Source: Terriglobia bacterium
Lineage (GTDB): Bacteria > Acidobacteriota > Terriglobia > UBA7540
Assembly (NCBI GenBank): GCA_035712365.1
Contig: DASTAW010000041.1
Coordinates: 1 to 64,000 of the forward strand
DNA length: 64,000 nt
Reading direction: 5' to 3'
Part shown: positions 1-64,000 of the stretch, one piece after another
Position numbering within the stretch: the first letter of the stretch is position 1
Layout: each line of letters opens with the position of its first letter
The notes under the pieces: model-generated
The model's database searches: none
What the model was told of the DNA's origin: nothing
The model's input: the letters and a program-made list of their open reading frames with translations, nothing else
Program-made: the position numbers and the translations under genes

Positions 1-447
1 GGTTCCTATACCTGGTCGATCAGCGCTGGCAGTCTGCCGGCAGGGTTGACCCTGAATACCTCGACGGGCGCCATCACCGGCACGCCTACCACCGCAGGCA
101 CCAGCAACTTTACCGCCAAGGTGACTGACTCGAACTCCCGGACCGCCACCCAGAACCTGAGCATCACGGTCAATGCCGCGCTGTCGATAACGACTACTTC
201 CTTGCCCAGCGGCACCGTGGGGACGGCCTACAGCTCGACGCTTGCGGCCACCGGCGGCACGGGTTCCTATACCTGGTCGATCAGCGCTGGCAGTCTGCCG
301 GCAGGGTTGACCCTGAATACCTCGACGGGCGCCATCACCGGCACGCCTACCACCGCAGGCACCAGCAACTTTACCGCCAAGGTGACTGACTCGAATTCCC
401 GGACCGCCACCCAGAACCTGAGCATCACAATCAATGCCGCGCTTTCC
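1..447 (+). repeat. 261-bp in-frame tandem DNA repeat in the Ig-protein gene
   Basis: Bases 1-186 recur at 262-447 with only a few substitutions, a period of 261 bp or 87 codons. Near-identity at DNA level, including third positions, indicates recent duplication or gene conversion of one Ig module. Confidence 0.9.
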
Positions 448-765
448 GGTGACTTCTCGATGAGCGCGTCGCCGGGCAATCTGACATTGAAGAATGGCCA
501 GAGCGGGAGCTACACGGTCAGCGTGAGCCCATCGGGTGGCTTTACAGGTTTGGTTGACCTCACCGTGTCCGGATGTCCCAACAATACGACGTGCACCTTC
601 CTCTCCTCAAAAGTGAACATAACCGGAACGAGTGGAGTATCAAGCCAGCTCGCGGTGGCCAACAATGGAGCGGCGCGTACCAGCAGCACATTGACAATTA
701 CTGGAAAGAGCGAAGCCAACCCGAATCTTATGCACTCAGTGTCCGTGAACCTGAGAACCCGCTAA
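1..765 (+). CDS. Secreted protein with tandem putative-Ig domains (3' part only)
   Basis: The reading frame is open at the left edge, so the start and signal peptide lie outside the window. What remains is one putative-Ig (He_PIG-like) module of 87 residues, a second near-identical copy, and a C-terminal module of about 105 residues with the GDFSMSASP-type beginning common in acidobacterial secreted proteins. The Ig modules show SLPAGLTLN, GTPTTAGTSNFTAKVTDS and a closing ITVNAALSI. It ends in LRTR at a TAA. Such repeats form beta-sandwich stalks of extracellular or adhesive proteins. The function of the whole protein cannot be told from this end. Confidence in a secreted Ig-repeat protein is high. 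Confidence 0.8.
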   Translation, partial: GSYTWSISAGSLPAGLTLNTSTGAITGTPTTAGTSNFTAKVTDSNSRTATQNLSITVNAALSITTTSLPSGTVGTAYSSTLAATGGTGSYTWSISAGSLPAGLTLNTSTGAITGTPTTAGTSNFTAKVTDSNSRTATQNLSITINAALSGDFSMSASPGNLTLKNGQSGSYTVSVSPSGGFTGLVDLTVSGCPNNTTCTFLSSKVNITGTSGVSSQLAVANNGAARTSSTLTITGKSEANPNLMHSVSVNLRTR

Positions 766-1119
766 CGTAAGAGTGGCGGCGCTGACGGACCAGACCAGTC
801 CGGCGGAGAGGACAATTCTTCTTCAACCTTCAGCGCCGCAGCCCTTTTGCCGACTTCCGACGATAGCCCGGCAAGTGAAATGCTGCGCGGCCAAAAATGT
901 CCACGCAGATCGCGGTCGCTTTTATCGCGCGGTTCGGGCCGCGGGTGCTTCACCGCCGTTTGAGCGCTGAAATCCACCTCGCGGTGGTTGTGGCAGGTTG
1001 CCCCGAATAACTTCCGAAGCGTAGGTTCCCTCAAAGGGCGACCATCACCTGCAGTGCCATCAACACAATGGAAATCGAGTGCTGGTAGAGGCCAGAACCG
1101 GGTGGCCCGGCATTCTTTG
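766..1119. other. Intergenic, no gene seen
   Basis: Between the Ig-protein stop and the skp terminator. Short open frames on both strands lack ribosome binding sites and recognisable protein features. Nothing else was identified. Confidence 0.5.
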
Positions 1120-1185
1120 CCACCAAAACAAAAACCCCAGCCTCCATCGCTCTCTTACAACAGCAAAGCGATGAAGGCAGGGGTT
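1120..1185 (-). terminator. Intrinsic terminator after skp/bamA block
   Basis: Two 19-nt arms at 1133-1151 and 1167-1185 pair with two mismatches around a 15-nt loop. Read on the minus strand, the stem is followed by a T-rich run (GTTTTTGTTTTGG). It lies about 70 nt beyond the skp stop codon. Confidence 0.8.
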
Positions 1186-1254
1186 AATGCTGGTAGTCGC
1201 CGGCCTGATTGGGCGATGAAGGCTGCCCGGGACGCGAACGATTCCCCCTCATAC

Positions 1255-1866
1255 TCAGGGATTGGGCTTGGGCGGAGCCTTGGGCGCGACCGATGAACCG
1301 GAAGCGCCCGGGGACGTCGAGGCCCCCTCCGCAGGATGCGAGGAGTCATAGAGCTTGACGATCTCCGGCGTGATATCAACCCCCTTCGCGGCATAATAAA
1401 CAGGCACCTGGCTGCCATCGATCACCAGCGCGTAGCCGTGCGCTGAGGCGTACTGGTCGATCACTTTCACCATCTTTTGCCCCAGGTCCCGCATAACCGT
1501 GTCGCGATCGTACTGGAAGGATGATTGCGCATCCTGCTCCAGACGTTGCAGGACGGTCTGCTTCTCCTGAAGATCGTGCTGCATCCGGCGCTGTTCATCG
1601 GCGCTCAAGGTTGTCATCTGCTTCTGCAGTTGTTGCTGCAGGTTCTGCACGTCGTCCTGCCGCTGGTTGATTTCCGTCTCACGCGGCTGGTATTTCTTCT
1701 GAAGGTCCTGCAATGCCTGTTTCCCTTCAGCAGTGCCGATAATGGCCTGCTGGATGTCAACGACGGCAACTTTGTCGCCCGCCGCCGCTGGGCCTTGCGC
1801 CCTCAGAAACATCGGATAGACCGCCAGGGTCATCGCCACCATCAACAACCATACGCGATTTCTCAT
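1255..1866 (-). CDS. skp: Skp/OmpH family periplasmic chaperone
   Basis: Periplasmic chaperone that holds unfolded outer-membrane proteins for the Bam complex. The chosen ATG gives MRNRVWLLMVAMTL, a good signal peptide ending near FLRAQ, and has AAAGGAG about 8 nt upstream. An in-frame ATG at 1890 also exists and would add eight residues. The mature part begins KVAVVDIQQAIIGTAEGK, typical of OmpH, followed by a long Gln/Glu-rich coiled coil (tentacles) and a C-terminal segment DQYASAHGYALVIDGS. A Pro/Ala/Ser-rich tail of about 30 residues follows. It sits directly downstream of bamA, the usual arrangement. Confidence 0.88.
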   Translation of the reverse strand: MRNRVWLLMVAMTLAVYPMFLRAQGPAAAGDKVAVVDIQQAIIGTAEGKQALQDLQKKYQPRETEINQRQDDVQNLQQQLQKQMTTLSADEQRRMQHDLQEKQTVLQRLEQDAQSSFQYDRDTVMRDLGQKMVKVIDQYASAHGYALVIDGSQVPVYYAAKGVDITPEIVKLYDSSHPAEGASTSPGASGSSVAPKAPPKPNP

Positions 1867-1937
1867 TCTTGCGTACTCCTTTACCATCAATAAAAACTCC
1901 GATTTATCTTGCCACTGTCCCCCGAACAGCTGTCAAG

Positions 1938-4900
1938 CTAAAAAGTTCTCGCCACCGTAAACCCAAGCCGCGTCTTGCGCTCTTCGTACCGGAAGCTCTG
2001 GAAGAACGGCAATGCCCCAAGATACGTCGGCGTGTTCGGGAAGAGCGCCTGAATGTCTGCTGACGTTTGCGGCGGCGTAATCACATCATTCAGCCGCAGC
2101 AGGTTGTAACCGTAATAAAGCCGAAACGGAATGTTAAAGTGCGGCACGATGACCTGCAGCTCTATCCCCGCTGAACTGCGCGGCTGATAGTTGGTTCCCG
2201 CGGCCAATTGCAATCGGGTTGGAGGATTGAAGAACGGGAACTGCTGCGTCAGGGACGTCAGGGCGTTGGGCCGCAAATTCAGCTCGTCCTTGTGCCAGAT
2301 GAAGTCCATACCCGCGTCAAAGAACGGAGCCACTGCCACAGGGCCAATGATCGGTATCCGGTATTCAAAGTTTGTATACCACTGCGTGTCGCCCCCCGGA
2401 AAAATAACGGTGTTCACCGGAAAACTCGTGGATGAACCGCAGGCCCCGGTGGGCTTCCCATCTGACCCCAGGGCAGGTATGACGTTGCCGGTGGCGTCGC
2501 GATTGCACACTGACCCGACGGTGGGGAAGAAAGCGACCGGACTGATCGAATAGATATCGAAGCCGCGGATGTCGTTTTCGCCGCCCATGTAGAACCGCGC
2601 AAATGGCGGCGGAACTTTGCCGTCGTATCCGCTGATCGTAGAGGCCGTAAGGTGCAAAGCCAGCGTGTTACGGCCGTGATTTATAGGGTGGTAATACTTG
2701 AAGTCAAGAGTCGGCGTGATCGTGTTGACATTGCCGCCCAGCACGCTGCCCGCAAACTGCAATGATGCATAGATGGACTTCCCGTAATGCGGTTCAAGAT
2801 AATTCGGTCCGACTGTGTTGTAGGTACAGGTCGGCATGATCGAACTCGTCTTGATTCCCGTCAGCGAATTGGGTCCCTGGGTTATGTTCTGAAAGTTGAG
2901 GGCCTTGAAGTACTGCTGCGAGGCCAGACTGAAGGTCTCCAGGCTGCTGGTTGAAAAACTGTAGGTCAGTCCCACGCGCGCAAAATGCCGGCGAAGTGGA
3001 TTGCTAATGAATGCTGTGAAGCCCGTGGAGTTTTGCGCGAAATTCTGGAACGAAGTGGCTCCAAACGCCGAAGCCAGCGCCGTCTGGCTGACGCCGGAAA
3101 ATATGCTGGTCTGCTGAAGCTGATTGAAATTGATGTCACTCTTGAAGACAGTGAACCCGGTGGTAATGGGGCGGTCCATCAGATAGGGCTCCGTGAACCC
3201 AAACGTGTAGAGCTTTTCATACTGCCCTGTCTGCACTCCCACGCTCAGGGTTTCGCCCAGCCCCATGAAATTGTTGGTGGAATAATTAAACCCGAAGAAG
3301 TTGCCGGCAAAACCGCTGACGCCTCCCGAGAAGCCGATCGAGTTGCGCCCCTTCTCGTGGACCTTCAGGTCGATATCAACGGTATGGTTTTTGGCGTTCT
3401 GGGTGATCGTATAATCTTCTTTCTTGATTTCCTGGAAAAATCCAAGCTGGTTCACCTTCAGGATGCTCAGGTCCCAGTACCGCGTGTTAAACATCTCGCC
3501 TTCGTTCACCAGCAGTTCGCGCCGGACCACTTTGTCGCGAGTTTTCGTATTGCCCGAAAACTCGATGCGATGAATGTAAAACTGGCGTCCTTCGTCAAAA
3601 TCGAAGGTCAGGTTGACCTCATGGCGGCTTCGGTTGGGTTCGGGGTCTGGAGTGGCGACAAAGTTGATGTAACCGAACTCGCCGTATAGCTTGGTGAGAT
3701 TGTCAATCGCCTTGCGCATCTTCGAAACGTCAAAGATGTCACCGGATTTCATGCCCAGTATGGGCATCAGTTGCTGCGTCTTGAAAAGCTTATTGCCCCG
3801 GATGTTGAACTTCCCCAGCCTGTACTGCTGCCCTTCCTCCACCGGAATCGTAACATCCACGGCTTTGCCATGACCCCAGCTCCAGAAGAAAAATGGCCAG
3901 TGGTGGGCCGTATCCTTCATCTTGACCACCGGCTCTCCAGGCAGCGCGTAAAAATATCCGTGATTCTGATACAATTCGCGCACTTTTTCGAGGTCATACA
4001 GCACCTGGTCGTGATCGTAGGTCTTGTGAAACCAGTAAAAAAACGGAGGAGCTCCGCCGGGCCGTGACAACTTCATCTGGCGCACCAGTTCGCCATTCCG
4101 GAAAACTGTGTTGCCGGTGAAGTGGATGCTGCCAATCTTTACTTTGGGACCTTCATTCACAATGAAAGTGAGCGCTACCGAGTTCGGAGGAATATTGCGC
4201 GTGCGGTGCCGGACGGTCGCAAACTGCCGCCCATGGGCGCCCAGCATCTCCTGGAGAACGACTTCCGCCCGCTTGATGACCACGGGGTCGTACTGCGAAT
4301 CCATCGTCAAGCCGACCTTCTGCTTCTGGAAAGCATCCAGCACGTCGGATTGTTCCACCGAATGGAGTCCTTTGTAGGTGATCGCCCGGATCAGTTTCTT
4401 TTCGCGGACGTAGAAGACAACAATTTTGCCGGTCTTTCCGTCCTGGACCTCCAGCCGGATGTCATCGAAATAGCCGGTGTTCCACAGAGCCATATAGTCG
4501 CGCTCGAGCGAACTCTCGTTATAGACATCACCCGGGCGCGTAAAAATCTGAGACTGCAGCCGCGAAGAAGGAATGCGCCGGTTGCCCCGGAATTCGACAC
4601 GTTCAATCAGCACCTGCTGCTGGGGCCTGGCCGGTTGGCCCTGCTCCTTGGGCGCCGGTTTTCCGGGCGTAGGCGCCGGCGGGGTTGTCAGTTGAGGATT
4701 GGTCAACTGGGGAGTGGTAAGTTGGGGCGTCGTGAGTTGCGGTTGCTGGGGCTTCGCGGGAGCCGGATTAGGAGGTTGCTGCTTTTCCTGGCCCTGCTGT
4801 CCTTTTTCCTGCCCTTGCTGTTGTTTCTCCTGGGCTTGTTGCTGTTCACTCGGGGCAGGTGAAGGCGTCTGGTTTTCCTGGCCCTGAGATGGTGGACCCT

Positions 4901-5006
4901 GGGCCCGGAGCCCGCCCCCCGCCAAAATGAGAACCAGAACTGCGGCTGCCAGCGTCGCACCGGCGGGCTGGTCCTGCCTTTTACGCCTACCTGTCAACAG
5001 CCTCAA
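1938..5006 (-). CDS. bamA: BamA, outer-membrane protein assembly factor
   Basis: Central Omp85 component that inserts beta-barrel proteins into the outer membrane. Visible parts are a signal peptide, a Pro/Gln-rich linker with QLTTP repeats (about residues 35-125), five POTRA modules (for example VLIERVEFRGNRRI and IHRIEFSGNTKTRDKVV), and a 16-strand-type barrel ending in ...FTVARTF with the terminal Phe expected of a Bam substrate. The frame can also start at a TTG at 5063. I prefer the TTG at 5006 because it gives a compact signal peptide and has GGGGGAAAGG 7 nt upstream, whereas the upstream TTG touches its SD-like sequence. The Gln/Pro linker before POTRA1 is longer than usual. Confidence 0.93.
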   Translation of the reverse strand: MRLLTGRRKRQDQPAGATLAAAVLVLILAGGGLRAQGPPSQGQENQTPSPAPSEQQQAQEKQQQGQEKGQQGQEKQQPPNPAPAKPQQPQLTTPQLTTPQLTNPQLTTPPAPTPGKPAPKEQGQPARPQQQVLIERVEFRGNRRIPSSRLQSQIFTRPGDVYNESSLERDYMALWNTGYFDDIRLEVQDGKTGKIVVFYVREKKLIRAITYKGLHSVEQSDVLDAFQKQKVGLTMDSQYDPVVIKRAEVVLQEMLGAHGRQFATVRHRTRNIPPNSVALTFIVNEGPKVKIGSIHFTGNTVFRNGELVRQMKLSRPGGAPPFFYWFHKTYDHDQVLYDLEKVRELYQNHGYFYALPGEPVVKMKDTAHHWPFFFWSWGHGKAVDVTIPVEEGQQYRLGKFNIRGNKLFKTQQLMPILGMKSGDIFDVSKMRKAIDNLTKLYGEFGYINFVATPDPEPNRSRHEVNLTFDFDEGRQFYIHRIEFSGNTKTRDKVVRRELLVNEGEMFNTRYWDLSILKVNQLGFFQEIKKEDYTITQNAKNHTVDIDLKVHEKGRNSIGFSGGVSGFAGNFFGFNYSTNNFMGLGETLSVGVQTGQYEKLYTFGFTEPYLMDRPITTGFTVFKSDINFNQLQQTSIFSGVSQTALASAFGATSFQNFAQNSTGFTAFISNPLRRHFARVGLTYSFSTSSLETFSLASQQYFKALNFQNITQGPNSLTGIKTSSIMPTCTYNTVGPNYLEPHYGKSIYASLQFAGSVLGGNVNTITPTLDFKYYHPINHGRNTLALHLTASTISGYDGKVPPPFARFYMGGENDIRGFDIYSISPVAFFPTVGSVCNRDATGNVIPALGSDGKPTGACGSSTSFPVNTVIFPGGDTQWYTNFEYRIPIIGPVAVAPFFDAGMDFIWHKDELNLRPNALTSLTQQFPFFNPPTRLQLAAGTNYQPRSSAGIELQVIVPHFNIPFRLYYGYNLLRLNDVITPPQTSADIQALFPNTPTYLGALPFFQSFRYEERKTRLGFTVARTF

Positions 5007-5185
5007 GAAACAGCCTTTCCCCCGCGCTCCGATGTGAGAGCTTAAGCATCTCCGATGCAGCAAACTCCCCTAAAGTTGGCTGGCATTTCCCACGCCGGGG
5101 GAAGCCGGCCGACAAGCTATTGTATCTGAGGATGCGTTGGATTATCAGGTTACTCGCGGATTCCCCTGCCCCCGAAGGAGTCGCT

Positions 5186-7624
5186 CTAGTGAGAAAGTGG
5201 CGTGGCCGAAACCAGCTTGTCATTCACAGGGCGATAATACAGAGATTCATTCTCTACGACAACCTCCAAAACCGCCGGAGGCTGGATTTCACCCTGAATC
5301 AGGGCTTCCGAGAGCGGGTCCTCGATGTATTTCTGTAACGCCCGCCGCAACGGCCGGGCCCCGTATGACCGATCTGAACACGTCTTCTCCAGTATCCACT
5401 TTCCGGCTTCGGGGGAAAGGGTCAGGGAGAGGTTCCTCTGCGCCAGATGCTGGTTCATGTTGTTGACCAGCAGATCGAGGATCTGTAGCATGTCATTGTC
5501 GTTCAAGGCATTAAAGATAATGATTTCGTCGAGCCGGTTCAGGAACTCCGGATTGAACAGCCGTTTGACCTCGCCCATAACCAGGTCGCCCAGCTTTTTG
5601 TCCGTTGCCCCCTCCGTCGCTGACTGGAAGCCCAGATTCGAGCGCCGCTCCAGATACCTGGCCCCGATATTCGAGGTCATGATAATAATGGTGTTCTTGA
5701 AGTCGACCGTATTTCCCAGCCCGTCCGTCAACTGCCCGTCTTCAAAAACCTGGAGAAGAATATTGAAGATGTCGGGGTGGGCTTTCTCAATTTCGTCCAG
5801 CAGGATCAGCGAATAGGGTGAACGCCGCACCCGCTCCGTCAACTGCCCGCCTTCCTCGTACCCCACGTAGCCCGGAGGCGAGCCAATCAGCTTGGACACG
5901 GAGTGCTTTTCCATAAACTCCGACATGTCGAAACGTATCAGCACCCGCTCGCTGTTGAACAGGATCGCTGCCAGCGACCTTGCCATTTCCGTTTTCCCGA
6001 CGCCCGTGGGCCCTAGGAAGAGGAACGAACCCACCGGCCTGCCGGGGGGCTTCAGCCCGGCCCGTGAACGGCGGATGGCCCTTGCCAGCGCCGCAACCGC
6101 CGAATCCTGGCTGATGATGCGCTTGTGCAGCTCATCTTCCAGCCGTAGAAGCTTGGTCATCTCCTCTTCTTTGATCGAGCTGACAGGAATGCCCGTCCAG
6201 CGCGCGACAACGTCTTCAATGTCCGCCTTGGAAACCGAGCCGGTCGCCGTTTCATCGATGTTGTACTTTTCGCGCAGCAGCCGCAGGTTCTCGCGCTCCT
6301 TGCGCTCTTCGTCGGAATAAAAACGCGCCTTCTCAAATTCGTGGTTCGCGATGGCGTTTTCCATCCTGTGGACTACAAACTTGATCCGCTTCTGGACCTC
6401 GGTCATTTCTTCCGGCAGGGTGCTCTGGCGCAACTTGACGCGCGCCCCCGCTTCGTCGATCAGGTCAACGGCCTTGTCGGGCAGGAAGCGGTCGGGAATG
6501 TACCGGCTGGAGAGGTACACGGAATTCGTAATGGCTTCGTCCCCATACGTCACCGCATGGAACTTCTCGTAGCGTTCCTTGATGCCGAACAGAATCTTGA
6601 TGGTCTGCCCCTCGTCCGGAGGCGGGACCTTGACCGCCTGGAACCGCCTTTCGAGTGAGCGGTCCCGCTCAATGGACTTCCGGAACTCGGCCGGAGTCGT
6701 CGCGCCGATGCATTGGATTTCGCCCCGCGAAAGGGCCGGCTTGAGAATGTTGGCCGCGTCAAGTGAACCTTCGGCCGAGCCCGCGCCGACCAGCGTGTGG
6801 AGTTCGTCAATAAAGATGATGGCGTTCTGCGCCTCCATCAATTCTTTCATGATGGTCTTCAGGCGCTCCTCAAACTGTCCGCGATACTTGGTGCCCGCCA
6901 CAATCAGCGACAGATCAAGGGCCAGAATCCGTTTGTCGGAAAGGAAGGATGGAACGTCTCCTTCGGCGATGCGTTCCGCCAGGCCCTCAACAATAGCCGT
7001 TTTGCCAACACCCGGCTCTCCGATCAACACAGGATTGTTTTTCGTTCGGCGGCAGAGAATCTGGATGACGCGCTCGACCTCATTTTCCCGGCCGACCAAA
7101 GGATCAAGCTGATTTTCCATCGCTGCCTGGGTCAGGTCGCGGCTGAATTCGGAAAGCAACGAAGTCTCTTTGGCACGGTTCGCAGAAACCTTTTCGCTCT
7201 GTGTACGGCTCAACTCTTCCCGTAGCGTGGACAACCGGAGCCCGCGCTCGTGGAGAATCTCCGCCGCAAACGATTTGTCCTCCCGGAGAAGACCCAGCAG
7301 AAGATGTTCGGTTCCGATGTGTTTATGGGCCAGGCGCTCGGCTTCTTCGGCGGCGTAGGCAAGCACGCGCTTGCATTCCTGGCTGAGAGGCAGCTCAACG
7401 GACGTTGACACTTTTTCCCGAACGGGAATGTGTCCCTCTACCTGCTTGCGAATGGATTCAATGGATGCGTGGGAACGCAAGAAGCGGTTGGTGAGCGCTT
7501 TGTCTTCACGCAGCAAACCGAGCAGCAGGTGTTCGGTTTCGATATAGGGGCTTCCAAACTGGCTGGCCTCATATCGGGCAAAGAAAATAACACGCCGGGC
7601 TTTTTCTGTGTATCTCTCGAACAT
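5186..7624 (-). CDS. clpC: ClpC-type AAA+ unfoldase of the Clp protease
   Basis: ATP-driven unfoldase that feeds proteins to ClpP. It begins [20 protein letters not shown], the canonical ClpC start. Two Clp-N repeats (about 1-145) precede AAA1 (Walker A GEPGVGKT at 202-209), a UVR-like middle segment (about 405-450, [16 protein letters not shown]) and AAA2 (GPTGVGKT at 538-545). The loop [12 protein letters not shown] (LGF at 664-666) matches the ClpP-docking tripeptide position. The length of 812 residues is normal. It is placed between bamA and lolD on the same strand; no functional link to outer-membrane assembly is known, so the position may simply reflect co-transcription. Confidence 0.93.
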
Positions 7625-7686
7625 AGCTCCTCAGTTTTTCTATAGACCCTGCCCCCTGACTTCATCATATGCCAAAAAGCAGGTTT

Positions 7687-8373
7687 TCAGTTAAACCGTG
7701 GAACTACCACCTCGGTCAGTTGGCCGTCTTCCAGACGCAACGTCCGAGCCGCGCGCTGCGCGAGTTCCATATTGTGCGTGGCCAGCACCGAAGTCAACCC
7801 ATGGATCCGGTGCAACCGTTCGAGCAGATCCATCACATGCTCCGCGGTCCGGTGATCCAGGTTTCCCGTCGGCTCATCCGCCAGCAGCAACGCTGGCTTG
7901 TTGACTAGCGCCCTTGCCAGCGCCACTCGCTGCTGCTCTCCGCCTGAAAGCTCACCGGTTCGGCGTCCCAGGGCATTTTCCAGACCCACCTCCGCCAGAA
8001 GTTCCCTGGCGTGACCCCGTGCCTTCTCGAAACCATTTCCGGCGATGAGCTGGGGCAGCATTACATTTTCCAGCGCGCTGAATTCTGGCAGCAAATGATG
8101 CATTTGCCAGACAAAACCAATTCGCCGATTCCTATAGTCTGCCTGCTCCTCAAAGCTGAGCTCGGCTAACCTCTTCCCTCCAAAGTATATCTCACCTCTC
8201 GTCGGAGTGTCCAGCGCGGCGAGTAGATGCAGCAGCGTCGTCTTGCCGGAGCCCGACCTTCCAACCAGCGCCAGCAGCTCTCCCTGTTCCACTTTCAAGC
8301 TGAGGCCATTAAATACAACCACTTCCTGCTCGCCAGAGCGAAAAATCTTGGTCAGGTTTTCAACGCGCAGCAT
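7687..8373 (-). CDS. lolD: LolD-type ABC transporter ATPase
   Basis: ATPase of the lipoprotein-releasing LolCDE/MacB class at the inner face of the cytoplasmic membrane. Features are Walker A GRSGSGKT (38-45), a Q-loop FVWQMHHLLPEFSALENV typical of LolD, signature LSGGEQQRVALARAL, Walker B ALLLADEPTGNLD, and H-loop ATHN. The length of 228 residues fits LolD. Its expected membrane partner (lolC/E at 11467-12696) is separated from it by an ADOP-type permease gene and repeat-rich spacers. It could serve either permease; the LolD-like Q-loop favours lipoprotein export. Confidence 0.88.
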   Translation of the reverse strand: MLRVENLTKIFRSGEQEVVVFNGLSLKVEQGELLALVGRSGSGKTTLLHLLAALDTPTRGEIYFGGKRLAELSFEEQADYRNRRIGFVWQMHHLLPEFSALENVMLPQLIAGNGFEKARGHARELLAEVGLENALGRRTGELSGGEQQRVALARALVNKPALLLADEPTGNLDHRTAEHVMDLLERLHRIHGLTSVLATHNMELAQRAARTLRLEDGQLTEVVVPRFN

Positions 8374-8455
8374 CGAGCCTCAAATTCCAATCCCGAGGCT
8401 AACATTAACACAAAACCGCCCCCAGGCAATCACCGTTCGCCTTGATTACCATTCT

Positions 8456-8477
8456 GTAGCGGCGGCTTTACGCCGCC
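8456..8477 (+). repeat. REP-like palindrome headed by GTAG
   Basis: Reads GTAGCGGCGGC-TTTA-CGCCGCC: a GTAG head followed by a short GC stem. One of a family of such elements in this window (see 8576, 11365, 11449, 42148). GTAG-type heads are characteristic of REPs mobilised by RAYT transposases; no RAYT gene is present here. Confidence 0.65.
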
Positions 8478-8500
8478 ATTTCCAGGCGAGGCGGTTCGCT

Positions 8501-8554
8501 CGTGGCACGGCCATCTTGGTCCCGCCCAGGCGGGAGCGGGACGCCCGTGCCACG
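8501..8554. repeat. Long inverted repeat, intergenic
   Basis: Perfect 10-bp outer arms CGTGGCACGG (8501-8510) and CCGTGCCACG (8545-8554) enclose an inner palindrome CCCGCC-CAG-GCGGG. It lies between lolD and the ADOP gene and is probably a REP-type element rather than a terminator, because no T-run follows on either side. Confidence 0.6.
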
Positions 8555-8575
8555 TCTGCATTGGCGGCTGGGTGT

Positions 8576-8597
8576 GGCGCGCTAAACGCGCCGCTAC
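8576..8597 (-). repeat. REP-like palindrome overlapping the ADOP stop codon
   Basis: On the minus strand it reads GTAGCGGCGCG-TTTA-GCGCGCC. The GTAG head begins with the last base of the final Glu codon and provides the TAG stop of the upstream permease gene. An almost identical element ends the lolC/E gene at 11449-11470. Confidence 0.75.
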
Positions 8598-11095
8598 TCA
8601 TATCGTAAGGCCACCATGGGATCAACTTTGGCGGCGCGACGGGCAGGGATGTAACAGGCCGCCAGCGCCACGGCAATCAGAATCGCCGAGACAGCGATGA
8701 ACGTGGGCGGATCGGTGGGTTTGACGCCGTAGAGCAGGCTTGACAGAAATCGCATGAGCGCGAGCGCTCCGGCAATGCCGATGACGACACCAATCAACGC
8801 CAGCTTCAGCCCCTGCCCGACAACCATCTTTAACACGTCGCTCTTCTCCGCCCCCAGCGCCATGCGGATGCCGATTTCTCGCTGCCGCTGCGCCACGGAA
8901 TACGCCAGCAGTCCGTAGATTCCCAGGCAAACCAGCAGTGCGGCTGCGATGCCAAACAGCGAAGCAAGCACCGCCGTTTCACGATCACCGGAAATGCTGT
9001 TATGAACCTCTTCGCTTAGCGTATCGGCAGACCCGACAGGCAGCGAGGGATCGATCGACGTCACTGTTTTCTGAACCGGCACGATTGTGGATCGGGCCGG
9101 CATTCGGGTGCGGGCATAGAGCACGAAAGACTGAGCATAGCGGAGATCAGTCATGAGGCCGTAGACCTCGGGACGAACCGGCTCTCGCAACGAGCGATAC
9201 TTCGCGTCATTCACTACGCCAATGATTTGGCTCTGCGCACGGGCCGGGTCACCCACTCTGCCCGAACCGATTAGTTTGCCAATGGGGTCGGTGTTCGGGA
9301 AAAACTGCCGTGCGAGAGTCTGGTTCACAATCACCTTAGCCGGTTCCGTATGCTTTTCCTCCGGCTCGTCATTTGGCGTAAAGTTTCGACCGGCAAGGAA
9401 CTGCATTCCCATCGTGCTGAAGTAACCTGGCGAGACATCGTTGACGTTGGTGTTCAGATAGTCGGCGCCCGTGATCTGCTGCCCCGCCGGGGCGAGTCCC
9501 ATGACAATTCCGTGCCCGCGCATCACGCCCACGCGGGCAGCGCCCGCAGAAACGACGCCGGGCATCTCTCCCACGCGGGCTAGCAGTGACTTCAGCAGAT
9601 TCGGTTGCACGTTCTGGCCCGTCAAATTCACCGTGAAGGTCACCACATGGTTTGGTTCGAAACCGGGGTCAGTTCGGGCCAGATTCCGAAAAGTGCGTAC
9701 AAACAGTCCCGCTGCCGTGAGCAGGGCGACGCATAGCGCAGTTTGGAGGACGATCAGGGCCTGCCGGCCGCGCAGCCGCGCACTGGCGCGAGACCCGCGA
9801 AGCACGGTGTCGAGGTTCGTTCTGGAATTTGCCATCGCTGGAGCCAGGCCGAAAAACAGAGTCGCCGCCATGGCGAGAACCAGCGAAAAGAGAAAGACAA
9901 CGGCGCTAATGTGAGCATCGAGCGATACGGGCATGGGCCAACCCAGAAGGTCATGGATCGTGGGCAGTTGCCCAGCCGCAATAGGCATAGCCAACCATCC
10001 CATCAGCAATCCCCCGGCAGCGCCCATTGCCGTGATCAGCGAACTTTCAGTAAGCATCTGGCGCGCCAGTCGCAGACGCGTTGCGCCCACCGCCAGCCGA
10101 ACGGCTATTTCCTGCTGGCGTGCGGCATTTCGGGCCAGCAGCAGTCCGGCAATATTTGCACACACGATCAGGAAGAGAAGCCCGACAGAGGCCATCAGCA
10201 ATTTGAAAACGTCACCGAACTGGCTGCGAACAACTGAAACGCCATGCCCCAGCGGTTCGAGCCAGATGTGGTCCTGAATATCCTTCGAAACTACTTTCGG
10301 AGGCAGCTTTAAGACATGTTCATCATAATCCTTCATTACCGGGGTCGAGATCGCCTGGCACTCGGCCTGGGCGGTCTCGGGTTTGACGCCGGGCTTTAAG
10401 CGCGCCGCCAATTCAAACCACACCATCTCGATGTTTGTTTGAACCCCGGTGCCCTCCGAGAATAGAGTGGGGAATGCGCGCAATGGAATCCAGAGGTCAG
10501 GAGCGGTATCGAGACTTAGACCGCCAAACCCGGGCAGCATGACGCCTAGAACAGCGAAATGCTCGCCATTCACGATGATCGTCCGGCCTTTTACGACATT
10601 CGGCTCACCCGCAAAGCGCCGCCTCCAGAAGTTGTAGCTCAGCAGGGCGGGAGGAGACCCCGGCTCTTCGGCGGCATCGGAAGGCGTCAGCACGCGGCCA
10701 TGTAAGGCCCGCACGCCTAGGGCGTCGAAGAATCCGGGGATCACGGCTTCCAGGGAAACCTCTTCTGCCGGTCCGGGATCGCTCATTGCGAAATGGTAGC
10801 CGCCGACCTCTCCAAAGACAGAGTCGAAGCTCTTCGCACGATCATGTAAGGCCCGGAAGTAGGCCAGCGGAAAATCACTGTGGCTCCCGATTTTTGATTC
10901 GTGATACACAAGCCTCACCAACTGTCCAGGTTGCCGCACGGGCAGCGGCCTTAGAAACACCGCGTCAAACAGGCTGAATATCACCGTGCTTGCGCCAATG
11001 CCGAGCGCGAGTGTCAGCACGGCAACCGCCGTGAATCCCGGGTTGCGGCGGAGCTGGCGCAGGCCGTACTTCAAATCCTGTAGCAGGGTGTTCAT
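8594..11095 (-). CDS. ADOP/MacB-type FtsX-like ABC permease
   Basis: Large two-module permease of 833 residues of the kind named acidobacterial duplicated orphan permease. N-terminal [35 protein letters not shown] is the diagnostic beginning (a juxtamembrane helix then TM1). A MacB-type periplasmic domain (about 60-290), three TM helices (about 300-440), a second periplasmic domain and a final FtsX block with [19 protein letters not shown] follow. It ends MVALRYE. Such proteins are usually orphan (no ATPase of their own) and their substrates are unknown. Here it lies between lolD and lolC/E and is flanked on both sides by palindromic repeats, which suggests insertion into an older lol operon. 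Whether it uses the adjacent LolD is an open question. Confidence 0.88.
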
Positions 11096-11364
11096 TCGCC
11101 TCCCAAATTACAAGATACGAATTACTAATTACTGGCACAACGGAAATTATGAATTCTGAAAGATGAAAGAAAGAAACTGATGCGCGCGCATCTTCTTCAC
11201 ATAGCCGGCCCAGGCTGCGGCTATTTCATACTTCATAATTTATAATTCATAATTCTTCTTCAATCATTCAATCACAAATCAGAAATGGCTCGCTAAGCGC
11301 GCCGCCGGGTAACTCGTAATTTGTAATTCGTAATTTCTTGTTCCACTGCACCGCAAGCAAAAGG
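11096..11364. other. AT-rich spacer with TAATT-type motifs and a degenerate REP
   Basis: No gene. The spacer holds several short related AT blocks (AATTTATAATTCATAATT at 11239-11258; GTAATTTGTAATTCGTAATT at 11315-11336) and a degenerate palindrome GGCTCGCTAAGCGCGCCGCCG-like at 11287-11307. Its base composition is strikingly different from the GC-rich genes on either side. Confidence 0.55.
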
Positions 11365-11396
11365 CCGCAGACTGCAAAAACGGCAGTCTGCGCTAC
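11365..11396 (-). repeat. REP-like palindrome (GTAGCGCAG type)
   Basis: Perfect 10-bp arms CGCAGACTGC (11366-11375) and GCAGTCTGCG (11383-11392) flank a 7-nt loop. On the minus strand the element begins with GTAG. It resembles the element at 42148-42173, which shares the GTAGCGCAG head. Confidence 0.7.
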
Positions 11397-11448
11397 CAAG
11401 CTTCGTTTCAATCATCAATCGCAACTCGCTCGATCACAAATCAGAGAT

Positions 11449-11470
11449 GGCGCGGTAAACGCGCCGCTAC
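11449..11470 (-). repeat. REP-like palindrome overlapping the lolC/E stop codon
   Basis: On the minus strand it reads GTAGCGGCGCG-TTTA-CCGCGCC and differs by one base from the element at 8576-8597. Its TAG is the stop codon of the permease gene. Confidence 0.75.
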
Positions 11471-12696
11471 TCGTAACGAAGAATTTCCGCCGAGTCCAGC
11501 CGTGCGGCCGAAAAAGAAGGGTAGAAGGCCGCAAGAAAGCTGATGGCCACGACCGCCACACCGATCCACAGGCCATCCCAGGGGCGCGGGATAAACGGCA
11601 CGAATGACAATCCGTAAACGTCGGCCTGCAAGGGAACCAACTGATAAGCCTCTCCCAGCCAGGAGCCGCCGTACCCCAGCACCAGGCCAAGAATTGTGCC
11701 CAGGCAGGCAATCAGAATTCCGTGGAGCGTGAAGACGGTCCAGATTTGCCTGTTCCTCGCTCCCATCGACTTCAGCACGGCGATGTCGCGGTTCTTGTCC
11801 ATCACCATCATGGCCAGCGTAATAAAAATGTTGAGAGCCGCCACCAGCACGATCAGGCCGATGGTCAGGATGGTAACCAGCCTTTCGAGTTTGAGCGCGC
11901 TGAAGAGCGCGTGATTCTGGTCCACCCAGGTGGTGGTGTCAAACCCAGGGCCGGCGGCCTTCTGGATGGTCTCTGCCACCGCGTCAACCTTGTAAACATC
12001 GTCGAGCTTGAACTCAATCACGGAGACAACGTTCTTCAAATCGAAAAGGCGCTGAGCAGCGTCCAGATTGGTAAAGGCCCATTGAGCGTCAAAGTCGTAA
12101 AAACCTGAATCAAATATGCCCACGACGCGAAAGTGCCGATACTTCGGCACAACTTCGAACGGTGTGAGCGTGCCCTGAGGGCTGGTGACCATCACCGTGT
12201 CCCCAACCGAGGCTCCGAGATTTTTGGCCAGTTCCTTTCCGATAATGATCGGGTCCGCGTCGGGAAATGTCTCCGAAAGTCCGTCGAGAGATCCCGAAGA
12301 AAGGTGATGGAGCAGGTCACCGACCTTCAGCTCGCGTTCAACATCAACCCCTTTAATCATCACGCCGCCGGACCGTTGACGATTGGAAATCAGGGCCTGT
12401 TCATAGAGGGCCGGCGCCGCGGCAACCACGTGCGGCAGATTTGAGAGGCGCCGGGTCAGCGCTTCATAATGCTGGATGCCGTCATTCTGCGAACGAATCA
12501 GATTCACATTGGCGGTGGCGCCAAGCAGCTTGCCCTGCAGTTCCTGGCGAAAGCCATTGTTGATGGCCAGCGCGATCACCAGCGCGGCCACACCCGCCGT
12601 CACTCCGACCACGGAGATGGCTGTCACTACTGAAATGGCAGCCTGTCGCCGCTTCGCCTTCAGATATCGCAATGCAACAAATAATTCAAACCTCAT
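11467..12696 (-). CDS. lolC: LolC/LolE family lipoprotein-releasing permease
   Basis: Inner-membrane permease (409 residues) that extracts lipoproteins for delivery to the outer membrane. It begins MRFELFVALRYLKAKRR with TM1 AISVVTAISVVGVTAGVAALVIALAI. A periplasmic domain (about 50-265) and three C-terminal TM helices (VTILTIGLIVLVAALNIF; LHGILIACLGTILGLVLG; LWIGVAVVAISFLAAF) follow, with the conserved MDKNRDIAVLKSMGA between them. It ends SAEILRYE. A single LolC/E-type protein probably acts as a homodimer (LolF-like), since no second copy is adjacent. Its ATPase partner is most likely the LolD encoded downstream. Confidence 0.88.
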   Translation of the reverse strand: MRFELFVALRYLKAKRRQAAISVVTAISVVGVTAGVAALVIALAINNGFRQELQGKLLGATANVNLIRSQNDGIQHYEALTRRLSNLPHVVAAAPALYEQALISNRQRSGGVMIKGVDVERELKVGDLLHHLSSGSLDGLSETFPDADPIIIGKELAKNLGASVGDTVMVTSPQGTLTPFEVVPKYRHFRVVGIFDSGFYDFDAQWAFTNLDAAQRLFDLKNVVSVIEFKLDDVYKVDAVAETIQKAAGPGFDTTTWVDQNHALFSALKLERLVTILTIGLIVLVAALNIFITLAMMVMDKNRDIAVLKSMGARNRQIWTVFTLHGILIACLGTILGLVLGYGGSWLGEAYQLVPLQADVYGLSFVPFIPRPWDGLWIGVAVVAISFLAAFYPSFSAARLDSAEILRYE

Positions 12697-12805
12697 AGTC
12701 CAGAGTTATTATTAGATGATATCGGGTGAAAAGGAAATCTGAAACGCGGGCCGGCCACGGGCTCACCCCTTCATAGATGCGCCAGCCCCGAATCAGTGAC
12801 TTCGC

Positions 12806-13417
12806 ATGCCATTGCGACTAAAGTTTGCCCTCAAACGTGTCGTCATCGCCGTGCTGGTCACTGCCGGGGTTTTGGCTGCATATTTGAGGGCAGGAAGAAC
12901 ACAAACGCGGCAGCCCATCCCGGTCGTGGGCTCACGGCAGAACGTTAGCATGGAAACGGAGCTTCTGTCGGCCATGCACTCAGCCGACCAGATAGAGATC
13001 AGGGCCGGCGAGCTGGCACGGTCAAGGGGGACGATCGGCGAGATACGCAACTTCGGGGTTCTCCTCATGCGCGATCACAGTGAAGCCGACAAGCGCATCC
13101 AGAGCGCGGCCAACCAGCAGCACATACGCTTGACAGAGTGGCTGGCCGAGACCCCCGAAGAACAGCACAACATCGAAATGCTCCAACAGGCGCTCGCAGA
13201 GTTGGAGTCACTCGACGGGCCGAAGTTCGACAGCACGTTCATCGAGTTCACTGACGAAATCCAGTACAGGCTGCGGCAGACGTTGCAACGTGGCACTCTG
13301 CAAGTGAAGTCGTCGCCGGTCAAGGCGCTCATCAGCAAGGAAATTCCCATCCTGCAACAGCACGAATTTCTGTGTAGCTGGTGCCGTGATCACTGCTTGA
13401 ATCTCAAACTACGTTGA
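12806..13417 (+). CDS. DUF4142-type ferritin-like exported protein
   Basis: 203 residues with an N-terminal membrane anchor or signal (VVIAVLVTAGVLAAYL). A helical domain with the DUF4142 pattern follows: SAMHSADQIEIRAGELARSR, NFGVLLMRDHSEADKRI and a late helix bundle. DUF4142 proteins are predicted periplasmic or outer-membrane proteins of unknown role. The conserved MxxDHxxA segment is clear. The C-terminus FLCSWCRDHCL has three Cys, unusual for the family. The stop overlaps the 5' region of the next plus-strand gene, so the two may form a small operon. Confidence 0.7.
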   Translation: MPLRLKFALKRVVIAVLVTAGVLAAYLRAGRTQTRQPIPVVGSRQNVSMETELLSAMHSADQIEIRAGELARSRGTIGEIRNFGVLLMRDHSEADKRIQSAANQQHIRLTEWLAETPEEQHNIEMLQQALAELESLDGPKFDSTFIEFTDEIQYRLRQTLQRGTLQVKSSPVKALISKEIPILQQHEFLCSWCRDHCLNLKLR

Positions 13418-13449
13418 TCTACGTGCGGGGCGAACAAGCCGGGGAAGAC

Positions 13450-13989
13450 ATGGCAGAAGAAAGCAACATTTCCACCAGAGCGGTACTGCGGGGAGGCATC
13501 GCGGGCGGAGTCATCGCCGGCCTACCGATGTTGGCATTTGCGATGGTGCATGCGGAGATCACGGGCGCAGGTTTCTCGAGCCCACTGCGATGGATCGCGG
13601 CGTCCCTTGGCGATGTATGCGCATTGATCATGGCCGGTGAAGCAAGGGGCAGCACCAGTACGCCGGGTGTGCTGTTCACGGGTGCGATCATTCACCTTTT
13701 GTTTTCGGCGGGCTGGGGCATTGTCTTTGTCAGGCTTTTTCCGCGACTTCGCGGCATCGCCGCATTGGGCGTGGGGCTTTTGTACGGCGTTGGGGTGTGG
13801 GTGGTGATGACGTGGGGCGTACTCACGTGGCTGGATCGGCCCATGTATGATCGAGTGCAGCTCGTGGCTGGGGCGTTTTTTATGCAGCACTTAGTATATG
13901 GAGGATGCCTTGCTCTGGCACCCTGCCTTGCGCGCCGGTGGCCCGGCAAAGGTCCAGTCAACCCCAGTCTGACGCTCCGACTAAACTAA
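13450..13989 (+). CDS. Predicted multi-pass membrane protein
   Basis: The ATG at 13450 is preferred over the upstream frame start at 13414 because GGGGAAG lies about 4 nt before it; it gives a 179-residue protein. Four hydrophobic helices are visible: GGIAGGVIAGLPMLAFAMV, GVLFTGAIIHLLFSAGWGIVFV, IAALGVGLLYGVGVWVVMT and GAFFMQHLVYGGCLALAPCL. The fold resembles small conserved membrane proteins such as DUF6789/YagU-like, but I do not recognise a family with certainty. It is probably co-transcribed with the DUF4142 gene. Confidence 0.6.
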   Translation: MAEESNISTRAVLRGGIAGGVIAGLPMLAFAMVHAEITGAGFSSPLRWIAASLGDVCALIMAGEARGSTSTPGVLFTGAIIHLLFSAGWGIVFVRLFPRLRGIAALGVGLLYGVGVWVVMTWGVLTWLDRPMYDRVQLVAGAFFMQHLVYGGCLALAPCLARRWPGKGPVNPSLTLRLN

Positions 13990-14421
13990 AATCCAATCCA
14001 GGATTAAGTGAAAGTCGTCATGACTGTCGCTGATTATGCCCAAGCCAAGACGTGCTCGGAAATAGGACAGGCCGAAACACTCCCTAGCAGGCTGATCAAA
14101 AATGGGCCTAATTAAGAAAAAACGATCGCGGCTGGCGCAGATGCTCGCTGTTTAGCATCTGCAGTCTCGCGAAGCGAGAGGTTATTGTCCGCCGAAGTCT
14201 GGCCCTACGGGAATCGCAGGCAAAAACCCGGCGGTTCGCCAGCGCTCGAATCGCGACTGACCGGCTGGTCAGCCTATATACGACTGAACAACCAGCCGGA
14301 GACGAACGAAATCAGCCCACGGTGGGCGCCTCTCTCGCCGTGTGGCCTCTGTCAATTTGCGGGAGAGATAAGAGCCGCGAGCCTCAACAGCGGGCGATCG
14401 CGCTGCTCCCTCTTCAACTCT
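13990..14421. other. Intergenic with two adjacent hairpins
   Basis: No gene seen. A perfect 9-bp hairpin (GCAGATGCT at 14137-14145 with AGCATCTGC at 14154-14162) is followed by a second, TCTCGC-GAA-GCGAGA, at 14165-14179. They lie downstream of lysS on the minus strand. A TTTTTT run at 14117-14122 (minus sense) is 14 nt past the stem, so they may be an imperfect lysS terminator. Confidence 0.45.
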
Positions 14422-15993
14422 TCAGGCCGAAGATTTTTCGGGGCGCAGCAGAGGGAACAGGATCACGTCGCGGATGGAATGCGAATTGGTCAGGAGCATG
14501 GTCAGGCGGTCGATGCCGATCCCTTCCCCGCCCGTCGGAGGCATTCCATAGCTGAGCGCGCGGATATAGTCCTCATCGATGGCGTGCGCCGTCAAGTCTC
14601 CGCGTTCCCGCAAAAGCTGCTGATACTCAAAACGGTCGCGCTGCTCGGCAGGGTCGTTGAGTTCGCTGAAGGCGTTGGCGATTTCCATGCCGGCTACGAA
14701 AAGCTCGAACCGCTCGACAAAATTGGGATCGTCGGGCTTTTGCTTGGACAGCGGCGAAACTTCAAGCGGAAAATCGACAATAAAAGTCGGCTGGATCAGC
14801 TCGTGCTCCGCCACGGCCTCGAATAGTTCCTGTAGGGCCGCCCCCGGCGCCAGGCCTTCAGGCGTGGCAAGGGTCGCATACCGCCCGGCCGAATTTTCCG
14901 CAAAGCTGTTATAGGTCTTCGCCCATTCGAGAATCGCTTTCGGCTGGGCCAGGCCTTCGACCGAAGGCCCTCCATCGGCCGAAGGCCCTCCATCGGCCTC
15001 CTTCGGCCAATAACGGACAATGGCCTCCTTCATGGTGAAGCGCTGGAATTTTTCAAACGTAATATGGTGTTCACCGTAATCAAACTCGAGCGAGCCCACA
15101 ACAGCCCTGGCCACGTGCTGCATCAGGTGCTCCGTCATGTCCATCATGTCGCGGTAATCTGCATAAGCCTGATAAAACTCCAGCATCGTGAACTCCGGAT
15201 TGTGCTGGGTAGAAATTCCCTCGTTGCGGAAGTTCCGGTTGACTTCGTAAACGCGGTCGAGCCCTCCCACAATCAGGCGCTTCAAGTAGAGCTCCGGCGC
15301 GATTCGCAAATAGAGATTCATATCCAGGGTGTTGTGATGGGTCACAAACGGACGAGCCATGGCGCCGCCAGCCATCGGCTGCATCATCGGTGTCTCGACT
15401 TCAACATACCCGTGCGACTCCAGGAACTCCCGCAATGCCTTGATCAGCCGTGAGCGCCGCTCAAAAACGCGCCGGGCTTCTTCATTGACCATCAGGTCCA
15501 GGTACCGCTGGCGGTAACGGATTTCAACGTCGGTGAGGCCGTGCCATTTTTCCGGCAACGGGAGAAGGGCTTTGGCAAGAAAATGGAGGTGCTCGGCGTG
15601 TACCGTCAGTTCGCCAGTGCGGGTCCGGAACAGATAGCCTTCCACGCCAATCACGTCGCCCAGGTCAAGCAGCTTGTAAAGCTCAAAATCGCGTTCGCCA
15701 ACGGCGTCCAAGCGCACATAGATCTGCAGTCGCGATCCTTCCCCTTGCAGGTGCGCAAAGCCGGCCTTGCCGTGAGGCCGGATCGTCATAACGCGGCCGG
15801 CAACCCTTACCGGGACTTTATTCGCAGCCAATTCCTCGGCCGACTGAGCAGAGTATTGTTCCAGAATCTGCGGAATGGTATGGCTGATACCGAATTTTCT
15901 TGGGTAGGGCTCAAAGCCCAGGCCGATAATGGACTTCAGTTTTTTTTCTCGCTGAAGGACCAGGTCCTGGCTCTCATTGTTCGATATTGACAA
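14422..15993 (-). CDS. lysS: Lysyl-tRNA synthetase, class II
   Basis: Charges tRNA-Lys with lysine. An OB-fold anticodon domain ([21 protein letters not shown], about 60-165) is followed by the class II core with [31 protein letters not shown] (motif 2) and [14 protein letters not shown] (motif 3). The length of 523 residues is about 20 more than usual. The excess includes a Gly/Ser insert [12 protein letters not shown] encoded by a perfect 18-bp tandem duplication at 14961-14996. The start codon is TTG (15993) with GGGG about 10 nt upstream; no ATG fits the N-terminus. The gene is alone on its strand between two plus-strand units. Confidence 0.95.
14961..14996 (-). repeat. Perfect 18-bp tandem duplication inside lysS
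   Basis: The 18-nt unit starting CCGAAGGCCC occurs twice head to tail (14961-14978 and 14979-14996) and encodes two copies of a six-residue Gly-rich stretch in the catalytic domain. Confidence 0.9.
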
Positions 15994-16307
15994 GATCGTT
16001 AACCCCGGCTTCCGGAGCGGTCATGCAGTGCAGTCGCGGCCCCGTCGTAGCTTTCTCAGCAGGAATCGTGACAAAGCAAATCCAATCTTACACCCCAGCC
16101 AGTCGATCGCTGACGCAATCGTTCACCGCCTAACACGCAGTATCTTGAAAACAGGCATTATAGGTGCCAGTCCAAAAACGTGTCAAGGATGGAGGCCCGC
16201 CGTCAAAACTCATCCGCCCTATTGCCGGTTAACTGGGAAATTAATAGTTAGCCGGATAGATTCCGCAATTCAACAAAGAATTTTTAAAAGAATAGGCTAC
16301 TTTGCTC
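15994..16307. other. Intergenic between divergent genes
   Basis: Lies between lysS and the divergent gene at 16348. No gene, repeat or terminator was identified; only the promoter at 16308-16336 stands out. Confidence 0.4.
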
Positions 16308-16336
16308 TTGAAAAATTCCACGAGTTCACCTATATT
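16308..16336 (+). promoter_or_regulatory. Sigma70-type promoter, possibly leaderless
   Basis: TTGAAA (16308-16313), a 17-nt spacer and TATATT (16331-16336). The predicted transcription start is about 16343, only five bases before the ATG at 16348, so the GGGGAA before the ATG would not be transcribed. Confidence 0.6.
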
Positions 16337-16347
16337 GGGGAACGCTT

Positions 16348-17085
16348 ATGGTGTGGATTTTCGAATTCGGAATTCTTTTGGTGGTCGCGGCGGTACTTCG
16401 CAGGGCCCTCCATCTGGGGAAAACGCCGGCCCCCAGGCAGCCCGGTCCGCGGTTTCGACGACCCGCCAACAACTCCTTGTGTTCGCCTCTGGTTTCAGAA
16501 ATCGACGCCCATGCTTCCATTCTTGGTGTGGCGCTCAACGACGCCATCGACGAACTAGCTTCCGGGAAAACTGAGATGGCCCGCTGCATGCTTGGCGTAT
16601 TCAGCAGCGAGCGGGAGCGACTGGTTGAGCTGGTTATTGATTTGCAAAATCTCTCGCTCAAGTACCTCCCAACGGTCCAGGATCCCATAGAAGGAAGGAC
16701 CCTTGACCCTGAGTCTTTCCGGTCAGCGCCGGTCAGCGAATTCCTCAAACGCCACAATGTTCTGGAGCAGTTTGTCTTTCGTTCGAAGCTGCGCTTCCAA
16801 TTGCAACTGCGGCTCCTGCGGCGCGCAACTGCGCTGCTCAACGAGAGCATTGAAGAAAGTATAGGCAATCCAGCACAAGGTACTGCCGGATTCGGCGGGA
16901 CACTTGCTCAGCTTGACCTGTACTTCCATGATCTCGACTTGTTGAGCAAGGAAACCCTTCTGGGCTTCAGCGCGGAATTGGCCAGCCTTCCCGAGGATGT
17001 GCTGGAAGAGGTGAGCGCCGAAATCGCGGCCCTGACCAACCGCAACACCGTGCTGATCCCTCTCGCGTCCGCTGTCCAGCGCTAA
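16348..17085 (+). CDS. Unknown protein with N-terminal membrane anchor
   Basis: 245 residues. An N-terminal hydrophobic segment (VWIFEFGILLVVAAVL) is followed by a basic Pro-rich stretch. The rest is a largely helical cytoplasmic domain rich in Leu and charged residues, with FSSERERLVELVIDLQNLSLKYL and SKLRFQLQLRLLRRATALL, which may be coiled coil. I recognise no family. It is convergent with pfkA and preceded by a near-consensus promoter, so it is probably expressed on its own. Anchoring of a helical domain at the membrane is an inference from hydropathy only. Confidence 0.6.
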   Translation: MVWIFEFGILLVVAAVLRRALHLGKTPAPRQPGPRFRRPANNSLCSPLVSEIDAHASILGVALNDAIDELASGKTEMARCMLGVFSSERERLVELVIDLQNLSLKYLPTVQDPIEGRTLDPESFRSAPVSEFLKRHNVLEQFVFRSKLRFQLQLRLLRRATALLNESIEESIGNPAQGTAGFGGTLAQLDLYFHDLDLLSKETLLGFSAELASLPEDVLEEVSAEIAALTNRNTVLIPLASAVQR

Positions 17086-17237
17086 GCCGCAAATCCCCTT
17101 CAACGCAGCATTCGAGCCGGAAAACTCCTGATGCGGTCCGGCAGGGGCAACCGGCCAGCTCTGACAACAGTTAATCCGGGAGCATCGCACCGGCGAGAAC
17201 ACCGTGACGCCCCCAGGGAACGCGCCTGCGCCCGTCG

Positions 17238-18284
17238 CTATCCGTAGAAGATTTCCGCCGTCTCGATCAGTTCCTTATCCACAAACTTCAGCTTGGTCAT
17301 CGCGTCCTTTAGCGGGATGTCCTCGATCTTGTTCCCCCTCAGACAGACCATCGTTCCATATTTACCCTCATGGATGAGGTCAACGGCCTTCACGCCGTAC
17401 CGGGTGCCGAGCACGCGGTCAAAAGCCGTCGGCGACCCTCCCCGCTGAGTATGGCCGAGGACGGTTACACGGGTCTCATAACCTGTCCGCTTTTCAATTT
17501 CGTTGGCGATCACTTCCCCGACTCCGCCCAGGTGAACGTGGCCAAACTGGTCGAGCTTCTGGTTTTTCGTCACAACTTCTTCAACGCCTTCCAACTTGAA
17601 GCCTTCAGCCACCACGATAATAGAAAACAGCCGGCCTCTCGAGTGCCGTTTCTGGATGATTTGGCAAATTTCGTCTATGGTCATCGGTTGCTCCGGAATC
17701 AGAATGCAATCAGCACCCCCGGCCAGGCCTCCGGTCACCGCGATCCAGCCTGTGTGCCGGCCCATGACTTCGACAACCATCACACGCTGATGCGACTCGG
17801 CAGTGGTGTGAAGGCGGTCAATGGCTTCCGTCACGATCGAAACAGCGGTGTCAAAACCGAACGTCTGGTCAGTCCCTTCGACGTCATTATCTATCGTCTT
17901 GGGCACGCCTACGACCTTCATCCCATCCGCGGCAAGTTGTCGCGCCACGCCCAGCGTATCCTCGCCGCCGATCGCGATCAGATAATCGATGCTGAACTTT
18001 TCCATGTTGGTCTGCAATGCCTTTCGGTCCTCCTCTTTCTTCAGAGGGTTCGTCCTGGAGGTCCCCAGAATGGTCCCGCCACGGGGCAGAATCCCCGAAA
18101 CCTTCATCAGGTCTAGCGGCTCTATAGTGCCCTTCACAAGGCCCAGCCATCCGTTCTTGATTCCGTATACTTCGTAATTCAGCATGAGGGCGCGGCGGAC
18201 CACCGCGCGAATCACGGCGTTTAATCCGGGGCAATCCCCGCCTCCGGTTAGAATTCCAATTCTTCCATGACCGTCTGTAGTCAT
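17238..18284 (-). CDS. pfkA: 6-phosphofructokinase, likely pyrophosphate-dependent
   Basis: Phosphorylates fructose 6-phosphate. It starts RIGILTGGGDCPGLNAVIRA and contains the catalytic PKTIDND (residues 128-134) and the MGRHTGWIA substrate loop. Two residues decide the phosphoryl donor in this family: ATP enzymes have Gly at both positions of GGDGS and PGTIDND. Here they are Asp109 (GGEDT) and Lys129 (PKTIDND), the combination found in PPi-dependent enzymes of the mixed-substrate group. The length of 348 residues fits that group. I infer a reversible PPi-PFK, active in glycolysis and possibly gluconeogenesis. Whether its expression is tied to the operon upstream is not clear; a 200-bp gap separates it from the LysE-like gene. 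Confidence 0.88.
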   Translation of the reverse strand: MTTDGHGRIGILTGGGDCPGLNAVIRAVVRRALMLNYEVYGIKNGWLGLVKGTIEPLDLMKVSGILPRGGTILGTSRTNPLKKEEDRKALQTNMEKFSIDYLIAIGGEDTLGVARQLAADGMKVVGVPKTIDNDVEGTDQTFGFDTAVSIVTEAIDRLHTTAESHQRVMVVEVMGRHTGWIAVTGGLAGGADCILIPEQPMTIDEICQIIQKRHSRGRLFSIIVVAEGFKLEGVEEVVTKNQKLDQFGHVHLGGVGEVIANEIEKRTGYETRVTVLGHTQRGGSPTAFDRVLGTRYGVKAVDLIHEGKYGTMVCLRGNKIEDIPLKDAMTKLKFVDKELIETAEIFYG

Positions 18285-18486
18285 TTCTTCGTTCTCTCCC
18301 GATATAAATATGTAGATGCAGGGCAGCAGCAGACCACGCGTGCCTGGCCGTACCGCCCTGCATCCCGTTGAATGCAGAGTCTGTGACTAAAACACTCGAA
18401 TCTATCAGGAAAGCGGTGTCTCGGTCAAATGATACGTCCTCGTTCGCGACCGCGCAAAAATCGCCGGGGAGCTTGGTTGATAAGGG

Positions 18487-19101
18487 CTAATGCACAAAAT
18501 ATTCCCGCGCTATAAACAAGAGGCCCACGATGATCAGGAGAGTATTCGCCGCAACAAACAGCAACTTGCTGAACCTCCTGTGCGCTCCTGCCCCCCAGGC
18601 CATCAGCCATACGGAAAAAAACGATGCGCCGTAATAGCCGGCTAAACTGCCCACGAAAAACGGCAGAATATGCCAATTACCAACCACCCGGCCTTCGGCG
18701 ATAATCGGACCTGCCACCGCCAGCCAGTAGACCCACGTTCCCGGATAGCTGGCTTCGACCAGGGTTGCGAGTGTGAGGCTGCTGTAGCTCAGGTTCCACG
18801 AGCATCCTTTCTTCTCGGCGTCCGTCCCGCCGTCTCCCCACAACAAATAGGCTCCAAACCCTGCCAATGCCGCCCCGCCCGCATACCCAGTGTAATGGGC
18901 GATGCCTCGCGGGATGACTTGAAAGAAGAAAAAGGTGATCAGGAAGAAAACCGAATCGATCAGCGTGGTAGGACCAACCAGTACCCACGCTGCCCGCCCC
19001 CAGCGCTTGAGCGTCATCTGCGTCAACGCGATCAGATGCAGGGGAGTGGGAATGAGTCCTCCGACTACTCCCATCCCCAGTCCCAGCAGGAACAGTTGCA
19101 T
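18487..19101 (-). CDS. LysE-like inner-membrane transporter
   Basis: 204-residue membrane protein with five or six TM helices, beginning MQLFLLGLGMGVVGGLIPTP. Both the start and the Gly/Pro pair in the first helix match the LysE/RhtB amino-acid exporter superfamily. The frame extends upstream to 19215 but that part is hydrophilic and Cys-rich, so I start at the ATG at 19101. The substrate is unknown. It follows truB on the same strand with a gap of about 130 bp and may be the last member of the rimP-nusA-infB transcription unit, without an evident functional link. Confidence 0.7.
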   Translation of the reverse strand: MQLFLLGLGMGVVGGLIPTPLHLIALTQMTLKRWGRAAWVLVGPTTLIDSVFFLITFFFFQVIPRGIAHYTGYAGGAALAGFGAYLLWGDGGTDAEKKGCSWNLSYSSLTLATLVEASYPGTWVYWLAVAGPIIAEGRVVGNWHILPFFVGSLAGYYGASFFSVWLMAWGAGAHRRFSKLLFVAANTLLIIVGLLFIAREYFVH

Positions 19102-19230
19102 ATCACTCTCGCAGAACCCTGCCCTGGGGAAAACAGAAACGAAACCAGAATTGCAGCAGCCAGCCGTATGGCCGGACAGGGACGGCGAAGGCCAGTGGTG
19201 CTTCCCACAAGGCAATACGGGATAGCCGGA

Positions 19231-20148
19231 CTATACCAGGACGAGGTCAGGATGATAGATGCTGCCTGAAACATGTCGCGCCACGGCGATCAGGCGGTGG
19301 TCCGGGTTCATAATCTTAAGGAGAGAAACGGCCTGGGCCCTTCCCCCACCCCGTCCAAAGCGGTCCGTTTGCGCCAACTCAAACTTATGACCGTGGCGGA
19401 CGCTGCTCTCCTCTCTGCCACGCACGATCAGTTCCGGGCAATCGGGCAAGAGCGCCTCGAGCGAAATGAGGCAGCTTTCCGCTTTCTGCTCACGGACGGC
19501 TTCTTCCAGCGCCTCCAGCGTCAGCGATTGCTGCAGCGTAAACTCTGCCACTGCCGTGCGCCGCAAGCTTTCCAGATGGGCGCCGCACCCGAGCCTTTGC
19601 CCGATATCGTGAGCAAGGGACCGGACGTATGTACCGCCGGAACATTCCACCGCCAGGCGAGCGCGCTGTCCATCGAATGACTGCAATTCCAGCGCGTAAA
19701 CTTCCACTTCCACCGGCTCGAGTTGCACCGGCTTTTTCTGTCGCGCCAACTCGTATGCCCGTGTCCCTCCAACCCGCTTGGCGGAAAACGGGGGCGGCGT
19801 CTGCATCAACCTGCCCGTGAATTCCCGGAGCAGTTTCTCAAGGGCTTCTGCTTCCACAGTCACTGCGAGCTTCTCAGACGTTGGTGTTCCCGTGCCGTCA
19901 TAGGTGTCTGTGGAAACACCGAGCAGTACCGTGCCCTCGTAGGCTTTGCGGGATTTAAGGTAGAACTGCGCAAAGCGGGTCGCTTTACCCACGGAAAGCG
20001 GCAGAACGCCGGTGGCGAAAGGGTCCAGCGTTCCAAAGTGCCCGATCTGGCGAATCCCCAGCAAGCGGCGCGCGCGAGCTACGACGTCGTGGGACGTCAT
20101 GTCCGGGGGCTTGTCAATAACCAGAACGCCGGCGATTTGCTGGTCCAT
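19231..20148 (-). CDS. truB: tRNA pseudouridine-55 synthase
   Basis: Makes pseudouridine 55 in the T-loop of tRNAs. It begins with GVLVIDKPPDMTSHDVVARAR and has the catalytic motif GHFGTLDPFATGVLP with the nucleophile Asp42. KAYEGTVLLGVSTDTYD and CSGGTYVRSLAHDIG are further family motifs. A C-terminal domain (about 250-305) resembles a PUA-like tail. The length of 305 residues is standard. It is in its usual place after rbfA in the nusA-infB operon. Confidence 0.95.
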   Translation of the reverse strand: MDQQIAGVLVIDKPPDMTSHDVVARARRLLGIRQIGHFGTLDPFATGVLPLSVGKATRFAQFYLKSRKAYEGTVLLGVSTDTYDGTGTPTSEKLAVTVEAEALEKLLREFTGRLMQTPPPFSAKRVGGTRAYELARQKKPVQLEPVEVEVYALELQSFDGQRARLAVECSGGTYVRSLAHDIGQRLGCGAHLESLRRTAVAEFTLQQSLTLEALEEAVREQKAESCLISLEALLPDCPELIVRGREESSVRHGHKFELAQTDRFGRGGGRAQAVSLLKIMNPDHRLIAVARHVSGSIYHPDLVLV

Positions 20149-20229
20149 AAAAATCGAAGCGGCGCGCGCAGACTGAGTTTCTATGCCCGGCGTGGTATGC
20201 CGGTCCTCCGCTTGGCGGCTTCTCGATGC

Positions 20230-20583
20230 TTATCGGTTCTTGTTGGCCTGGGCGAGCAGGGATTCAATCCTGAGCATGTCCTCGGCGCTGTGGTCAAGCG
20301 CAAAAATGAGTTCCGGAACACGCCGCAGCCTCAATCTCAGGCCGAGTTCATGCCGAAGGTACCCGGTGGCTGAGCGAAGCCCATCCAGCGTCCCTACCTG
20401 AACTCCCGTTTCACCCTTGACGGAAACCCAGATGTGAGCAGTCCGCAAATCCGGCCGCAAATCAACATGCGTGACGTTGGTGAAGCCTATCCGGGGGTCC
20501 TTCAATTCCAGCTCAATCATCTCGGTCAGTTCTTCGCGAATCTGGTCCTGCAGTCTCGTCTGGCGTCGTCCGGGAACCGTCAT
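20230..20583 (-). CDS. rbfA: Ribosome-binding factor A
   Basis: 30S maturation and cold-adaptation factor with a KH-like fold. RQTRLQDQIREELTEMIELELKDPRIGFTNVTHVDL is the RbfA N-terminus; RTAHIWVSVKG and RRVPELIFALDHSAEDMLRIE follow. I start at the ATG at 20583 (117 residues) because GCAAGG lies about 7 nt before it. A GTG at 20598 would add five residues. The gene lies between the DUF503 gene and truB on the same strand. Confidence 0.92.
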   Translation of the reverse strand: MTVPGRRQTRLQDQIREELTEMIELELKDPRIGFTNVTHVDLRPDLRTAHIWVSVKGETGVQVGTLDGLRSATGYLRHELGLRLRLRRVPELIFALDHSAEDMLRIESLLAQANKNR

Positions 20584-20622
20584 GGCAAAGCCTTGCACAA
20601 ACCCGTTTGCAGGCGGCCACTC

Positions 20623-20901
20623 CTAAAAGAATTCGATGTCATGGCGGACATCATCTCCCAGAATTCGCTCAGACTCGTGGACGACGTCCCGAAAAACTGC
20701 ATCCAAAAGCTGTTGGCTATCAGAAATGGAAACAACACCGAGCGTCGCAACCTGCCAAACGTCACGATGGTCCAGTTCCGCCACCGCAACATTGAACCTG
20801 GAGCGGAGGCGGTCGCGGACTTTGCGCAGGACTGCACGTTTCTCCTTGAGTGAGTGCGAATACGGCAGATGGATTTCGAGGGTAAGAAGGCCGACTGGCA
20901 T
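20623..20901 (-). CDS. ylxP: DUF503 (YlxP-like) protein
   Basis: 92-residue protein with the DUF503 pattern GLLTLEIHLPYSHSLKEKRAVLRKVRDRLRSRFNVAVAELD. YlxP-type proteins sit between infB and rbfA in many bacteria and have been linked to ribosome assembly. The placement here, 17 nt after infB and 39 nt before rbfA, is the classic one. The biochemical activity is unknown. Confidence 0.9.
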   Translation of the reverse strand: MPVGLLTLEIHLPYSHSLKEKRAVLRKVRDRLRSRFNVAVAELDHRDVWQVATLGVVSISDSQQLLDAVFRDVVHESERILGDDVRHDIEFF

Positions 20902-20918
20902 TCTGGCCGGTCACCTCG

Positions 20919-23552
20919 TCAGGCTATGGCGGGCTCCATCACGCGCTCGACCGTGTACGCTTCCAGCACGTCCCCGACTTTGATGTCGTTAAAGTTCTCG
21001 ACCGAAATACCGCATTCCGTGCCGAACCTCACTTCAGGGACGTCTTCCTTATAGCGCCGGACAGACCGAACACGGCCTTCGTGGACCACCACGTTGTCCC
21101 GCAGCACCCGGACGCGGGACTCCCGCGTGACCTTCCCTTCCTGAACGTAACACCCGGCAATCGTCCCAACTTTGGAGATGCGAAAAGTGTCGCGCACCTC
21201 CGCCCGGCCCTGCGTGACCTCTTTGAACACGGCCGAGAGAAGCCCGGACATGGCCTTCTTGATTTCTTCCACGACTTCGTAAATCACCGTGTGCAGGCGA
21301 ATATCTACATTCTCAAGCTGCGCCAGGTCATTGGCCTTACGCTCGGGCCGCACATTGAACCCGACGATCACGGCGTTCGAGGCCGAGGCCAGCAGGACGT
21401 CCGTTTCTGTGATGGCTCCGACTCCCGCATGGATGACCTTGGACTTGACTCTGTCATTGCCCAGCTTGCTCAGCGTATCGGCGAGAACTTCCACCGACCC
21501 CTGAACGTCGGCCTTGATGATCAGCGCCAGTTCCTTCACTTCGCCCGCCGCCATCTGCTCGTGCAACTGCTCAAGGGTAAGCCGCGCGCTCTTCGCCAGC
21601 GCAGCTTCGCGAAGCTTCGTCTGCCGGTGCGTGGAGATCTGGCGGGCTTTCGCCGTATCCTCAATGGACTGCAGACGGTCGCCGGCCTGGGGAACATCTT
21701 CCAGACCCAGAATTTCCACGGGTGTGCTCGGGGGCGCTTCTATCACCGGCTGTCCACGATCATTGAACATGGCGCGGATCTTTCCGTAAATGGCGCCTAC
21801 GATAAACGAATCAGCGACGCGCAGCGTCCCGTTCTGGACAATCACCGTCGCCACCGGGCCCCGGCCCTTATCCAGCTTGGCTTCAAGAACTGTGCCGGAA
21901 GCAAGACGGGCGGGATTGGCCTTCAGCGCCTGCATATCGGCCACCAGCAGAATCATCTCGAGCAAAAGTTCCAGGTTCTTCCGCTGCTTTGCAGAAACTT
22001 CCACCGTTACGGTGTCTCCACCCCAATCCTCCGGGCTAAGGCCGCGGTCAGCCAGTTGTTTCTTGACCCGGTCCGGCATGGCTTCCGGTTTATCAATCTT
22101 GTTGATGGCCACCACAATGGGGACCTGGGCGGCACGGGCGTGGTTGATGGCTTCCAGAGTCTGGGGCATCACGCCGTCATCGGCGGCAACCACCAGCACC
22201 ACAATGTCTGTCACCTTGGCTCCGCGGGCGCGCATCAGGGTGAAGGCTTCGTGGCCCGGCGTGTCGAGGAAAACGACCTTGCGGCCCTGCGTCTCAACCT
22301 GGTAGGCGCCGATGTGCTGCGTAATCCCTCCCGCTTCACCGGAAGCAACTTTCGTCTCGCGGATCGCGTCCAGCAGCGAGGTCTTGCCGTGATCGACGTG
22401 CCCCATCACAGTGACAACCGGCGCCCGCGGCAACAGGTCTTCCTTCCGGTCTTCTTCCTCATTTTCGCGAAAGACTTCTTCTTCAAAGCTGATGACTTTG
22501 ACTTCCGCGCCAAAGTTCCGGGCAATCTCGGTGGCCGTTTCGCTGTCGAGCGTCTGGTTGATTGTGGCGAAGATCCCTTTTTCCAGCAGCCTCTTCAAAA
22601 CATCCCTGGCGCGGACTTCCAGCTTCTCAGAGAGTTCCTTGATGCTTACCCCTTCCGTGATGGTGATGGTGCGGGTAATCTGGATCTCTTCGGGCGCCGC
22701 AGACGGGGGCGGAGCGGTTGAGTGCCGTTCCATTTTCGGCACCACGATCTTCTTCCGCCCGACAGATCTCACGGTGGTCGCGGCGCCAGGTGCGGGCCGG
22801 GCGGTCGGGTGCATCGGGCGAGGCTCGCCGGGCCGGCGCAAGCCGTGGGTGCGGGTGGGCACAGCCTTCGGCAGTCCGGCAGTGGGATAGATGGGCTGTT
22901 TGGAGGCCGGTAACTGCGCAGGCCGGGCCGTCTTGGCAGATCTGGCTTCGGGAGCGGCCGGAGCCGCCTCCGGCGGTCTAGCAGGAATTTTGACCGCCAG
23001 CGGAGTCAAAGGTCTGGCCTTTTGAACGGGAGGCTCAGAAATTTTCGCAGCCGGCCTGGCAACTCCCGCCCGGGCAGGAACGCCTTGAACAGGCGATCCA
23101 GGTGCAACAGCAGACGGTGCCGTGCGTTCTGGCGGCGCCGTGGGTTCGGCCGGCGCCGCTTGTTCAGCCGAGGGGCGAGCAGCCGGGCGGGGCGCTACCG
23201 TTTTCCGCGCGGCGGCCTTGATTTCTGCAATCGACTTGGTAAATGACTGGCGGGAAACGGGTGGTTCAACATGCTTCGGAAGCTCTTCAGCAGCGGCGGG
23301 CGCAGAGGCGTTGGCGTCTACTGGAGCCGGCTCTTCGTTAGCTGGGGCAGACCTTTCTTCTTTCGGAGCGGTCGCCTTAGCGGGCACTTCACCGCCCCGG
23401 AAGTACGCACGCACCTTCTCCGCCGTGTCATCCTCGAGCGCACTGGAGTGCGACTTCTTTTCGGTGATGCCGACCTTTGGGAGACTGTCAAGGATAGCCC
23501 GGCTCTTCACTTCCAGTTCCCTTGCCAGCTCATTGACTCGGATACTGCCCAT
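20919..23552 (-). CDS. infB: Translation initiation factor IF-2
   Basis: GTPase that brings initiator tRNA to the ribosome. A first IF2-N module (1-55, [21 protein letters not shown]) is followed by a Pro/Ala-rich linker (about 56-285), a second IF2-N module (about 295-355), the G domain (GHVDHGKT at about 384-391, [16 protein letters not shown]) and domains II-IV ending in [15 protein letters not shown]. The length of 877 residues is normal for a long-linker IF-2. The ATG has AGAGGTG 3 nt upstream. It is part of the rimP-nusA-infB operon. Confidence 0.97.
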
Positions 23553-23637
23553 TTCACCTCTTTCCGAGAAACTCTACGCCGTTAAGCCCCGGGGGACGCG
23601 ACTTTGGCGCCCACCCGAAGCATGACCGGCCACGATG

Positions 23638-25209
23638 TCAACCTCGTTCTTCGTCTTCCTTCGTTTCCTGGACTTTTCCTCCATCGGCAGACTCGTCGTA
23701 CTCCGGCGTTTCTTCTTCGGGGGTTTCGGCCCTGGCCGCAGACTCGCCCGTTTCTTCAACAGTCTCGGCCGAAGTCACTTGGCCAGCTTCCTCCGCCTCG
23801 GTGGATTCCACGGCTTCTTCCGCCGGTTCGGCTGCCGCAGCAGCCTGCTCAAAGGTTTCAGGAGCTGTCTCTACGGTTTCGGGAGTCGTCAGTAGTTCCG
23901 GGACCGCTTCTTCTTCCTCCATGGCAGCCTGCTCAATCGCCTGCTGGCCCTTTTCAAAGTAGTCGGTAACGACGCGCCGGATTCGCTCAATCGTCTTGTC
24001 GCCGATACCCTGAATCTGCATCAAGTCTTCAGGGGTCATCTGAGCCAGTTGCTCAACCGTCTCGATGCTGGCCGCGCGAAGCCTTTCCAGCGTCTTCTCG
24101 CCCAAGCCTTCCAGATTTGCAATGGGGGCGCCGCGCAGGGCCATGGCGGCCATCTGCGACTCAATCTCCTGCCGCTTTTCTTCTTCGCTCTTGATGTCGA
24201 TCTGCCAACCCAGCAGCTTGGCGGCCAGACGAACGTTTTGCCCTTTTTTGCCAATGGCCAGTGAAAGCTGCGAATCGTCAACAATAACTTCCAGATGCTT
24301 CTGCTCGAGGTCCACGATCGAAACGTGATTGATCTTGGCAGGGCTCAGCGCGTTTGCGGCAAAGGCTACCGGATCTTCGTTGTATTCGATGATGTCGATC
24401 TTTTCTCCGCGCAGCTCGCGAATCACCGATTGCACTCGCATACCCTTCATTCCAACGCAGGCGCCCACGCAGTCCACGTCCGGATCACGCGAGTACACGG
24501 CCACCTTGGTCCGTTCGCCCGATTCGCGGGCAATGGCCTTGATCACAACCGTGCTGTCGTAGATTTCCGGCACTTCCATTTCAAAGAGTTTCCGCACCAG
24601 ATTGGAATCAGCCCGGGAAGCGATCACCTGCGGCCCGCGCGCGGCCCTGTCCACCAGAGTGATCACTGCGCGCACGCGGTCGCCGATCTGGTAGGTCTCC
24701 AGCTTCGACTGCTCGCGCCGGGGCATGCGGGCTTCGGTCCGCCCCAGGTCCAGGATGACGTCGGGACCTTCCATGCGTTTGACCGTGCAGTTGATGAGCT
24801 CGCCGATCCTCTGGCTGTATTCCGCGTAGACCGTGTCCCGCTCAGCCTCGCGTACCTTCTGGAATATAACCTGCTTGGCCGTCTGTGCTGCGATGCGGCC
24901 CAGCACGTCAGTGGCCTTTGGAATTTTCACCTGGGACTCGACGGTTATCTCGGGATTCAGTTTGAGAGCTTCTGTGAGCGAAATTTCATGGTCCGGGTCG
25001 GCAACCTGATCCACAACCTTCTTAACCGCGCACACTTCCACGTGGCCGGTCTCTTTGTTAAAGTGCGACTCCAGGTCTTCAACGGTTTTGTAATACTTGC
25101 GGGTCGCCACCAGGATGGCGTCCTCGACCGCGGCGACTACGATCTCGGGGTCGATGCCCTTCTCCCGGCTCAACTGGTCAATGGTTTGAAAGAGAAGACT
25201 GGTCGTCAC
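23638..25209 (-). CDS. nusA: Transcription termination/antitermination factor NusA
   Basis: RNA-polymerase-binding factor in pausing, termination and antitermination. N-terminal domain (1-125), S1 (about 135-200), two KH domains (about 230-345, with CVGACVGMKGMRVQSVIREL and LAIGKKGQNVRLAAKLLGW), and helix-hairpin-helix repeats (LEGLGEKTLERLRAASIETVEQL; IQGIGDKTIERIRRVV). A Glu/Ala-rich acidic tail of about 90 residues ends the protein; it is longer than in most homologues. The YlxR and L7Ae-like genes often found between nusA and infB are absent; only 85 nt separate the two. Confidence 0.97.
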   Translation of the reverse strand: MTTSLLFQTIDQLSREKGIDPEIVVAAVEDAILVATRKYYKTVEDLESHFNKETGHVEVCAVKKVVDQVADPDHEISLTEALKLNPEITVESQVKIPKATDVLGRIAAQTAKQVIFQKVREAERDTVYAEYSQRIGELINCTVKRMEGPDVILDLGRTEARMPRREQSKLETYQIGDRVRAVITLVDRAARGPQVIASRADSNLVRKLFEMEVPEIYDSTVVIKAIARESGERTKVAVYSRDPDVDCVGACVGMKGMRVQSVIRELRGEKIDIIEYNEDPVAFAANALSPAKINHVSIVDLEQKHLEVIVDDSQLSLAIGKKGQNVRLAAKLLGWQIDIKSEEEKRQEIESQMAAMALRGAPIANLEGLGEKTLERLRAASIETVEQLAQMTPEDLMQIQGIGDKTIERIRRVVTDYFEKGQQAIEQAAMEEEEAVPELLTTPETVETAPETFEQAAAAAEPAEEAVESTEAEEAGQVTSAETVEETGESAARAETPEEETPEYDESADGGKVQETKEDEERG

Positions 25210-25293
25210 AATTATCCTCCAGCTTGCCTGCTCCTCACCGGCTCAAGGCCTGGCCAGAGCACAACCGAACCGCCGAGACAACTCATTCCCCGG

Positions 25294-25752
25294 CTACAGC
25301 TCAGGAAGCAGCCTGGCTTTCGAAATGTTTGAAAGCTCAAATTCCGCAACCTGATCGCCGTCGAGGCCCAACTGAACTCGGCCATCACTGAATCCCACCA
25401 GCCTGCCTTCAAAAACCTTTTTCTCCTCAAGCGGTTCGCGGAGCACGATCCGTGCCCGGCGCCCCGCGAAGTAACGGTACTCGCGCGGCTTCACCAACTG
25501 GCGATCCAGCCCGGGCGACGACACCTCGAGCAGGTAACTACTCGGGAATGGGTCTTCAACATCAAGGATAGCACTCAACTGCTCGCTGACCAGAGCGCAA
25601 TCCCCGTGGCTAACTCCGCCAGGCTTGTCAATGTAGACCCGCAACAGCGGGTTCGACCTTCCCCCTTTGAGCTCCACATCAATGAGCGTCAAGCCCTCGC
25701 TGGCGGCCACGCGCTCGGCGATGGCTTCGATCTTTTCCAGATCAACGATCAT
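25294..25752 (-). CDS. rimP: Ribosome maturation factor RimP
   Basis: Needed for 30S assembly. The protein starts MIVDLEKIEAIAERVAASEGLTL at the ATG at 25752, giving 152 residues, the normal RimP length. The longer frame up to 25890 cannot be right because it would begin upstream of the predicted transcription start. The motifs LIDVELKGG, LRVYIDKPGGVSHGDCALVSEQLSAILD and YLLEVSSPGLDRQL are family hallmarks. It is the first gene of the nusA-infB operon and follows a leader that carries an intrinsic terminator. Confidence 0.93.
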   Translation of the reverse strand: MIVDLEKIEAIAERVAASEGLTLIDVELKGGRSNPLLRVYIDKPGGVSHGDCALVSEQLSAILDVEDPFPSSYLLEVSSPGLDRQLVKPREYRYFAGRRARIVLREPLEEKKVFEGRLVGFSDGRVQLGLDGDQVAEFELSNISKARLLPEL

Positions 25753-25825
25753 TCGTAAGGTGCGGGTGGATTCGCCGTAAGTTGAGAGGCCGGCGGCCAG
25801 CCAACGGGCAACCCTGCCTCCCAAC

Positions 25826-25847
25826 AAAAAAGTGGGCTTACGCCCAC
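25826..25847 (-). terminator. Leader terminator upstream of rimP-nusA-infB
   Basis: On the minus strand GTGGGC-GTAA-GCCCAC (25847-25832) is followed directly by TTTTTT (25831-25826). It lies between the predicted transcription start (about 25860) and the rimP ATG, so it would stop most transcripts after about 35 nt unless antiterminated. It could instead be a mobile palindrome. Confidence 0.75.
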
Positions 25848-25866
25848 CGCAACCGCTCTCTAATAA

Positions 25867-25895
25867 ATTATAGACCCTCGACCACAGCAACGCAA
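25867..25895 (-). promoter_or_regulatory. Sigma70-type promoter of the rimP-nusA-infB operon
   Basis: On the minus strand TTGCGT (25895-25890), a 17-nt spacer and a perfect TATAAT (25872-25867). The predicted start near 25860 gives a leader of about 108 nt before rimP. Confidence 0.75.
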
Positions 25896-26198
25896 GCGAG
25901 CGAGGCAGTAGAGTTGCTGATGATTATCGAAACATGTGAGAGTGATCGAGGTAAATCCGGCCCGCGACTTACCAACTCAATGGGCAAAACGGCTGAAGAA
26001 TCGCATCAATCCCGCTTCCTTATACTTGCCGCTTTTCCCGCAACTAATCTGCCGTGCGCGGCGAACTCCCCTGATACACGTTTTCCCTGAGACAGCCCTG
26101 AAATCCATCGAGCGATACCACACTGACCCAGTTGAAGTCAACGGCCTGGAATCTCGGTGACTTTACAAATTGCCATGGTTGCCAAACCCTCGAAAAGG
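25896..26198. other. Intergenic between divergent rimP and methyltransferase genes
   Basis: No gene was identified. Just downstream, a TATAAT at 26199-26204 precedes the methyltransferase start by 20 nt, but no well-spaced -35 box is visible. Confidence 0.4.
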
Positions 26199-26223
26199 TA
26201 TAATCCCACCCGCTGAGGTTCTC

Positions 26224-26844
26224 ATGAAAACCAGACGGCATCTGCTGCTGATTGCCCTGTTGCTTTCAGCCATTGCCCTCCCTGTCTGCGGGCAGGACTA
26301 CAAGGAGGAGTCTGGCCGCCTGGCCCAACTGCTCAACTGGCATGCAGGCAGCGTGGTGGCGGAAATTGGCGCCGGCGCGGGCGAGATGACCCTCGACGCG
26401 GCGGCGCGCGTGGGACCTGCCGGGCATGTTTACTCGAACGAGTTGAGCAAAGAGAAGCTGGCGCACCTGAAGGAATTGGCGGCCGGAGAGAGGGACCACA
26501 ATATCACGGTGCTTGAAGGCTCGCAGTCAGGAACCAACCTGCCTCCTGAGTGCTGCGACTCAATTTACATGCGGCGCGTGTATCACCACTTTACCGAGCC
26601 GCAACAGATGGACGCCAGTCTGTTCCAATCGCTCAAGCCCGGCGGAATGCTGGCCGTGATCGACTTTCCTCCGCGCACCGGGCTGCCGCCGGTGGAAGGC
26701 GTCCCCGCCAACCGTGGCGGGCATGGCATACCGAAAAAAGTCCTCATCCAGGAACTGACTGCCGCGGGGTTCGAGCTCGTTTCCCAGCCCGCCGACTGGC
26801 CCAATGACAACTACTGCGTCATCTTTCGCAGGCCTGAAAGATAG
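26224..26844 (+). CDS. Exported class I SAM-dependent methyltransferase
   Basis: 206 residues from the ATG at 26224. The N-terminus MKTRRHLLLIALLLSAIALPVCGQ is a Sec signal peptide, possibly with lipoprotein-like processing at the Cys. The rest is a Rossmann methyltransferase: VVAEIGAGAGEMTLDAAARVGPAGHVYSNEL (SAM loop GAGAG), a C-terminal-of-strand-4 region SIYMRRVYHHFTEPQQMDASLFQSLKPGGMLAVIDF and closing strands. A methyltransferase outside the cytoplasm would lack SAM, so either the N-terminus is a membrane anchor facing inward or the domain has another role. It is not linked to the divergent rimP operon. Confidence 0.75.
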   Translation: MKTRRHLLLIALLLSAIALPVCGQDYKEESGRLAQLLNWHAGSVVAEIGAGAGEMTLDAAARVGPAGHVYSNELSKEKLAHLKELAAGERDHNITVLEGSQSGTNLPPECCDSIYMRRVYHHFTEPQQMDASLFQSLKPGGMLAVIDFPPRTGLPPVEGVPANRGGHGIPKKVLIQELTAAGFELVSQPADWPNDNYCVIFRRPER

Positions 26845-27092
26845 CGCACCGCCCGCTTCGTACGTTCGGATAAAATTGTGGTCCTGTGCGAGTGAAATTC
26901 GAGCCAATGCAACGTGACAGCGGCGACATGCACCAGCGAGATCCCGGGCCGCAGTTCTGGTTTTAATGAAAAGGTGCTCACATGCGGGCGACGGTCCGAC
27001 GATTCTACGGTCGAATGCTCGCCGTTGAAGCGCCCTTGCGAAAGCTGGCGCGACAGAAACTCAGCACGAGTTTCCGCCCGGCAATGGCGGGA

Positions 27093-27311
27093 TCATCTCC
27101 CTGGCGTTAGAAAACCCTTCACTGCCTCCGCAACCGTCGGCCATCCAGACTCGACCGATGCAGCGAATACGGCGCCTGCAATGAATAGCGCCAGCACGAT
27201 CCACAGACCGAGGCCGCGCGGTTTTTTGTCCCACCACTTCTTTTTGGACAGCGGGTCCGGAGCCCCATGAATAAGGATCAAACCGCCTGATTTTTCCAGC
27301 CGGATCGCCAT
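27093..27311 (-). CDS. Small single-pass membrane protein
   Basis: 72 residues from an ATG preceded by AGGAGGGGAAA, a strong ribosome binding site. The open frame extends upstream to 27602 but that part lacks protein-like character. The protein has a cytoplasmic N-terminus with KKKWWDKKPRG, one TM helix (LGLWIVLALFIAGAVFAA) and a short tail. No family was recognised. Confidence 0.55.
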   Translation of the reverse strand: MAIRLEKSGGLILIHGAPDPLSKKKWWDKKPRGLGLWIVLALFIAGAVFAASVESGWPTVAEAVKGFLTPGR

Positions 27312-27664
27312 TTTCCCCTCCTGCTGCGAGGACGAAACAGTCCACATCAGAGAACCACCCGGGGAGGCCTGCGATGGTCTCCCGGTGGAGCAACCCTCTT
27401 CCCCCGGTATGTTCGATAGTAATCTTTGCGCCCGGCAATGCAATCCAGAGGGTACGGGATAGACGCACCCTCCAATGCCTGAATTCGGTGAGGTTATCAC
27501 CTGATTGAAACCTCCAGGCCCGCCCTGAATTCCCGCGGCGCAGCGACCGGCGCTTGGGTGGCAGCCGAAGCCCGGCGCCCGGCTTGAGCTGTGAGACGGC
27601 AACGTGGGAAGGCCGGAGACAGGGCCGGCATAAGATCGCCAGTTGCGGTGGTAAACTAGCCGCT
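27312..27664. other. Intergenic, no gene seen
   Basis: Follows the small membrane gene on the upstream side. Only frames without ribosome binding sites; no repeats noted. Confidence 0.4.
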
Positions 27665-27805
27665 ATGGCTTTGGCTCCAATCCGCCTTGGAACGTCAAGC
27701 TGGACCGGCGAGGGATGGCTGGGCAAGGCGATGCACTCAGTGGGCCGCCATCCCGGCCAGCAGACGCTTGATTTCGCCGAAAACGGCGGGCCACGGCAAG
27801 AGTAG
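27665..27805 (+). pseudogene. Remnant of a DUF72 (YecE-like) gene
   Basis: An ATG at 27665 opens a 46-codon frame reading MALAPIRLGTSSWTGEGWLG, which is the beginning of DUF72 proteins (RIGTSxWxxxxW). The family is normally 240-300 residues long, but here the match ends after about 20 residues and the frame stops at 27805. A perfect 8-bp palindrome (27818-27834) lies just beyond. I interpret it as a truncated, non-functional fragment. Confidence 0.5.
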
Positions 27806-27907
27806 CAGGGGCGCGACATTGCAGGACCTGCAATCTGGACTGTCCGCGCGCCTCAGAAAGCGGAAGTTTTACCCGGGCCTGTAAGGTCCTGACCTGGGGC
27901 AAGCCAA

Positions 27908-28879
27908 ATGGCGGAAATCGTTACCTTCGGAGAATTGCTGATCGAGTTTGTCGCAACGCGAACGGGGCAGACATTCGATTCGCCTGGAACGTTTGAGGGC
28001 CCGTTCGCCAGCGGCGCTCCGGCCATCTTTGCAGATCAGGCCGCCCTGCAAGGCGCATCGGCCGCCATCGCCGGCTGCGTGGGCCAGGACGTTTTCGGCG
28101 AGGCCATCCTGCGTCGCCTGGCAGCAGACGGCGTTTCCCTCACCTGCGTTGCGCGCAGCGCGGACCGGCCCACCGGCACCGCCTTCGTCGCTTATCGAGC
28201 CGACGGCGAGCGGCAGTTTGTTTTCAACATTGAGCAGAGCGCCGCTGGGCTGCTGGACGCGAGCGGCATCCACCCTCCGTTGTTCGAAGGCTGCCGCTGG
28301 CTTCACATTATGGGATCATCCCTTTACAATGCTGGCGCCATACGCGCGGCCCGGGCAGCCACCGGGGAGGCCCGGCGGCATGGGTGCAAGATCAGCTTTG
28401 ATCCAAACATCCGCCCGGAGCTGACCGGCCCGCCCGAGGCGCAGCAGGCGCTTCGGCAGACGCTGGAAACCTGCGACCTGTTTCTGCCCAGTGAAGCTGA
28501 TTTGCGATTCTTTCATCCGAATCTCGCAAGCGAGGATCTCATCCGCCAGATGCTCGATCGGCCGTCGCTGGAAGCGGTGGTCCTGAAGCGCGGCGCCGCA
28601 GGAAGCCTGTATGTCAGCCGCAAGCAGCGCATTGAAGCGCGCGCTTTCGAGGTGACCGAAGTCGACCCAACGGGCGCCGGCGACTGCTTCTGCGGCACGT
28701 TTCTCGCCGGCCTCGTGCGCGGCCTGCCCGTTCAGCAGGCGCTCGTTCGCGCCAATGCCGCCGGGGCTGTGGCCGTGCTCAAGCGCGGACCCATGGAAGG
28801 CAACAGTTCAAAGGAACAACTGGATCGTTTTATCGCGGCGCGTTCATCGAGCCTCCCGCCGATGCTGGCGAGCCGGTAG
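27908..28879 (+). CDS. PfkB-family carbohydrate kinase
   Basis: Ribokinase-like sugar kinase of 323 residues. It begins VTFGELLIEFVAT, contains GCVGQDVFGEAILRRLAADGV (PfkB signature 1 region), SFDPNIRPEL and the anion-hole/catalytic motif DPTGAGDCFCGTF (253-265, catalytic base Asp259). Substrate candidates are 2-keto-3-deoxygluconate, tagatose or fructose; the sequence alone does not settle which. It stands alone, followed after about 80 nt by a methyltransferase gene. Confidence 0.85.
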   Translation: MAEIVTFGELLIEFVATRTGQTFDSPGTFEGPFASGAPAIFADQAALQGASAAIAGCVGQDVFGEAILRRLAADGVSLTCVARSADRPTGTAFVAYRADGERQFVFNIEQSAAGLLDASGIHPPLFEGCRWLHIMGSSLYNAGAIRAARAATGEARRHGCKISFDPNIRPELTGPPEAQQALRQTLETCDLFLPSEADLRFFHPNLASEDLIRQMLDRPSLEAVVLKRGAAGSLYVSRKQRIEARAFEVTEVDPTGAGDCFCGTFLAGLVRGLPVQQALVRANAAGAVAVLKRGPMEGNSSKEQLDRFIAARSSSLPPMLASR

Positions 28880-28957
28880 TAGCTGCTTGAGGCGGCAGGC
28901 GTTATAATGCAACACGCCGGCCGGTGGAGCCACACGCGTGGCCTGCGGGATTATGAA

Positions 28958-29818
28958 ATGAGCCTGATTCGCAAAGAGATCGAGGACCATTATTTAGAAG
29001 TGCAGGAGTCGGAGCGCCTGTCGTCGGGAGTTGGCGAGCTGGAACGCCTTCGCACCGAAGCGATCCTGACGGCGCACTTGCCTCCGCCACCTGCCGTAAT
29101 TTACGACGTCGGGGGCGCCGCTGGAGTCTATGCGTTTCCCCTGGCGGAACGGGGATACACCGTCCACCTGGTCGATCCCGTGGAGCTGCACTTGAAACAG
29201 GCGCAGGCGCGCGCTTCAGCCTCAGGCTTGTCGCTGGCATCGATCACTTTGGGCGATGCCCTGCTGCTGGGAGCAACTTCTCTCTCGGCCGACGCGGTCC
29301 TCCTCTTTGGGCCAATCTATCATCTGATTGACACAGCGGAGCGGCATGAGGCCCTTCGCGAAGCTTTCCGCATCCTCAAGCCTGGCGGAGTCATGTTCGC
29401 CGCCGCAGTCTCTCGCTTCGCCTCTCTGATCGACGGATACGTGGAGGGCTTTTTGCAGGACCCCGATTTCCGAAAGATCGTCGTCACAGACCTTGCCTCC
29501 GGCCAGCATCGCAACCCGACAGGCAATTCTGCCTATTTCACGACCTCGTACTTTCATCGCCCCGAGGAACTGGCTGCGGAGGTCGCTGAAGCTGGCTTCC
29601 AAAACACAAGGGTGCTCGCCGTCGAAGGTCCTGTTTGGAGCGCGGCCCGGTTCAACAAGACCTGGAAAGATGAAGTCCAGCGCAAGACCCTCATGGAGTT
29701 CCTGGCGAAGGTTGAGCAGGAGCCCTCCATCCGAGGGGCCAGCGCCCACCTGGTTGCCGTCGCCGAGCGGCCGAAATTAGAGGGAAGCGGCGCTCCCATG
29801 GCTCGGGGCGTTTCCTGA
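28958..29818 (+). CDS. Class I SAM-dependent methyltransferase
   Basis: 286 residues from the ATG at 28958. The upstream in-frame ATG at 28907 overlaps a TATAAT (28903-28908) and is unlikely to be used. AVIYDVGGAAGVYAFPLAERGYTVHLVDP is the SAM-binding loop with its acidic strand-2 end; LFGPIYHL and FRILKPGGVMFAAAVSRFASL follow. The substrate is unknown. The N-terminal helix EIEDHYLEVQESERLSSG is common in small-molecule methyltransferases. Confidence 0.8.
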   Translation: MSLIRKEIEDHYLEVQESERLSSGVGELERLRTEAILTAHLPPPPAVIYDVGGAAGVYAFPLAERGYTVHLVDPVELHLKQAQARASASGLSLASITLGDALLLGATSLSADAVLLFGPIYHLIDTAERHEALREAFRILKPGGVMFAAAVSRFASLIDGYVEGFLQDPDFRKIVVTDLASGQHRNPTGNSAYFTTSYFHRPEELAAEVAEAGFQNTRVLAVEGPVWSAARFNKTWKDEVQRKTLMEFLAKVEQEPSIRGASAHLVAVAERPKLEGSGAPMARGVS

Positions 29819-30024
29819 CGAACCGAGGACCTCGTAACCGGAATTCATCGCCAAACCGACAGGAAGTGGATCGTCTTCCGCTCCAATATGGACGACTGGT
29901 ATGAAGCATGAGGCGGTCATCAATGTTCAGGGTGCTGCCGATCAGGTTGCACACGCCTCGCCCGGCGGGCGCCGGTTAGTGCCGACTTTTGACCGAGGAA
30001 TCCCGGGTCGTGAGGAGGACCATC

Positions 30025-30969
30025 ATGAAGCGCAGTTCGCTGCTGAATGTTGGCATCGCCACCTGCACCTTCGCCCTACTGATGACCGGCCACGCTCAAC
30101 AATCTTCCGCAGATAATCCATGCAAGGCCGAAAGCCACTGGGCAATCGGCATTTATGCGGGACCTTCCCCGCTGCGGCTGTCACCGCAGCCGAAAACGGA
30201 CGATCCGGTGCTGACAGCAGACCACGTGCATGATCTGAAGAATGCCGATACTCTTGCGCATCCCTTCATTGTGATCGAGGGCTCGCACTACTACATGTTC
30301 TTCACCACGAAGTATTTGAAGACGGAAGAAAGCGGCATAGGACTGGGAGAAAGCGACAATGGCCGGGTGTGGCACTACAAGCATCTCGTCATCAAGGAGC
30401 CGTATACGCTGGCTTATCCGGACGTATTCAAGTGGCGGAATGACTACTACATGGTTGTGGAATCCTACACCCAGACGTTCGTCCGTCTATACAAGGCGAC
30501 GGCGTTTCCCGACAAGTGGGAGTATCAAAAAAACCTGCTGACGGGCGACCATTTCATCTCCCCGACGCTGGTACGGTACAAGAACATGTGGTGGATGTTC
30601 ACCGGCGTGCCGGGAAACGCCTCGCTTCGCCTCTTTTATGCGCGGGACTTCAGGGGACCATGGACCGAGCACCCCATGAGCCCTCTGATCAAGAACGACC
30701 TGCATACCGCGCGGCCTGCCGGCAGGCCGTTCATCCTGAATGGAAAACTCTATCGCCTGGGGATGGATTGTTTGCCGGTCTACGGATACCAGGTGCGCGC
30801 TTTCGAAGTTACCGACATCAGCACGACAACGTACGCGGAGCAGATGGTTGAAACTCCTGTGGTGAAAGCCTCTGGGCATGGGTGGAACGCCGAGTCGATG
30901 CACCATGTTGACGCCCACCAGATCGGCAGGAACCAGTGGATCGCCGCAGTCGATGCGCTTGGTTACTGA
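30025..30969 (+). CDS. Secreted five-bladed beta-propeller protein (GH43/GINT1-N-like)
   Basis: 314 residues from an ATG with AGGAGG 8 nt upstream. A signal peptide (LLNVGIATCTFALLMTGHAQ) is followed by repeated blade-like units: HPFIVIEGSHYYMFFTTK, YPDVFKWRNDYYMVVES, SPTLVRYKNMWWMFTGV, RPFILNGKLYRLGMDC. This is the pattern of glycoside-hydrolase-43-like propellers and of the N-terminal domain of glucosamine inositolphosphorylceramide transferase. Catalytic acid residues cannot be assigned with confidence. It probably acts on or binds glycans outside the cytoplasm. Confidence 0.7.
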   Translation: MKRSSLLNVGIATCTFALLMTGHAQQSSADNPCKAESHWAIGIYAGPSPLRLSPQPKTDDPVLTADHVHDLKNADTLAHPFIVIEGSHYYMFFTTKYLKTEESGIGLGESDNGRVWHYKHLVIKEPYTLAYPDVFKWRNDYYMVVESYTQTFVRLYKATAFPDKWEYQKNLLTGDHFISPTLVRYKNMWWMFTGVPGNASLRLFYARDFRGPWTEHPMSPLIKNDLHTARPAGRPFILNGKLYRLGMDCLPVYGYQVRAFEVTDISTTTYAEQMVETPVVKASGHGWNAESMHHVDAHQIGRNQWIAAVDALGY

Positions 30970-31064
30970 TCCCGCGAATGCAATGCCAGGACGCACCTTT
31001 CGATTCATGCAGCAATGGGGTCTCGCTCTGTGCGATCACCCGCTTAATAATGATGAGAGTAAGC

Positions 31065-31889
31065 ATGAGCTTCAGTCCAAGCTGCGCCGTCCTGCTGCTA
31101 TGCCTCCTGGCGCCCGCGGGCCTCGCCGCTCAATGCGCAAGCGCGCCGCGGGGAGAAATTCGTGCCAACCCCGACCGGCCCACGGTGGCCGACCCTGCCG
31201 ACATCACCGAGTATGGCGTGCTGGAAATCGAGTACGGTTGGAACCACTCGTGGCTGGGCCAGCAAACGCATGGAGACGATTTTGGCGCTCTATTGAAATT
31301 CTCGGCCCTCTGCGATCTCGAAATCCGCTGGAGCCCGGACACCGTGGTCAGCCAGGGCGGCAATACTGGTTTCGGCGATAATTGGATCGGCGCGCAGTAT
31401 CGTTTCCATCACCAGAGCCACAGGGCGCCTTCAATGGCAGCGAGCTACATGGTGAAGATTCCCAGCGCCAGCGCCGCTCAGGGCCTCGGGACGGGCCGGG
31501 TGGACCAACAGATCAAGTTTCTCGCCAGCAAGGACTTCGGGTCCACGCACTTCGACTTCAACGCCAGCGCGCTGGTCATAGGGCGCCCGGCAGGCGGCGG
31601 GCGTGATACCGCTGCTGAGATCGATCTTTCTTTTTCCCACCCGCTATGGAGACATCTGGCATTAACAGGGGAAGTCTACGGTGACACGCGCTTGAGTCGT
31701 TCCGTCCCCGGGTACACTTCGACACTGTGGGCGCTGACTTATAGTCTGACGCCCCGCCTGGTTGTAGATGCAGGGATGGATACGGCAGTGACGCCCAACG
31801 CCCCGTTTCGCAAACGCTTTTTCATGGGGTTTGTTTATTCCCTGGGTGAACTCTACCCCGGCCTGCGGCGGGGCCTTCAGCGCAGGTGA
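31065..31889 (+). CDS. Outer-membrane beta-barrel protein (phenol-degradation MetA-like)
   Basis: 274 residues from the ATG at 31065, which has GAGAG upstream. Other in-frame starts lie further upstream to 30936. A signal peptide ends near GLAAQ. The mature part has alternating strands with DITEYGVLEIEYGWNHSW, ASYMVKIPSASAAQGLGTGRVDQQIKFLASKDFG and a C-terminal FFMGFVYSLGEL. These are features of the transporter-type barrels annotated as phenol MetA pathway proteins. The substrate is unknown. Confidence 0.65.
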   Translation: MSFSPSCAVLLLCLLAPAGLAAQCASAPRGEIRANPDRPTVADPADITEYGVLEIEYGWNHSWLGQQTHGDDFGALLKFSALCDLEIRWSPDTVVSQGGNTGFGDNWIGAQYRFHHQSHRAPSMAASYMVKIPSASAAQGLGTGRVDQQIKFLASKDFGSTHFDFNASALVIGRPAGGGRDTAAEIDLSFSHPLWRHLALTGEVYGDTRLSRSVPGYTSTLWALTYSLTPRLVVDAGMDTAVTPNAPFRKRFFMGFVYSLGELYPGLRRGLQRR

Positions 31890-32100
31890 TGTAGAGGATG
31901 GCGCCGGGAAGCGGTTGCTCCGCGCAGCAGGTGCAGGCGGCAGAATGAGATTGCTGGCGGCAAATAATCGCGCGCCGCAGCCTCACATCGTCCGAGCGGG
32001 CCGCCGTGCGGGATGGGCCGGTTGCCGCAGGGAACAGGCCAAGCCTCGCGGCAAGGGGCCCCTGCAAAATCGGCTGGCGGGGAAGTTCGCTCGCATCAAA

Positions 32101-32787
32101 TCAGCGCCTGAAGTTGCCGTTAATGCTCTGGCCGTTCAGGCGGCCGTCCACGCTGATGTATTCAACTTCATTCCGGTCAGGATTCAGCCTGAAAGTAGCC
32201 CTCCCGCTTGCTGGCCCGCGGTCTGAACGGTCGATCTGCATCACGTATTCACGGTCTCCGGCCTGCTGCGTCACGAGGCCGTAGAAGTTGATCTTGAAAT
32301 CATGTTCGCCGCTCAGCGCTACGGTGACCTGCTGGTCTTCTGTGTTCACCCAGCCGCGGGTGATCCGAACTGAGCTGCCCGCACCGTTGAAGTCACCACG
32401 TCCGGAGGTGTCAACGTTGACACTCGGATAATCCACCGCCGGACGCTGGTTCCATCGGCCGCGATTTCCCGCGCCCATTCCGAAGCGGGACCGATTGCCG
32501 GAAGTCTCGTTATATTGCCCCGACACAGCGCGGACGAGCTCGCCGGTGGCAGTGTTGAACTCACAGTAGCCGTTGCTGTCGCGCCCGCGCCGCGCGCTCC
32601 AGTTCACAATGCGATTTTGGTTGGCCGTGAAAGGGCCAAGTTGTGCAGCCACGTCCAACTGAGAAATATTCAGTTGGTTGGCCACAGCCTGCTGGCATTC
32701 CGGGACATATCCATACTGGGCAATAGCGAAACTGGGCAATAGCAGAATCGAAAAGACGGGAATCCATCGTGAAAAAATCAGCCTCAT
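32101..32787 (-). CDS. Secreted protein of unknown function
   Basis: 228 residues with a signal peptide (WIPVFSILLLPSFAIAQ). It has an N-terminal half with NQLNISQLDVAAQLG and two Cys, a low-complexity Gly/Arg/Asn stretch (RFGMGAGNRGRWNQRP) and a C-terminal beta-rich part with DFKINFYGLVTQQAGDREYVMQID. I recognise no family. Confidence 0.6.
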   Translation of the reverse strand: MRLIFSRWIPVFSILLLPSFAIAQYGYVPECQQAVANQLNISQLDVAAQLGPFTANQNRIVNWSARRGRDSNGYCEFNTATGELVRAVSGQYNETSGNRSRFGMGAGNRGRWNQRPAVDYPSVNVDTSGRGDFNGAGSSVRITRGWVNTEDQQVTVALSGEHDFKINFYGLVTQQAGDREYVMQIDRSDRGPASGRATFRLNPDRNEVEYISVDGRLNGQSINGNFRR

Positions 32788-32831
32788 TCGATGCCTCCAG
32801 TAGCAGTTTGCTGAAAAACTCCCTGTGCCAA

Positions 32832-32983
32832 GTCATCCTGGTCCCGTTCGTCCTCCTCTTGCGAACGGCCCTGGTCCCGCGATGCTGGAGAAGGGTCTCA
32901 CGATAAACTCCGCGAAGGACCTGCCTTTTCATTTCGAGCAAGATACAGCAGATGCTTCTCCCGCTTCGCGGGATCAGCATGAC
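32832..32983. repeat. MITE-like element with GTCAT terminal inverted repeats
   Basis: Ends GTCATCCTGGTCCCG (32832-32846) and CGGGATCAGCATGAC (32969-32983) are inverted repeats matching at 13 of 15 positions. The 152-bp interior has no gene and contains further smaller inverted segments (GTCCCGCGA with CTTCGCGGGA). It lies between two secreted-protein genes. No target-site duplication was established. Confidence 0.45.
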
Positions 32984-33080
32984 GGGTTGCCTTTTTCAGC
33001 GACCGGCTAGAGCCACTGGTAACATGAAACCCTGCCGAAGTAAAGGAGCATTCGTCATCGTCACAGGCATTCTGCCGAGG

Positions 33081-34931
33081 TCAGTGCTTCACATTTTTGC
33101 GCCAACCGAAGCTGTTGGGAGCTCCGGTTGGACGCACGAACCAGTGCATCGGCTTCCCATTGCAACCCTTGCCTTCGGTAAAGCTGCTGACCTTGCCTCC
33201 CTGCGCTTCCAGTTCCGCCTTGTAGCAATCGCCCAGCGAGTCACTGAAGGCAAATGTCTGTGTGCTGGTCTGATTTCGATTGCCGGAGAGTCCCACGTGC
33301 CCCGCGTTGAAGTTGAAGTTCACCTCATCCGTCGCATCGCGTACATTGTTCACGCCCGCGGTGTAGGGCGGAAGCCCGGCCTCGCGCTGCTCGATGTGCT
33401 TGTTGTAAACCTGGTGCAGATGGACCGTCTGGCTGCGGCTGCGGTCGGAATTGGAACGGCGAAGCATGTTGGACGTAAGCGAGTAATCGAGGGACCGCGT
33501 GACGGCCCGTCCGGTGGAACCTCCGATAGTGCTGGTGCTCGAGCCCGAGACGCGACCCGATTGCTCCGTCAAGTGGCGCGTGGCCTGCGCCTCGGCAGTG
33601 GAGAATTTCTGGTTGTTGTTGAAAGCGAGGTGCTGCTCCACGCGCGTATCGACGCGCCCCGCGGGCGTGTTCACGTAACCTTCGATCAGGTAGCTCTGGT
33701 CGGCGCTTGTCAGCACGTTTCCGTTCACCTTGCTGGGGTCGGGACCGAGTGAGCTGGTGACACGAGGCTCAAGCGAGGCGCCCTTCAGTGTGTTGCGAGT
33801 AACGGCGCCGCCGGTGTGCCCGGCCTTCGCATTGCGATAGACCAGCAACGCTGCGCCCACCGAGAAATAGTGGTTTGAGCCCAGCACACGCACCGCAACC
33901 GAATGCTCGGCCCCGTCACTCATCAGGCCCGCGAATGGAGCGAGGTCAAGCCGGTAGGGGATAAAGTTCAGGGTCTGCACGCCTGGGGTAGGCCGCCACA
34001 GGTAGGGATCGATCCCGCCGGTGTAAACCCACGGGAAGACGGGAGCCAGTCCCGCCGGCTGCCCGTCCACCAGCACTTCCACTTCGCGGTAGCTTCCGCC
34101 GCTGCAGGCGCGCGGACGCCTGGGCGCACCCTTGTATCCGCGCCGCATGGCGAAGGCCATGGTTTGCTGGATGTATTTGTCGGGCAGGCAGGTGTACCAG
34201 AACTCGTCGTGGAACTGGCTTTGCGCGAACTCGTCCAGGTAGACGCGCTCGGTGTTGCGCGGAAAAGTGATCTTGCGCGCAAGCTGGTCGTTGCCAGTTT
34301 GCAGGTTGGCTGGTTCATTGGTTGCGTTCAGCGCATAGACGGCATCGGGCGTGCGGGGCGCGGGATGATCGGCGTCGGCAGGGTAGAAATGGATCCGCGC
34401 GCTCGCATGGATCACGCTGGCCCGTTGTGTGTCCACCCAGTTGTTGATAAGCGCCGCCCCCTTGCCGGGCGAGCGTAGCAGGCTGGAATAATCCGTGAGG
34501 TCTCGCTCCACTTGCCAGTGGGGGCCAAGTTCGGGCGAAGGTTCTTGCGTGGTGCCGAAGTAGATGCTGACACCGCCGAGCCAGATGGACGCGGTGCGGT
34601 CGTACTGATGGCCCGGATCGACGGAGAAATCGGCCTGGAGCACCACTTTGGCCCACGGCCCTTTGCAGTTGGCGGGTGGCTCATAGCTGAACGTGTGTGG
34701 CACGGAATCCATACGCGTGTTCTCGCCGGCCGGGCCGAAATCTTCTTTGGGAAATAACTGCACCACGCACGGCTTTGTGGACGGCGCCGGGAGAGCCGGG
34801 TCGGCAATGGAAACATTCTGCGAACCAACTGCCGGCTTACTCTGTGCGCTGAGCGCGCGGCCCACGGGTAAAATGATTGCGATCACGGCCAGCCACTTGA
34901 AGGCCTGCCGGCCAGGAAAGTTCTGAAACAT
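33081..34931 (-). CDS. Peptide-N-glycanase A family protein (PNGase A-like)
   Basis: 616 residues with a signal peptide (KWLAVIAIILPVGRALSAQ). The N-terminal two thirds match the PNGase A domain: FGPAGENTRMDSVPHTFSYEPP, ANCKGPWAKVVLQADFSVDPG, QYDRTASIWLGGVSIYFGTTQEPSPE, WQVERDLTDYSSLL, then YREVEVLVDGQPAGLAPVFPWVYTGGIDPYLWRP. These enzymes remove N-glycans from glycoproteins, are mainly known in plants and fungi, and a characterised acid-active member comes from the acidobacterium Terriglobus. It should act in the periplasm or outside. The neighbours encode other secreted proteins, consistent with scavenging of eukaryotic glycoproteins. Confidence 0.88.
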   Translation of the reverse strand: MFQNFPGRQAFKWLAVIAIILPVGRALSAQSKPAVGSQNVSIADPALPAPSTKPCVVQLFPKEDFGPAGENTRMDSVPHTFSYEPPANCKGPWAKVVLQADFSVDPGHQYDRTASIWLGGVSIYFGTTQEPSPELGPHWQVERDLTDYSSLLRSPGKGAALINNWVDTQRASVIHASARIHFYPADADHPAPRTPDAVYALNATNEPANLQTGNDQLARKITFPRNTERVYLDEFAQSQFHDEFWYTCLPDKYIQQTMAFAMRRGYKGAPRRPRACSGGSYREVEVLVDGQPAGLAPVFPWVYTGGIDPYLWRPTPGVQTLNFIPYRLDLAPFAGLMSDGAEHSVAVRVLGSNHYFSVGAALLVYRNAKAGHTGGAVTRNTLKGASLEPRVTSSLGPDPSKVNGNVLTSADQSYLIEGYVNTPAGRVDTRVEQHLAFNNNQKFSTAEAQATRHLTEQSGRVSGSSTSTIGGSTGRAVTRSLDYSLTSNMLRRSNSDRSRSQTVHLHQVYNKHIEQREAGLPPYTAGVNNVRDATDEVNFNFNAGHVGLSGNRNQTSTQTFAFSDSLGDCYKAELEAQGGKVSSFTEGKGCNGKPMHWFVRPTGAPNSFGWRKNVKH

Positions 34932-35272
34932 GCCATCAACTCCCTTCTGGAATGGCTGTGGAAAATTTCCGTTCAGTCGGCTTTCGCACGGGTCGGTATG
35001 AAGCTAAAGATTGTCTTCAACCGGTGAATTCAATTTCGTTTGAACATCTGCGGCCGAACCTGTCCATTCAAACACGCGGAGAGGGCCGCGTCCAGAATAA
35101 ATTGCCGTCGGCCACACAAGTCAACGAAGGGAACGGGGCCCCAAGCCCAGCCGCGGTCCTTAAGAGTGGGCGATTAAACGGGGCGCGAGTGAACAGTTTC
35201 CGCGCCGCCGGCGCCGCAGTGGTCTGGTAAGACGGCGGGAGATGGCCGGCTGCGCCCAGCAGAAAGAAAGGA
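34932..35272. other. Intergenic, no gene seen
   Basis: Lies between two minus-strand secreted-protein genes. No conserved motif, hairpin with T-run, or coding frame of interest was identified. Confidence 0.4.
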
Positions 35273-36412
35273 TCAGTTTCCGGCGGGTTGGGATGCCGAA
35301 ACGGGCGGCGCCAATTTGGGAATGATAAATTCCTGAATAACGTTGATGACGGCATCCGAGCCAATCCCGATCAGAGTATTCCTGACGAGCAGCGTCACAC
35401 CACTGCGATTTTGCGCCGGGTAGTAGAGATTTGCGATACCGCCCGCGGCCAGGTTTCCAATGAAAGACGAGTACGCAGGCTGCCAGCGTCCGTTATCGCC
35501 TTTCCAGATAACCGCCCGGGTGACCGCATACACAAATCTCGATTGCCAGCTTCCAGTGCCCTTGTAAAAGTAACGCGGGTCCTGCTTCAGGAGCGAAGGC
35601 AGCGCGGCGCTTCCGATCATCGTGCCAATGGCACTGTCGGCATAGGCGGCGCCGAAGCGTTTGGCATACCCTGCCGTTCCCTGCCCGAAGCCGCTGTAGG
35701 TGTTCAGGTCCTGCTGAACTCCCGCGACGGCCGCAGTCACTCCAAGGTTGACCGGATCGAGAATGGACTTTGCCGCCAGCCGGAATTTTTGTCTGGGGCT
35801 TAGAGGAGCAGAGTCCTTAAAGTATGAGACGTAGAAGTTGGGAAAGACGGCAAGCACACGCTGCTTCTCTTCGATTTCCAACTGATATTTCGCCACTTCG
35901 GCCGGTGGCGGCGTGACTGTCACTTGAGTCACAACAGGGGGCAAGCCCAGTACAATCGGCGGCGCGGTATAAGCTTCTCCCGGCTGCAGGGTCCCGGATA
36001 CCGTCTGCGAGGTGAACCCCGGAGCGGTGATCGCGAGCTCGAAACGCCCGGAGCTGAGTCCGGTAAACGCGAATCCTCCGTTGTCGTCGCAAGTCGCCTG
36101 GCGGGTCAGGGACCGATCGAGGAGCATAAGCTTCACCTGAGCGCCAGCGATGCCGTGTCCAATCTGGTCGGCCACGGTCCCGGTGATGCTCCCCGTTAAG
36201 ACTCCCGGGGGCTGTGAGGGAGTTGATGCTGATGTCTGAGGAGTTAGCGGCAGCGACGTTTGTGCTTCGGGAGGGGCTACGGCCTGCTGGGACATTGCCC
36301 CCGCTGGAAATCCGCAAATGAAAACCCACAAGGTAAGCCAGGTGAGAACACGGGCGGCAGAGAGCAATCTCATGCTGGGACGGGCCAGGGGCTTCCTGAT
36401 GGGCTCGTTCAT
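35273..36412 (-). CDS. Secreted protein with carboxypeptidase-regulatory-like domain
   Basis: 379 residues from the ATG at 36412. The start is uncertain: the frame opens at a GTG at 36526, and an ATG at 36499 has a better ribosome binding site (GCGGAAG). A signal/TM segment (VLTWLTLWVFICGFPAGAMSQ) is followed by a Pro/Ser/Thr stretch, then a CarboxypepD-reg-like module (GSITGTVADQIGHGIAGAQVKLMLLD ... GFTSQTVSGTLQPGEAYT, with NGGFAFTGLSSGRFEL). A C-terminal region follows with KFRLAAKSILDPVNLGVTAAVAG and several short hydrophobic segments. Such proteins are common in Acidobacteria; the C-terminal part resembles no family I can name. Confidence 0.7.
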   Translation of the reverse strand: MNEPIRKPLARPSMRLLSAARVLTWLTLWVFICGFPAGAMSQQAVAPPEAQTSLPLTPQTSASTPSQPPGVLTGSITGTVADQIGHGIAGAQVKLMLLDRSLTRQATCDDNGGFAFTGLSSGRFELAITAPGFTSQTVSGTLQPGEAYTAPPIVLGLPPVVTQVTVTPPPAEVAKYQLEIEEKQRVLAVFPNFYVSYFKDSAPLSPRQKFRLAAKSILDPVNLGVTAAVAGVQQDLNTYSGFGQGTAGYAKRFGAAYADSAIGTMIGSAALPSLLKQDPRYFYKGTGSWQSRFVYAVTRAVIWKGDNGRWQPAYSSFIGNLAAGGIANLYYPAQNRSGVTLLVRNTLIGIGSDAVINVIQEFIIPKLAPPVSASQPAGN

Positions 36413-36620
36413 CCTCAAATTCACAATGGACACTCCGTGGCCGTCCCTCTTCTCTACCCAACGGGTCAGAGCAGAGCCCCCTTCGTTTAATCCTAACATC
36501 TTCCGCTTGGATGCCATGCGCTTCACAAGCGTTCACTTCTGGCGAAATTTAATTTGCCATGTGCTTCGGTGCGGACGCCAACAGGTCTTTTGAGCGGGAG
36601 GCGACGGCCAGGGCCGGGGG

Positions 36621-37337
36621 TTATTCGCGGTTTCCCGGTGGGAGGGGCGGGCAGACGCGGAGCATTTCATTGCCACCTTTTTGGAATTCATAGGGAACGC
36701 GCCGGATTTCACAGGTGTAGCCTTCAGCCCGCAGCAGCTTGATGAGCGGCGCAACATGCGCAGACTGCGAGTTGCTAAAGTTGGGGAGCAGTGGGAAAAT
36801 GCGGGTTTCGCGGGCGACGCGACAAAGCTCGCGAATTGAATCGAAGTGAAATTCCAACGAGAGCAGGTGCGAGTAGGTGAAGAGCAAATGGGAACACAGC
36901 GCCAGATCGAATTCGGCGTCACGGAAAGGAAGCGAAGGGAGCTGAGCAGCACGATACCGGCCCTCGGCGACGCCGACGGAAAGGTCGGCGAGAAACATCT
37001 TCATCGCATCCATGCGGGTCCGGCCAAGGTGTTCGGGCGATTTTATCTCTCGCCACACAAAATTCTCGGCGGCTTCCAACGTCTTCTTCATTACCGTTTC
37101 ATACGTTGCGTCGATGCGGCCGGAAATTTCTTCGCGGGAGAATTCATAGATCGGGTCACAGGACACGACCTTGCGGCCGCGTCCATGCATCTCGGCGTTG
37201 AAGCTTGCCGGTCCGCCACCGCAATCAAGGATCCGTGAAGAAAGGTCGCCTTCCGCGAGGTCGAACATGCGGATGTATTCATCGAGCGAACGGCCCCAGG
37301 GGATAATCTGCTCCAGATTAGTACCTGCGCATCCCAT
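36621..37337 (-). CDS. SAM-methyltransferase-like protein
   Basis: 238 residues from the ATG at 37337 (the frame opens at 37427). SSRILDCGGGPASFNAEMHGRGRKVVSCDPIY is a SAM-binding Rossmann strand-loop-helix followed by an acidic residue at the strand-2 end. FDLALCSHLLFTYSHLLSLEFHFDSIRELCRVA corresponds to the strand-4 region. Such proteins occur in Acidobacteria and Cyanobacteria as hypothetical methyltransferases. The substrate is unknown. Confidence 0.65.
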   Translation of the reverse strand: MGCAGTNLEQIIPWGRSLDEYIRMFDLAEGDLSSRILDCGGGPASFNAEMHGRGRKVVSCDPIYEFSREEISGRIDATYETVMKKTLEAAENFVWREIKSPEHLGRTRMDAMKMFLADLSVGVAEGRYRAAQLPSLPFRDAEFDLALCSHLLFTYSHLLSLEFHFDSIRELCRVARETRIFPLLPNFSNSQSAHVAPLIKLLRAEGYTCEIRRVPYEFQKGGNEMLRVCPPLPPGNRE

Positions 37338-37445
37338 CCGGCGATCGCCTCCGCACGCGGTCCCATAACTATATCGTAAAGTTTGCTGATGCACGACCGG
37401 GCAGGCTTGCCCTTGCCGCAGTGACAATTCGATGGAGGATGCCTG

Positions 37446-39335
37446 ATGCCTGCGAAATCATTTCGGACTGCGTCTGCTCTGCTCTTTGCCGCGATCTTAG
37501 TTACTTGTGCCCTGTCTTTGGTCCTGGCCCGAGCCGCCGAGGACGCGCCCGATGTCCATCAGATGTTCACCAGAATGGACGTGATGATTCCCATGCGCGA
37601 CGGCGTTCGCCTGCACACGGAAATCTACGTGCCGAGGAACGCAACGGCCCCCCTGCCGTTTATTTTTGAACGCACGCCGTACGGCCTGAGCGACGACGAT
37701 CAGGGTTACAGCCGAAAACTCGAGGGATACAAGGAGCTTATTCGCGACGGGTACATTTTTGTGTTCCAAGACATTCGCGGGCGGTACAAGTCCGAAGGGA
37801 AATTCGTGATGATGCGCCCGCCGCGCGATCACAGCGACCCCAAGGCCATCGACGAAAGCACGGACACCTATGACACCATCGACTGGCTGCTCAAGCACGT
37901 TTCCAACAACAGTGGCCGCGTAGGCATTCTGGGCGTCTCTTACGGCGGATGGCTCACTACCATGGCGCTGATTGACCCGCACCCGGCGCTCAAGGCCGTC
38001 TCTGAACAGGCTTCACCCGCCGACATGTTCCTGGGCGACGACTTCCACCACAACGGGGCCTTCCGGTTGAGCTATGGATTTTTCTATGCCGTCATGATGG
38101 AGACCGGGAAGACCAACTTCCACTTCAACTTTGACCGCCACGACGTTTACGAATGGTACCTGCTCGACCTCGGTCCGCTTTCGAATGCCAACCCCAAGTA
38201 CCTGCACGACTCGATTCCCACCTGGAACGACTATGTCGCGCACCCCAACTACGACGCGTTCTGGCAGAAGCAGGCCGTGACGCCCTACGTGGCAAAGCTG
38301 AACCTGACGGTCCCCAATCTGAACGTGACCGGCTGGTGGGACCAGGAAGATTTCTACGGCGCTGTCACTATTTACGAGGCGCTCGAGAAGCGCGACACCA
38401 ACCATCTGAACTACCTGGTTGCGGGTCCCTGGAACCATGGCGGGTGGTCGCACGGTCCCGGCCGAACTCTGGGCCCACTTAATTTCGACAGCGACACAAG
38501 CCAGTACTTTCGCGAGAAGGTCGAGGCGGCATGGTTCGCCCACTGGCTGAAGGACGAAGGTCCTCTGCCTTTCAAGGAAGCGTTGACTTTCCAGACCGGG
38601 TCAAACCAGTGGCAGGCCTATGACCACTGGCCGCCCGCGCAAAACGTCACGGACCGCAAACTCTACGTCCATGCCGGCAGGGAGTTGTCATTCGACCCGC
38701 CGGGCGCCGCGGACGAGGACCCCGGCTTCGATAGTTACATCTCCGATCCCGCAAACCCCGTCCCCTATCGCGCCCGTCCCATGGACCCCACCTACCCTTG
38801 CGGCGACTGGTGTACGTGGCTATTGCAGGACCAGCGCTTTGCCAGCTTTCGTCCTGACACGCTCACCTGGGAGAGCAAGCCTCTTACGGAAGACGTTTCT
38901 GTCGCCGGAGACATTGTTGCTCACCTCTTCGTCTCCACCACGGGCGCGGACAGCGACTACATCGCCAAGCTGATCGATGTTTATCCGGAAGACTATCCGA
39001 AAGACCCCAAACTGAACGGCTATCAACTGATGATCGCCAACGACGTGTTTCGCGCCCGCTTCCGCAACAGCTTCGTCCACCCGGAGCCGATGACGCCCAA
39101 CCAGGTGACGCCCATTACCATCGATCTCCACACCAACAACCACCGGTTTCTGAAAGGCCACCGCATCATGGTGCAGGTCCAGAGCACCTGGTTTCCGGTG
39201 ATTGACCGCAACCCTCAGACCTGGGCGCCGAATATCTTCAAGGCTACGGCGGCCGATTTCAAGAAGGCCATAGAGCGCGTCTACCACACCAGCCGCTACC
39301 CCACGCATATTGAGGTTCCGGTGGTTGGGCCCTGA
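37446..39335 (+). CDS. CocE/NonD (S15-type) alpha/beta hydrolase, secreted
   Basis: 629 residues with a signal peptide. The catalytic domain has the nucleophile elbow GVSYGG (Ser165), the oxyanion region FERTPYGLSDD, DIRGRYKSEGKF, and a late His segment GPWNHGGWSHG; the Asp of the triad is likely in GWWDQEDF. A C-terminal jelly-roll domain (about 470-625) ends in VHPEPMTPNQVTPITIDLH and GHRIMVQVQSTWFPVIDRNP. The family covers X-Pro dipeptidyl peptidases, glutaryl acylases and cocaine esterases; the length suggests an acylase/peptidase. GGAGG precedes the ATG. Confidence 0.88.
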   Translation: MPAKSFRTASALLFAAILVTCALSLVLARAAEDAPDVHQMFTRMDVMIPMRDGVRLHTEIYVPRNATAPLPFIFERTPYGLSDDDQGYSRKLEGYKELIRDGYIFVFQDIRGRYKSEGKFVMMRPPRDHSDPKAIDESTDTYDTIDWLLKHVSNNSGRVGILGVSYGGWLTTMALIDPHPALKAVSEQASPADMFLGDDFHHNGAFRLSYGFFYAVMMETGKTNFHFNFDRHDVYEWYLLDLGPLSNANPKYLHDSIPTWNDYVAHPNYDAFWQKQAVTPYVAKLNLTVPNLNVTGWWDQEDFYGAVTIYEALEKRDTNHLNYLVAGPWNHGGWSHGPGRTLGPLNFDSDTSQYFREKVEAAWFAHWLKDEGPLPFKEALTFQTGSNQWQAYDHWPPAQNVTDRKLYVHAGRELSFDPPGAADEDPGFDSYISDPANPVPYRARPMDPTYPCGDWCTWLLQDQRFASFRPDTLTWESKPLTEDVSVAGDIVAHLFVSTTGADSDYIAKLIDVYPEDYPKDPKLNGYQLMIANDVFRARFRNSFVHPEPMTPNQVTPITIDLHTNNHRFLKGHRIMVQVQSTWFPVIDRNPQTWAPNIFKATAADFKKAIERVYHTSRYPTHIEVPVVGP

Positions 39336-39941
39336 GGAAGCATCACAACGCGCGCCGCCGATGGGAGCCAGAAGTCAGGAGTCAGAAGCGGGTCGCGCAT
39401 CCGCGCTGGGAACGATCTATGCGGATATTGTTCTGCGTTCAGCCTCCACCCTTTGCACTTATTATTCGCGCCACCGATTTCGGACTTCTGGCTTCTGGCT
39501 CCTGTTCTTGCGCCGTTCCGGGGCTCCTGGGGGAGGGCCTCTAATGCCGCCTTCGCGCAGGGATGAAATAAAGGATCTGGCCGGAGGGGCCGAGGGCAGT
39601 CACAGACGCACTCACGGGAGTGTGAAAGTCAAAGACACCTGGCTCCTCCGGGAATATTTGCACTTTGTCACACGTCGTCATTAACTGTCAAATGAATTTG
39701 GTCAGGACCGCGGCCTTCTTATAACGTGGTGTTGTTTGACTGGCAGGGACCTGTGCGGGACTGGAAATTGAGGATGGAAGGATGAAGAGCGGGTGTGGTT
39801 TGAGAGCGGCGGCGGGTATCGTGCCGCTCAAAGACCTTCACAACGCGCCGGACTGGCCCAGACGTCCTGCGCGTTCCCGATCACGCCAGGGCAACGGTGC
39901 CACGTGCGCTGGGCCGAAGCGCAGAGCTGCGACGCACTGAA
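39336..39941. other. Gene-free spacer with a long-range inverted repeat
   Basis: No gene recognised. GGAGCCAGAAG-type repeats at 39364-39381 and their inverse at 39485-39502 match at 16 of 18 positions and could fold into a large stem downstream of the hydrolase gene. The rest is unremarkable. Confidence 0.5.
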
Positions 39942-40328
39942 CTAGCAGGGCTGCGTTTCGCGCACTGATGCATATCGGTAGCCGGCAAGCCCGAGATGGC
40001 ATCCGGGAAGACCGCTGAAGAGATATCTCTCAACCAGGGGCGGTGTTTCGGGGCCATTCACCTCTGCCACAATCGTCAGCATCCTTCCCGTCATGCTGGA
40101 CTGGATTTTACCAACCCCGTGAACGTCGCCCCTGGGCATCTCCCCTGGACACTGCATATCGAGTATCACGGCGTCGTACTGCTCACGCTCCGCGATGGCT
40201 GCCACGGCACGCCCCCCTCCGTCCTGCGGATTCTCCAGGGCGAGGTTTCTCATCAGGTAAAAAAGGTTTCGGATCGAAACATCGTCGGTCAGCACCAGGA
40301 CCTCGCGGTGCAGCGGTACGGAACACAT
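39942..40328 (-). CDS. Receiver-like domain protein, paralogue A
   Basis: 128 residues from the ATG at 40328, with AAAGGAATTAGG upstream. It is a single response-regulator-receiver-like domain: REVLVLTDDVSIRNLFYLM (acidic pair), EQYDAVILDMQCPGE (phosphoacceptor Asp position) and MLTIVAEVNGPETPPLVERYLFSGLPG. The conserved Lys near the end of the fold is not evident. It is clearly paralogous to 40850-41236 over its whole length. It has no output domain; role unknown. Confidence 0.7.
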   Translation of the reverse strand: MCSVPLHREVLVLTDDVSIRNLFYLMRNLALENPQDGGGRAVAAIAEREQYDAVILDMQCPGEMPRGDVHGVGKIQSSMTGRMLTIVAEVNGPETPPLVERYLFSGLPGCHLGLAGYRYASVRETQPC

Positions 40329-40849
40329 AAACCTAATTCCTTTCACAACCGGATTGACCTGGGTTGAAAGCCGGCCCGCGCAGGCGGACCGGCGCTCCAT
40401 CTAGCCCCGCCAGCCTCGCATCGATCGAGGCCGGCAATCTCGATGCAGTGATTTGCCCGCAGGCCACGCGCCGGACATCCTTGAACCACCTCTGTCCGAT
40501 TTCGTCGCGCTTCGCTCTGCGTTCCAAATCCCCCTCCCCCTGCTGCATCGGAGGTCATTCTAAGTGTCCGCCCCTTGCGAGGCAATGTAACTTTGGTACC
40601 AATACTTGCAGGGCTATGGAGTGCGGCCGCTTGCCGCCGCTTTGCGTGCAACCCGTTCGGCTGCGCCCCAATTTCCGGCCTTTCCACAAGGCGAACGGCC
40701 GGCGAAAGGCAGGTGCAACCTTTCACACTCCCAAGACCGCTTGGCGATAGGTAATCGGAATTACAACGCACTACACTAGTTTCTCTCCCGCTGTCAGGAA
40801 TGACCGCCGGAGATCAGGAAAAGCTTGCGATGAAGACCGAAACTTTGAG
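40329..40849. other. Gene-free spacer with a GGAG-headed palindrome
   Basis: Lies between the two receiver-like genes. GGAGTGCGGCCGCTTGCC at 40618 begins a GC palindrome (to 40640) that resembles the REP-type elements elsewhere. No other feature was seen. Confidence 0.45.
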
Positions 40850-41236
40850 CTACGACAAGCGCCGCGGCTGGGGCGCTTCGTAACGATGGCTGATCAGCCA
40901 GAGGAGCGCTCCCGGGAGGCCCTTCAGGATGTATCGTTCGAGCAGGTCAAGGCTTTTCGGTCCGTTGACCTCTACCCCGACAACCAGCAGCTTCCCTACC
41001 CTCCCGGCCCGGATCTCGCCGATGCCACGCATCTCTTCCCCTCTCCTCCGGTTCGAGCCCCGCGCGTCAAGGACCACGGCATCAAACCGCTTTTCATCCA
41101 GCATCGCCATCAGGACCTTGCCACTCCCGCTAAGAGCGTCTTCGCGGTCAAGATTTTCCAGCAGGCTGCGCAGGTTGTGGATGGACGGCCCGTCGTTGAG
41201 GACCAGGATTTTTCGGTGTAACGATACGGGAACCAT
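40850..41236 (-). CDS. Receiver-like domain protein, paralogue B
   Basis: 128 residues from the ATG at 41236, with AAAGG upstream. Its pattern parallels paralogue A: RKILVLNDGPSIHNLRSLL, KRFDAVVLDARGSNRR (Asp position kept) and LLVVGVEVNGPKSLDLLERYILKGLPG. The acidic pair of a true receiver is reduced to ND, so phosphorylation is uncertain. It starts 28 nt after the upstream membrane protein gene and is probably co-transcribed with it. Confidence 0.7.
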   Translation of the reverse strand: MVPVSLHRKILVLNDGPSIHNLRSLLENLDREDALSGSGKVLMAMLDEKRFDAVVLDARGSNRRRGEEMRGIGEIRAGRVGKLLVVGVEVNGPKSLDLLERYILKGLPGALLWLISHRYEAPQPRRLS

Positions 41237-41264
41237 AGGGAACGCCTTTCGAGCTCGAATCGGT

Positions 41265-41723
41265 TCAGCCTTCAATATTGGCCTGAGCGGTGGAGAGCGA
41301 AGTGACGTTCACCCGCTCTCCCAGTGAATTCGCAAAATACTGGAGGACCGAGGCCAGCCTCAACACGCCCTCTCGCTGGCTGAGGTTGAGGGCCTGGCGG
41401 ATGGTCAGACTGTACAGCAAAAGATGGAAATAAAGCTCCAAAAGCCTTTGGGTGCGGGCAAGACCTCGCCGCGAGGGACCACCATTCCTCAGCAGATACC
41501 GCAGGGTGATGAAATCGCACTTGAGCGCGAAACGCGTCTGCGCGTAATCGAGCGGGCTGCGCGAGGAAACGGAATCCCAAAGCTGCGGGTATTCCAGGCG
41601 GAAGGCCTCGACAATTGGTTTGAAGTAGGCCTGGCTGAACTCCCGGCGCAGAGCTTTTTCGCAGATGGTCTGAACGTAGAACAGGAGCAGGGCGCTGGCC
41701 ATCACCAGCACCAGAACGGACAT
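41265..41723 (-). CDS. Membrane-anchored protein of unknown function
   Basis: 152 residues from an ATG preceded by GGAGGGGAAA. The frame reads upstream to 42014 without protein-like content. An N-terminal TM helix (VLVLVMASALLLFYVQTI) is followed by a cytoplasmic helical domain with CEKALRREFSQAYFKPIVEAFRLEYPQL. It heads a probable operon with the two receiver-like genes, so the three may work together at the membrane. Confidence 0.65.
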   Translation of the reverse strand: MSVLVLVMASALLLFYVQTICEKALRREFSQAYFKPIVEAFRLEYPQLWDSVSSRSPLDYAQTRFALKCDFITLRYLLRNGGPSRRGLARTQRLLELYFHLLLYSLTIRQALNLSQREGVLRLASVLQYFANSLGERVNVTSLSTAQANIEG

Positions 41724-42147
41724 TAGCACTTTCCCCTCCACCAGGCAACGCACTGGCACTCGTCGCCTATGACCTATTGTCACGCCGAGATAAACATCGG
41801 ACAATCTGACTTTGGTTCCTGCACTATCCCCAAAAAGTTCTATTTGCACGTTGGGCACCCGGCCGGGAAGCGAATCCCAGCCACAGGATCCCCTGGCGCT
41901 GCCACGCACCGCCCTGACTCTGCTTTCCGCCTTCCGCCGTCCGCCTATTGCCCTGGTCAGCCACGCGCGTGGGCACGACTCTTCCTTAGAGGGTCGGAGG
42001 TTCAGCTCCGACATTGATCAGTGGCCCTCCAGCCAGGCGGCTTCAGCCGCTGGAGCATCGTCGTCGGTTTTCGCCGATAATTTTGCTTGACTTTTGTTGG
42101 CTAGCATGGTAGCCTTTTCTGTATGTGCAGGAGGCGGGCGGCGGCCC
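41724..42147. other. Intergenic, no gene seen
   Basis: Upstream of the membrane-anchored gene. Open frames lack ribosome binding sites and domain features. Confidence 0.4.
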
Positions 42148-42173
42148 GTAGCGCAGGCCCTTGCGGCCTGCGG
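42148..42173 (+). repeat. REP-like palindrome (GTAGCGCAG type)
   Basis: A GTAGCGCA head and the palindrome GCAGGCC-CTTGC-GGCCTGC. It resembles the element at 11365-11396 in head and layout. Confidence 0.65.
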
Positions 42174-42411
42174 GGCTTATCTCAAAAGAGCAAAAGCCGC
42201 AACGGGCAAGCCGAGCGTGGCGCTTATACCTTGATGGCATCTAGTGGCTGCGAGGCTCGATGGCGGTTTCGCTTCTGAAGGGCGCTTCTTCTGACCTGGA
42301 TTCCGTTGACGGAGCAGCAGCGGGAATCCTGACCGTGTACGCCGCGCCAAGCCGGAGGCGGAAGGCTAGATAGCTGACTTATTGGGGACAAATGGGACAG
42401 TAAAAAGATGT

Positions 42412-42580
42412 TTTTTGAAAAACAAACCGGAGAAGCTGCTGAAAACAAAAGATCGGCATCCAAAAACAAACCGGAACGAACCGGAAAACAAAGCGGAGAA
42501 GTTGTTGAAAATACGTAGCAGCAGAAAAACAAACCGGAACGAACCTAAAAACGAAGCGGGCCATGTTGTTGAAAACACAT
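42412..42580. repeat. A-rich imperfect tandem repeats of about 63 bp
   Basis: The block AAAAACAAACCGGAACGAACC occurs at 42462 and again 63 bp later at 42525. The associated block GAGAAG-[CT]TG-[CT]TGAAAA occurs at about 42430, 42496 and 42558. Composition is A-rich and purine-biased on the plus strand, in sharp contrast to the flanks. The frame 42382-42630 (plus) reads through it with KNKPEKLLK and KTNRNEPEN motifs, but no ribosome binding site is seen. The remaining region to 42939 holds a 9-bp inverted repeat GCGCCTTGG/CCAAGGCGC (42682-42745) and no gene. Confidence 0.6.
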
Positions 42581-42939
42581 CGTACCAAGAAATTCGGCGC
42601 ATCAACCCAATTGGCGCCCGGCAGGGCTAGCGTGCTTGCCTTTGAGCCGTTCCGTTAACGCAGATGGGTCCTCCCGATTTTGCGCCTTGGTGGCTTCGCC
42701 TGAGCTTGCTGCCGGGAGAATGAAAACACCCTCACGCCAAGGCGCGGAGGCGCAAGGAAAGCGGCGTGAATGAAAGAGGCCAAAATCAAGTTCGCGCAGT
42801 CCATGGCAGGGACTGGGCACAATTTCCCAACAGACCTATAACGGAACACCTCGGGAAAATGACGGGGCACGCGCGCGAAAACAGAGGTTTGCCCTTGGCG
42901 AGGACCGGAAATAGGCTCCCCTGGGTTGATGCGGCCTGC

Positions 42940-43362
42940 TTACCTGGCGACGCCCAGCAGAGGCTGGTAAAAAAAAGGCGGCCGATTATTTCTAACATTA
43001 CAGACCGGTCGGTAGCGGGCGATCAGGTCGCTCTCAATCCAGCGGCGCTGCGCAGCATTGAGGAGGGGCGTGGGGCAGAATGCCACGTAGGTCCTGGCGG
43101 CTCCGCCTGCTTCTCTGGCCCATTCGTCCAGGTGCTCGTGGGTCGCTGTGACGCGCTGGTGGAAGTTGCTGGACTCGCCAAAATAGATCGCACGGAATGG
43201 CTGTGGCCGGCATGAAGCATCCGGCGCCAGCACCGCGTAAATACCGGAGGAGACGGGCGGAATGGCCAGAGCAAACGGCGCGGGTTCCGTGAACGTCCGA
43301 TTGTTGAATCGGATACCTGGGTGCGGCAGTGAGTACGGCTTGATCCAGCCTGTAACCCTCAT
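42940..43362 (-). CDS. GIY-YIG domain protein
   Basis: 140 residues from the ATG at 43362, with GGAGGT 5 nt upstream. The core has SGIYAVL (GIY), AIYFGESSNFHQRVTATHEHLDEW (YIG-type strand, with the Arg of the active site) and ESDLIARYRPVCNV (metal-binding Glu). This is the GIY-YIG nuclease fold in a stand-alone form. No DNA-binding module is evident, so it could be a nuclease of unknown target or a degenerate member. A 9-bp inverted repeat lies in the promoter region. Confidence 0.75.
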   Translation of the reverse strand: MRVTGWIKPYSLPHPGIRFNNRTFTEPAPFALAIPPVSSGIYAVLAPDASCRPQPFRAIYFGESSNFHQRVTATHEHLDEWAREAGGAARTYVAFCPTPLLNAAQRRWIESDLIARYRPVCNVRNNRPPFFYQPLLGVAR

Positions 43363-43386
43363 TAAGACCTCCGGCGCGATTGTAGC

Positions 43387-43429
43387 ACAATATATTGGGT
43401 CGCCCCAACGATAAAAATCCATATATTGT
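43387..43429. repeat. AT-rich inverted repeat upstream of the GIY-YIG gene
   Basis: Perfect 9-bp arms ACAATATAT (43387-43395) and ATATATTGT (43421-43429) separated by 25 nt. A TACAAT (minus strand, 43384-43379) is next to it, so it may be an operator. Confidence 0.5.
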
Positions 43430-43512
43430 AGGCGACTTTTAGTTCACTCCCACGATGGGTGGAGTTCAATTTGACCGGCAAAGACGGCCAAGGGCCGCGC
43501 CAGCGAACCCGC

Positions 43513-43541
43513 TTGTCACATCTATTAACTCATCTTATAAT
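43513..43541 (+). promoter_or_regulatory. Sigma70-type promoter of the YcxB-like gene
   Basis: TTGTCA (43513-43518), a 17-nt spacer and a perfect TATAAT (43536-43541). The ATG at 43573 follows 31 nt later, with GGGGGAAG just before it. Confidence 0.75.
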
Positions 43542-43572
43542 TCCCTAACGAGGGGGTAAACAAGGGGGAAGT

Positions 43573-44085
43573 ATGACAGCACAATTTCACTGGAGCGAGG
43601 CCGATTACGTTTCCGCGCAGAAGATCTGGCTGAGGCGCCATCCCTGGGAACACTTGCGAGCATACTGGTTTCCGGTGGTCGTCGCGGCGCTTTCGGCCGC
43701 CATCGTAGTCTTCAGACCCGCATCGGGGCTGAGAGGCATGCTGGGCGTCGCGCTGGCTCTGCTCCTGTTTGGCTTCAGTGCCCTAAGGACGCGATGGCGC
43801 TGGCATCGGCATTTTCAGCAGACGCCCCTGTGGCACGACGCCGTCAATGCCAGGGTTGACCAGCACGGAGTCAGCCTGCAAAGCGAGAGCTATAACGTTC
43901 ACCACTCCTGGGGTGAGTGCTCGGACATCTACGAGGCCGCCGGCATTATCATCTTCGAAGCAGCAAACCAGAATTTTGTCTTTCTTCCCAAAAGGGAAAT
44001 GAGCCGCGCCCAGCTTCTCGACCTCAAATCCGCCATCATGACCTATGCGCGTGTGCAACCCCGCCTGGCCAGCGAAACTGCGTAA
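43573..44085 (+). CDS. YcxB-like membrane protein
   Basis: 170 residues. The N-terminal cytoplasmic part is followed by two TM helices (FPVVVAALSAAIVVF and GMLGVALALLLFGFSAL). A C-terminal domain with the YcxB pattern VSLQSESYNVHHSWGECSDIYEAAGIIIFEAANQNFVFLPKR follows. Function unknown; the family is widespread in Gram-positive and other bacteria. The start is supported by a strong ribosome binding site and a consensus promoter. Confidence 0.75.
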   Translation: MTAQFHWSEADYVSAQKIWLRRHPWEHLRAYWFPVVVAALSAAIVVFRPASGLRGMLGVALALLLFGFSALRTRWRWHRHFQQTPLWHDAVNARVDQHGVSLQSESYNVHHSWGECSDIYEAAGIIIFEAANQNFVFLPKREMSRAQLLDLKSAIMTYARVQPRLASETA

Positions 44086-44302
44086 CCCGGTTGGCAGGAG
44101 CATCGCTCTCTGCGAGATCGCAGACGCCGCAGGGCGAGCTTTCCCTCCAGCCACGGAACGTGCTCGCAAGCTGGAACCGCAGCAATTGCAGGAGAGGAAT
44201 GCATCCGCCCGAGGTCGATCGGAAAATCTAATGAGCGGGAGCTGGCCGGGAGATCTAGCAAGGGCGGCCTCGGACCTGAGCATATTCACCCGTAGATTTC
44301 CC
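44086..44302. other. Intergenic, no gene seen
   Basis: Between the YcxB-like gene and the promoter of the PIN-domain pair. Nothing further was identified. Confidence 0.4.
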
Positions 44303-44330
44303 TTGACAGCGATGCCACTTATAATATATA
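44303..44330 (+). promoter_or_regulatory. Strong promoter of the PIN-domain gene pair
   Basis: A perfect TTGACA (44303-44308) with TATATA (44325-44330) after a 16-nt spacer, inside an AT run of alternating TA that is itself palindromic. A further small palindrome AATTT-ATAG-AAATT lies in the leader before the AGGAG ribosome binding site, and may be a target for autoregulation. Confidence 0.65.
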
Positions 44331-44400
44331 TATAGCTGGTGAGTATAGTAGAGCGGCCACACACCGCCTAAACTAAATTTATAGAAATTAGGAGATCTAC

Positions 44401-45030
44401 ATGAAAATCGTTAAGGACATCGAAGAGCAGGTTGCGGAGAAGGTTTCTAATGCGTTAGCAGAGTTGGATTTAATGCCAGATGGCTATCACTGTGAGGTCC
44501 GCCTTCATGGCAGGAAACGAGACAAAAGGCGGAGCGCGGCATTCGAGAAAAATTGGTCCCCTGATACGGATTCCATTCAGATTCGCTTTCAGCGAACGGC
44601 CGAGCACGTCAAGCGGGGGACATCTGCGCCTTCAATCGTGCGTGCCGAGCAATCCCGCCCGTTCCCGACGGATCCTCTTTCCGACCTAATTCGCACACTC
44701 GATCACGCCGAATCCCGGCCTGGATACAAGTTCGTCTCTCTGAAGTGGTTCCGTGATACGGCTTTGCTGGATGAAGGGTTCGCATGGGCCGGTGACTATT
44801 CTGCAAGGCAGATGACCCTGCGCGAAGCCATCGACAAGCGGTTGATCCTTACGAACAGAGTAGAAAACCCGAAGTCTCCGCAATTCCCCGTCACGGCGAT
44901 ACGGCTGAATCGCCTTATGCCGGAAGTGAAGTCAATTCTCGGGAGCGCTGAGAGCATAGTGTCTGATTTCCAGCCGTTACCTATTCGCGGCGAGAACTTG
45001 TCCCAGACTGTTCTACGCGACAGGCGTTAA
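44401..45030 (+). CDS. Unknown protein, putative antitoxin partner of the PIN protein
   Basis: 209 residues with AGGAG 8 nt before the ATG. It ends 1 nt before the start of the PIN-domain gene, the arrangement of an antitoxin-toxin pair. The protein is charged and hydrophilic; a first segment (about 1-65) is followed by a variable middle and a C-terminal part with YSARQMTLREAIDKRLILTNRV. It resembles no VapB, PHD or AbrB-type antitoxin I know and is larger than usual (60-100 residues). Whether it binds DNA or neutralises the toxin must be tested. Confidence 0.6.
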   Translation: MKIVKDIEEQVAEKVSNALAELDLMPDGYHCEVRLHGRKRDKRRSAAFEKNWSPDTDSIQIRFQRTAEHVKRGTSAPSIVRAEQSRPFPTDPLSDLIRTLDHAESRPGYKFVSLKWFRDTALLDEGFAWAGDYSARQMTLREAIDKRLILTNRVENPKSPQFPVTAIRLNRLMPEVKSILGSAESIVSDFQPLPIRGENLSQTVLRDRR

Positions 45031-45031
45031 A

Positions 45032-45487
45032 TTGGCGCTTTACTATCTGGAGACAAGCGCGCTGGTCAAGCTGTACGTGCTGGAGCCGGGCACCGAGCGG
45101 CTGCTGCGGATTGCATCAGATGTATCGGAGAACCGTCTTGCGGTACTGGCTCTGTCTGTGGTCGAAACGCGTTCCGCAATCAGACGGCGGGAACGCGCCG
45201 GGGACATTGATTCGAAGGCGGCGAAGCTCATCCTGGACCGATTTGAGCAGCATATGGAAAGCCGGTTCCTGAGGCAGGCAGTGAGTGATGTTGTGCTCGA
45301 TGGCGCATTGGAGATGATCGATCGGTATGCACTGCGCGCCTATGACGCAATTCAATTGGCCGGTTGTTTGGCCCTTAAGGCAACGGCCGGGTCGGATTCC
45401 CCGATATTTGTCTGCGCCGACCAGCAATTGATCGAGGCCGCCCGGTCCGAGCTACTTACTGTTCTCGATCCTGGCGCCTCTGCTTAG
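45032..45487 (+). CDS. vapC: PIN-domain ribonuclease (VapC-like toxin)
   Basis: 151 residues. It starts at a TTG, 1 nt after the stop of the preceding gene. YYLETSALVKLYVLEPG holds the first acidic residues (Glu/Thr/Ser variant of the usual Asp), ALSVVETRSAIRRRERAG the second, and LRAYDAIQLAGCLAL (with Asp) and FVCADQQLIEAA (with Asp) the last ones. The PIN quartet of acidic residues is therefore largely present, though the first position is Glu rather than Asp. VapC toxins cleave tRNA or rRNA. The partner gene upstream is probably its antitoxin. Confidence 0.85.
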   Translation: MALYYLETSALVKLYVLEPGTERLLRIASDVSENRLAVLALSVVETRSAIRRRERAGDIDSKAAKLILDRFEQHMESRFLRQAVSDVVLDGALEMIDRYALRAYDAIQLAGCLALKATAGSDSPIFVCADQQLIEAARSELLTVLDPGASA

Positions 45488-45564
45488 ATCAGCTGCAACG
45501 AATGGGCGGGTTCTCCAGCCTCTATCCGGTATTAAGTCAGAGAAACGCTCAGACATGGTTGCCC

Positions 45565-48201
45565 CTATCTCCGCGCGGCTTTGGCCTTGGCGGGTGTAAA
45601 GGTCATCTCGCCCTTTTTCGGGTCGGCGCCCACCTCGATGGCTTCGCCGGCCTTGACTTGGCCCTCCAGGATTTTGAGCGCCAGCGGGTCCTGGATGAGG
45701 CGCTGGATGGCGCGCTTGAGCGGCCGCGCTCCGAACTGTGGGTCGTAGCCGCGCTCAAAAAGCAACTCGCGCGCCGCAGGCGTGAGTTCGATGGTGAGCT
45801 TGCGGTCTGCCAGCAACCCGCGCAGATGGCTGAGTTGCAGGTCAATGATCTTGGTGATCTGCTCCTTGCCGAGCGGATTAAAGATCACAACTTCATCCAC
45901 GCGGTTCAGGAATTCCGGTCGAAAATTATCCAGCAGCGAAGCCCGAATGCGCTGTTTGAGATCTTCCGAGAGCTTGCCGGTCTCGCCGCCCGCTCCGGTC
46001 ATCGCTTCGTGGATCATATGGCTGCCGATGTTGCTGGTCATAATGATGACCGTGTTCTTAAAGTCCACCGTGCGGCCCTTGCCGTCGGTCAGCCGGCCCT
46101 CGTCGAGAATCTGCAGGAAGATGTTGAACACGTCCGCGTGCGCCTTCTCGATTTCGTCAAACAGAAGGACCGAGTACGGACGCCGCCGCACCTGCTCGGT
46201 GAGCTGGCCGCCTTCTTCGTAACCCACGTAACCCGGCGGAGCGCCGATCAGCCGCGCTACGGCGTGCTTCTCCATGTACTCAGACATGTCGATGCGGAGC
46301 ATGGCTTTCTCATCATCGAACAGAAACTCGGCCAGCGCCCGCGCCAGTTCCGTCTTGCCCACGCCCGTGGGCCCCAGGAAAATGAAACTGCCGATGGGGC
46401 GGTTCGGGTCGGAAAGGCCCGCCCGGCTGCGGCGCACGGCGTTGGCCACCAGGTTCAGCGCTTCTTCCTGGCCCACCACGCGCAGCCGCAGGCGGTCTTC
46501 CATGCTCACCAGCTTGGCCAATTCGCCCTCCAGCATCTTCGAGACAGGAATGCCCGTCCACTTGGAAACCACGCGGGCCACGTCCTCTTCGTCCACTTCT
46601 TCCTTCAGCATGCGCCCGCCTTTTTCCTTGCCTTCGAGTTCGGCGTTGGTCGCGGCAAGCTGCTTTTGGAGCGTCACAAGCTGGCCGTAGCGAATTTCGG
46701 CAGCTTTGTTCAGATCGCCTTCGCGAGTGGCGCGCTGCTCTTCCACCTTGGCCTGCTCGATTTCCGACTTCAACTGGCGGATGCGGGTGATGATTTCCTT
46801 CTCGGCCCTCCAGCGCAGCTTCAGACGGTCCGACTCCTCGCGCAGGTGCGCGAGTTCTGCTTCCAGCTTCTCGAGGCGCTCGCGCGAAGCAGAATCATCT
46901 TCCTTCTTCAGCGCCTGCTTTTCAATTTCCAGTTGCGTGATGCGCCGTTCGATCTGGTCGATCTCCGACGGCATCGAGTCGATTTCAATTCGCAGGCTGG
47001 AAGCCGCTTCGTCAATCAGGTCGATGGCCTTATCCGGCAGAAAACGGTCGGTAATGTAGCGGTTCGAAAGCACCGCGGCAGCGACGATCGCCGAGTCCTT
47101 GATTCGCACGCCGTGATGAACTTCATAGCGTTCCTTCAGGCCGCGCAGGATGGCGATGGTGTCTTCCACACTCGGCTGGCCCACCAGCACCGGCTGGAAG
47201 CGCCGCTCGAGCGCAGCGTCTTTTTCGATATGCTTCTTGTATTCGTTCAGCGTGGTGGCGCCGATGCAACGCAATTCTCCGCGCGCCAGCGCCGGCTTCA
47301 GCATGTTGGAAGCGTCAATCGCGCCCTCGGCCGCGCCCGCGCCCACCAGGGTGTGAAGCTCGTCGATGAAAAGAATGACTTGCCCGCTGGACTCTTCGAT
47401 CTCCTTCAGCACAGCCTTGAGGCGGTCTTCGAATTCGCCGCGATATTTTGACCCGGCTACCAATGCGCCCAGATCGAGCGCCACAATACGCTTTGACTTC
47501 AAGGACTCAGGCACGTCGCCCGCTACGATGCGCTGCGCAATGCCTTCCACAATGGCCGTTTTGCCCACGCCAGGCTCGCCGATCAGCACCGGGTTGTTCT
47601 TGGTGCGACGCGAAAGCACCTGAATCACGCGGCGGATTTCATCGTCGCGGCCAATGACCGGATCGAGCTTGCCGCGCCGGGCCAGGTCCGTCAGGTCGCG
47701 CGCATAGCGTTCCAGCGCCTGGTATTTCGCTTCAGGGTTCTGGTCCGTAACGCGCTGCGAACCGCGAATGGCCACCAGCGCCTTCAATATGGCGTCATGC
47801 GTTACGCCCAGGCGATTAAGGATTGCGCCCGCCGCGTCGCTCTTCTTCCTCGCCAGCGCCAGCAACAGGTGCTCGGTGGACACAAACTCATCCTTAAATT
47901 GCTCGGTCTCTTTTGCCGCCTGCTCCAGCACATCCTTGAGCGCCGGAGAAAGATAATGGTCCGCCGTCCCGCCCACCTTGGGCAGGCGCTCGATCGCCTT
48001 CTCCACTTCCTGGCTTACGACCGAGGGCGCCACGCCCAGCCGCTCAAGAATTGCGGGCACAATCCCTTCCGGCTGTTCGAGCAGCGCCAGCAGTAAATGG
48101 ACGGATTCCAGTTGCTGGTTGCCGAAACGGCCCGCGACGTCCTGCGTGTTCTGTAAGGCTTCCTGGGCCTTAATGGTGAACTTGTCAAATCGAGTTGCCA
48201 T
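45565..48201 (-). CDS. clpB: ClpB disaggregase
   Basis: Heat-shock disaggregase working with DnaK. It starts [20 protein letters not shown] at the ATG at 48201 (AAGGA about 7 nt upstream; a second ATG at 48207 is too close to it). Domains: Clp-N (1-150), AAA1 (GEPGVGKT at about 208), coiled-coil middle domain (about 405-525, a long Glu/Arg/Lys-rich region that distinguishes ClpB from ClpC), AAA2 (GPTGVGKT) and a C-terminal AAA lid. ClpB lacks the ClpP-docking loop. It is downstream of two hsp20 genes on the same strand but separated from them by a terminator. Confidence 0.96.
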
Positions 48202-48309
48202 ATCCATTCCTTCTTAAGATTGATGTAACCTTAAAACCTGGCGCGCCGGCCCCCCCGTCAACGTGTTCTCTACATTATGCTCCGACAAAACAGGCTTTGC
48301 AGGCTGCTG

Positions 48310-48353
48310 AAAAACAAAATCCGGGCTGGCCGGCATCCGCCTGCCAACCCGGA
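48310..48353 (-). terminator. Intrinsic terminator after hsp20
   Basis: Arms at 48320-48330 (TCCGGGCTGGC) and 48343-48353 (GCCAACCCGGA) pair at 10 of 11 positions around a 12-nt loop. On the minus strand the stem is followed by TTTTGTTTTT (48319-48310). It lies 60 nt after the hsp20 stop and 110 nt before clpB. Confidence 0.8.
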
Positions 48354-48415
48354 GAAAATCCCGCCGGCACCCTTGCCGCCGACAGAGGGCCGCGGAGGCT
48401 TGCGCCTCATCGCCG

Positions 48416-48865
48416 TCATTTGGCGATGCTGATTTTGATCTTCTTCGCTTTTGCCTCTTCCTTCTTGGGCATGGTCAGTGTCAGGACGCCGTCCTTGAAC
48501 TCCGCCTGCACCTTATCCGCATCCACGGAGGCCGGTAATTCGAAGCTCCGCGCAAAGCTGCCGTACGCTCGCTCCACGTGATGGTAGCTTTCTTCCTTCA
48601 CTTCTTTTTCGTACTTGCGCTCGCCCTTCAGATAAAGCGTACCTTCGTGCACGGTGGCTTCAACGTCCTTGGGATCGACGCCGGGCAGTTCCGCCGTCAG
48701 CACAACGTTCTGCTCGGTCTCGTAGATATCCACCGAAGGAACCCATGCGCCCGACCGAATCCCTTCACTTCCCATGAACCGTCCCATCGTCTCATTGAAG
48801 AGCCGGTTGAGACGGTCCTGGGTTGTAACTAAATCACGAAAAGGTTCCCATCGTACGATTGGCAT
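48416..48865 (-). CDS. Small heat-shock protein Hsp20
   Basis: 149 residues from the ATG at 48865, 10 nt after AAGGAGGT; the frame can extend to 48940. The alpha-crystallin domain spans GAWVPSVDIYETEQNVVLTAELPGVDPKD to DGVLTLTMPKKEEAKAKKIKISIAK, with the conserved GVLTLTMPK. It holds unfolding proteins for refolding by DnaK and ClpB. It is the second of two hsp20 genes in tandem; a GC-rich hairpin (48912-48930) lies between them. Confidence 0.93.
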   Translation of the reverse strand: MPIVRWEPFRDLVTTQDRLNRLFNETMGRFMGSEGIRSGAWVPSVDIYETEQNVVLTAELPGVDPKDVEATVHEGTLYLKGERKYEKEVKEESYHHVERAYGSFARSFELPASVDADKVQAEFKDGVLTLTMPKKEEAKAKKIKISIAK

Positions 48866-48962
48866 TTTATTCATACCTCCTTCACTTGACTCTTGATACT
48901 TCGTTATTGGCCTGGCCCGTTGCGGGCCGGCTGATTCCATTTGCCGGTTCCAGTCGCGGTTC

Positions 48963-49445
48963 TCAGGCCTTTGAAACGGCGATCTTGATCGACTTCGGTT
49001 TCGCTGCTTCGCGCTTGGGCATGGTCAGGGTCAGAACCCCATCCTGGTATTCCGCCTTCACCCTGTCCGAGTCAATCGAATTTGGAAGCGAAAAGCTTCG
49101 CGTAAACGTTCCGTATGGCCGCTCAACCCGGTGGAGGTTCTCCTCCTTGGCATCCTTCTCGAACTTCCTCTCGCCTTTCAGATAGAGAGTGCCGCCTTCG
49201 ACCCGGATTTCCACGTCATCAGGATTGATTCCCGGCAGCTCCGCCTTCAGCACCAGGCTGCTCTCAGTCTCACAAATGTCTACAGGCGGTACCCAGGTCT
49301 GCAGCCAAGCCTTCTTCTGATCGCCGAAAGCCCGGGCAAAGGTTTCGTTGAAAAGCTGGTTGAAATGGTCGTGTGTCGAAACGAGATCACGAAATGGTTC
49401 CCTTGGATAATAAGCATCTCTGGCCCACCTCCTCACTTTTATCAT
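48963..49445 (-). CDS. Small heat-shock protein Hsp20
   Basis: 160 residues. The alpha-crystallin domain runs from TWVPPVDICETESSLVLKAELPGINPDDVE to DGVLTLTMPKREAAKPKSIKIAV. It is a close paralogue of the next gene (NETFARAF/NETMGRF, GTLYLKGERKFEKD/GTLYLKGERKYEKE). The ATG at 49445 lacks a normal ribosome binding site and lies only about 6 nt after the predicted transcription start, so translation is near-leaderless. The promoter shares its sequence with that of dnaK. Confidence 0.93.
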   Translation of the reverse strand: MIKVRRWARDAYYPREPFRDLVSTHDHFNQLFNETFARAFGDQKKAWLQTWVPPVDICETESSLVLKAELPGINPDDVEIRVEGGTLYLKGERKFEKDAKEENLHRVERPYGTFTRSFSLPNSIDSDRVKAEYQDGVLTLTMPKREAAKPKSIKIAVSKA

Positions 49446-49457
49446 TAGTCTGCTTGA

Positions 49458-49486
49458 ATAATAAAAGCTTAGTGTCGCATTGTCAA
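49458..49486 (-). promoter_or_regulatory. hsp20 promoter with dnaK-like spacer sequence
   Basis: On the minus strand TTGACA (49486-49481), a 17-nt spacer and TATTAT (49463-49458). The spacer contains ACACTAAG at the same place as in the dnaK promoter; 25 of 29 positions are identical between the two. Confidence 0.85.
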
Positions 49487-49781
49487 GTATTTTATTAAGC
49501 TTCTTTTGCAGTAGTTTACACGAACATTTGAGAAGACAAGCACAACGTGTATGCCATTTCCACCTCCGGCCAAGCCCTCGGCCCTATTAGATGATGGCAG
49601 GTTGTTGTCCGCCGCAACTTTGGGTGATTTTCATATTGTCTAGATCGACGGGAAGTCGTCGTTGCGCGTGGTTTCTGCGGCTTGCCTGGTGGAATTGCGC
49701 TAAGTGACCATGCGCAGGCGGCAAATTCGTGATAAACTCGTCACCATCTTCACCAAAATTGGGCGTGGGGAGGTTAAAACG
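49487..49781. other. Intergenic between divergent hsp20 and peroxiredoxin genes
   Basis: No gene. The upstream part is AT-rich near the hsp20 promoter. No consensus promoter for the peroxiredoxin was found. Confidence 0.4.
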
Positions 49782-50396
49782 ATGAAGCGGAATTTCAAAG
49801 CGGCGGTCGCACTGTTGGTTCTTGCGCTGGTGGTCCCCATCTTGAGCCAATGTTCGTCGGTCGAAACGTCAGCCACCGCTGAACCGGAAGCAAAAGCAAC
49901 GGCGAACGCTCCGGAGGCTGCTGCACTAAAGGTTGGAGATAAGGCGCCCGACTTTACCCTGCCGGACCAGAATGGCAAGCCCTACAGCTTAAGCCAGTTC
50001 GAAGGCAAAGGAAACGTGGTGCTGGCCTTTTACGTTCTGGCGTTCACAGGTGGTTGAACGAAGGAATTACAGGCGTATCAGGCTGATCTCGCCAAATTCA
50101 AACAGACAAATACTCAGGTTTTAGGTATCAGCGTGGACAGTTCGCCAGCTAACAGGGCATTCGCCAAGGAGATCGGCGTCACTTTCCCGCTGCTCAGTGA
50201 TTTCAACCGGACAGTTTCCAAGGAATACGGGATCCTCAATGCCCAGCATGGTTTTGCCAACCGCACCACTTTCGTGGTGGACAAGCAGGGCACCATTACG
50301 CACATAGACAAAAATAGCGAAGCGCTGGACCCGACCGGCGCCCACGATGCTTGTAGTCTGATCGCGCACCGGGAAGCCGAGAAGCAAAAGAAGTAA
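49782..50396 (+). CDS. Selenocysteine peroxiredoxin lipoprotein (UGA = Sec92)
   Basis: AhpC/TSA-type (PrxQ-like) peroxiredoxin read through an in-frame TGA at 50055-50057. Translation starts at the ATG at 49782 (GGGGAGG 8 nt upstream) and gives 204 residues: a lipoprotein signal with lipobox LSQC, a Glu/Ala linker, then [40 protein letters not shown] and [20 protein letters not shown]. The TGA occupies the codon of the peroxidatic Cys, whose usual context is TPGCTxE. A Cys at 191 may be the resolving residue. The protein continues without other breaks to a TAA, and a hairpin follows the TGA. It should reduce peroxides on the outside of the cytoplasmic membrane. The alternative, a nonsense mutation, is unlikely because the next gene has the same TGA. 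Confidence 0.88.
50072..50093 (+). promoter_or_regulatory. SECIS element of the first peroxiredoxin
   Basis: Begins 14 nt after the UGA. Lower stem GGCG/CGCC, a bulged U, upper stem AUC/GAU, apical loop AGGCU, and unpaired CU on the 3' side. The loop with GG lies about 22 nt from the UGA, within the range known for bacterial SECIS. The element at 50605 has the same layout with compensatory changes. Confidence 0.8.
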
Positions 50397-50452
50397 AGGC
50401 TTCAATCGCGGCATGCCGATGTTGGTGCGCCTGCTCACGGCAAAAAGCCAGG

Positions 50453-50926
50453 ATGGTATTGAACTGCGGAGGCGCGGCGCCAGATTTTGAACTGCCGGAC
50501 CACACGGGCCGAGTGGTTCGGCTCCGCGATTTCCGGGGCCGGCACAGCGTCATTCTGGCTTTCTACGTCTATGCCAGCACGCCGGGGTGAGCTCAGGAGC
50601 TTAAGGCATACCAGGATGGTCTTGCCGATTTCGAACGATCGGGCGCCCAGGTACTGGGCATTAGTGTCAACAATCCGGAGGCCAACCGCAGTTTCGCGAA
50701 GAAGCTGGGCTTAACATATCCGCTGCTTTGCGATACGCAGAAGAAGGTCTGCCGGCGGTACGGCGTGCTCGGCTTTTGGCGAGTTGCTAAACGCACGACC
50801 TTTGTTATAGACCCCGAGGGCATCATCCGCCACATTGACCGTGGCAGCGAGGCAATGGATCCCACCCGCGCCTGCCGGGCCTGCACTCTACAAATGCCCC
50901 CCGTCCAGACTGAAAAATCAGATTGA
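50453..50926 (+). CDS. Selenocysteine peroxiredoxin (UGA = Sec46)
   Basis: A second peroxiredoxin 56 nt after the first, 157 residues from the ATG at 50453, with an in-frame TGA at 50588-50590. It aligns along its length with the preceding protein: APDFELPDHTGRVVRL, VILAFYVYASTPG-U-AQELKAYQDGLADF, AQVLGISVNNPEANRSFAKKLGLTYPLL and RTTFVIDPEGIIRHIDRGSEAMDPTRAC. TPG-U-xQE is the PrxQ active site with Sec in place of Cys. It has no signal peptide and is probably cytoplasmic. Extra Cys occur at LLCDTQKKVC and CRAC; the Cys at 144 aligns with Cys191 of the first protein. Because the TGA splits the frame into short pieces, ordinary gene finders would miss it. Confidence 0.85.
50605..50626 (+). promoter_or_regulatory. 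SECIS element of the second peroxiredoxin
   Basis: Also begins 14 nt after the UGA. Lower stem GGCA/UGCC, bulged U, upper stem ACC/GGU, loop AGGAU, unpaired CU. Compared with the first element, G-C became A-U in the lower stem and U-A became C-G in the upper stem, so base pairing is preserved. Confidence 0.8.
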
Positions 50927-50972
50927 TTCCGCTCGTGCGAACGACAGCAGTTAGAACGACTTCAAGATGAGT

Positions 50973-52157
50973 CTACCTGGCGGCCGGGGCCGTGATGTCG
51001 AACTCAATGACGGCGCTGTTGGTGGTCGCCGGAGCTGAAGCGGACGTAGCCGTAACGATCACGGTATCGCGCGTGTAGGCCGGGGTGCCGGCTGGTATCC
51101 TCAGCTCGACTGGAACCTCGCGCGATTCGCCGCCGCCAAGAGACACAACCTGTGGTTCCTGCCTGGTGAGAAAGCTTTTGGTGTCAACTGCCTGAATTCG
51201 GAACTCGCGCGCGGCGCCCGCATTGCGAATCTTGAAACGCATCGGAACGGTCTTCCCGGCGGGGATATCTTCGAGACCCAGATCGAGAGGCGTTACCTCG
51301 ACCGTCTCGGCGTGGAATAACGGCGAAAACACCCGTTCAAAAGAATGGCCGCTCTTGTCGTCTCCAGTCACGGCCAGGCGAAACGGGGTTGCGGGCAGAC
51401 TGAGTTCTCCCAGGTATTCGCTTTCGTCATTGCCGGGCGAATCGGCTTTCAACGTAACCGGCTGCAGCGTGGTGGCTTCAGGCGAGACCAGATGGAATTG
51501 CACATTCCGGGTCTTGCCGCTCAATTCCACCCGCAGCATAGCCGCCTCGCCCGCAACCGGCTGGCCGGAAATCCTAAAATAGCCCTCATGGCCGGGTCGC
51601 CCGGCAAGGTGAACAAACTCGGCATCGACCATAAAAATACCGCTGACGCCGCTGGCTTCGAGCCAGAACCGCCCCTTGCCGCTGACTCGCACATGCCATT
51701 TGCCAGGCGCTGGAGGCGCGATCCTGACAATGCCGCCGCAGTTGAGAGAAGTAATCTCGGCCCCGGGCGTTCCGCTCGTCACTTCCTTCCCGTTCGGATC
51801 CATGACGGCCAGTTTCGCTCCCGCAGTATCAAAGGAAAGTGAAAAGACCAGGCGCTGCACAGTGGAATCCACCGGCACCACAAAATCGTGGACTTCCGAC
51901 AGTTCTCCCCGCGCCCAAAGCAGCGTCACGTGATTGGAGCGGGTCAGTTCGCCCACCAGCACGAAGGATTTCGCCACTTCATCCGGGGCGAGGAACAGCG
52001 GCTGCCCTCCTGACTCTTCTGCGGCACGGATGTAGGTGGGGTCGGCCGGGCCGCAAACCCCGGGACCGTAGCGGATGGGGGATTTTCGCTGTTGCTGCGC
52101 GAGAACCGGCAAGCAACAGGCGAGGAATACAACCGAGCAGAATTGTAACAGTCGCAT
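50973..52157 (-). CDS. Secreted beta-rich protein of unknown function
   Basis: 394 residues with a signal peptide (LLQFCSVVFLACCLPVLAQ). After the N-terminus come GELSEVHDFVVPVDSTVQRLVFSLSFDTAGAKLAVMDPNGKEV and NCGGIVRIAPPAPGKWHVRVSGKGRFWLEASG, a pattern seen in hemicentin-like extracellular regions and PPC-type modules. Two further Ig-like segments (AGEAAMLRVELSGKTRNV and ETVEVTPLDLGLEDIPAGKTVPMRFKIRNAG) follow. No enzyme motif was recognised. It is convergent with the peroxiredoxin genes. Confidence 0.65.
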   Translation of the reverse strand: MRLLQFCSVVFLACCLPVLAQQQRKSPIRYGPGVCGPADPTYIRAAEESGGQPLFLAPDEVAKSFVLVGELTRSNHVTLLWARGELSEVHDFVVPVDSTVQRLVFSLSFDTAGAKLAVMDPNGKEVTSGTPGAEITSLNCGGIVRIAPPAPGKWHVRVSGKGRFWLEASGVSGIFMVDAEFVHLAGRPGHEGYFRISGQPVAGEAAMLRVELSGKTRNVQFHLVSPEATTLQPVTLKADSPGNDESEYLGELSLPATPFRLAVTGDDKSGHSFERVFSPLFHAETVEVTPLDLGLEDIPAGKTVPMRFKIRNAGAAREFRIQAVDTKSFLTRQEPQVVSLGGGESREVPVELRIPAGTPAYTRDTVIVTATSASAPATTNSAVIEFDITAPAAR

Positions 52158-52211
52158 GGCGGTTGTTGACCAGGCGGCAAAAGGGTGGCGTCAGAGACGC
52201 CGCACGCCTAC

Positions 52212-52769
52212 TTACTTTTTCGCTTGTGCCTGGAACTGGCCCGCATAACCCTTCTCGGGGGTGCCCAGTGTCAGGTCGAAAATAAGTTGGCAGACCGGCA
52301 TACCGGGAATTAGTTTCACTTTCAGTGAGCCGTGATTGCAAATTTCGAGCTGAATTGGACCTTTGAATCCGGCGTGGATCGTAGGCGCTGTAACATGAAT
52401 GCCGATACCTAATCTCGATAGGGAGCTCTTGCCTTCCACCCGCGCCGCAAGGCGTCCGCAGATAGGTAACTCCACAGTTTCTTCCGTCCAACCCAGCAGA
52501 AAGCTTCCTGGGTTAACAACGTAGCCCTCAGGGCCTATTTCCTTGGCGTCCGAATAGTTCTTTGCAAAATCGCTGAACCTGTATCCATCTGTGGCCGGAC
52601 AAACGATCTGGTCAACTCCCTGGACGGGCTCTTTCCTCCACACGCGGATGAATTTTGATAAACCGAGATCCAGGCTTGTAGAACTGTAGGCAAGCTCGTT
52701 AGGAAGGGGATCGATGAGGATTTGTTTGTTTTCAATCGCTGCTTGTATCTCGCGGTCTGTAAGGACCAT
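52212..52769 (-). CDS. dcd: dCTP deaminase
   Basis: Converts dCTP to dUTP (or dUMP) for thymidylate synthesis. The protein has TSLDLGLSKFIRVW, the active-site stretch RLAARVEGKSSLSRLGIGIHVTAPTI (binding of the triphosphate) and GPIQLEICN with the catalytic Glu142. The length of 185 residues is normal. It starts with the ATG directly after the stop of an 80-residue gene and is translated with it. Mono- or bifunctional activity cannot be told. Confidence 0.92.
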   Translation of the reverse strand: MVLTDREIQAAIENKQILIDPLPNELAYSSTSLDLGLSKFIRVWRKEPVQGVDQIVCPATDGYRFSDFAKNYSDAKEIGPEGYVVNPGSFLLGWTEETVELPICGRLAARVEGKSSLSRLGIGIHVTAPTIHAGFKGPIQLEICNHGSLKVKLIPGMPVCQLIFDLTLGTPEKGYAGQFQAQAKK

Positions 52770-53012
52770 TTATCCCTCGATAGATGACTCTTTTACCCAC
52801 ATTCGCCAGCGGCCCGACGCGCTTTCCCGAGGGAGCTCCACCAAAACTTCCCCCGAGCGCCTTCCTATTTCGGAAGCTATCAGCTTGTTGCCGCTGATAT
52901 TTTCATTTGACACGAAAACCTCCTCAAGTTTGCCATCCGCCGATTCGATGCGCGCGATTTTCTCGGTCGGCATCAATCCTTCCACTATGTCGCAATTCAA
53001 TTTCGTGGTCAT
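52770..53012 (-). CDS. Small conserved-looking protein upstream of dcd
   Basis: 80 residues, MTTKLNCDIVEGLMPTEKIARIESADGKLEEVFVS... ending in WVKESSIEG. Its stop codon abuts the dcd ATG, so the two are almost certainly translationally coupled. A ribosome binding site AAAGGGGT precedes the start. No domain was recognised. Confidence 0.6.
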   Translation of the reverse strand: MTTKLNCDIVEGLMPTEKIARIESADGKLEEVFVSNENISGNKLIASEIGRRSGEVLVELPRESASGRWRMWVKESSIEG

Positions 53013-53199
53013 TGAGGTACCCCTTTCTAATTTGCTTTTTGTTCGCCTTGTAATTTATATCATAATTGTCCAGATATGCCGCGATAAATTTTAGCTTCCT
53101 TGTCAAGTATGTGTGCCGTTTCCGCGACGGCGAACCGTTCAGTTAATCAAGTTCAAATCTGCCGAAACATGCGTGCGCCTTCCCCTGAGTGCAGGGCGA

Positions 53200-55977
53200 C
53201 TATTTGGACTGTGCTGCCAGCTGATTGAGTGTCTGGCCGAGTTTCTTGATTTCGTTGCCGTAACCCGCCCAATCGCCCTGTTTCAACAATTGCAGGGCGT
53301 GCTGGTATTCCTGGTTCGCCTGCCGCGTGAGCGCCCTGAACTGTTCCAGATCGGCCGCCGGGGCAGCTACGGGCGCAGACGTTGCGTTGGTGACGAGTTT
53401 TTCTCCCTCAACCTTGGGCTTCAGTGTGGGAAGCGTCTGGGCCAGTTGGGTGGAGATGCTGGCGCCGAAAATCTGGCTGAGCGCGTCATCGAGCGAGGGA
53501 GACATCACGACCTGGTCGGAGTAAGCCACGATCACACGCTTCAACTGTGGCAGCGCGCCGCCGGATTGCGCCGCCAGGTAAAGCGGCTCGATATACATGA
53601 CGGCGTTGGCGACTGGAATCACCAGCAGGGTACCGCGGATGACGGACGATCCCGCCTGGCCCCACAGCGTGAGCTGCTGGGAAATGGTGGGGTCCTGGTC
53701 GATGCGCGATTCAATCTGCTGCGGGCCGTAAACCAGCTTCTGCTTGGGGAAAGTGAACACGGTGACCTTGCCATAATTCGGAGCGTCACAGCGGGCGGCC
53801 ATCCAGGCAATCATGTTGTTCTTCCGCGCCGGCGTAAACGGCACCATCAGGATGAACTCTTCCTTGTTTCCAACTTCCGGCAACCTCATGATGGTGTAAT
53901 AGGGAGTCATGGGAGCGGCCGGGCCGCGGGCGGCGCTGCGGGCCACCCGCCACAAATCTTCCTTATTAAAGAAGACGCGCGGGTCCGTCATGTGGAAGAG
54001 GGCGAACTTGGCGGCCTGCACGCTGAAAAAAGCTTCCGGGTAGCGGATGTGCGCGCGGAGGTCCTGTGGCATTTCGCTGAGCGGTTGGAACACGCCTGGG
54101 AAAATCCGGGAATAGACCTGAATGAGGGGATCGGTGGGATCGGCGACGTAATATTTCACCTCGCCCGTGTAGGCGCTGATGGTTGCCTTCACCGAATTGC
54201 GGATGTAATTCCCCATCTGGTCGGTCGGGTCAGAATAGGGATAGCGGTCGGAAGTGGTATAGCCGTCGAGCATCCAGTAGAGCGAGCCATCATCCGCCAC
54301 CACCATATACGGGTCAGAATCAAACTGGAGAAAAGGCGTCAGACGCCGGGCGCGATCGAGGATCTGCCGATAGATCATCACGCGGCTGTTGTTCTTGATG
54401 TCGCTCGAAAACAGGATGTTCTTTTGGGCGAATTTCAGCGTAAAAAGCAACCGCCGCCAGATGTTGTTGACGGGAATTCCACCGGTGCCGCTGTAAGTGC
54501 AGTAGACATCGTGGTCGCCCGCCGGATAATCGAACTCCTGCTGGCCGGTATCCACAAAGCAGTAATTGTTCGGCACCTCGCCGTAGTAAATCTCAGGCCG
54601 TTTGATGGTGATGGGAACGGAGGAAATCGGCGGCACGTCCTTGATGAAAAACACCGGCAGGCCGTCGGAAGTGTACTCATTCACCGGGCCCATACAGATG
54701 CCGTAACCGTGCGTGTAAATAATATGCTCATTGATCCAGTTGCGACTGGGCAGACTGGAAGTGGACAGCTCGCGCGGAGAGAGAGAAACCTGGCGGTACA
54801 CGCCGCCGATGTGGTAACGGTCGTTGTCGATATTGACAAAATCGTAGTAGGTGCGGATCTCCTGAAGCTGCCCGAAGGTGGTGAGCAGCGGCTTGTGGTC
54901 CCACAGCCGGACGTTCCGCATGGTAGCTTCATTCTTCATGACGTCGGCCGCCGTCAGGTCGCTCGCGGCGGTAAAGTGGTGCTCCCGGAAGCGATCAAGC
55001 GCGTAGGCCTTGCGCGTAAACTCGATTGCGTTCGCGATAAAGGGCCTTTCCTTGTCCAGCTCATTCGGCGTCACCACAAAATGCTGGACGATGCCGGGAT
55101 AAACGTTGACGCCCACAATCCCCACCAGCACCAGCCCCGCAATGCTATACAAGGCGGGCCGGATGCGCCCGCGAACAGCGCCGTAGGCAAGCGCCAATGC
55201 CGTCACTACGCAGAGCGCCAGCATGAGCTTGAGCACGGGCAGCGTGGCGTGGACGTCTGTGTACGACGCGCCGTAAATAAGGCCGCGCGATGAATAAAGC
55301 AGCCCGTACATGGCCAGCCGCGCCCGATAGGCCAGCAGCAGGAACAGCAGCGTCCCCAGCACCATCAGGTGCGAGCGCGCCCCCGGCGCCACGCTCGGGC
55401 CGCGCGGCGTTACCCATACGCCGCCTTCCAGCAGATAAACCACCGCGGCGCCGAGCAGGCAGAAAATCACGATCACCAGTCCCAGGTGATAGAGGAACCA
55501 GATGTAATCCAGATGGAACAGGTAAAAGCCCAGGTCGATGTGAAAGATCGGATCGGCCTGGTTCATGGGGACCGAGTGCTCGGCCAGCAGGTAGTCCTGC
55601 CAATGGAGCGCCGCCCATTGTCCCACTGCATAACCCACCAGCAGCACGCCCAGCCACACTACCCAGCGGAAGGCTTCGGCAAAGCGATCGAGCCCGGGCA
55701 GTTCGATGGCTCCGTGGAAAACGCGGTAACCGTAACGCGCCGCCACGGCACGGGCAATATAAACGTTGGCGCCCACCAAGACGATGAAAGCGATGCCGCC
55801 CACACCGCTCAGTCCGATCTGGGAAAACAGAATATTTTTATAGATAACGCGGTAACCCTCAGCGCCAAACCAAATCCAGTCCACCAGCAGGTTGACGCCA
55901 TCGGTGAATAATGGGGCGACGACAACGAGAAGAAGGATTCCTGCAACGATGTAGCGTTGAATGCGGTCTTGTTTCAA
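53200..55977 (-). CDS. UPF0182 family membrane protein
   Basis: 925 residues. Seven N-terminal TM helices (about 8-300, including YIVAGILLLVVVAPLF and SGVGGIAFIVLVGANVYIARAV) are followed by a large extracytoplasmic domain with FNIDNDRYHIGGVYRQVSLSPRELSTSSLPSRNWINEHIIYTHGYG, the UPF0182 signature. Its function is unknown although it is conserved in Actinobacteria, Cyanobacteria and Acidobacteria. The C-terminal segment is helical (YSDQVVMSPSLDDALSQIFG and HALQLLKQGDWAGYGNEIKKLGQTLNQLAA). It is transcribed away from the blaI gene. Confidence 0.92.
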   Translation of the reverse strand: MKQDRIQRYIVAGILLLVVVAPLFTDGVNLLVDWIWFGAEGYRVIYKNILFSQIGLSGVGGIAFIVLVGANVYIARAVAARYGYRVFHGAIELPGLDRFAEAFRWVVWLGVLLVGYAVGQWAALHWQDYLLAEHSVPMNQADPIFHIDLGFYLFHLDYIWFLYHLGLVIVIFCLLGAAVVYLLEGGVWVTPRGPSVAPGARSHLMVLGTLLFLLLAYRARLAMYGLLYSSRGLIYGASYTDVHATLPVLKLMLALCVVTALALAYGAVRGRIRPALYSIAGLVLVGIVGVNVYPGIVQHFVVTPNELDKERPFIANAIEFTRKAYALDRFREHHFTAASDLTAADVMKNEATMRNVRLWDHKPLLTTFGQLQEIRTYYDFVNIDNDRYHIGGVYRQVSLSPRELSTSSLPSRNWINEHIIYTHGYGICMGPVNEYTSDGLPVFFIKDVPPISSVPITIKRPEIYYGEVPNNYCFVDTGQQEFDYPAGDHDVYCTYSGTGGIPVNNIWRRLLFTLKFAQKNILFSSDIKNNSRVMIYRQILDRARRLTPFLQFDSDPYMVVADDGSLYWMLDGYTTSDRYPYSDPTDQMGNYIRNSVKATISAYTGEVKYYVADPTDPLIQVYSRIFPGVFQPLSEMPQDLRAHIRYPEAFFSVQAAKFALFHMTDPRVFFNKEDLWRVARSAARGPAAPMTPYYTIMRLPEVGNKEEFILMVPFTPARKNNMIAWMAARCDAPNYGKVTVFTFPKQKLVYGPQQIESRIDQDPTISQQLTLWGQAGSSVIRGTLLVIPVANAVMYIEPLYLAAQSGGALPQLKRVIVAYSDQVVMSPSLDDALSQIFGASISTQLAQTLPTLKPKVEGEKLVTNATSAPVAAPAADLEQFRALTRQANQEYQHALQLLKQGDWAGYGNEIKKLGQTLNQLAAQSK

Positions 55978-56105
55978 GCGATTTCTCCGCCGATATCTTC
56001 ACACACGAGGGGCCTTGTGTCAAAAAGCTTGCCACGGGTCGGGGTGACGTCTTAAGGCTGAACACCCAAACCTCGGTGGGCGGAGGTTTGCAAATCAAAA
56101 ACTTC

Positions 56106-56135
56106 TTGACAATACTAATTTATTAGTACTACTGT
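56106..56135 (+). promoter_or_regulatory. blaI promoter with overlapping BlaI-type operator
   Basis: TTGACA (56106-56111) is followed, from 56113 to 56128, by TACTAATT-TATTAGTA, an inverted repeat with 7 of 8 pairs. A weak -10 (TACTGT, 56130-56135) follows after an 18-nt spacer. The repeat fills the promoter spacer, the usual location of BlaI/MecI operators. The predicted start coincides with the ATG, so the mRNA may be leaderless. Confidence 0.65.
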
Positions 56136-56141
56136 TTGCGT

Positions 56142-56519
56142 ATGAGAACACCCAGCCGCACCCTTACCGGGCAGGAACTGGAAATTATGAAGGTGGTCTG
56201 GGAACTCCGCCACGCGACTGTTCGTGACGTTTATGAAAAGCTGCGCGAACAGCGTCCCATCGCCTACACCACCGTCATGACCATGATGAATATTCTGGAG
56301 CAGAAGGGCTTCCTGACGAAGCGCCCCGCGGAAGGCCGCGCTTACATTTACCAGTCGGCGCGCCCACGCAAGCAGGTGATCCGCAGCATGGTGCGCGAAT
56401 TTGTGGATCGGGTCTTCAACGGCTCCGCCGAGCCGCTGATGGTGCAACTTGTGGAGGACCGCCACCTCTCGCGCGAAGAGGTCGAAAAGATCGTCCGAGC
56501 CATCGAGGAGGGCCGGTGA
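56142..56519 (+). CDS. blaI: BlaI/MecI family transcriptional repressor
   Basis: 125 residues from the ATG at 56142 (a TTG lies six bases upstream). The winged-helix domain is clear: LTGQELEIMKVVWELRHATVRDVYEKLREQRPIAYTTVMTMMNILEQKGFLTKRPAEGRAYIYQSA. A C-terminal dimerisation helix follows. It should repress its own operon through the operator in its promoter and be released when the M56 partner is activated. Its stop overlaps the next start by 4 nt (GTGA). Confidence 0.93.
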   Translation: MRTPSRTLTGQELEIMKVVWELRHATVRDVYEKLREQRPIAYTTVMTMMNILEQKGFLTKRPAEGRAYIYQSARPRKQVIRSMVREFVDRVFNGSAEPLMVQLVEDRHLSREEVEKIVRAIEEGR

Positions 56520-59110
56520 GCTATCAACCCTTGTGGCTTAGGGACCTTGCGGCATACAGCATTCAGGCGGCCATGCTCGTTGGAGTGGGGGCCGTCATGG
56601 CCAGCCTGCTGCGGCTTCGCGTGCCCCAGGTGCGCCTCGCCTACTGGCAGGCGCTGCTGGCTGCGTGCGTCTTTTTGCCTTTGCTCCAACCGTGGCGGCC
56701 GGAAATTCTGGAATCATCTGGAACAGCATTGAGCGACGTGACATTCGCTGCACCTGCCGCCGCCGCGCCATTGGGCCCGTCACTTGCGGAAGTTGTCCTC
56801 TGGCTGATCTGCATCGGCATTGTCGTCCGATTGGTGTGGATGGCGCTCGGGTTCGGGCGGTTGTGGCTTTACCGCCGGCACGCCGAGCGAATGCGGCAGA
56901 CGCCCGAATCGGTTGGGGAAGCACAGCGTCTTGTGCCCGTTTCTCCGGCTTTCTTTCTTTCCCGGCAGATTCCGACGCCAGCAACGTTCGGGTTCTTTCG
57001 GCCGGCGGTCCTCTTCCCCGCCCGCTTTCTGCAGATGGAACCTGCTATGCAGAAGGCCGTAGCCCTGCACGAACTGCTGCACGTGGAGCGGCGCGACTGG
57101 TTGTGGAACATGCTTGAAGAAATAGTCCTCACGCTGCTCTGGTTTCACCTGCCGCTGTGGTGGGTGGTGCGCAGCGCTCGCCTCAGCCGCGAACAGGTGG
57201 TGGATGCGGAAGCCGTCCGGCGAAGCCACGAGCGGCGGTCTTATCTGAAAGCGTTGCTCGAGATGGCGGGACAGAAATGGCTGGCCGAAAGCCTGCCCGC
57301 TCCCCTGTTTCTGCGCGAAAACCAACTCGCCGAACGCGTGGCGCTGATGATGAAGGAGGTACACATGTCTCGCACAAGATTGATGGTCTCGATCTTGACG
57401 GCCGCGGCAACCCTGCTGATGGCAGGAGTGACAATGGTGTGGGCGTTTCCTCTTAAAACGTCGGCTCCGCAAGCGGAGTCGCCCGCTACGGCATCCCAAC
57501 CAGCCGAGAATGGCGACGGGACCAATCAGTATCAAGGCAAGGACTACAAATTTTTCGGCAAGGTCTACAAGGTTGGGGGCGACGTGGAAGCGCCCGTGCC
57601 AATTTACAAGCCGGAACCCCCTTACACGCCTGAGGCAAAGAAAGCGCACCTCAGCGGCCCGGTAGTTCTGTGGGCGATCATCGATACGAAGGGCGAAGTC
57701 GCCGAGACGAAGGAACAGTCAAAACCTCTAGGGCGCGGCTTGGATGAAAACGCCCTCAAGACGGTTCGCACCTGGAAATTCAAACCTGCAATGCGCCATG
57801 GCGTTCCCGTACCGGCCAAGGTGATGGTCGAGGTCTATTTCAGATACTTCAATGGCGACAAGCCGGATGCTGGCTCCCAGAAAGCTGATCCCGCATCTGA
57901 TCCACCGGCCCAGGGCAATAAGAGCGCCTCCACGAACACAGAGAGCAACTACAAGGTTGATGTCAACCAGGACGAAATCCTGCGCCAGATCGATGAGGCC
58001 ATGAAGCACGCCCAGATGGTGCAGGACTCAGGAGTGAAAATTGATCAGGCAAAGATTCAGGAACAGATCGACCAGGCCATGAAGCAACTAAAGCTGGCGG
58101 AAGCCGCGGCTCCCAAGATCGACGAGGCGAAGGTTAAGGAGCAGATCGACCAGGCCATGAAACAGATCCAAATGTCGCAGGACCTCGCTCCAAAGATCGA
58201 TCAGGAAAAGCTTCAGGAACAAATTAACCAGGCCATGAAGCAGATCGAGAAAATGAACTCACCCGAAATGCGCCAGCACATGCAGGAGCAGATGGAGCAA
58301 CTCAATAAAATGAACACGCCCGAGATGCGTCGGCAGATAGAAGAGGCCACGAAGCGCGTGCAGCAGCTCAACACACCAGAAATGCGCCAACACCTGCAGG
58401 AGCAAATGGACCAGCTCAAGAAAATGAATACTCCGGAAATGAGGCAACGGCTCAAGCAGGCCATGGAGCAAGCGATGATGGCCCAGGAATCTGCGCAGAA
58501 AATGAACAAGGATGAAATCGAGCGCCAGCTCGAACAGGCCAAGAAGGAAGCTCAGGACGCCAGAGAAGAAGCTCAAAAGGCGCGGCAACGCGCGATGAAG
58601 GACGCTCAAGCCGCCAGGGAGGAAGCTCAAAAGGCAAGGCAGAAAGCAATGGAGGCCCGGCGGGAAGCCGAGGAGCAACGAAAAGCAGCCAAGCCAAGAC
58701 CGTCTGCGGAACCCAAGCCAGTTCCTGCTCCGCCGAAAGAAGCTGCGCCTGCGCCGCCTGCGCCTCCCGCCTCGCCAGCAACTCCCGCTCCGCCGGCGCC
58801 CCCAAAGACGCCTGAATCAGCCGGTATCGTCCGTGGGGTGCCAGGCGGGGTGGTGGGCGGCGTACCGGGCGGGATCGTCGGCGGAGTGCCAGGTGGAGTG
58901 GTGGGTGGCGTGCCGGGCGGCAAGGTCACCGGCGTTCAGGGAGATATAGTGAAAGGCGTTGATGGGGGACTTGCCATCGGCGTGCCCGGGGGGATCTCCG
59001 GCAGCGTAATCACCGCCCCCAAACCGCCCGTCCCGCCTTCAACATCACCCAAAGAAGAGGCGCCGTCTCCACCTGCATCACCAGCCCCATCTTCCTCGCC
59101 TCCGAATTGA
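56516..59110 (+). CDS. M56 (BlaR1-like) metallopeptidase with TonB domain and long helical tail
   Basis: 864 residues, GTG start overlapping blaI. Four TM helices surround the zinc protease (about 10-300): HELLHVERRDW (185-195) is the HExxH motif and DAEAV holds the third ligand. After the last TM (LMVSILTAAATLLMAGVTMVWAF) come a TonB C-terminal-type domain (361-444, KPEPPYTPEAKKAHLSGPVVLWAIID), a long helical region (484-722) with QEQIDQAMKQ and NTPEMRQHLQEQMDQL repeats, a Pro/Ala segment, a VPGGVVGG repeat (774-825) and a Pro/Ser tail. The sensor likely cleaves BlaI or a partner in response to envelope stress. The size is far above the usual 400-600 residues. Confidence 0.88.
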   Translation: MSYQPLWLRDLAAYSIQAAMLVGVGAVMASLLRLRVPQVRLAYWQALLAACVFLPLLQPWRPEILESSGTALSDVTFAAPAAAAPLGPSLAEVVLWLICIGIVVRLVWMALGFGRLWLYRRHAERMRQTPESVGEAQRLVPVSPAFFLSRQIPTPATFGFFRPAVLFPARFLQMEPAMQKAVALHELLHVERRDWLWNMLEEIVLTLLWFHLPLWWVVRSARLSREQVVDAEAVRRSHERRSYLKALLEMAGQKWLAESLPAPLFLRENQLAERVALMMKEVHMSRTRLMVSILTAAATLLMAGVTMVWAFPLKTSAPQAESPATASQPAENGDGTNQYQGKDYKFFGKVYKVGGDVEAPVPIYKPEPPYTPEAKKAHLSGPVVLWAIIDTKGEVAETKEQSKPLGRGLDENALKTVRTWKFKPAMRHGVPVPAKVMVEVYFRYFNGDKPDAGSQKADPASDPPAQGNKSASTNTESNYKVDVNQDEILRQIDEAMKHAQMVQDSGVKIDQAKIQEQIDQAMKQLKLAEAAAPKIDEAKVKEQIDQAMKQIQMSQDLAPKIDQEKLQEQINQAMKQIEKMNSPEMRQHMQEQMEQLNKMNTPEMRRQIEEATKRVQQLNTPEMRQHLQEQMDQLKKMNTPEMRQRLKQAMEQAMMAQESAQKMNKDEIERQLEQAKKEAQDAREEAQKARQRAMKDAQAAREEAQKARQKAMEARREAEEQRKAAKPRPSAEPKPVPAPPKEAAPAPPAPPASPATPAPPAPPKTPESAGIVRGVPGGVVGGVPGGIVGGVPGGVVGGVPGGKVTGVQGDIVKGVDGGLAIGVPGGISGSVITAPKPPVPPSTSPKEEAPSPPASPAPSSSPPN

Positions 59111-59135
59111 TCCTTTTCAACAGCGTGAGACAGCA

Positions 59136-59543
59136 TCAACCCGATTTGCGCGGATACCGGGCCTCAACCGTGGTGTGCATGCCACCGCGTGTGGTGAACT
59201 CTCCTCGAACAACCGCCCACCTGGGCCGGCACGCCTGGGCAACATCATCCAGGATGCGATTCACTGCATTCTCGTAGAAAATACCCAAGTTGCGGTAGGC
59301 GAGGATGTAGTATTTGAGCGATTTGAGTTCAGCGCAGAGTTTGTCGGGCAGGTAACGGATGGTGATTGTGCCAAAATCGGGCAGATGCGTGCGCGGACAG
59401 ATCGAAGTATATTCTGGGATTGTGATGGTGATTTCATACCCTCGATAATTGTTCTCCCATGTCTCAATCTCCGGCATATCTGCGCGAACGCCTGAAGCGG
59501 CGTGTTCTGGCCTATACTCCCGCGTGGTCTTCTTTTTGGGCAT
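59136..59543 (-). CDS. queF: NADPH-dependent 7-cyano-7-deazaguanine reductase
   Basis: Reduces preQ0 to preQ1 in queuosine synthesis. The motif YTSICPRTHLPDFGTI contains the nucleophile Cys49 and Asp56, and ELKSLKYYILAYRNLGIFYENAVNRILDDV is the NADPH-binding QueF motif. At 135 residues it is the short, type I form. A ribosome binding site AGGAG precedes the ATG. It is convergent with the M56 gene. No preQ1 riboswitch was seen upstream. Confidence 0.95.
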   Translation of the reverse strand: MPKKKTTREYRPEHAASGVRADMPEIETWENNYRGYEITITIPEYTSICPRTHLPDFGTITIRYLPDKLCAELKSLKYYILAYRNLGIFYENAVNRILDDVAQACRPRWAVVRGEFTTRGGMHTTVEARYPRKSG

Positions 59544-59736
59544 CTGAAGCGTCTCCTGTCGAAAATACTGCGGTTAAGCCATTAGCTTACTACACGATGA
59601 GGCGTTGCGGCGCACAGGGTTGCGAAGGCCAGGAATTTCAGGGTAGCTCTGCTGTCGCTTGAACGGTTAAGCCGCTCAGCTTTCAGGAACCTTGAAGCAG
59701 GTAAGCCTTTAGATACGTGTCCGTTACAAATCCACA
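59544..59736. other. Intergenic between divergent queF and dnaK
   Basis: Contains the queF leader. No gene seen. Confidence 0.4.
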
Positions 59737-59765
59737 TTGACAATGGCACACTAAGACTTTATTAT
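59737..59765 (+). promoter_or_regulatory. dnaK promoter with hsp20-like spacer sequence
   Basis: TTGACA (59737-59742), a 17-nt spacer with ACACTAAG, and TATTAT (59760-59765). 25 of its 29 positions are identical to the hsp20 promoter at 49458-49486. A leader of about 100 nt follows, with CTCTA-TG-TAGAG at 59801-59812. Confidence 0.85.
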
Positions 59766-59824
59766 ATGGTGAAACTAAATTACGGACTCTGCATCTAAGG
59801 CTCTATGTAGAGATATAGGTGGGG

Positions 59825-59854
59825 CTTTTGAAGGACTTAGCCAGGCCTTTCAAG
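59825..59854. promoter_or_regulatory. Inverted repeat before dnaK, possible HspR site
   Basis: CTTTTGAAGG (59825-59834) and CCTTTCAAG (59846-59854) are imperfect inverted repeats with TTGAA/TTCAA-type half-sites. They recall HAIR elements bound by HspR, though the sequence and spacing differ from the Streptomyces consensus. Confidence 0.35.
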
Positions 59855-59876
59855 TTCCTCAACGGAGGCATTAGCG

Positions 59877-61826
59877 ATGGCAAAGATAATAGGCATTGAT
59901 CTAGGCACGACCAACTCGGTCGTCGCGGTGATGGAGGGTGGTGAGCCCAAGGTCATCACGAATCCGGAAGGTGGCCGCACGACACCGTCGGTGGTGGCGT
60001 TTACCAAGAGCGGCGAGCGACTGGTGGGCCAGGTGGCCAAACGCCAGGCAATCACGAACCCGGAAAACACCGTCTATTCGATCAAACGATTTATGGGGCG
60101 CCGTTACAACGAGATCCAGAATGAGATCAAGACGGTTCCCTACAAAGTGGTTGCGGCCACCAACGGCGACTGCCGTGTGGTGGCGCAGGGCAAAGAGTAT
60201 TCTCCGCCGGAAATTTCGGCGATGATCCTGCAAAAAATGCGGGATGCGGCGGAACAGTATCTGGGGGAAAGCGTCACCCAGGCGGTGGTGACAGTCCCGG
60301 CGTATTTCAATGACAGCCAGCGGCAGGCCACCAAAGACGCGGGCAAGATTGCCGGCCTTGACGTGCTGCGGATTGTAAACGAGCCGACGGCGGCTGCGCT
60401 GGCATACGGCCTGGACAAAAAGAAGGACGAGACCATCGCGGTTTACGACTTTGGCGGCGGAACATTTGACATCTCGATCCTCGAGGTCGGCGAAGGCGTG
60501 GTTGAGGTGAAATCGACCAACGGCGACACCCATCTGGGCGGCGACGACATTGACAAGCGTGTGATTGACTGGATTGTGGAGGAGTTCCGCAAAGACCAGG
60601 GAATCGATCTCTCGAAGGACCGCATGGCGCTGCAAAGGCTAAAGGAAGCGGCTGAAAAGGCCAAGATGGAGCTGTCCACGGTGCTGGAGACGGAAATCAA
60701 TCTGCCGTTTATCACCGCGGACGCTTCCGGACCCAAACACCTGAGCCTAAAGCTTACACGGGCGCGCTTTGAACAAATGTGCGAAGACATTTTCCAGCGT
60801 TCGGTGGGCCCAGTGAAGGAGGCCCTGAAGGATGCCGGTGTTGAGCCAAGCAAGATCGATGAAGTGGTGCTGGTGGGCGGGTCGACGCGTATCCCCCGTG
60901 TCCAGAAGATCGTGAAGGACCTGTTCGATGGAAAAGAGCCCCATAAGGGCGTCAATCCGGACGAAGTTGTGGCCATCGGCGCTGCCGTGCAGGCCGGCGT
61001 GCTGGGCGGCGAGGTGAAAGACCTGTTGCTGCTCGACGTGACTCCTCTGACGCTGGGCCTTGAAACTCTGGGCGGAGTGATGACTCCACTGATTCAACGC
61101 AATACGACGATTCCGACACGGAAGACCGAGACGTTCTCGACAGCGGCGGACAACCAGCCATCGGTTGAAATCCACGTGCTCCAGGGTGAGCGCCCCAGCG
61201 CCAAAGACAACCGGACGCTTGGCAAGTTCCAGTTGGTTGGAATTCCCCCTGCGCAGCGTGGCATTCCGCAGATTGAAGTAACATTCGACATCGACGCTAA
61301 CGGAATTCTGAACGTATCTGCGAAAGACACCGGCACTGGTCGCGAGCAGAAGATCACCATCACCTCTTCCAGCGGCCTTTCCAAGGACGAGGTGGAGCGA
61401 ATGAAGCAGGAAGCGGACCTCCACGCCGATGAAGATCGCCGCTACAAAGACGAAGTGGAGGTGAAAAACCGGGCCGATTCGCTCGTTTACTCCGTGGAGA
61501 AAACACTGAAGGACAACCGCGACAAGATTTCAGAAGCGGATGCCAGGAACATCGAGGCGGCGGTTGACGACGCCAAGAAGTCCATTCAGGAAGGCAAGCT
61601 GGAAGCCATCAATGCGGCCGTAGAACGGCTGACCCAGGCATCTCACAAGCTGGCCGAGGCCATGTACAAGCAGCAGGCTGGCACGTCTGCTCCGCCCCCG
61701 CCGGGAGGTGAAGCCGGTTCAGGGCAGGCCAGCGCGGCCGGCGGAACCAGTGAAGACAAGTCCAGAGACGGAGGTGAAGTGATCGACGCTGAAGTTGTGG
61801 AGGGAGAAGACAAGAACAAGAAGTAA
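59877..61826 (+). CDS. dnaK: Chaperone DnaK (Hsp70)
   Basis: ATP-driven chaperone. It starts [22 protein letters not shown] and has the Hsp70 signatures [16 protein letters not shown] and [16 protein letters not shown]. The nucleotide-binding domain is about 1-385, the linker DLLLLDV near 387, the substrate-binding domain about 393-505, and a helical lid and Gly/Ala-rich tail follow. The length of 649 residues is normal. It heads dnaK-(74-aa gene)-dnaJ-hspR; no grpE is in the cluster. The ATG is preceded by GGAGG 9 nt away. Confidence 0.98.
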
Positions 61827-61889
61827 TCACGATATCAAATGCCGCATCTAAGCAAGTAAGGGCGATCAGGGGCGGAAAGGGGCGATCCA

Positions 61890-62114
61890 ATGGAACAACA
61901 AGTACAACAACAGCAGGAACAGGCTGTGGGACACCGGGCCCAGGTGGACATCGAGTGCCCAACTTGCCATGCCAGGCATTTCATGGAGGTCCAGATCGAT
62001 AGCCCGATGCTCAATTCCCGCGCGGCGGAAGAAATCCGGCGACAGTTGCAAGCCTGGATTGCCTCCCGCTGCCCCGACCATTTGGGGCCCATACTCAAGA
62101 CGAGCATGAATTGA
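61890..62114 (+). CDS. Small Cys-containing protein between dnaK and dnaJ
   Basis: 74 residues. After a Gln-rich start (MEQQVQQQQEQ) it has IECPTCHARHFMEVQ, a CxxC motif, and ASRCPDHLG with another Cys and His at the end. The two Cys pairs/His could bind zinc as a ribbon. It occupies the place that grpE has in other dnaK operons, but has no similarity to GrpE. Its start is 63 nt after dnaK. Function unknown. Confidence 0.6.
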   Translation: MEQQVQQQQEQAVGHRAQVDIECPTCHARHFMEVQIDSPMLNSRAAEEIRRQLQAWIASRCPDHLGPILKTSMN

Positions 62115-62286
62115 TGCGGGTATTTCCGGCTGAGGCGTGGCTGGAGCGCAGGACAGACTACCGGTCCAACTCCAGCCTCTGAGCCAGTCCATTTGGCCCC
62201 TGATTTTTCATCAAATTTCCTTCCACAGAAAAGCTACTGCCGCAGTCATCAGCGTGGCGGGGCAGCCTTACCAGAGGGGAATAAGC

Positions 62287-63483
62287 ATGCCGGCGGGAAC
62301 CAAACAGAAGGATTATTATGGCGATTTGGGAGTAGACCGCGCCGCCAAGGCTGACCAGATCCGGAAAGCTTACCGTCGGCTTGCCAGAAAGCACCATCCT
62401 GATGTGAACCCAGGTAATAAGCAGGCGGAAGAAAAATTCAAAGAAATCCAGGAAGCGTACAACGTTCTCAGCGACGAAAAAAAACGGAAGATTTACGATC
62501 AGTATGGATTCTACTCCGATAATATTCCAGCCGACGCTTACGAGGCTTATGCGAGAGGCCCCGTGGAGGACGCCAAAAATGGTCCGCGCGTCGATTTCTC
62601 CGGCTTCGATTTCTCTGATTTCACTCCCCAGGAAGAGCGCCCGGCGGGGTTTGGTTCAACTTTTCGCGACATCTTCTCCCAAATTTTCACGCGCGGAGGC
62701 GAAGGCCCGGAAGCCGCGGCGGGGCCGGCTCGCGGGCGAGACATCGAGCACCACATGCACCTGGGCTTCTGGGACGCGATACGAGGAACCCAGGTCCGGA
62801 TTACCATCGGCAGGGAAGAAGTTTGCGCCGCCTGCAACGGTAAGGGAACCCAGGCAGGCCCGGCGGTGACCTGCCCGGCCTGCGGCGGCAGCGGAAAAGT
62901 CCAGCGGACCGCGGGGGCAATGCGCTTTTCGACGACCTGTCCGCAGTGCGGCGGCACAGGACGGCAACAGAGCCCCTGCCCCTCATGCAAAGGAACGGGA
63001 CATATCCGCAAGCCGGAGACGTTTGACGTGAGAATCCCGCCGGGTGTCGACTCGGGATCGCGGGTCCGCGTACCGGGAAAGGGCAACGCTGGCGCTAACG
63101 GCGGACCGCCGGGCGACCTGTATATTCTGACCGACGTCGAGCCTCATCCATATTTCGAACGCAAGGGAGATAACTTTTACGTCAAGGTGCCGATCAGCGT
63201 CACCGAGGCCGCGCTGGGCACAAAAGTTGAGGTGCCAACCATCGACGGGCCCACGACCATTCGGATTCCTCCCGGCACTCAGGGCGGACAAAAGCTCCGC
63301 ATCCGCGGGAAAGGCGCGCCCTCGCTGCGGGCGAGTCAGCGCGGCGATCAGTTCGTGGAAGTTGAGATCAAGATCCCGCGAGTGGCCGACGAGCGCAGCA
63401 AGGAAATCCTGAAAGAACTTGACCGGCTGAATCCGTCAGATCTTCGCAGCGACTTGCGGAAGTACTTCAAGGTCCCGATGTAG
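62287..63483 (+). CDS. dnaJ: Chaperone DnaJ (Hsp40)
   Basis: 398 residues from the ATG at 62287 (AGGGG about 8 nt upstream; the frame is open to 62137). J domain with HHPDVN in [32 protein letters not shown], then a Gly/Phe-poor linker with [12 protein letters not shown], four CxxCxGxG zinc repeats ([32 protein letters not shown]) and a C-terminal peptide-binding domain. This is a complete type I DnaJ that stimulates DnaK ATPase. Confidence 0.95.
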
Positions 63484-63520
63484 AGGCGGGCTGCCCGGAT
63501 GCGGGCAGTCTGAAAAATTC

Positions 63521-63919
63521 ATGGCAAAACGAGGCAGAAAACCCCGGGGCAAAGCAGGCTACATGATCAGCGCCGTGGCGGAAATGTATAGCATCCATCC
63601 GCAGACGCTGCGCCTTTACGAGCGCGAAGGTCTGCTGATTCCTTCGCGGAGTGAAGGCAACACGCGTTTTTATACTGGTGAGGACCTGGAGGCGCTCGAA
63701 ACCATTCTGAGCCTGACCCGTGACCTGGGCGTCAACCTGGCAGGTGTGGAAATCATTTTGAACATGCGAAAACGCATGGAGGAAATGGGAAAAGAAATGC
63801 AGGAGTTCGTCAAATATGTGGAGAAGGAAGTTATCACCCGAACCGGCGAGCCCCCCGAAGAGATGCAGAACGCGCTTGTCCGGGTCATCCCGCCTTACCT
63901 GATCCGGATGCGCCGCTGA
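63521..63919 (+). CDS. hspR: HspR, MerR-type heat-shock repressor
   Basis: 132 residues. A MerR-type winged helix: MISAVAEMYSIHPQTLRLYEREGLLIPSRSEGNTRFYTGEDLEALETI, followed by a coiled-coil dimerisation helix (GVEIILNMRKRMEEMGKEMQEFVKYVEKEV). In Actinobacteria and Helicobacter HspR represses dnaK operons by binding HAIR sites, with DnaK as corepressor. It is the last gene of the dnaK cluster, 37 nt after dnaJ. It is the best candidate regulator of the two similar heat-shock promoters in this window. Confidence 0.92.
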   Translation: MAKRGRKPRGKAGYMISAVAEMYSIHPQTLRLYEREGLLIPSRSEGNTRFYTGEDLEALETILSLTRDLGVNLAGVEIILNMRKRMEEMGKEMQEFVKYVEKEVITRTGEPPEEMQNALVRVIPPYLIRMRR

Positions 63920-64000
63920 AACGAAAGCCTTGCTGTGCAACCCGCGACGAAGCCTTCAGCGCCAAGCCGGGTCCGGAACTTTAACCACGCCCCAGGTCTT

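Follow-up and report, generated by a model that had tools for sequence, protein, structure and literature searches.

Analysis of a 64,000-nucleotide stretch of a Terriglobia bacterium genome (contig DASTAW010000041.1, positions 1 to 64,000; hereafter the window) points strongly to the conclusion that the 29-bp promoters of hsp20 and dnaK are both sigma-A promoters with a built-in HAIR-type operator for the heat-shock repressor HspR. Judged from the sequence, this predicted operator has a left arm, CTTGACA, that is at once the -35 box; its right arm, ACTMAN, is situated inside the spacer, 7 nt on. The sequence, geometry, conservation, gene content and regulon size of the element were determined in the present analysis, and the features of the window are collected in Table 1.

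Table 1 Predicted regulatory elements and heat-shock genes of the window.
Feature	Position	Strand	Evidence or remark
hsp20 sigma-A promoter with embedded HAIR-type operator (predicted)	49458..49487	-	sequence; leave-genus-out profile R2, E=4.1e-5 genome-wide
hsp20 operator parts	left arm/-35 CTTGACA 49487-49481, N7, right arm ACTAAGC 49473-49467, -10 TATTAT 49463-49458	-	
dnaK sigma-A promoter with embedded HAIR-type operator (predicted)	59736..59766	+	sequence; profile R2, E=1.9e-4 genome-wide
dnaK operator parts	left arm/-35 ATTGACA 59736-59742, N7, right arm ACTAAGA 59750-59756, -10 TATTAT 59760-59765	+	
Third half-site-like element ACTAATG, hsp20	49443..49449	-	24 nt downstream of right-arm start; register +37
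Third half-site-like element ACTAAAT, dnaK	59774..59780	+	near predicted transcription start
Weak ECF-type promoter candidate GAAAC-N15-GCATCTAA, dnaK	59771..59798	+	sole window match; 0 expected
hsp20a, small heat-shock protein	48963..49445	-	PF00011 1.2e-25; ORF start uncertain
hsp20b, second small heat-shock protein, same likely operon	48416..48940	-	PF00011 7.6e-25; start likely further in
clpB, disaggregase, third gene of likely operon	45565..48207	-	TIGR03346 1379.5 bits, above cut-off
dnaK	59877..61826	+	TIGR02350 1003.8 bits, above cut-off
dnaJ	62305..63483	+	TIGR02349 386.9 bits, above cut-off; start set at J domain
hspR, MerR-type heat-shock repressor, likely reader of both operators	63521..63919	+	NF047375 HeatShock_HspR 4.7e-29

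The hsp20 and dnaK promoters match across their spacers

The hsp20 29-mer (minus strand, 49486-49458; TTGACAATGCGACACTAAGCTTTTATTAT) and the dnaK 29-mer (plus strand, 59737-59765; TTGACAATGGCACACTAAGACTTTATTAT) were identical at 25 of 29 positions, sharing both the -35 and the -10 box and 13 of the 17 spacer nucleotides, whereas their flanks agreed only at chance level (14/80 upstream and 22/80 downstream). This confirmed the match and the 17-nt separation of TTGACA and TATTAT reported by the first-pass annotation, and placed them between unrelated flanks. At least 13 spacer matches in 17 would arise by chance with a probability of 1.2e-5 (p=0.25 per position) or 1.0e-4 (p=0.30). Among the 25 promoter-like places of the window, defined by at least 9/12 agreement with TTGACA-N17-TATTAT, the other 23 resembled the hsp20 spacer at a mean of 4.3 and a maximum of 7 of 17 positions.

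The first-pass annotation had also proposed scanning the genome for the element. Allowing up to three mismatches to the 29-mer, we recovered the two window places only in 4,667,009 bases (reversed control, 0), so that the near-exact element occurs at hsp20 and dnaK alone. A relaxed genome-wide scan with the short motif TTGACA..ACACTAAG at three mismatches remained at noise level (27 matches versus 44 in the control), and thus only near-exact copies are informative.

At the hsp20a start (49415-49445, minus strand), the ATG at 49417 has a good ribosome site and, judged against three relatives, is one base out of frame with the remainder of the gene, and the listed in-frame ATG (49445) would fall just a few bases past the predicted transcript start; a frameshift, an assembly error or a changed start may underlie this anomaly. 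A second ClpB-like gene (6452-7621, minus strand) is approximately 50% identical to the N-terminal 400 residues of clpB.

The spacer motif has the geometry of HAIR

We aligned dnaK upstream regions with TTGACA and TATTAT as the sole anchors and the spacer disregarded, for 20 promoters from genomes of the window's order and, separately, for 35-36 promoters from other acidobacterial families. A second conserved block, ACTMAAG, emerged at +13 to +19, numbered from the leading T of the -35 box. Agreement with ACTCAAG in the HAIR register averaged 5.4/7 within the order (n=20) and 5.57/7 in the other families (n=35), against approximately 1.8 at other offsets. Across relatives the motif therefore reads CTTGACA-N7-ACTCAAG, with the same 7-7-7 layout as the HAIR consensus CTTGAGT-N7-ACTCAAG (PMC6102357); the minimal HspR operator of Streptomyces is TTGAGY-N7-ACTCAA (PMC2687793). 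Some relatives carry the full CTTGACA-N7-ACTCAAG with no deviation, and the right arm is an exact ACTCAAG in 4/20 promoters of the order and 5/35 from other families.

In the window's genus, the right arm has drifted from ACTCAAG to ACTAAG. The window copies match 8-9 of the 14 HAIR arm positions, compared with up to 12/14 in relatives, and a canonical HAIR scan of the window at three mismatches returned no matches, missing both operator copies. This drift hid HAIR from the first-pass annotation, whose statement that the element is not the classical HAIR has to be revised, given the exact HAIR geometry in relatives. The spacer looks conserved because the right arm of the predicted operator sits in it. 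In the other families, the -10 box drifts (TATNAT, GATAAT or TAGCAT) while CTTGACA-N7-ACTCAAG is kept, suggesting that the constraint comes from a repressor and not from a sigma factor. As for covariation of the outer pair, a C at -1 and a G at 19 were not associated.

A predicted two-site regulon and a probable HspR gene in the dnaK cluster

Profile R2, built from 28 sites with the window's genus left out, found only the two window sites in the 4.67-Mb genome up to E=10, with the 150 best preliminary candidates of the search scored. Profile R1, built with the window sites included, gave mostly one or two matches per genome over 40 related genomes. Those at E<=0.02 lay before dnaK or hsp20/clpB, as checked directly or by coordinates; all directly checked matches at E<=0.2 preceded dnaK or hsp20(-hsp20)-clpB, once clpB directly, and matches at unrelated places started only near E=0.3. 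Most of the 40 relatives carried the dnaK site and the hsp20 site as separate copies, in which the arms were kept and the N7 and flanks had diverged. The element, for which the first-pass annotation had contemplated loss in relatives or spread to unrelated genes, is thus kept in the former and absent before the latter. In Streptomyces, Mycobacterium and Deinococcus, dnaK, clpB and hsp20 are known to be under HspR control (PMC2687793).

The protein encoded last in the dnaK cluster scored 100.2 bits against the curated HspR model NF047375 (cut-off 105), and the next functional family followed approximately 60 bits lower, at 39.7 bits. All 19 aligned relatives matched the same model, and the order dnaK-dnaJ-hspR, with hspR last, held in the window and wherever a relative's contig was intact. 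The helix-turn-helix residues HPQTLR were invariant across the order, implying that the change from ACTCAAG to ACTAAG requires no new specificity. An hspR match was absent from 34 of 197 acidobacterial genomes; the culturable acidobacterium Terriglobus roseus DSM 18391 does possess a relative of hspR. Separately, a genome of the same genus holds a second dnaK copy (contig 141), 94.6% identical to the window dnaK over the compared part and carrying its own HAIR-type promoter, which represents either a paralogue or a mixed assembly.

A possible third half-site and a candidate ECF-type promoter

In both dnaK sets the second-best register for ACTCAAG was +37 (4.2/7 in the order and 3.54/7 in other families), 24 nt downstream of the right-arm start and close to where transcription is predicted to begin. 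An ACTAA element keeps this distance at the dnaK and the hsp20 promoters. CTAA occupied +37 in 37/64 TTGACA-N17-TANNNT promoters with a right arm versus 2/14 without, the two exceptions being hsp20 promoters with a degenerate arm. Regrouping these as heat-shock promoters gave 39/66 versus 0/12 (Fisher p=1.8e-4, which is optimistic because the sequences are related). The ACTAA element is possibly a third, position-locked HspR half-site.

A second motif accompanied these promoters. Among 47 regions upstream of dnaK or hsp20 in the order, 23 contained GCATCTA, where shuffles gave an expectation of 1.1. When GNAAC and GYATCT were paired at any distance, the spacing was N16 in 12 of 17 cases and N15 in 3, and the N16 pair also appeared in three dnaK upstream regions of other acidobacterial families. 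At several hsp20 promoters the pair and HAIR overlap, whereas at dnaK of the order the pair is found downstream of HAIR, and elsewhere its place varies; because it moves relative to HAIR, it is probably a separate, ECF-type promoter. No such motif was seen at the window hsp20.

Exact matches to the ECF-type motif in 40 genomes (14, versus approximately 19 in the reversed control) did not exceed background, and a large regulon was therefore rejected. At least five of the 14 precede dnaK or hsp20, and one outside these genes precedes htpX, as named from its translation. The sole GYAAC-N15-17-GCATCTAA match in the window's genome (contig 48, 316677-316704, N15) precedes a topoisomerase I-like gene, topA, likewise named from its translation.

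We put forward, at about even odds, a composite device that combines a sigma-A promoter whose -35 box is an HspR arm, a third half-site at the start and a roaming ECF promoter, GNAAC-N16-GCATCTA, through which envelope stress and unfolding would converge on dnaK/hsp20. Joint control by an ECF sigma factor, SigE, and HspR has been described for M. tuberculosis acr2 (PMC8565819).

Alternative readers and the proposed mechanism

The first-pass annotation had supposed that a regulator or a special sigma factor probably reads the element. A dedicated alternative sigma factor recognizing the entire 29-mer, spacer included, would account for the joint conservation of spacer and boxes and for ECF-type motifs in the same upstream regions; we nevertheless regard it as improbable, since the boxes are consensus sigma-A, the -10 box drifts in other families where both arms remain, and the ECF motif is a distinct element whose position shifts with respect to the 29-mer. 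Hence the regulator half of the supposition stands, with HspR the likely reader, and no special sigma factor is required. RpoH dependence was rejected as well: the genome encodes no RpoH above the TIGR02392 cut-off (best sigma-70-family match 138 bits versus 323), and the boxes are of the sigma-A type.

Equally little weight falls to a repressor other than HspR, either HrcA, which the genome does encode (203 bits), or some unknown factor, considering that the arms and their 7-nt spacing are those of HAIR and that hspR lies within the dnaK cluster. The HrcA operator CIRCE (TTAGCACTC-N9-GAGTGCTAA) had no match in the window at three mismatches, in agreement with the earlier remark that the element is unlike CIRCE. 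Recent duplication of one promoter, devoid of shared regulation, would explain 25/29 identity inside a single genome, but is most implausible given flanks at chance level and the separate persistence of both sites in the majority of the 40 relatives, where N7 and flanks diverged but the arms did not. TTGACA and TATTAT are common promoter boxes, yet coincidence is just as hard to credit with a spacer match at p of about 1e-5 to 1e-4 and conservation across the phylum.

DnaK is established as the HspR co-repressor and thermosensor in Streptomyces. By analogy with work in Streptomyces, Mycobacterium and Helicobacter on HspR binding, repression and DnaK feedback, we propose that HspR, the last-gene product of dnaK-dnaJ-hspR, would cover the -35 box and spacer and block sigma-A RNA polymerase. 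Upon heating, unfolded proteins would draw DnaK off, HspR would lose activity, and the dnaK-dnaJ-hspR and hsp20-hsp20-clpB operons would be released together, with feedback running through DnaK and HspR. The position of hspR within the dnaK cluster would render this loop autoregulatory, and the same operator at both promoters would allow the two main chaperone operons to switch on together.

Discussion

The window element is real and conserved, and is best explained as a drifted HspR operator-promoter of the HAIR type, a known kind; of greater interest is the putative composite architecture. On this reading, HspR, with a minimal regulon of two sites, would exert the main control over chaperones in Acidobacteriota, a soil phylum that is abundant yet little studied. 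A full-text literature search, with subscription papers mostly outside its reach, found no prior description in Acidobacteriota. More generally, a conserved spacer can be half an operator, and HAIR can drift beyond recognition in one genome while relatives reveal it; new features open to testing are the candidate third half-site and the putative ECF promoter that roams around the core.

Among known systems, RpoH (sigma-32) promoters likewise drive dnaK and small heat-shock genes, whereas the acidobacterial boxes are of the sigma-A type. CIRCE/HrcA shares the principle of an inverted repeat controlling chaperones and differs in sequence, CIRCE being absent from the window. Streptomyces HAIR/HspR shares the 21-bp arm-N7-arm structure, the right arm ACTCAA, the dnaK operon and clpB as targets and hspR in the dnaK cluster (PMC6102357, PMC2687793). 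The acidobacterial case differs in having a left arm, CTTGACA, that also serves as the -35 box, and a right arm that has drifted in the window's genus; hsp20 is included and no lon site was found; each promoter has one HAIR, compared with three at S. coelicolor dnaK. The HspR regulons of Deinococcus radiodurans and M. tuberculosis, members of other phyla, also contain hsp20/acr2, dnaK and clpB (PMC2687793), whereas the acidobacterial operator appears fused with the -35 box and has only two sites in the genome. Finally, H. pylori HspR operators are likewise imperfect HAIRs overlapping the promoter, and H. pylori HspR needs determinants outside HAIR over 70-80 bp (PMC6102357); the acidobacterial outer element, in contrast, would be a recognizable third half-site at a fixed distance.
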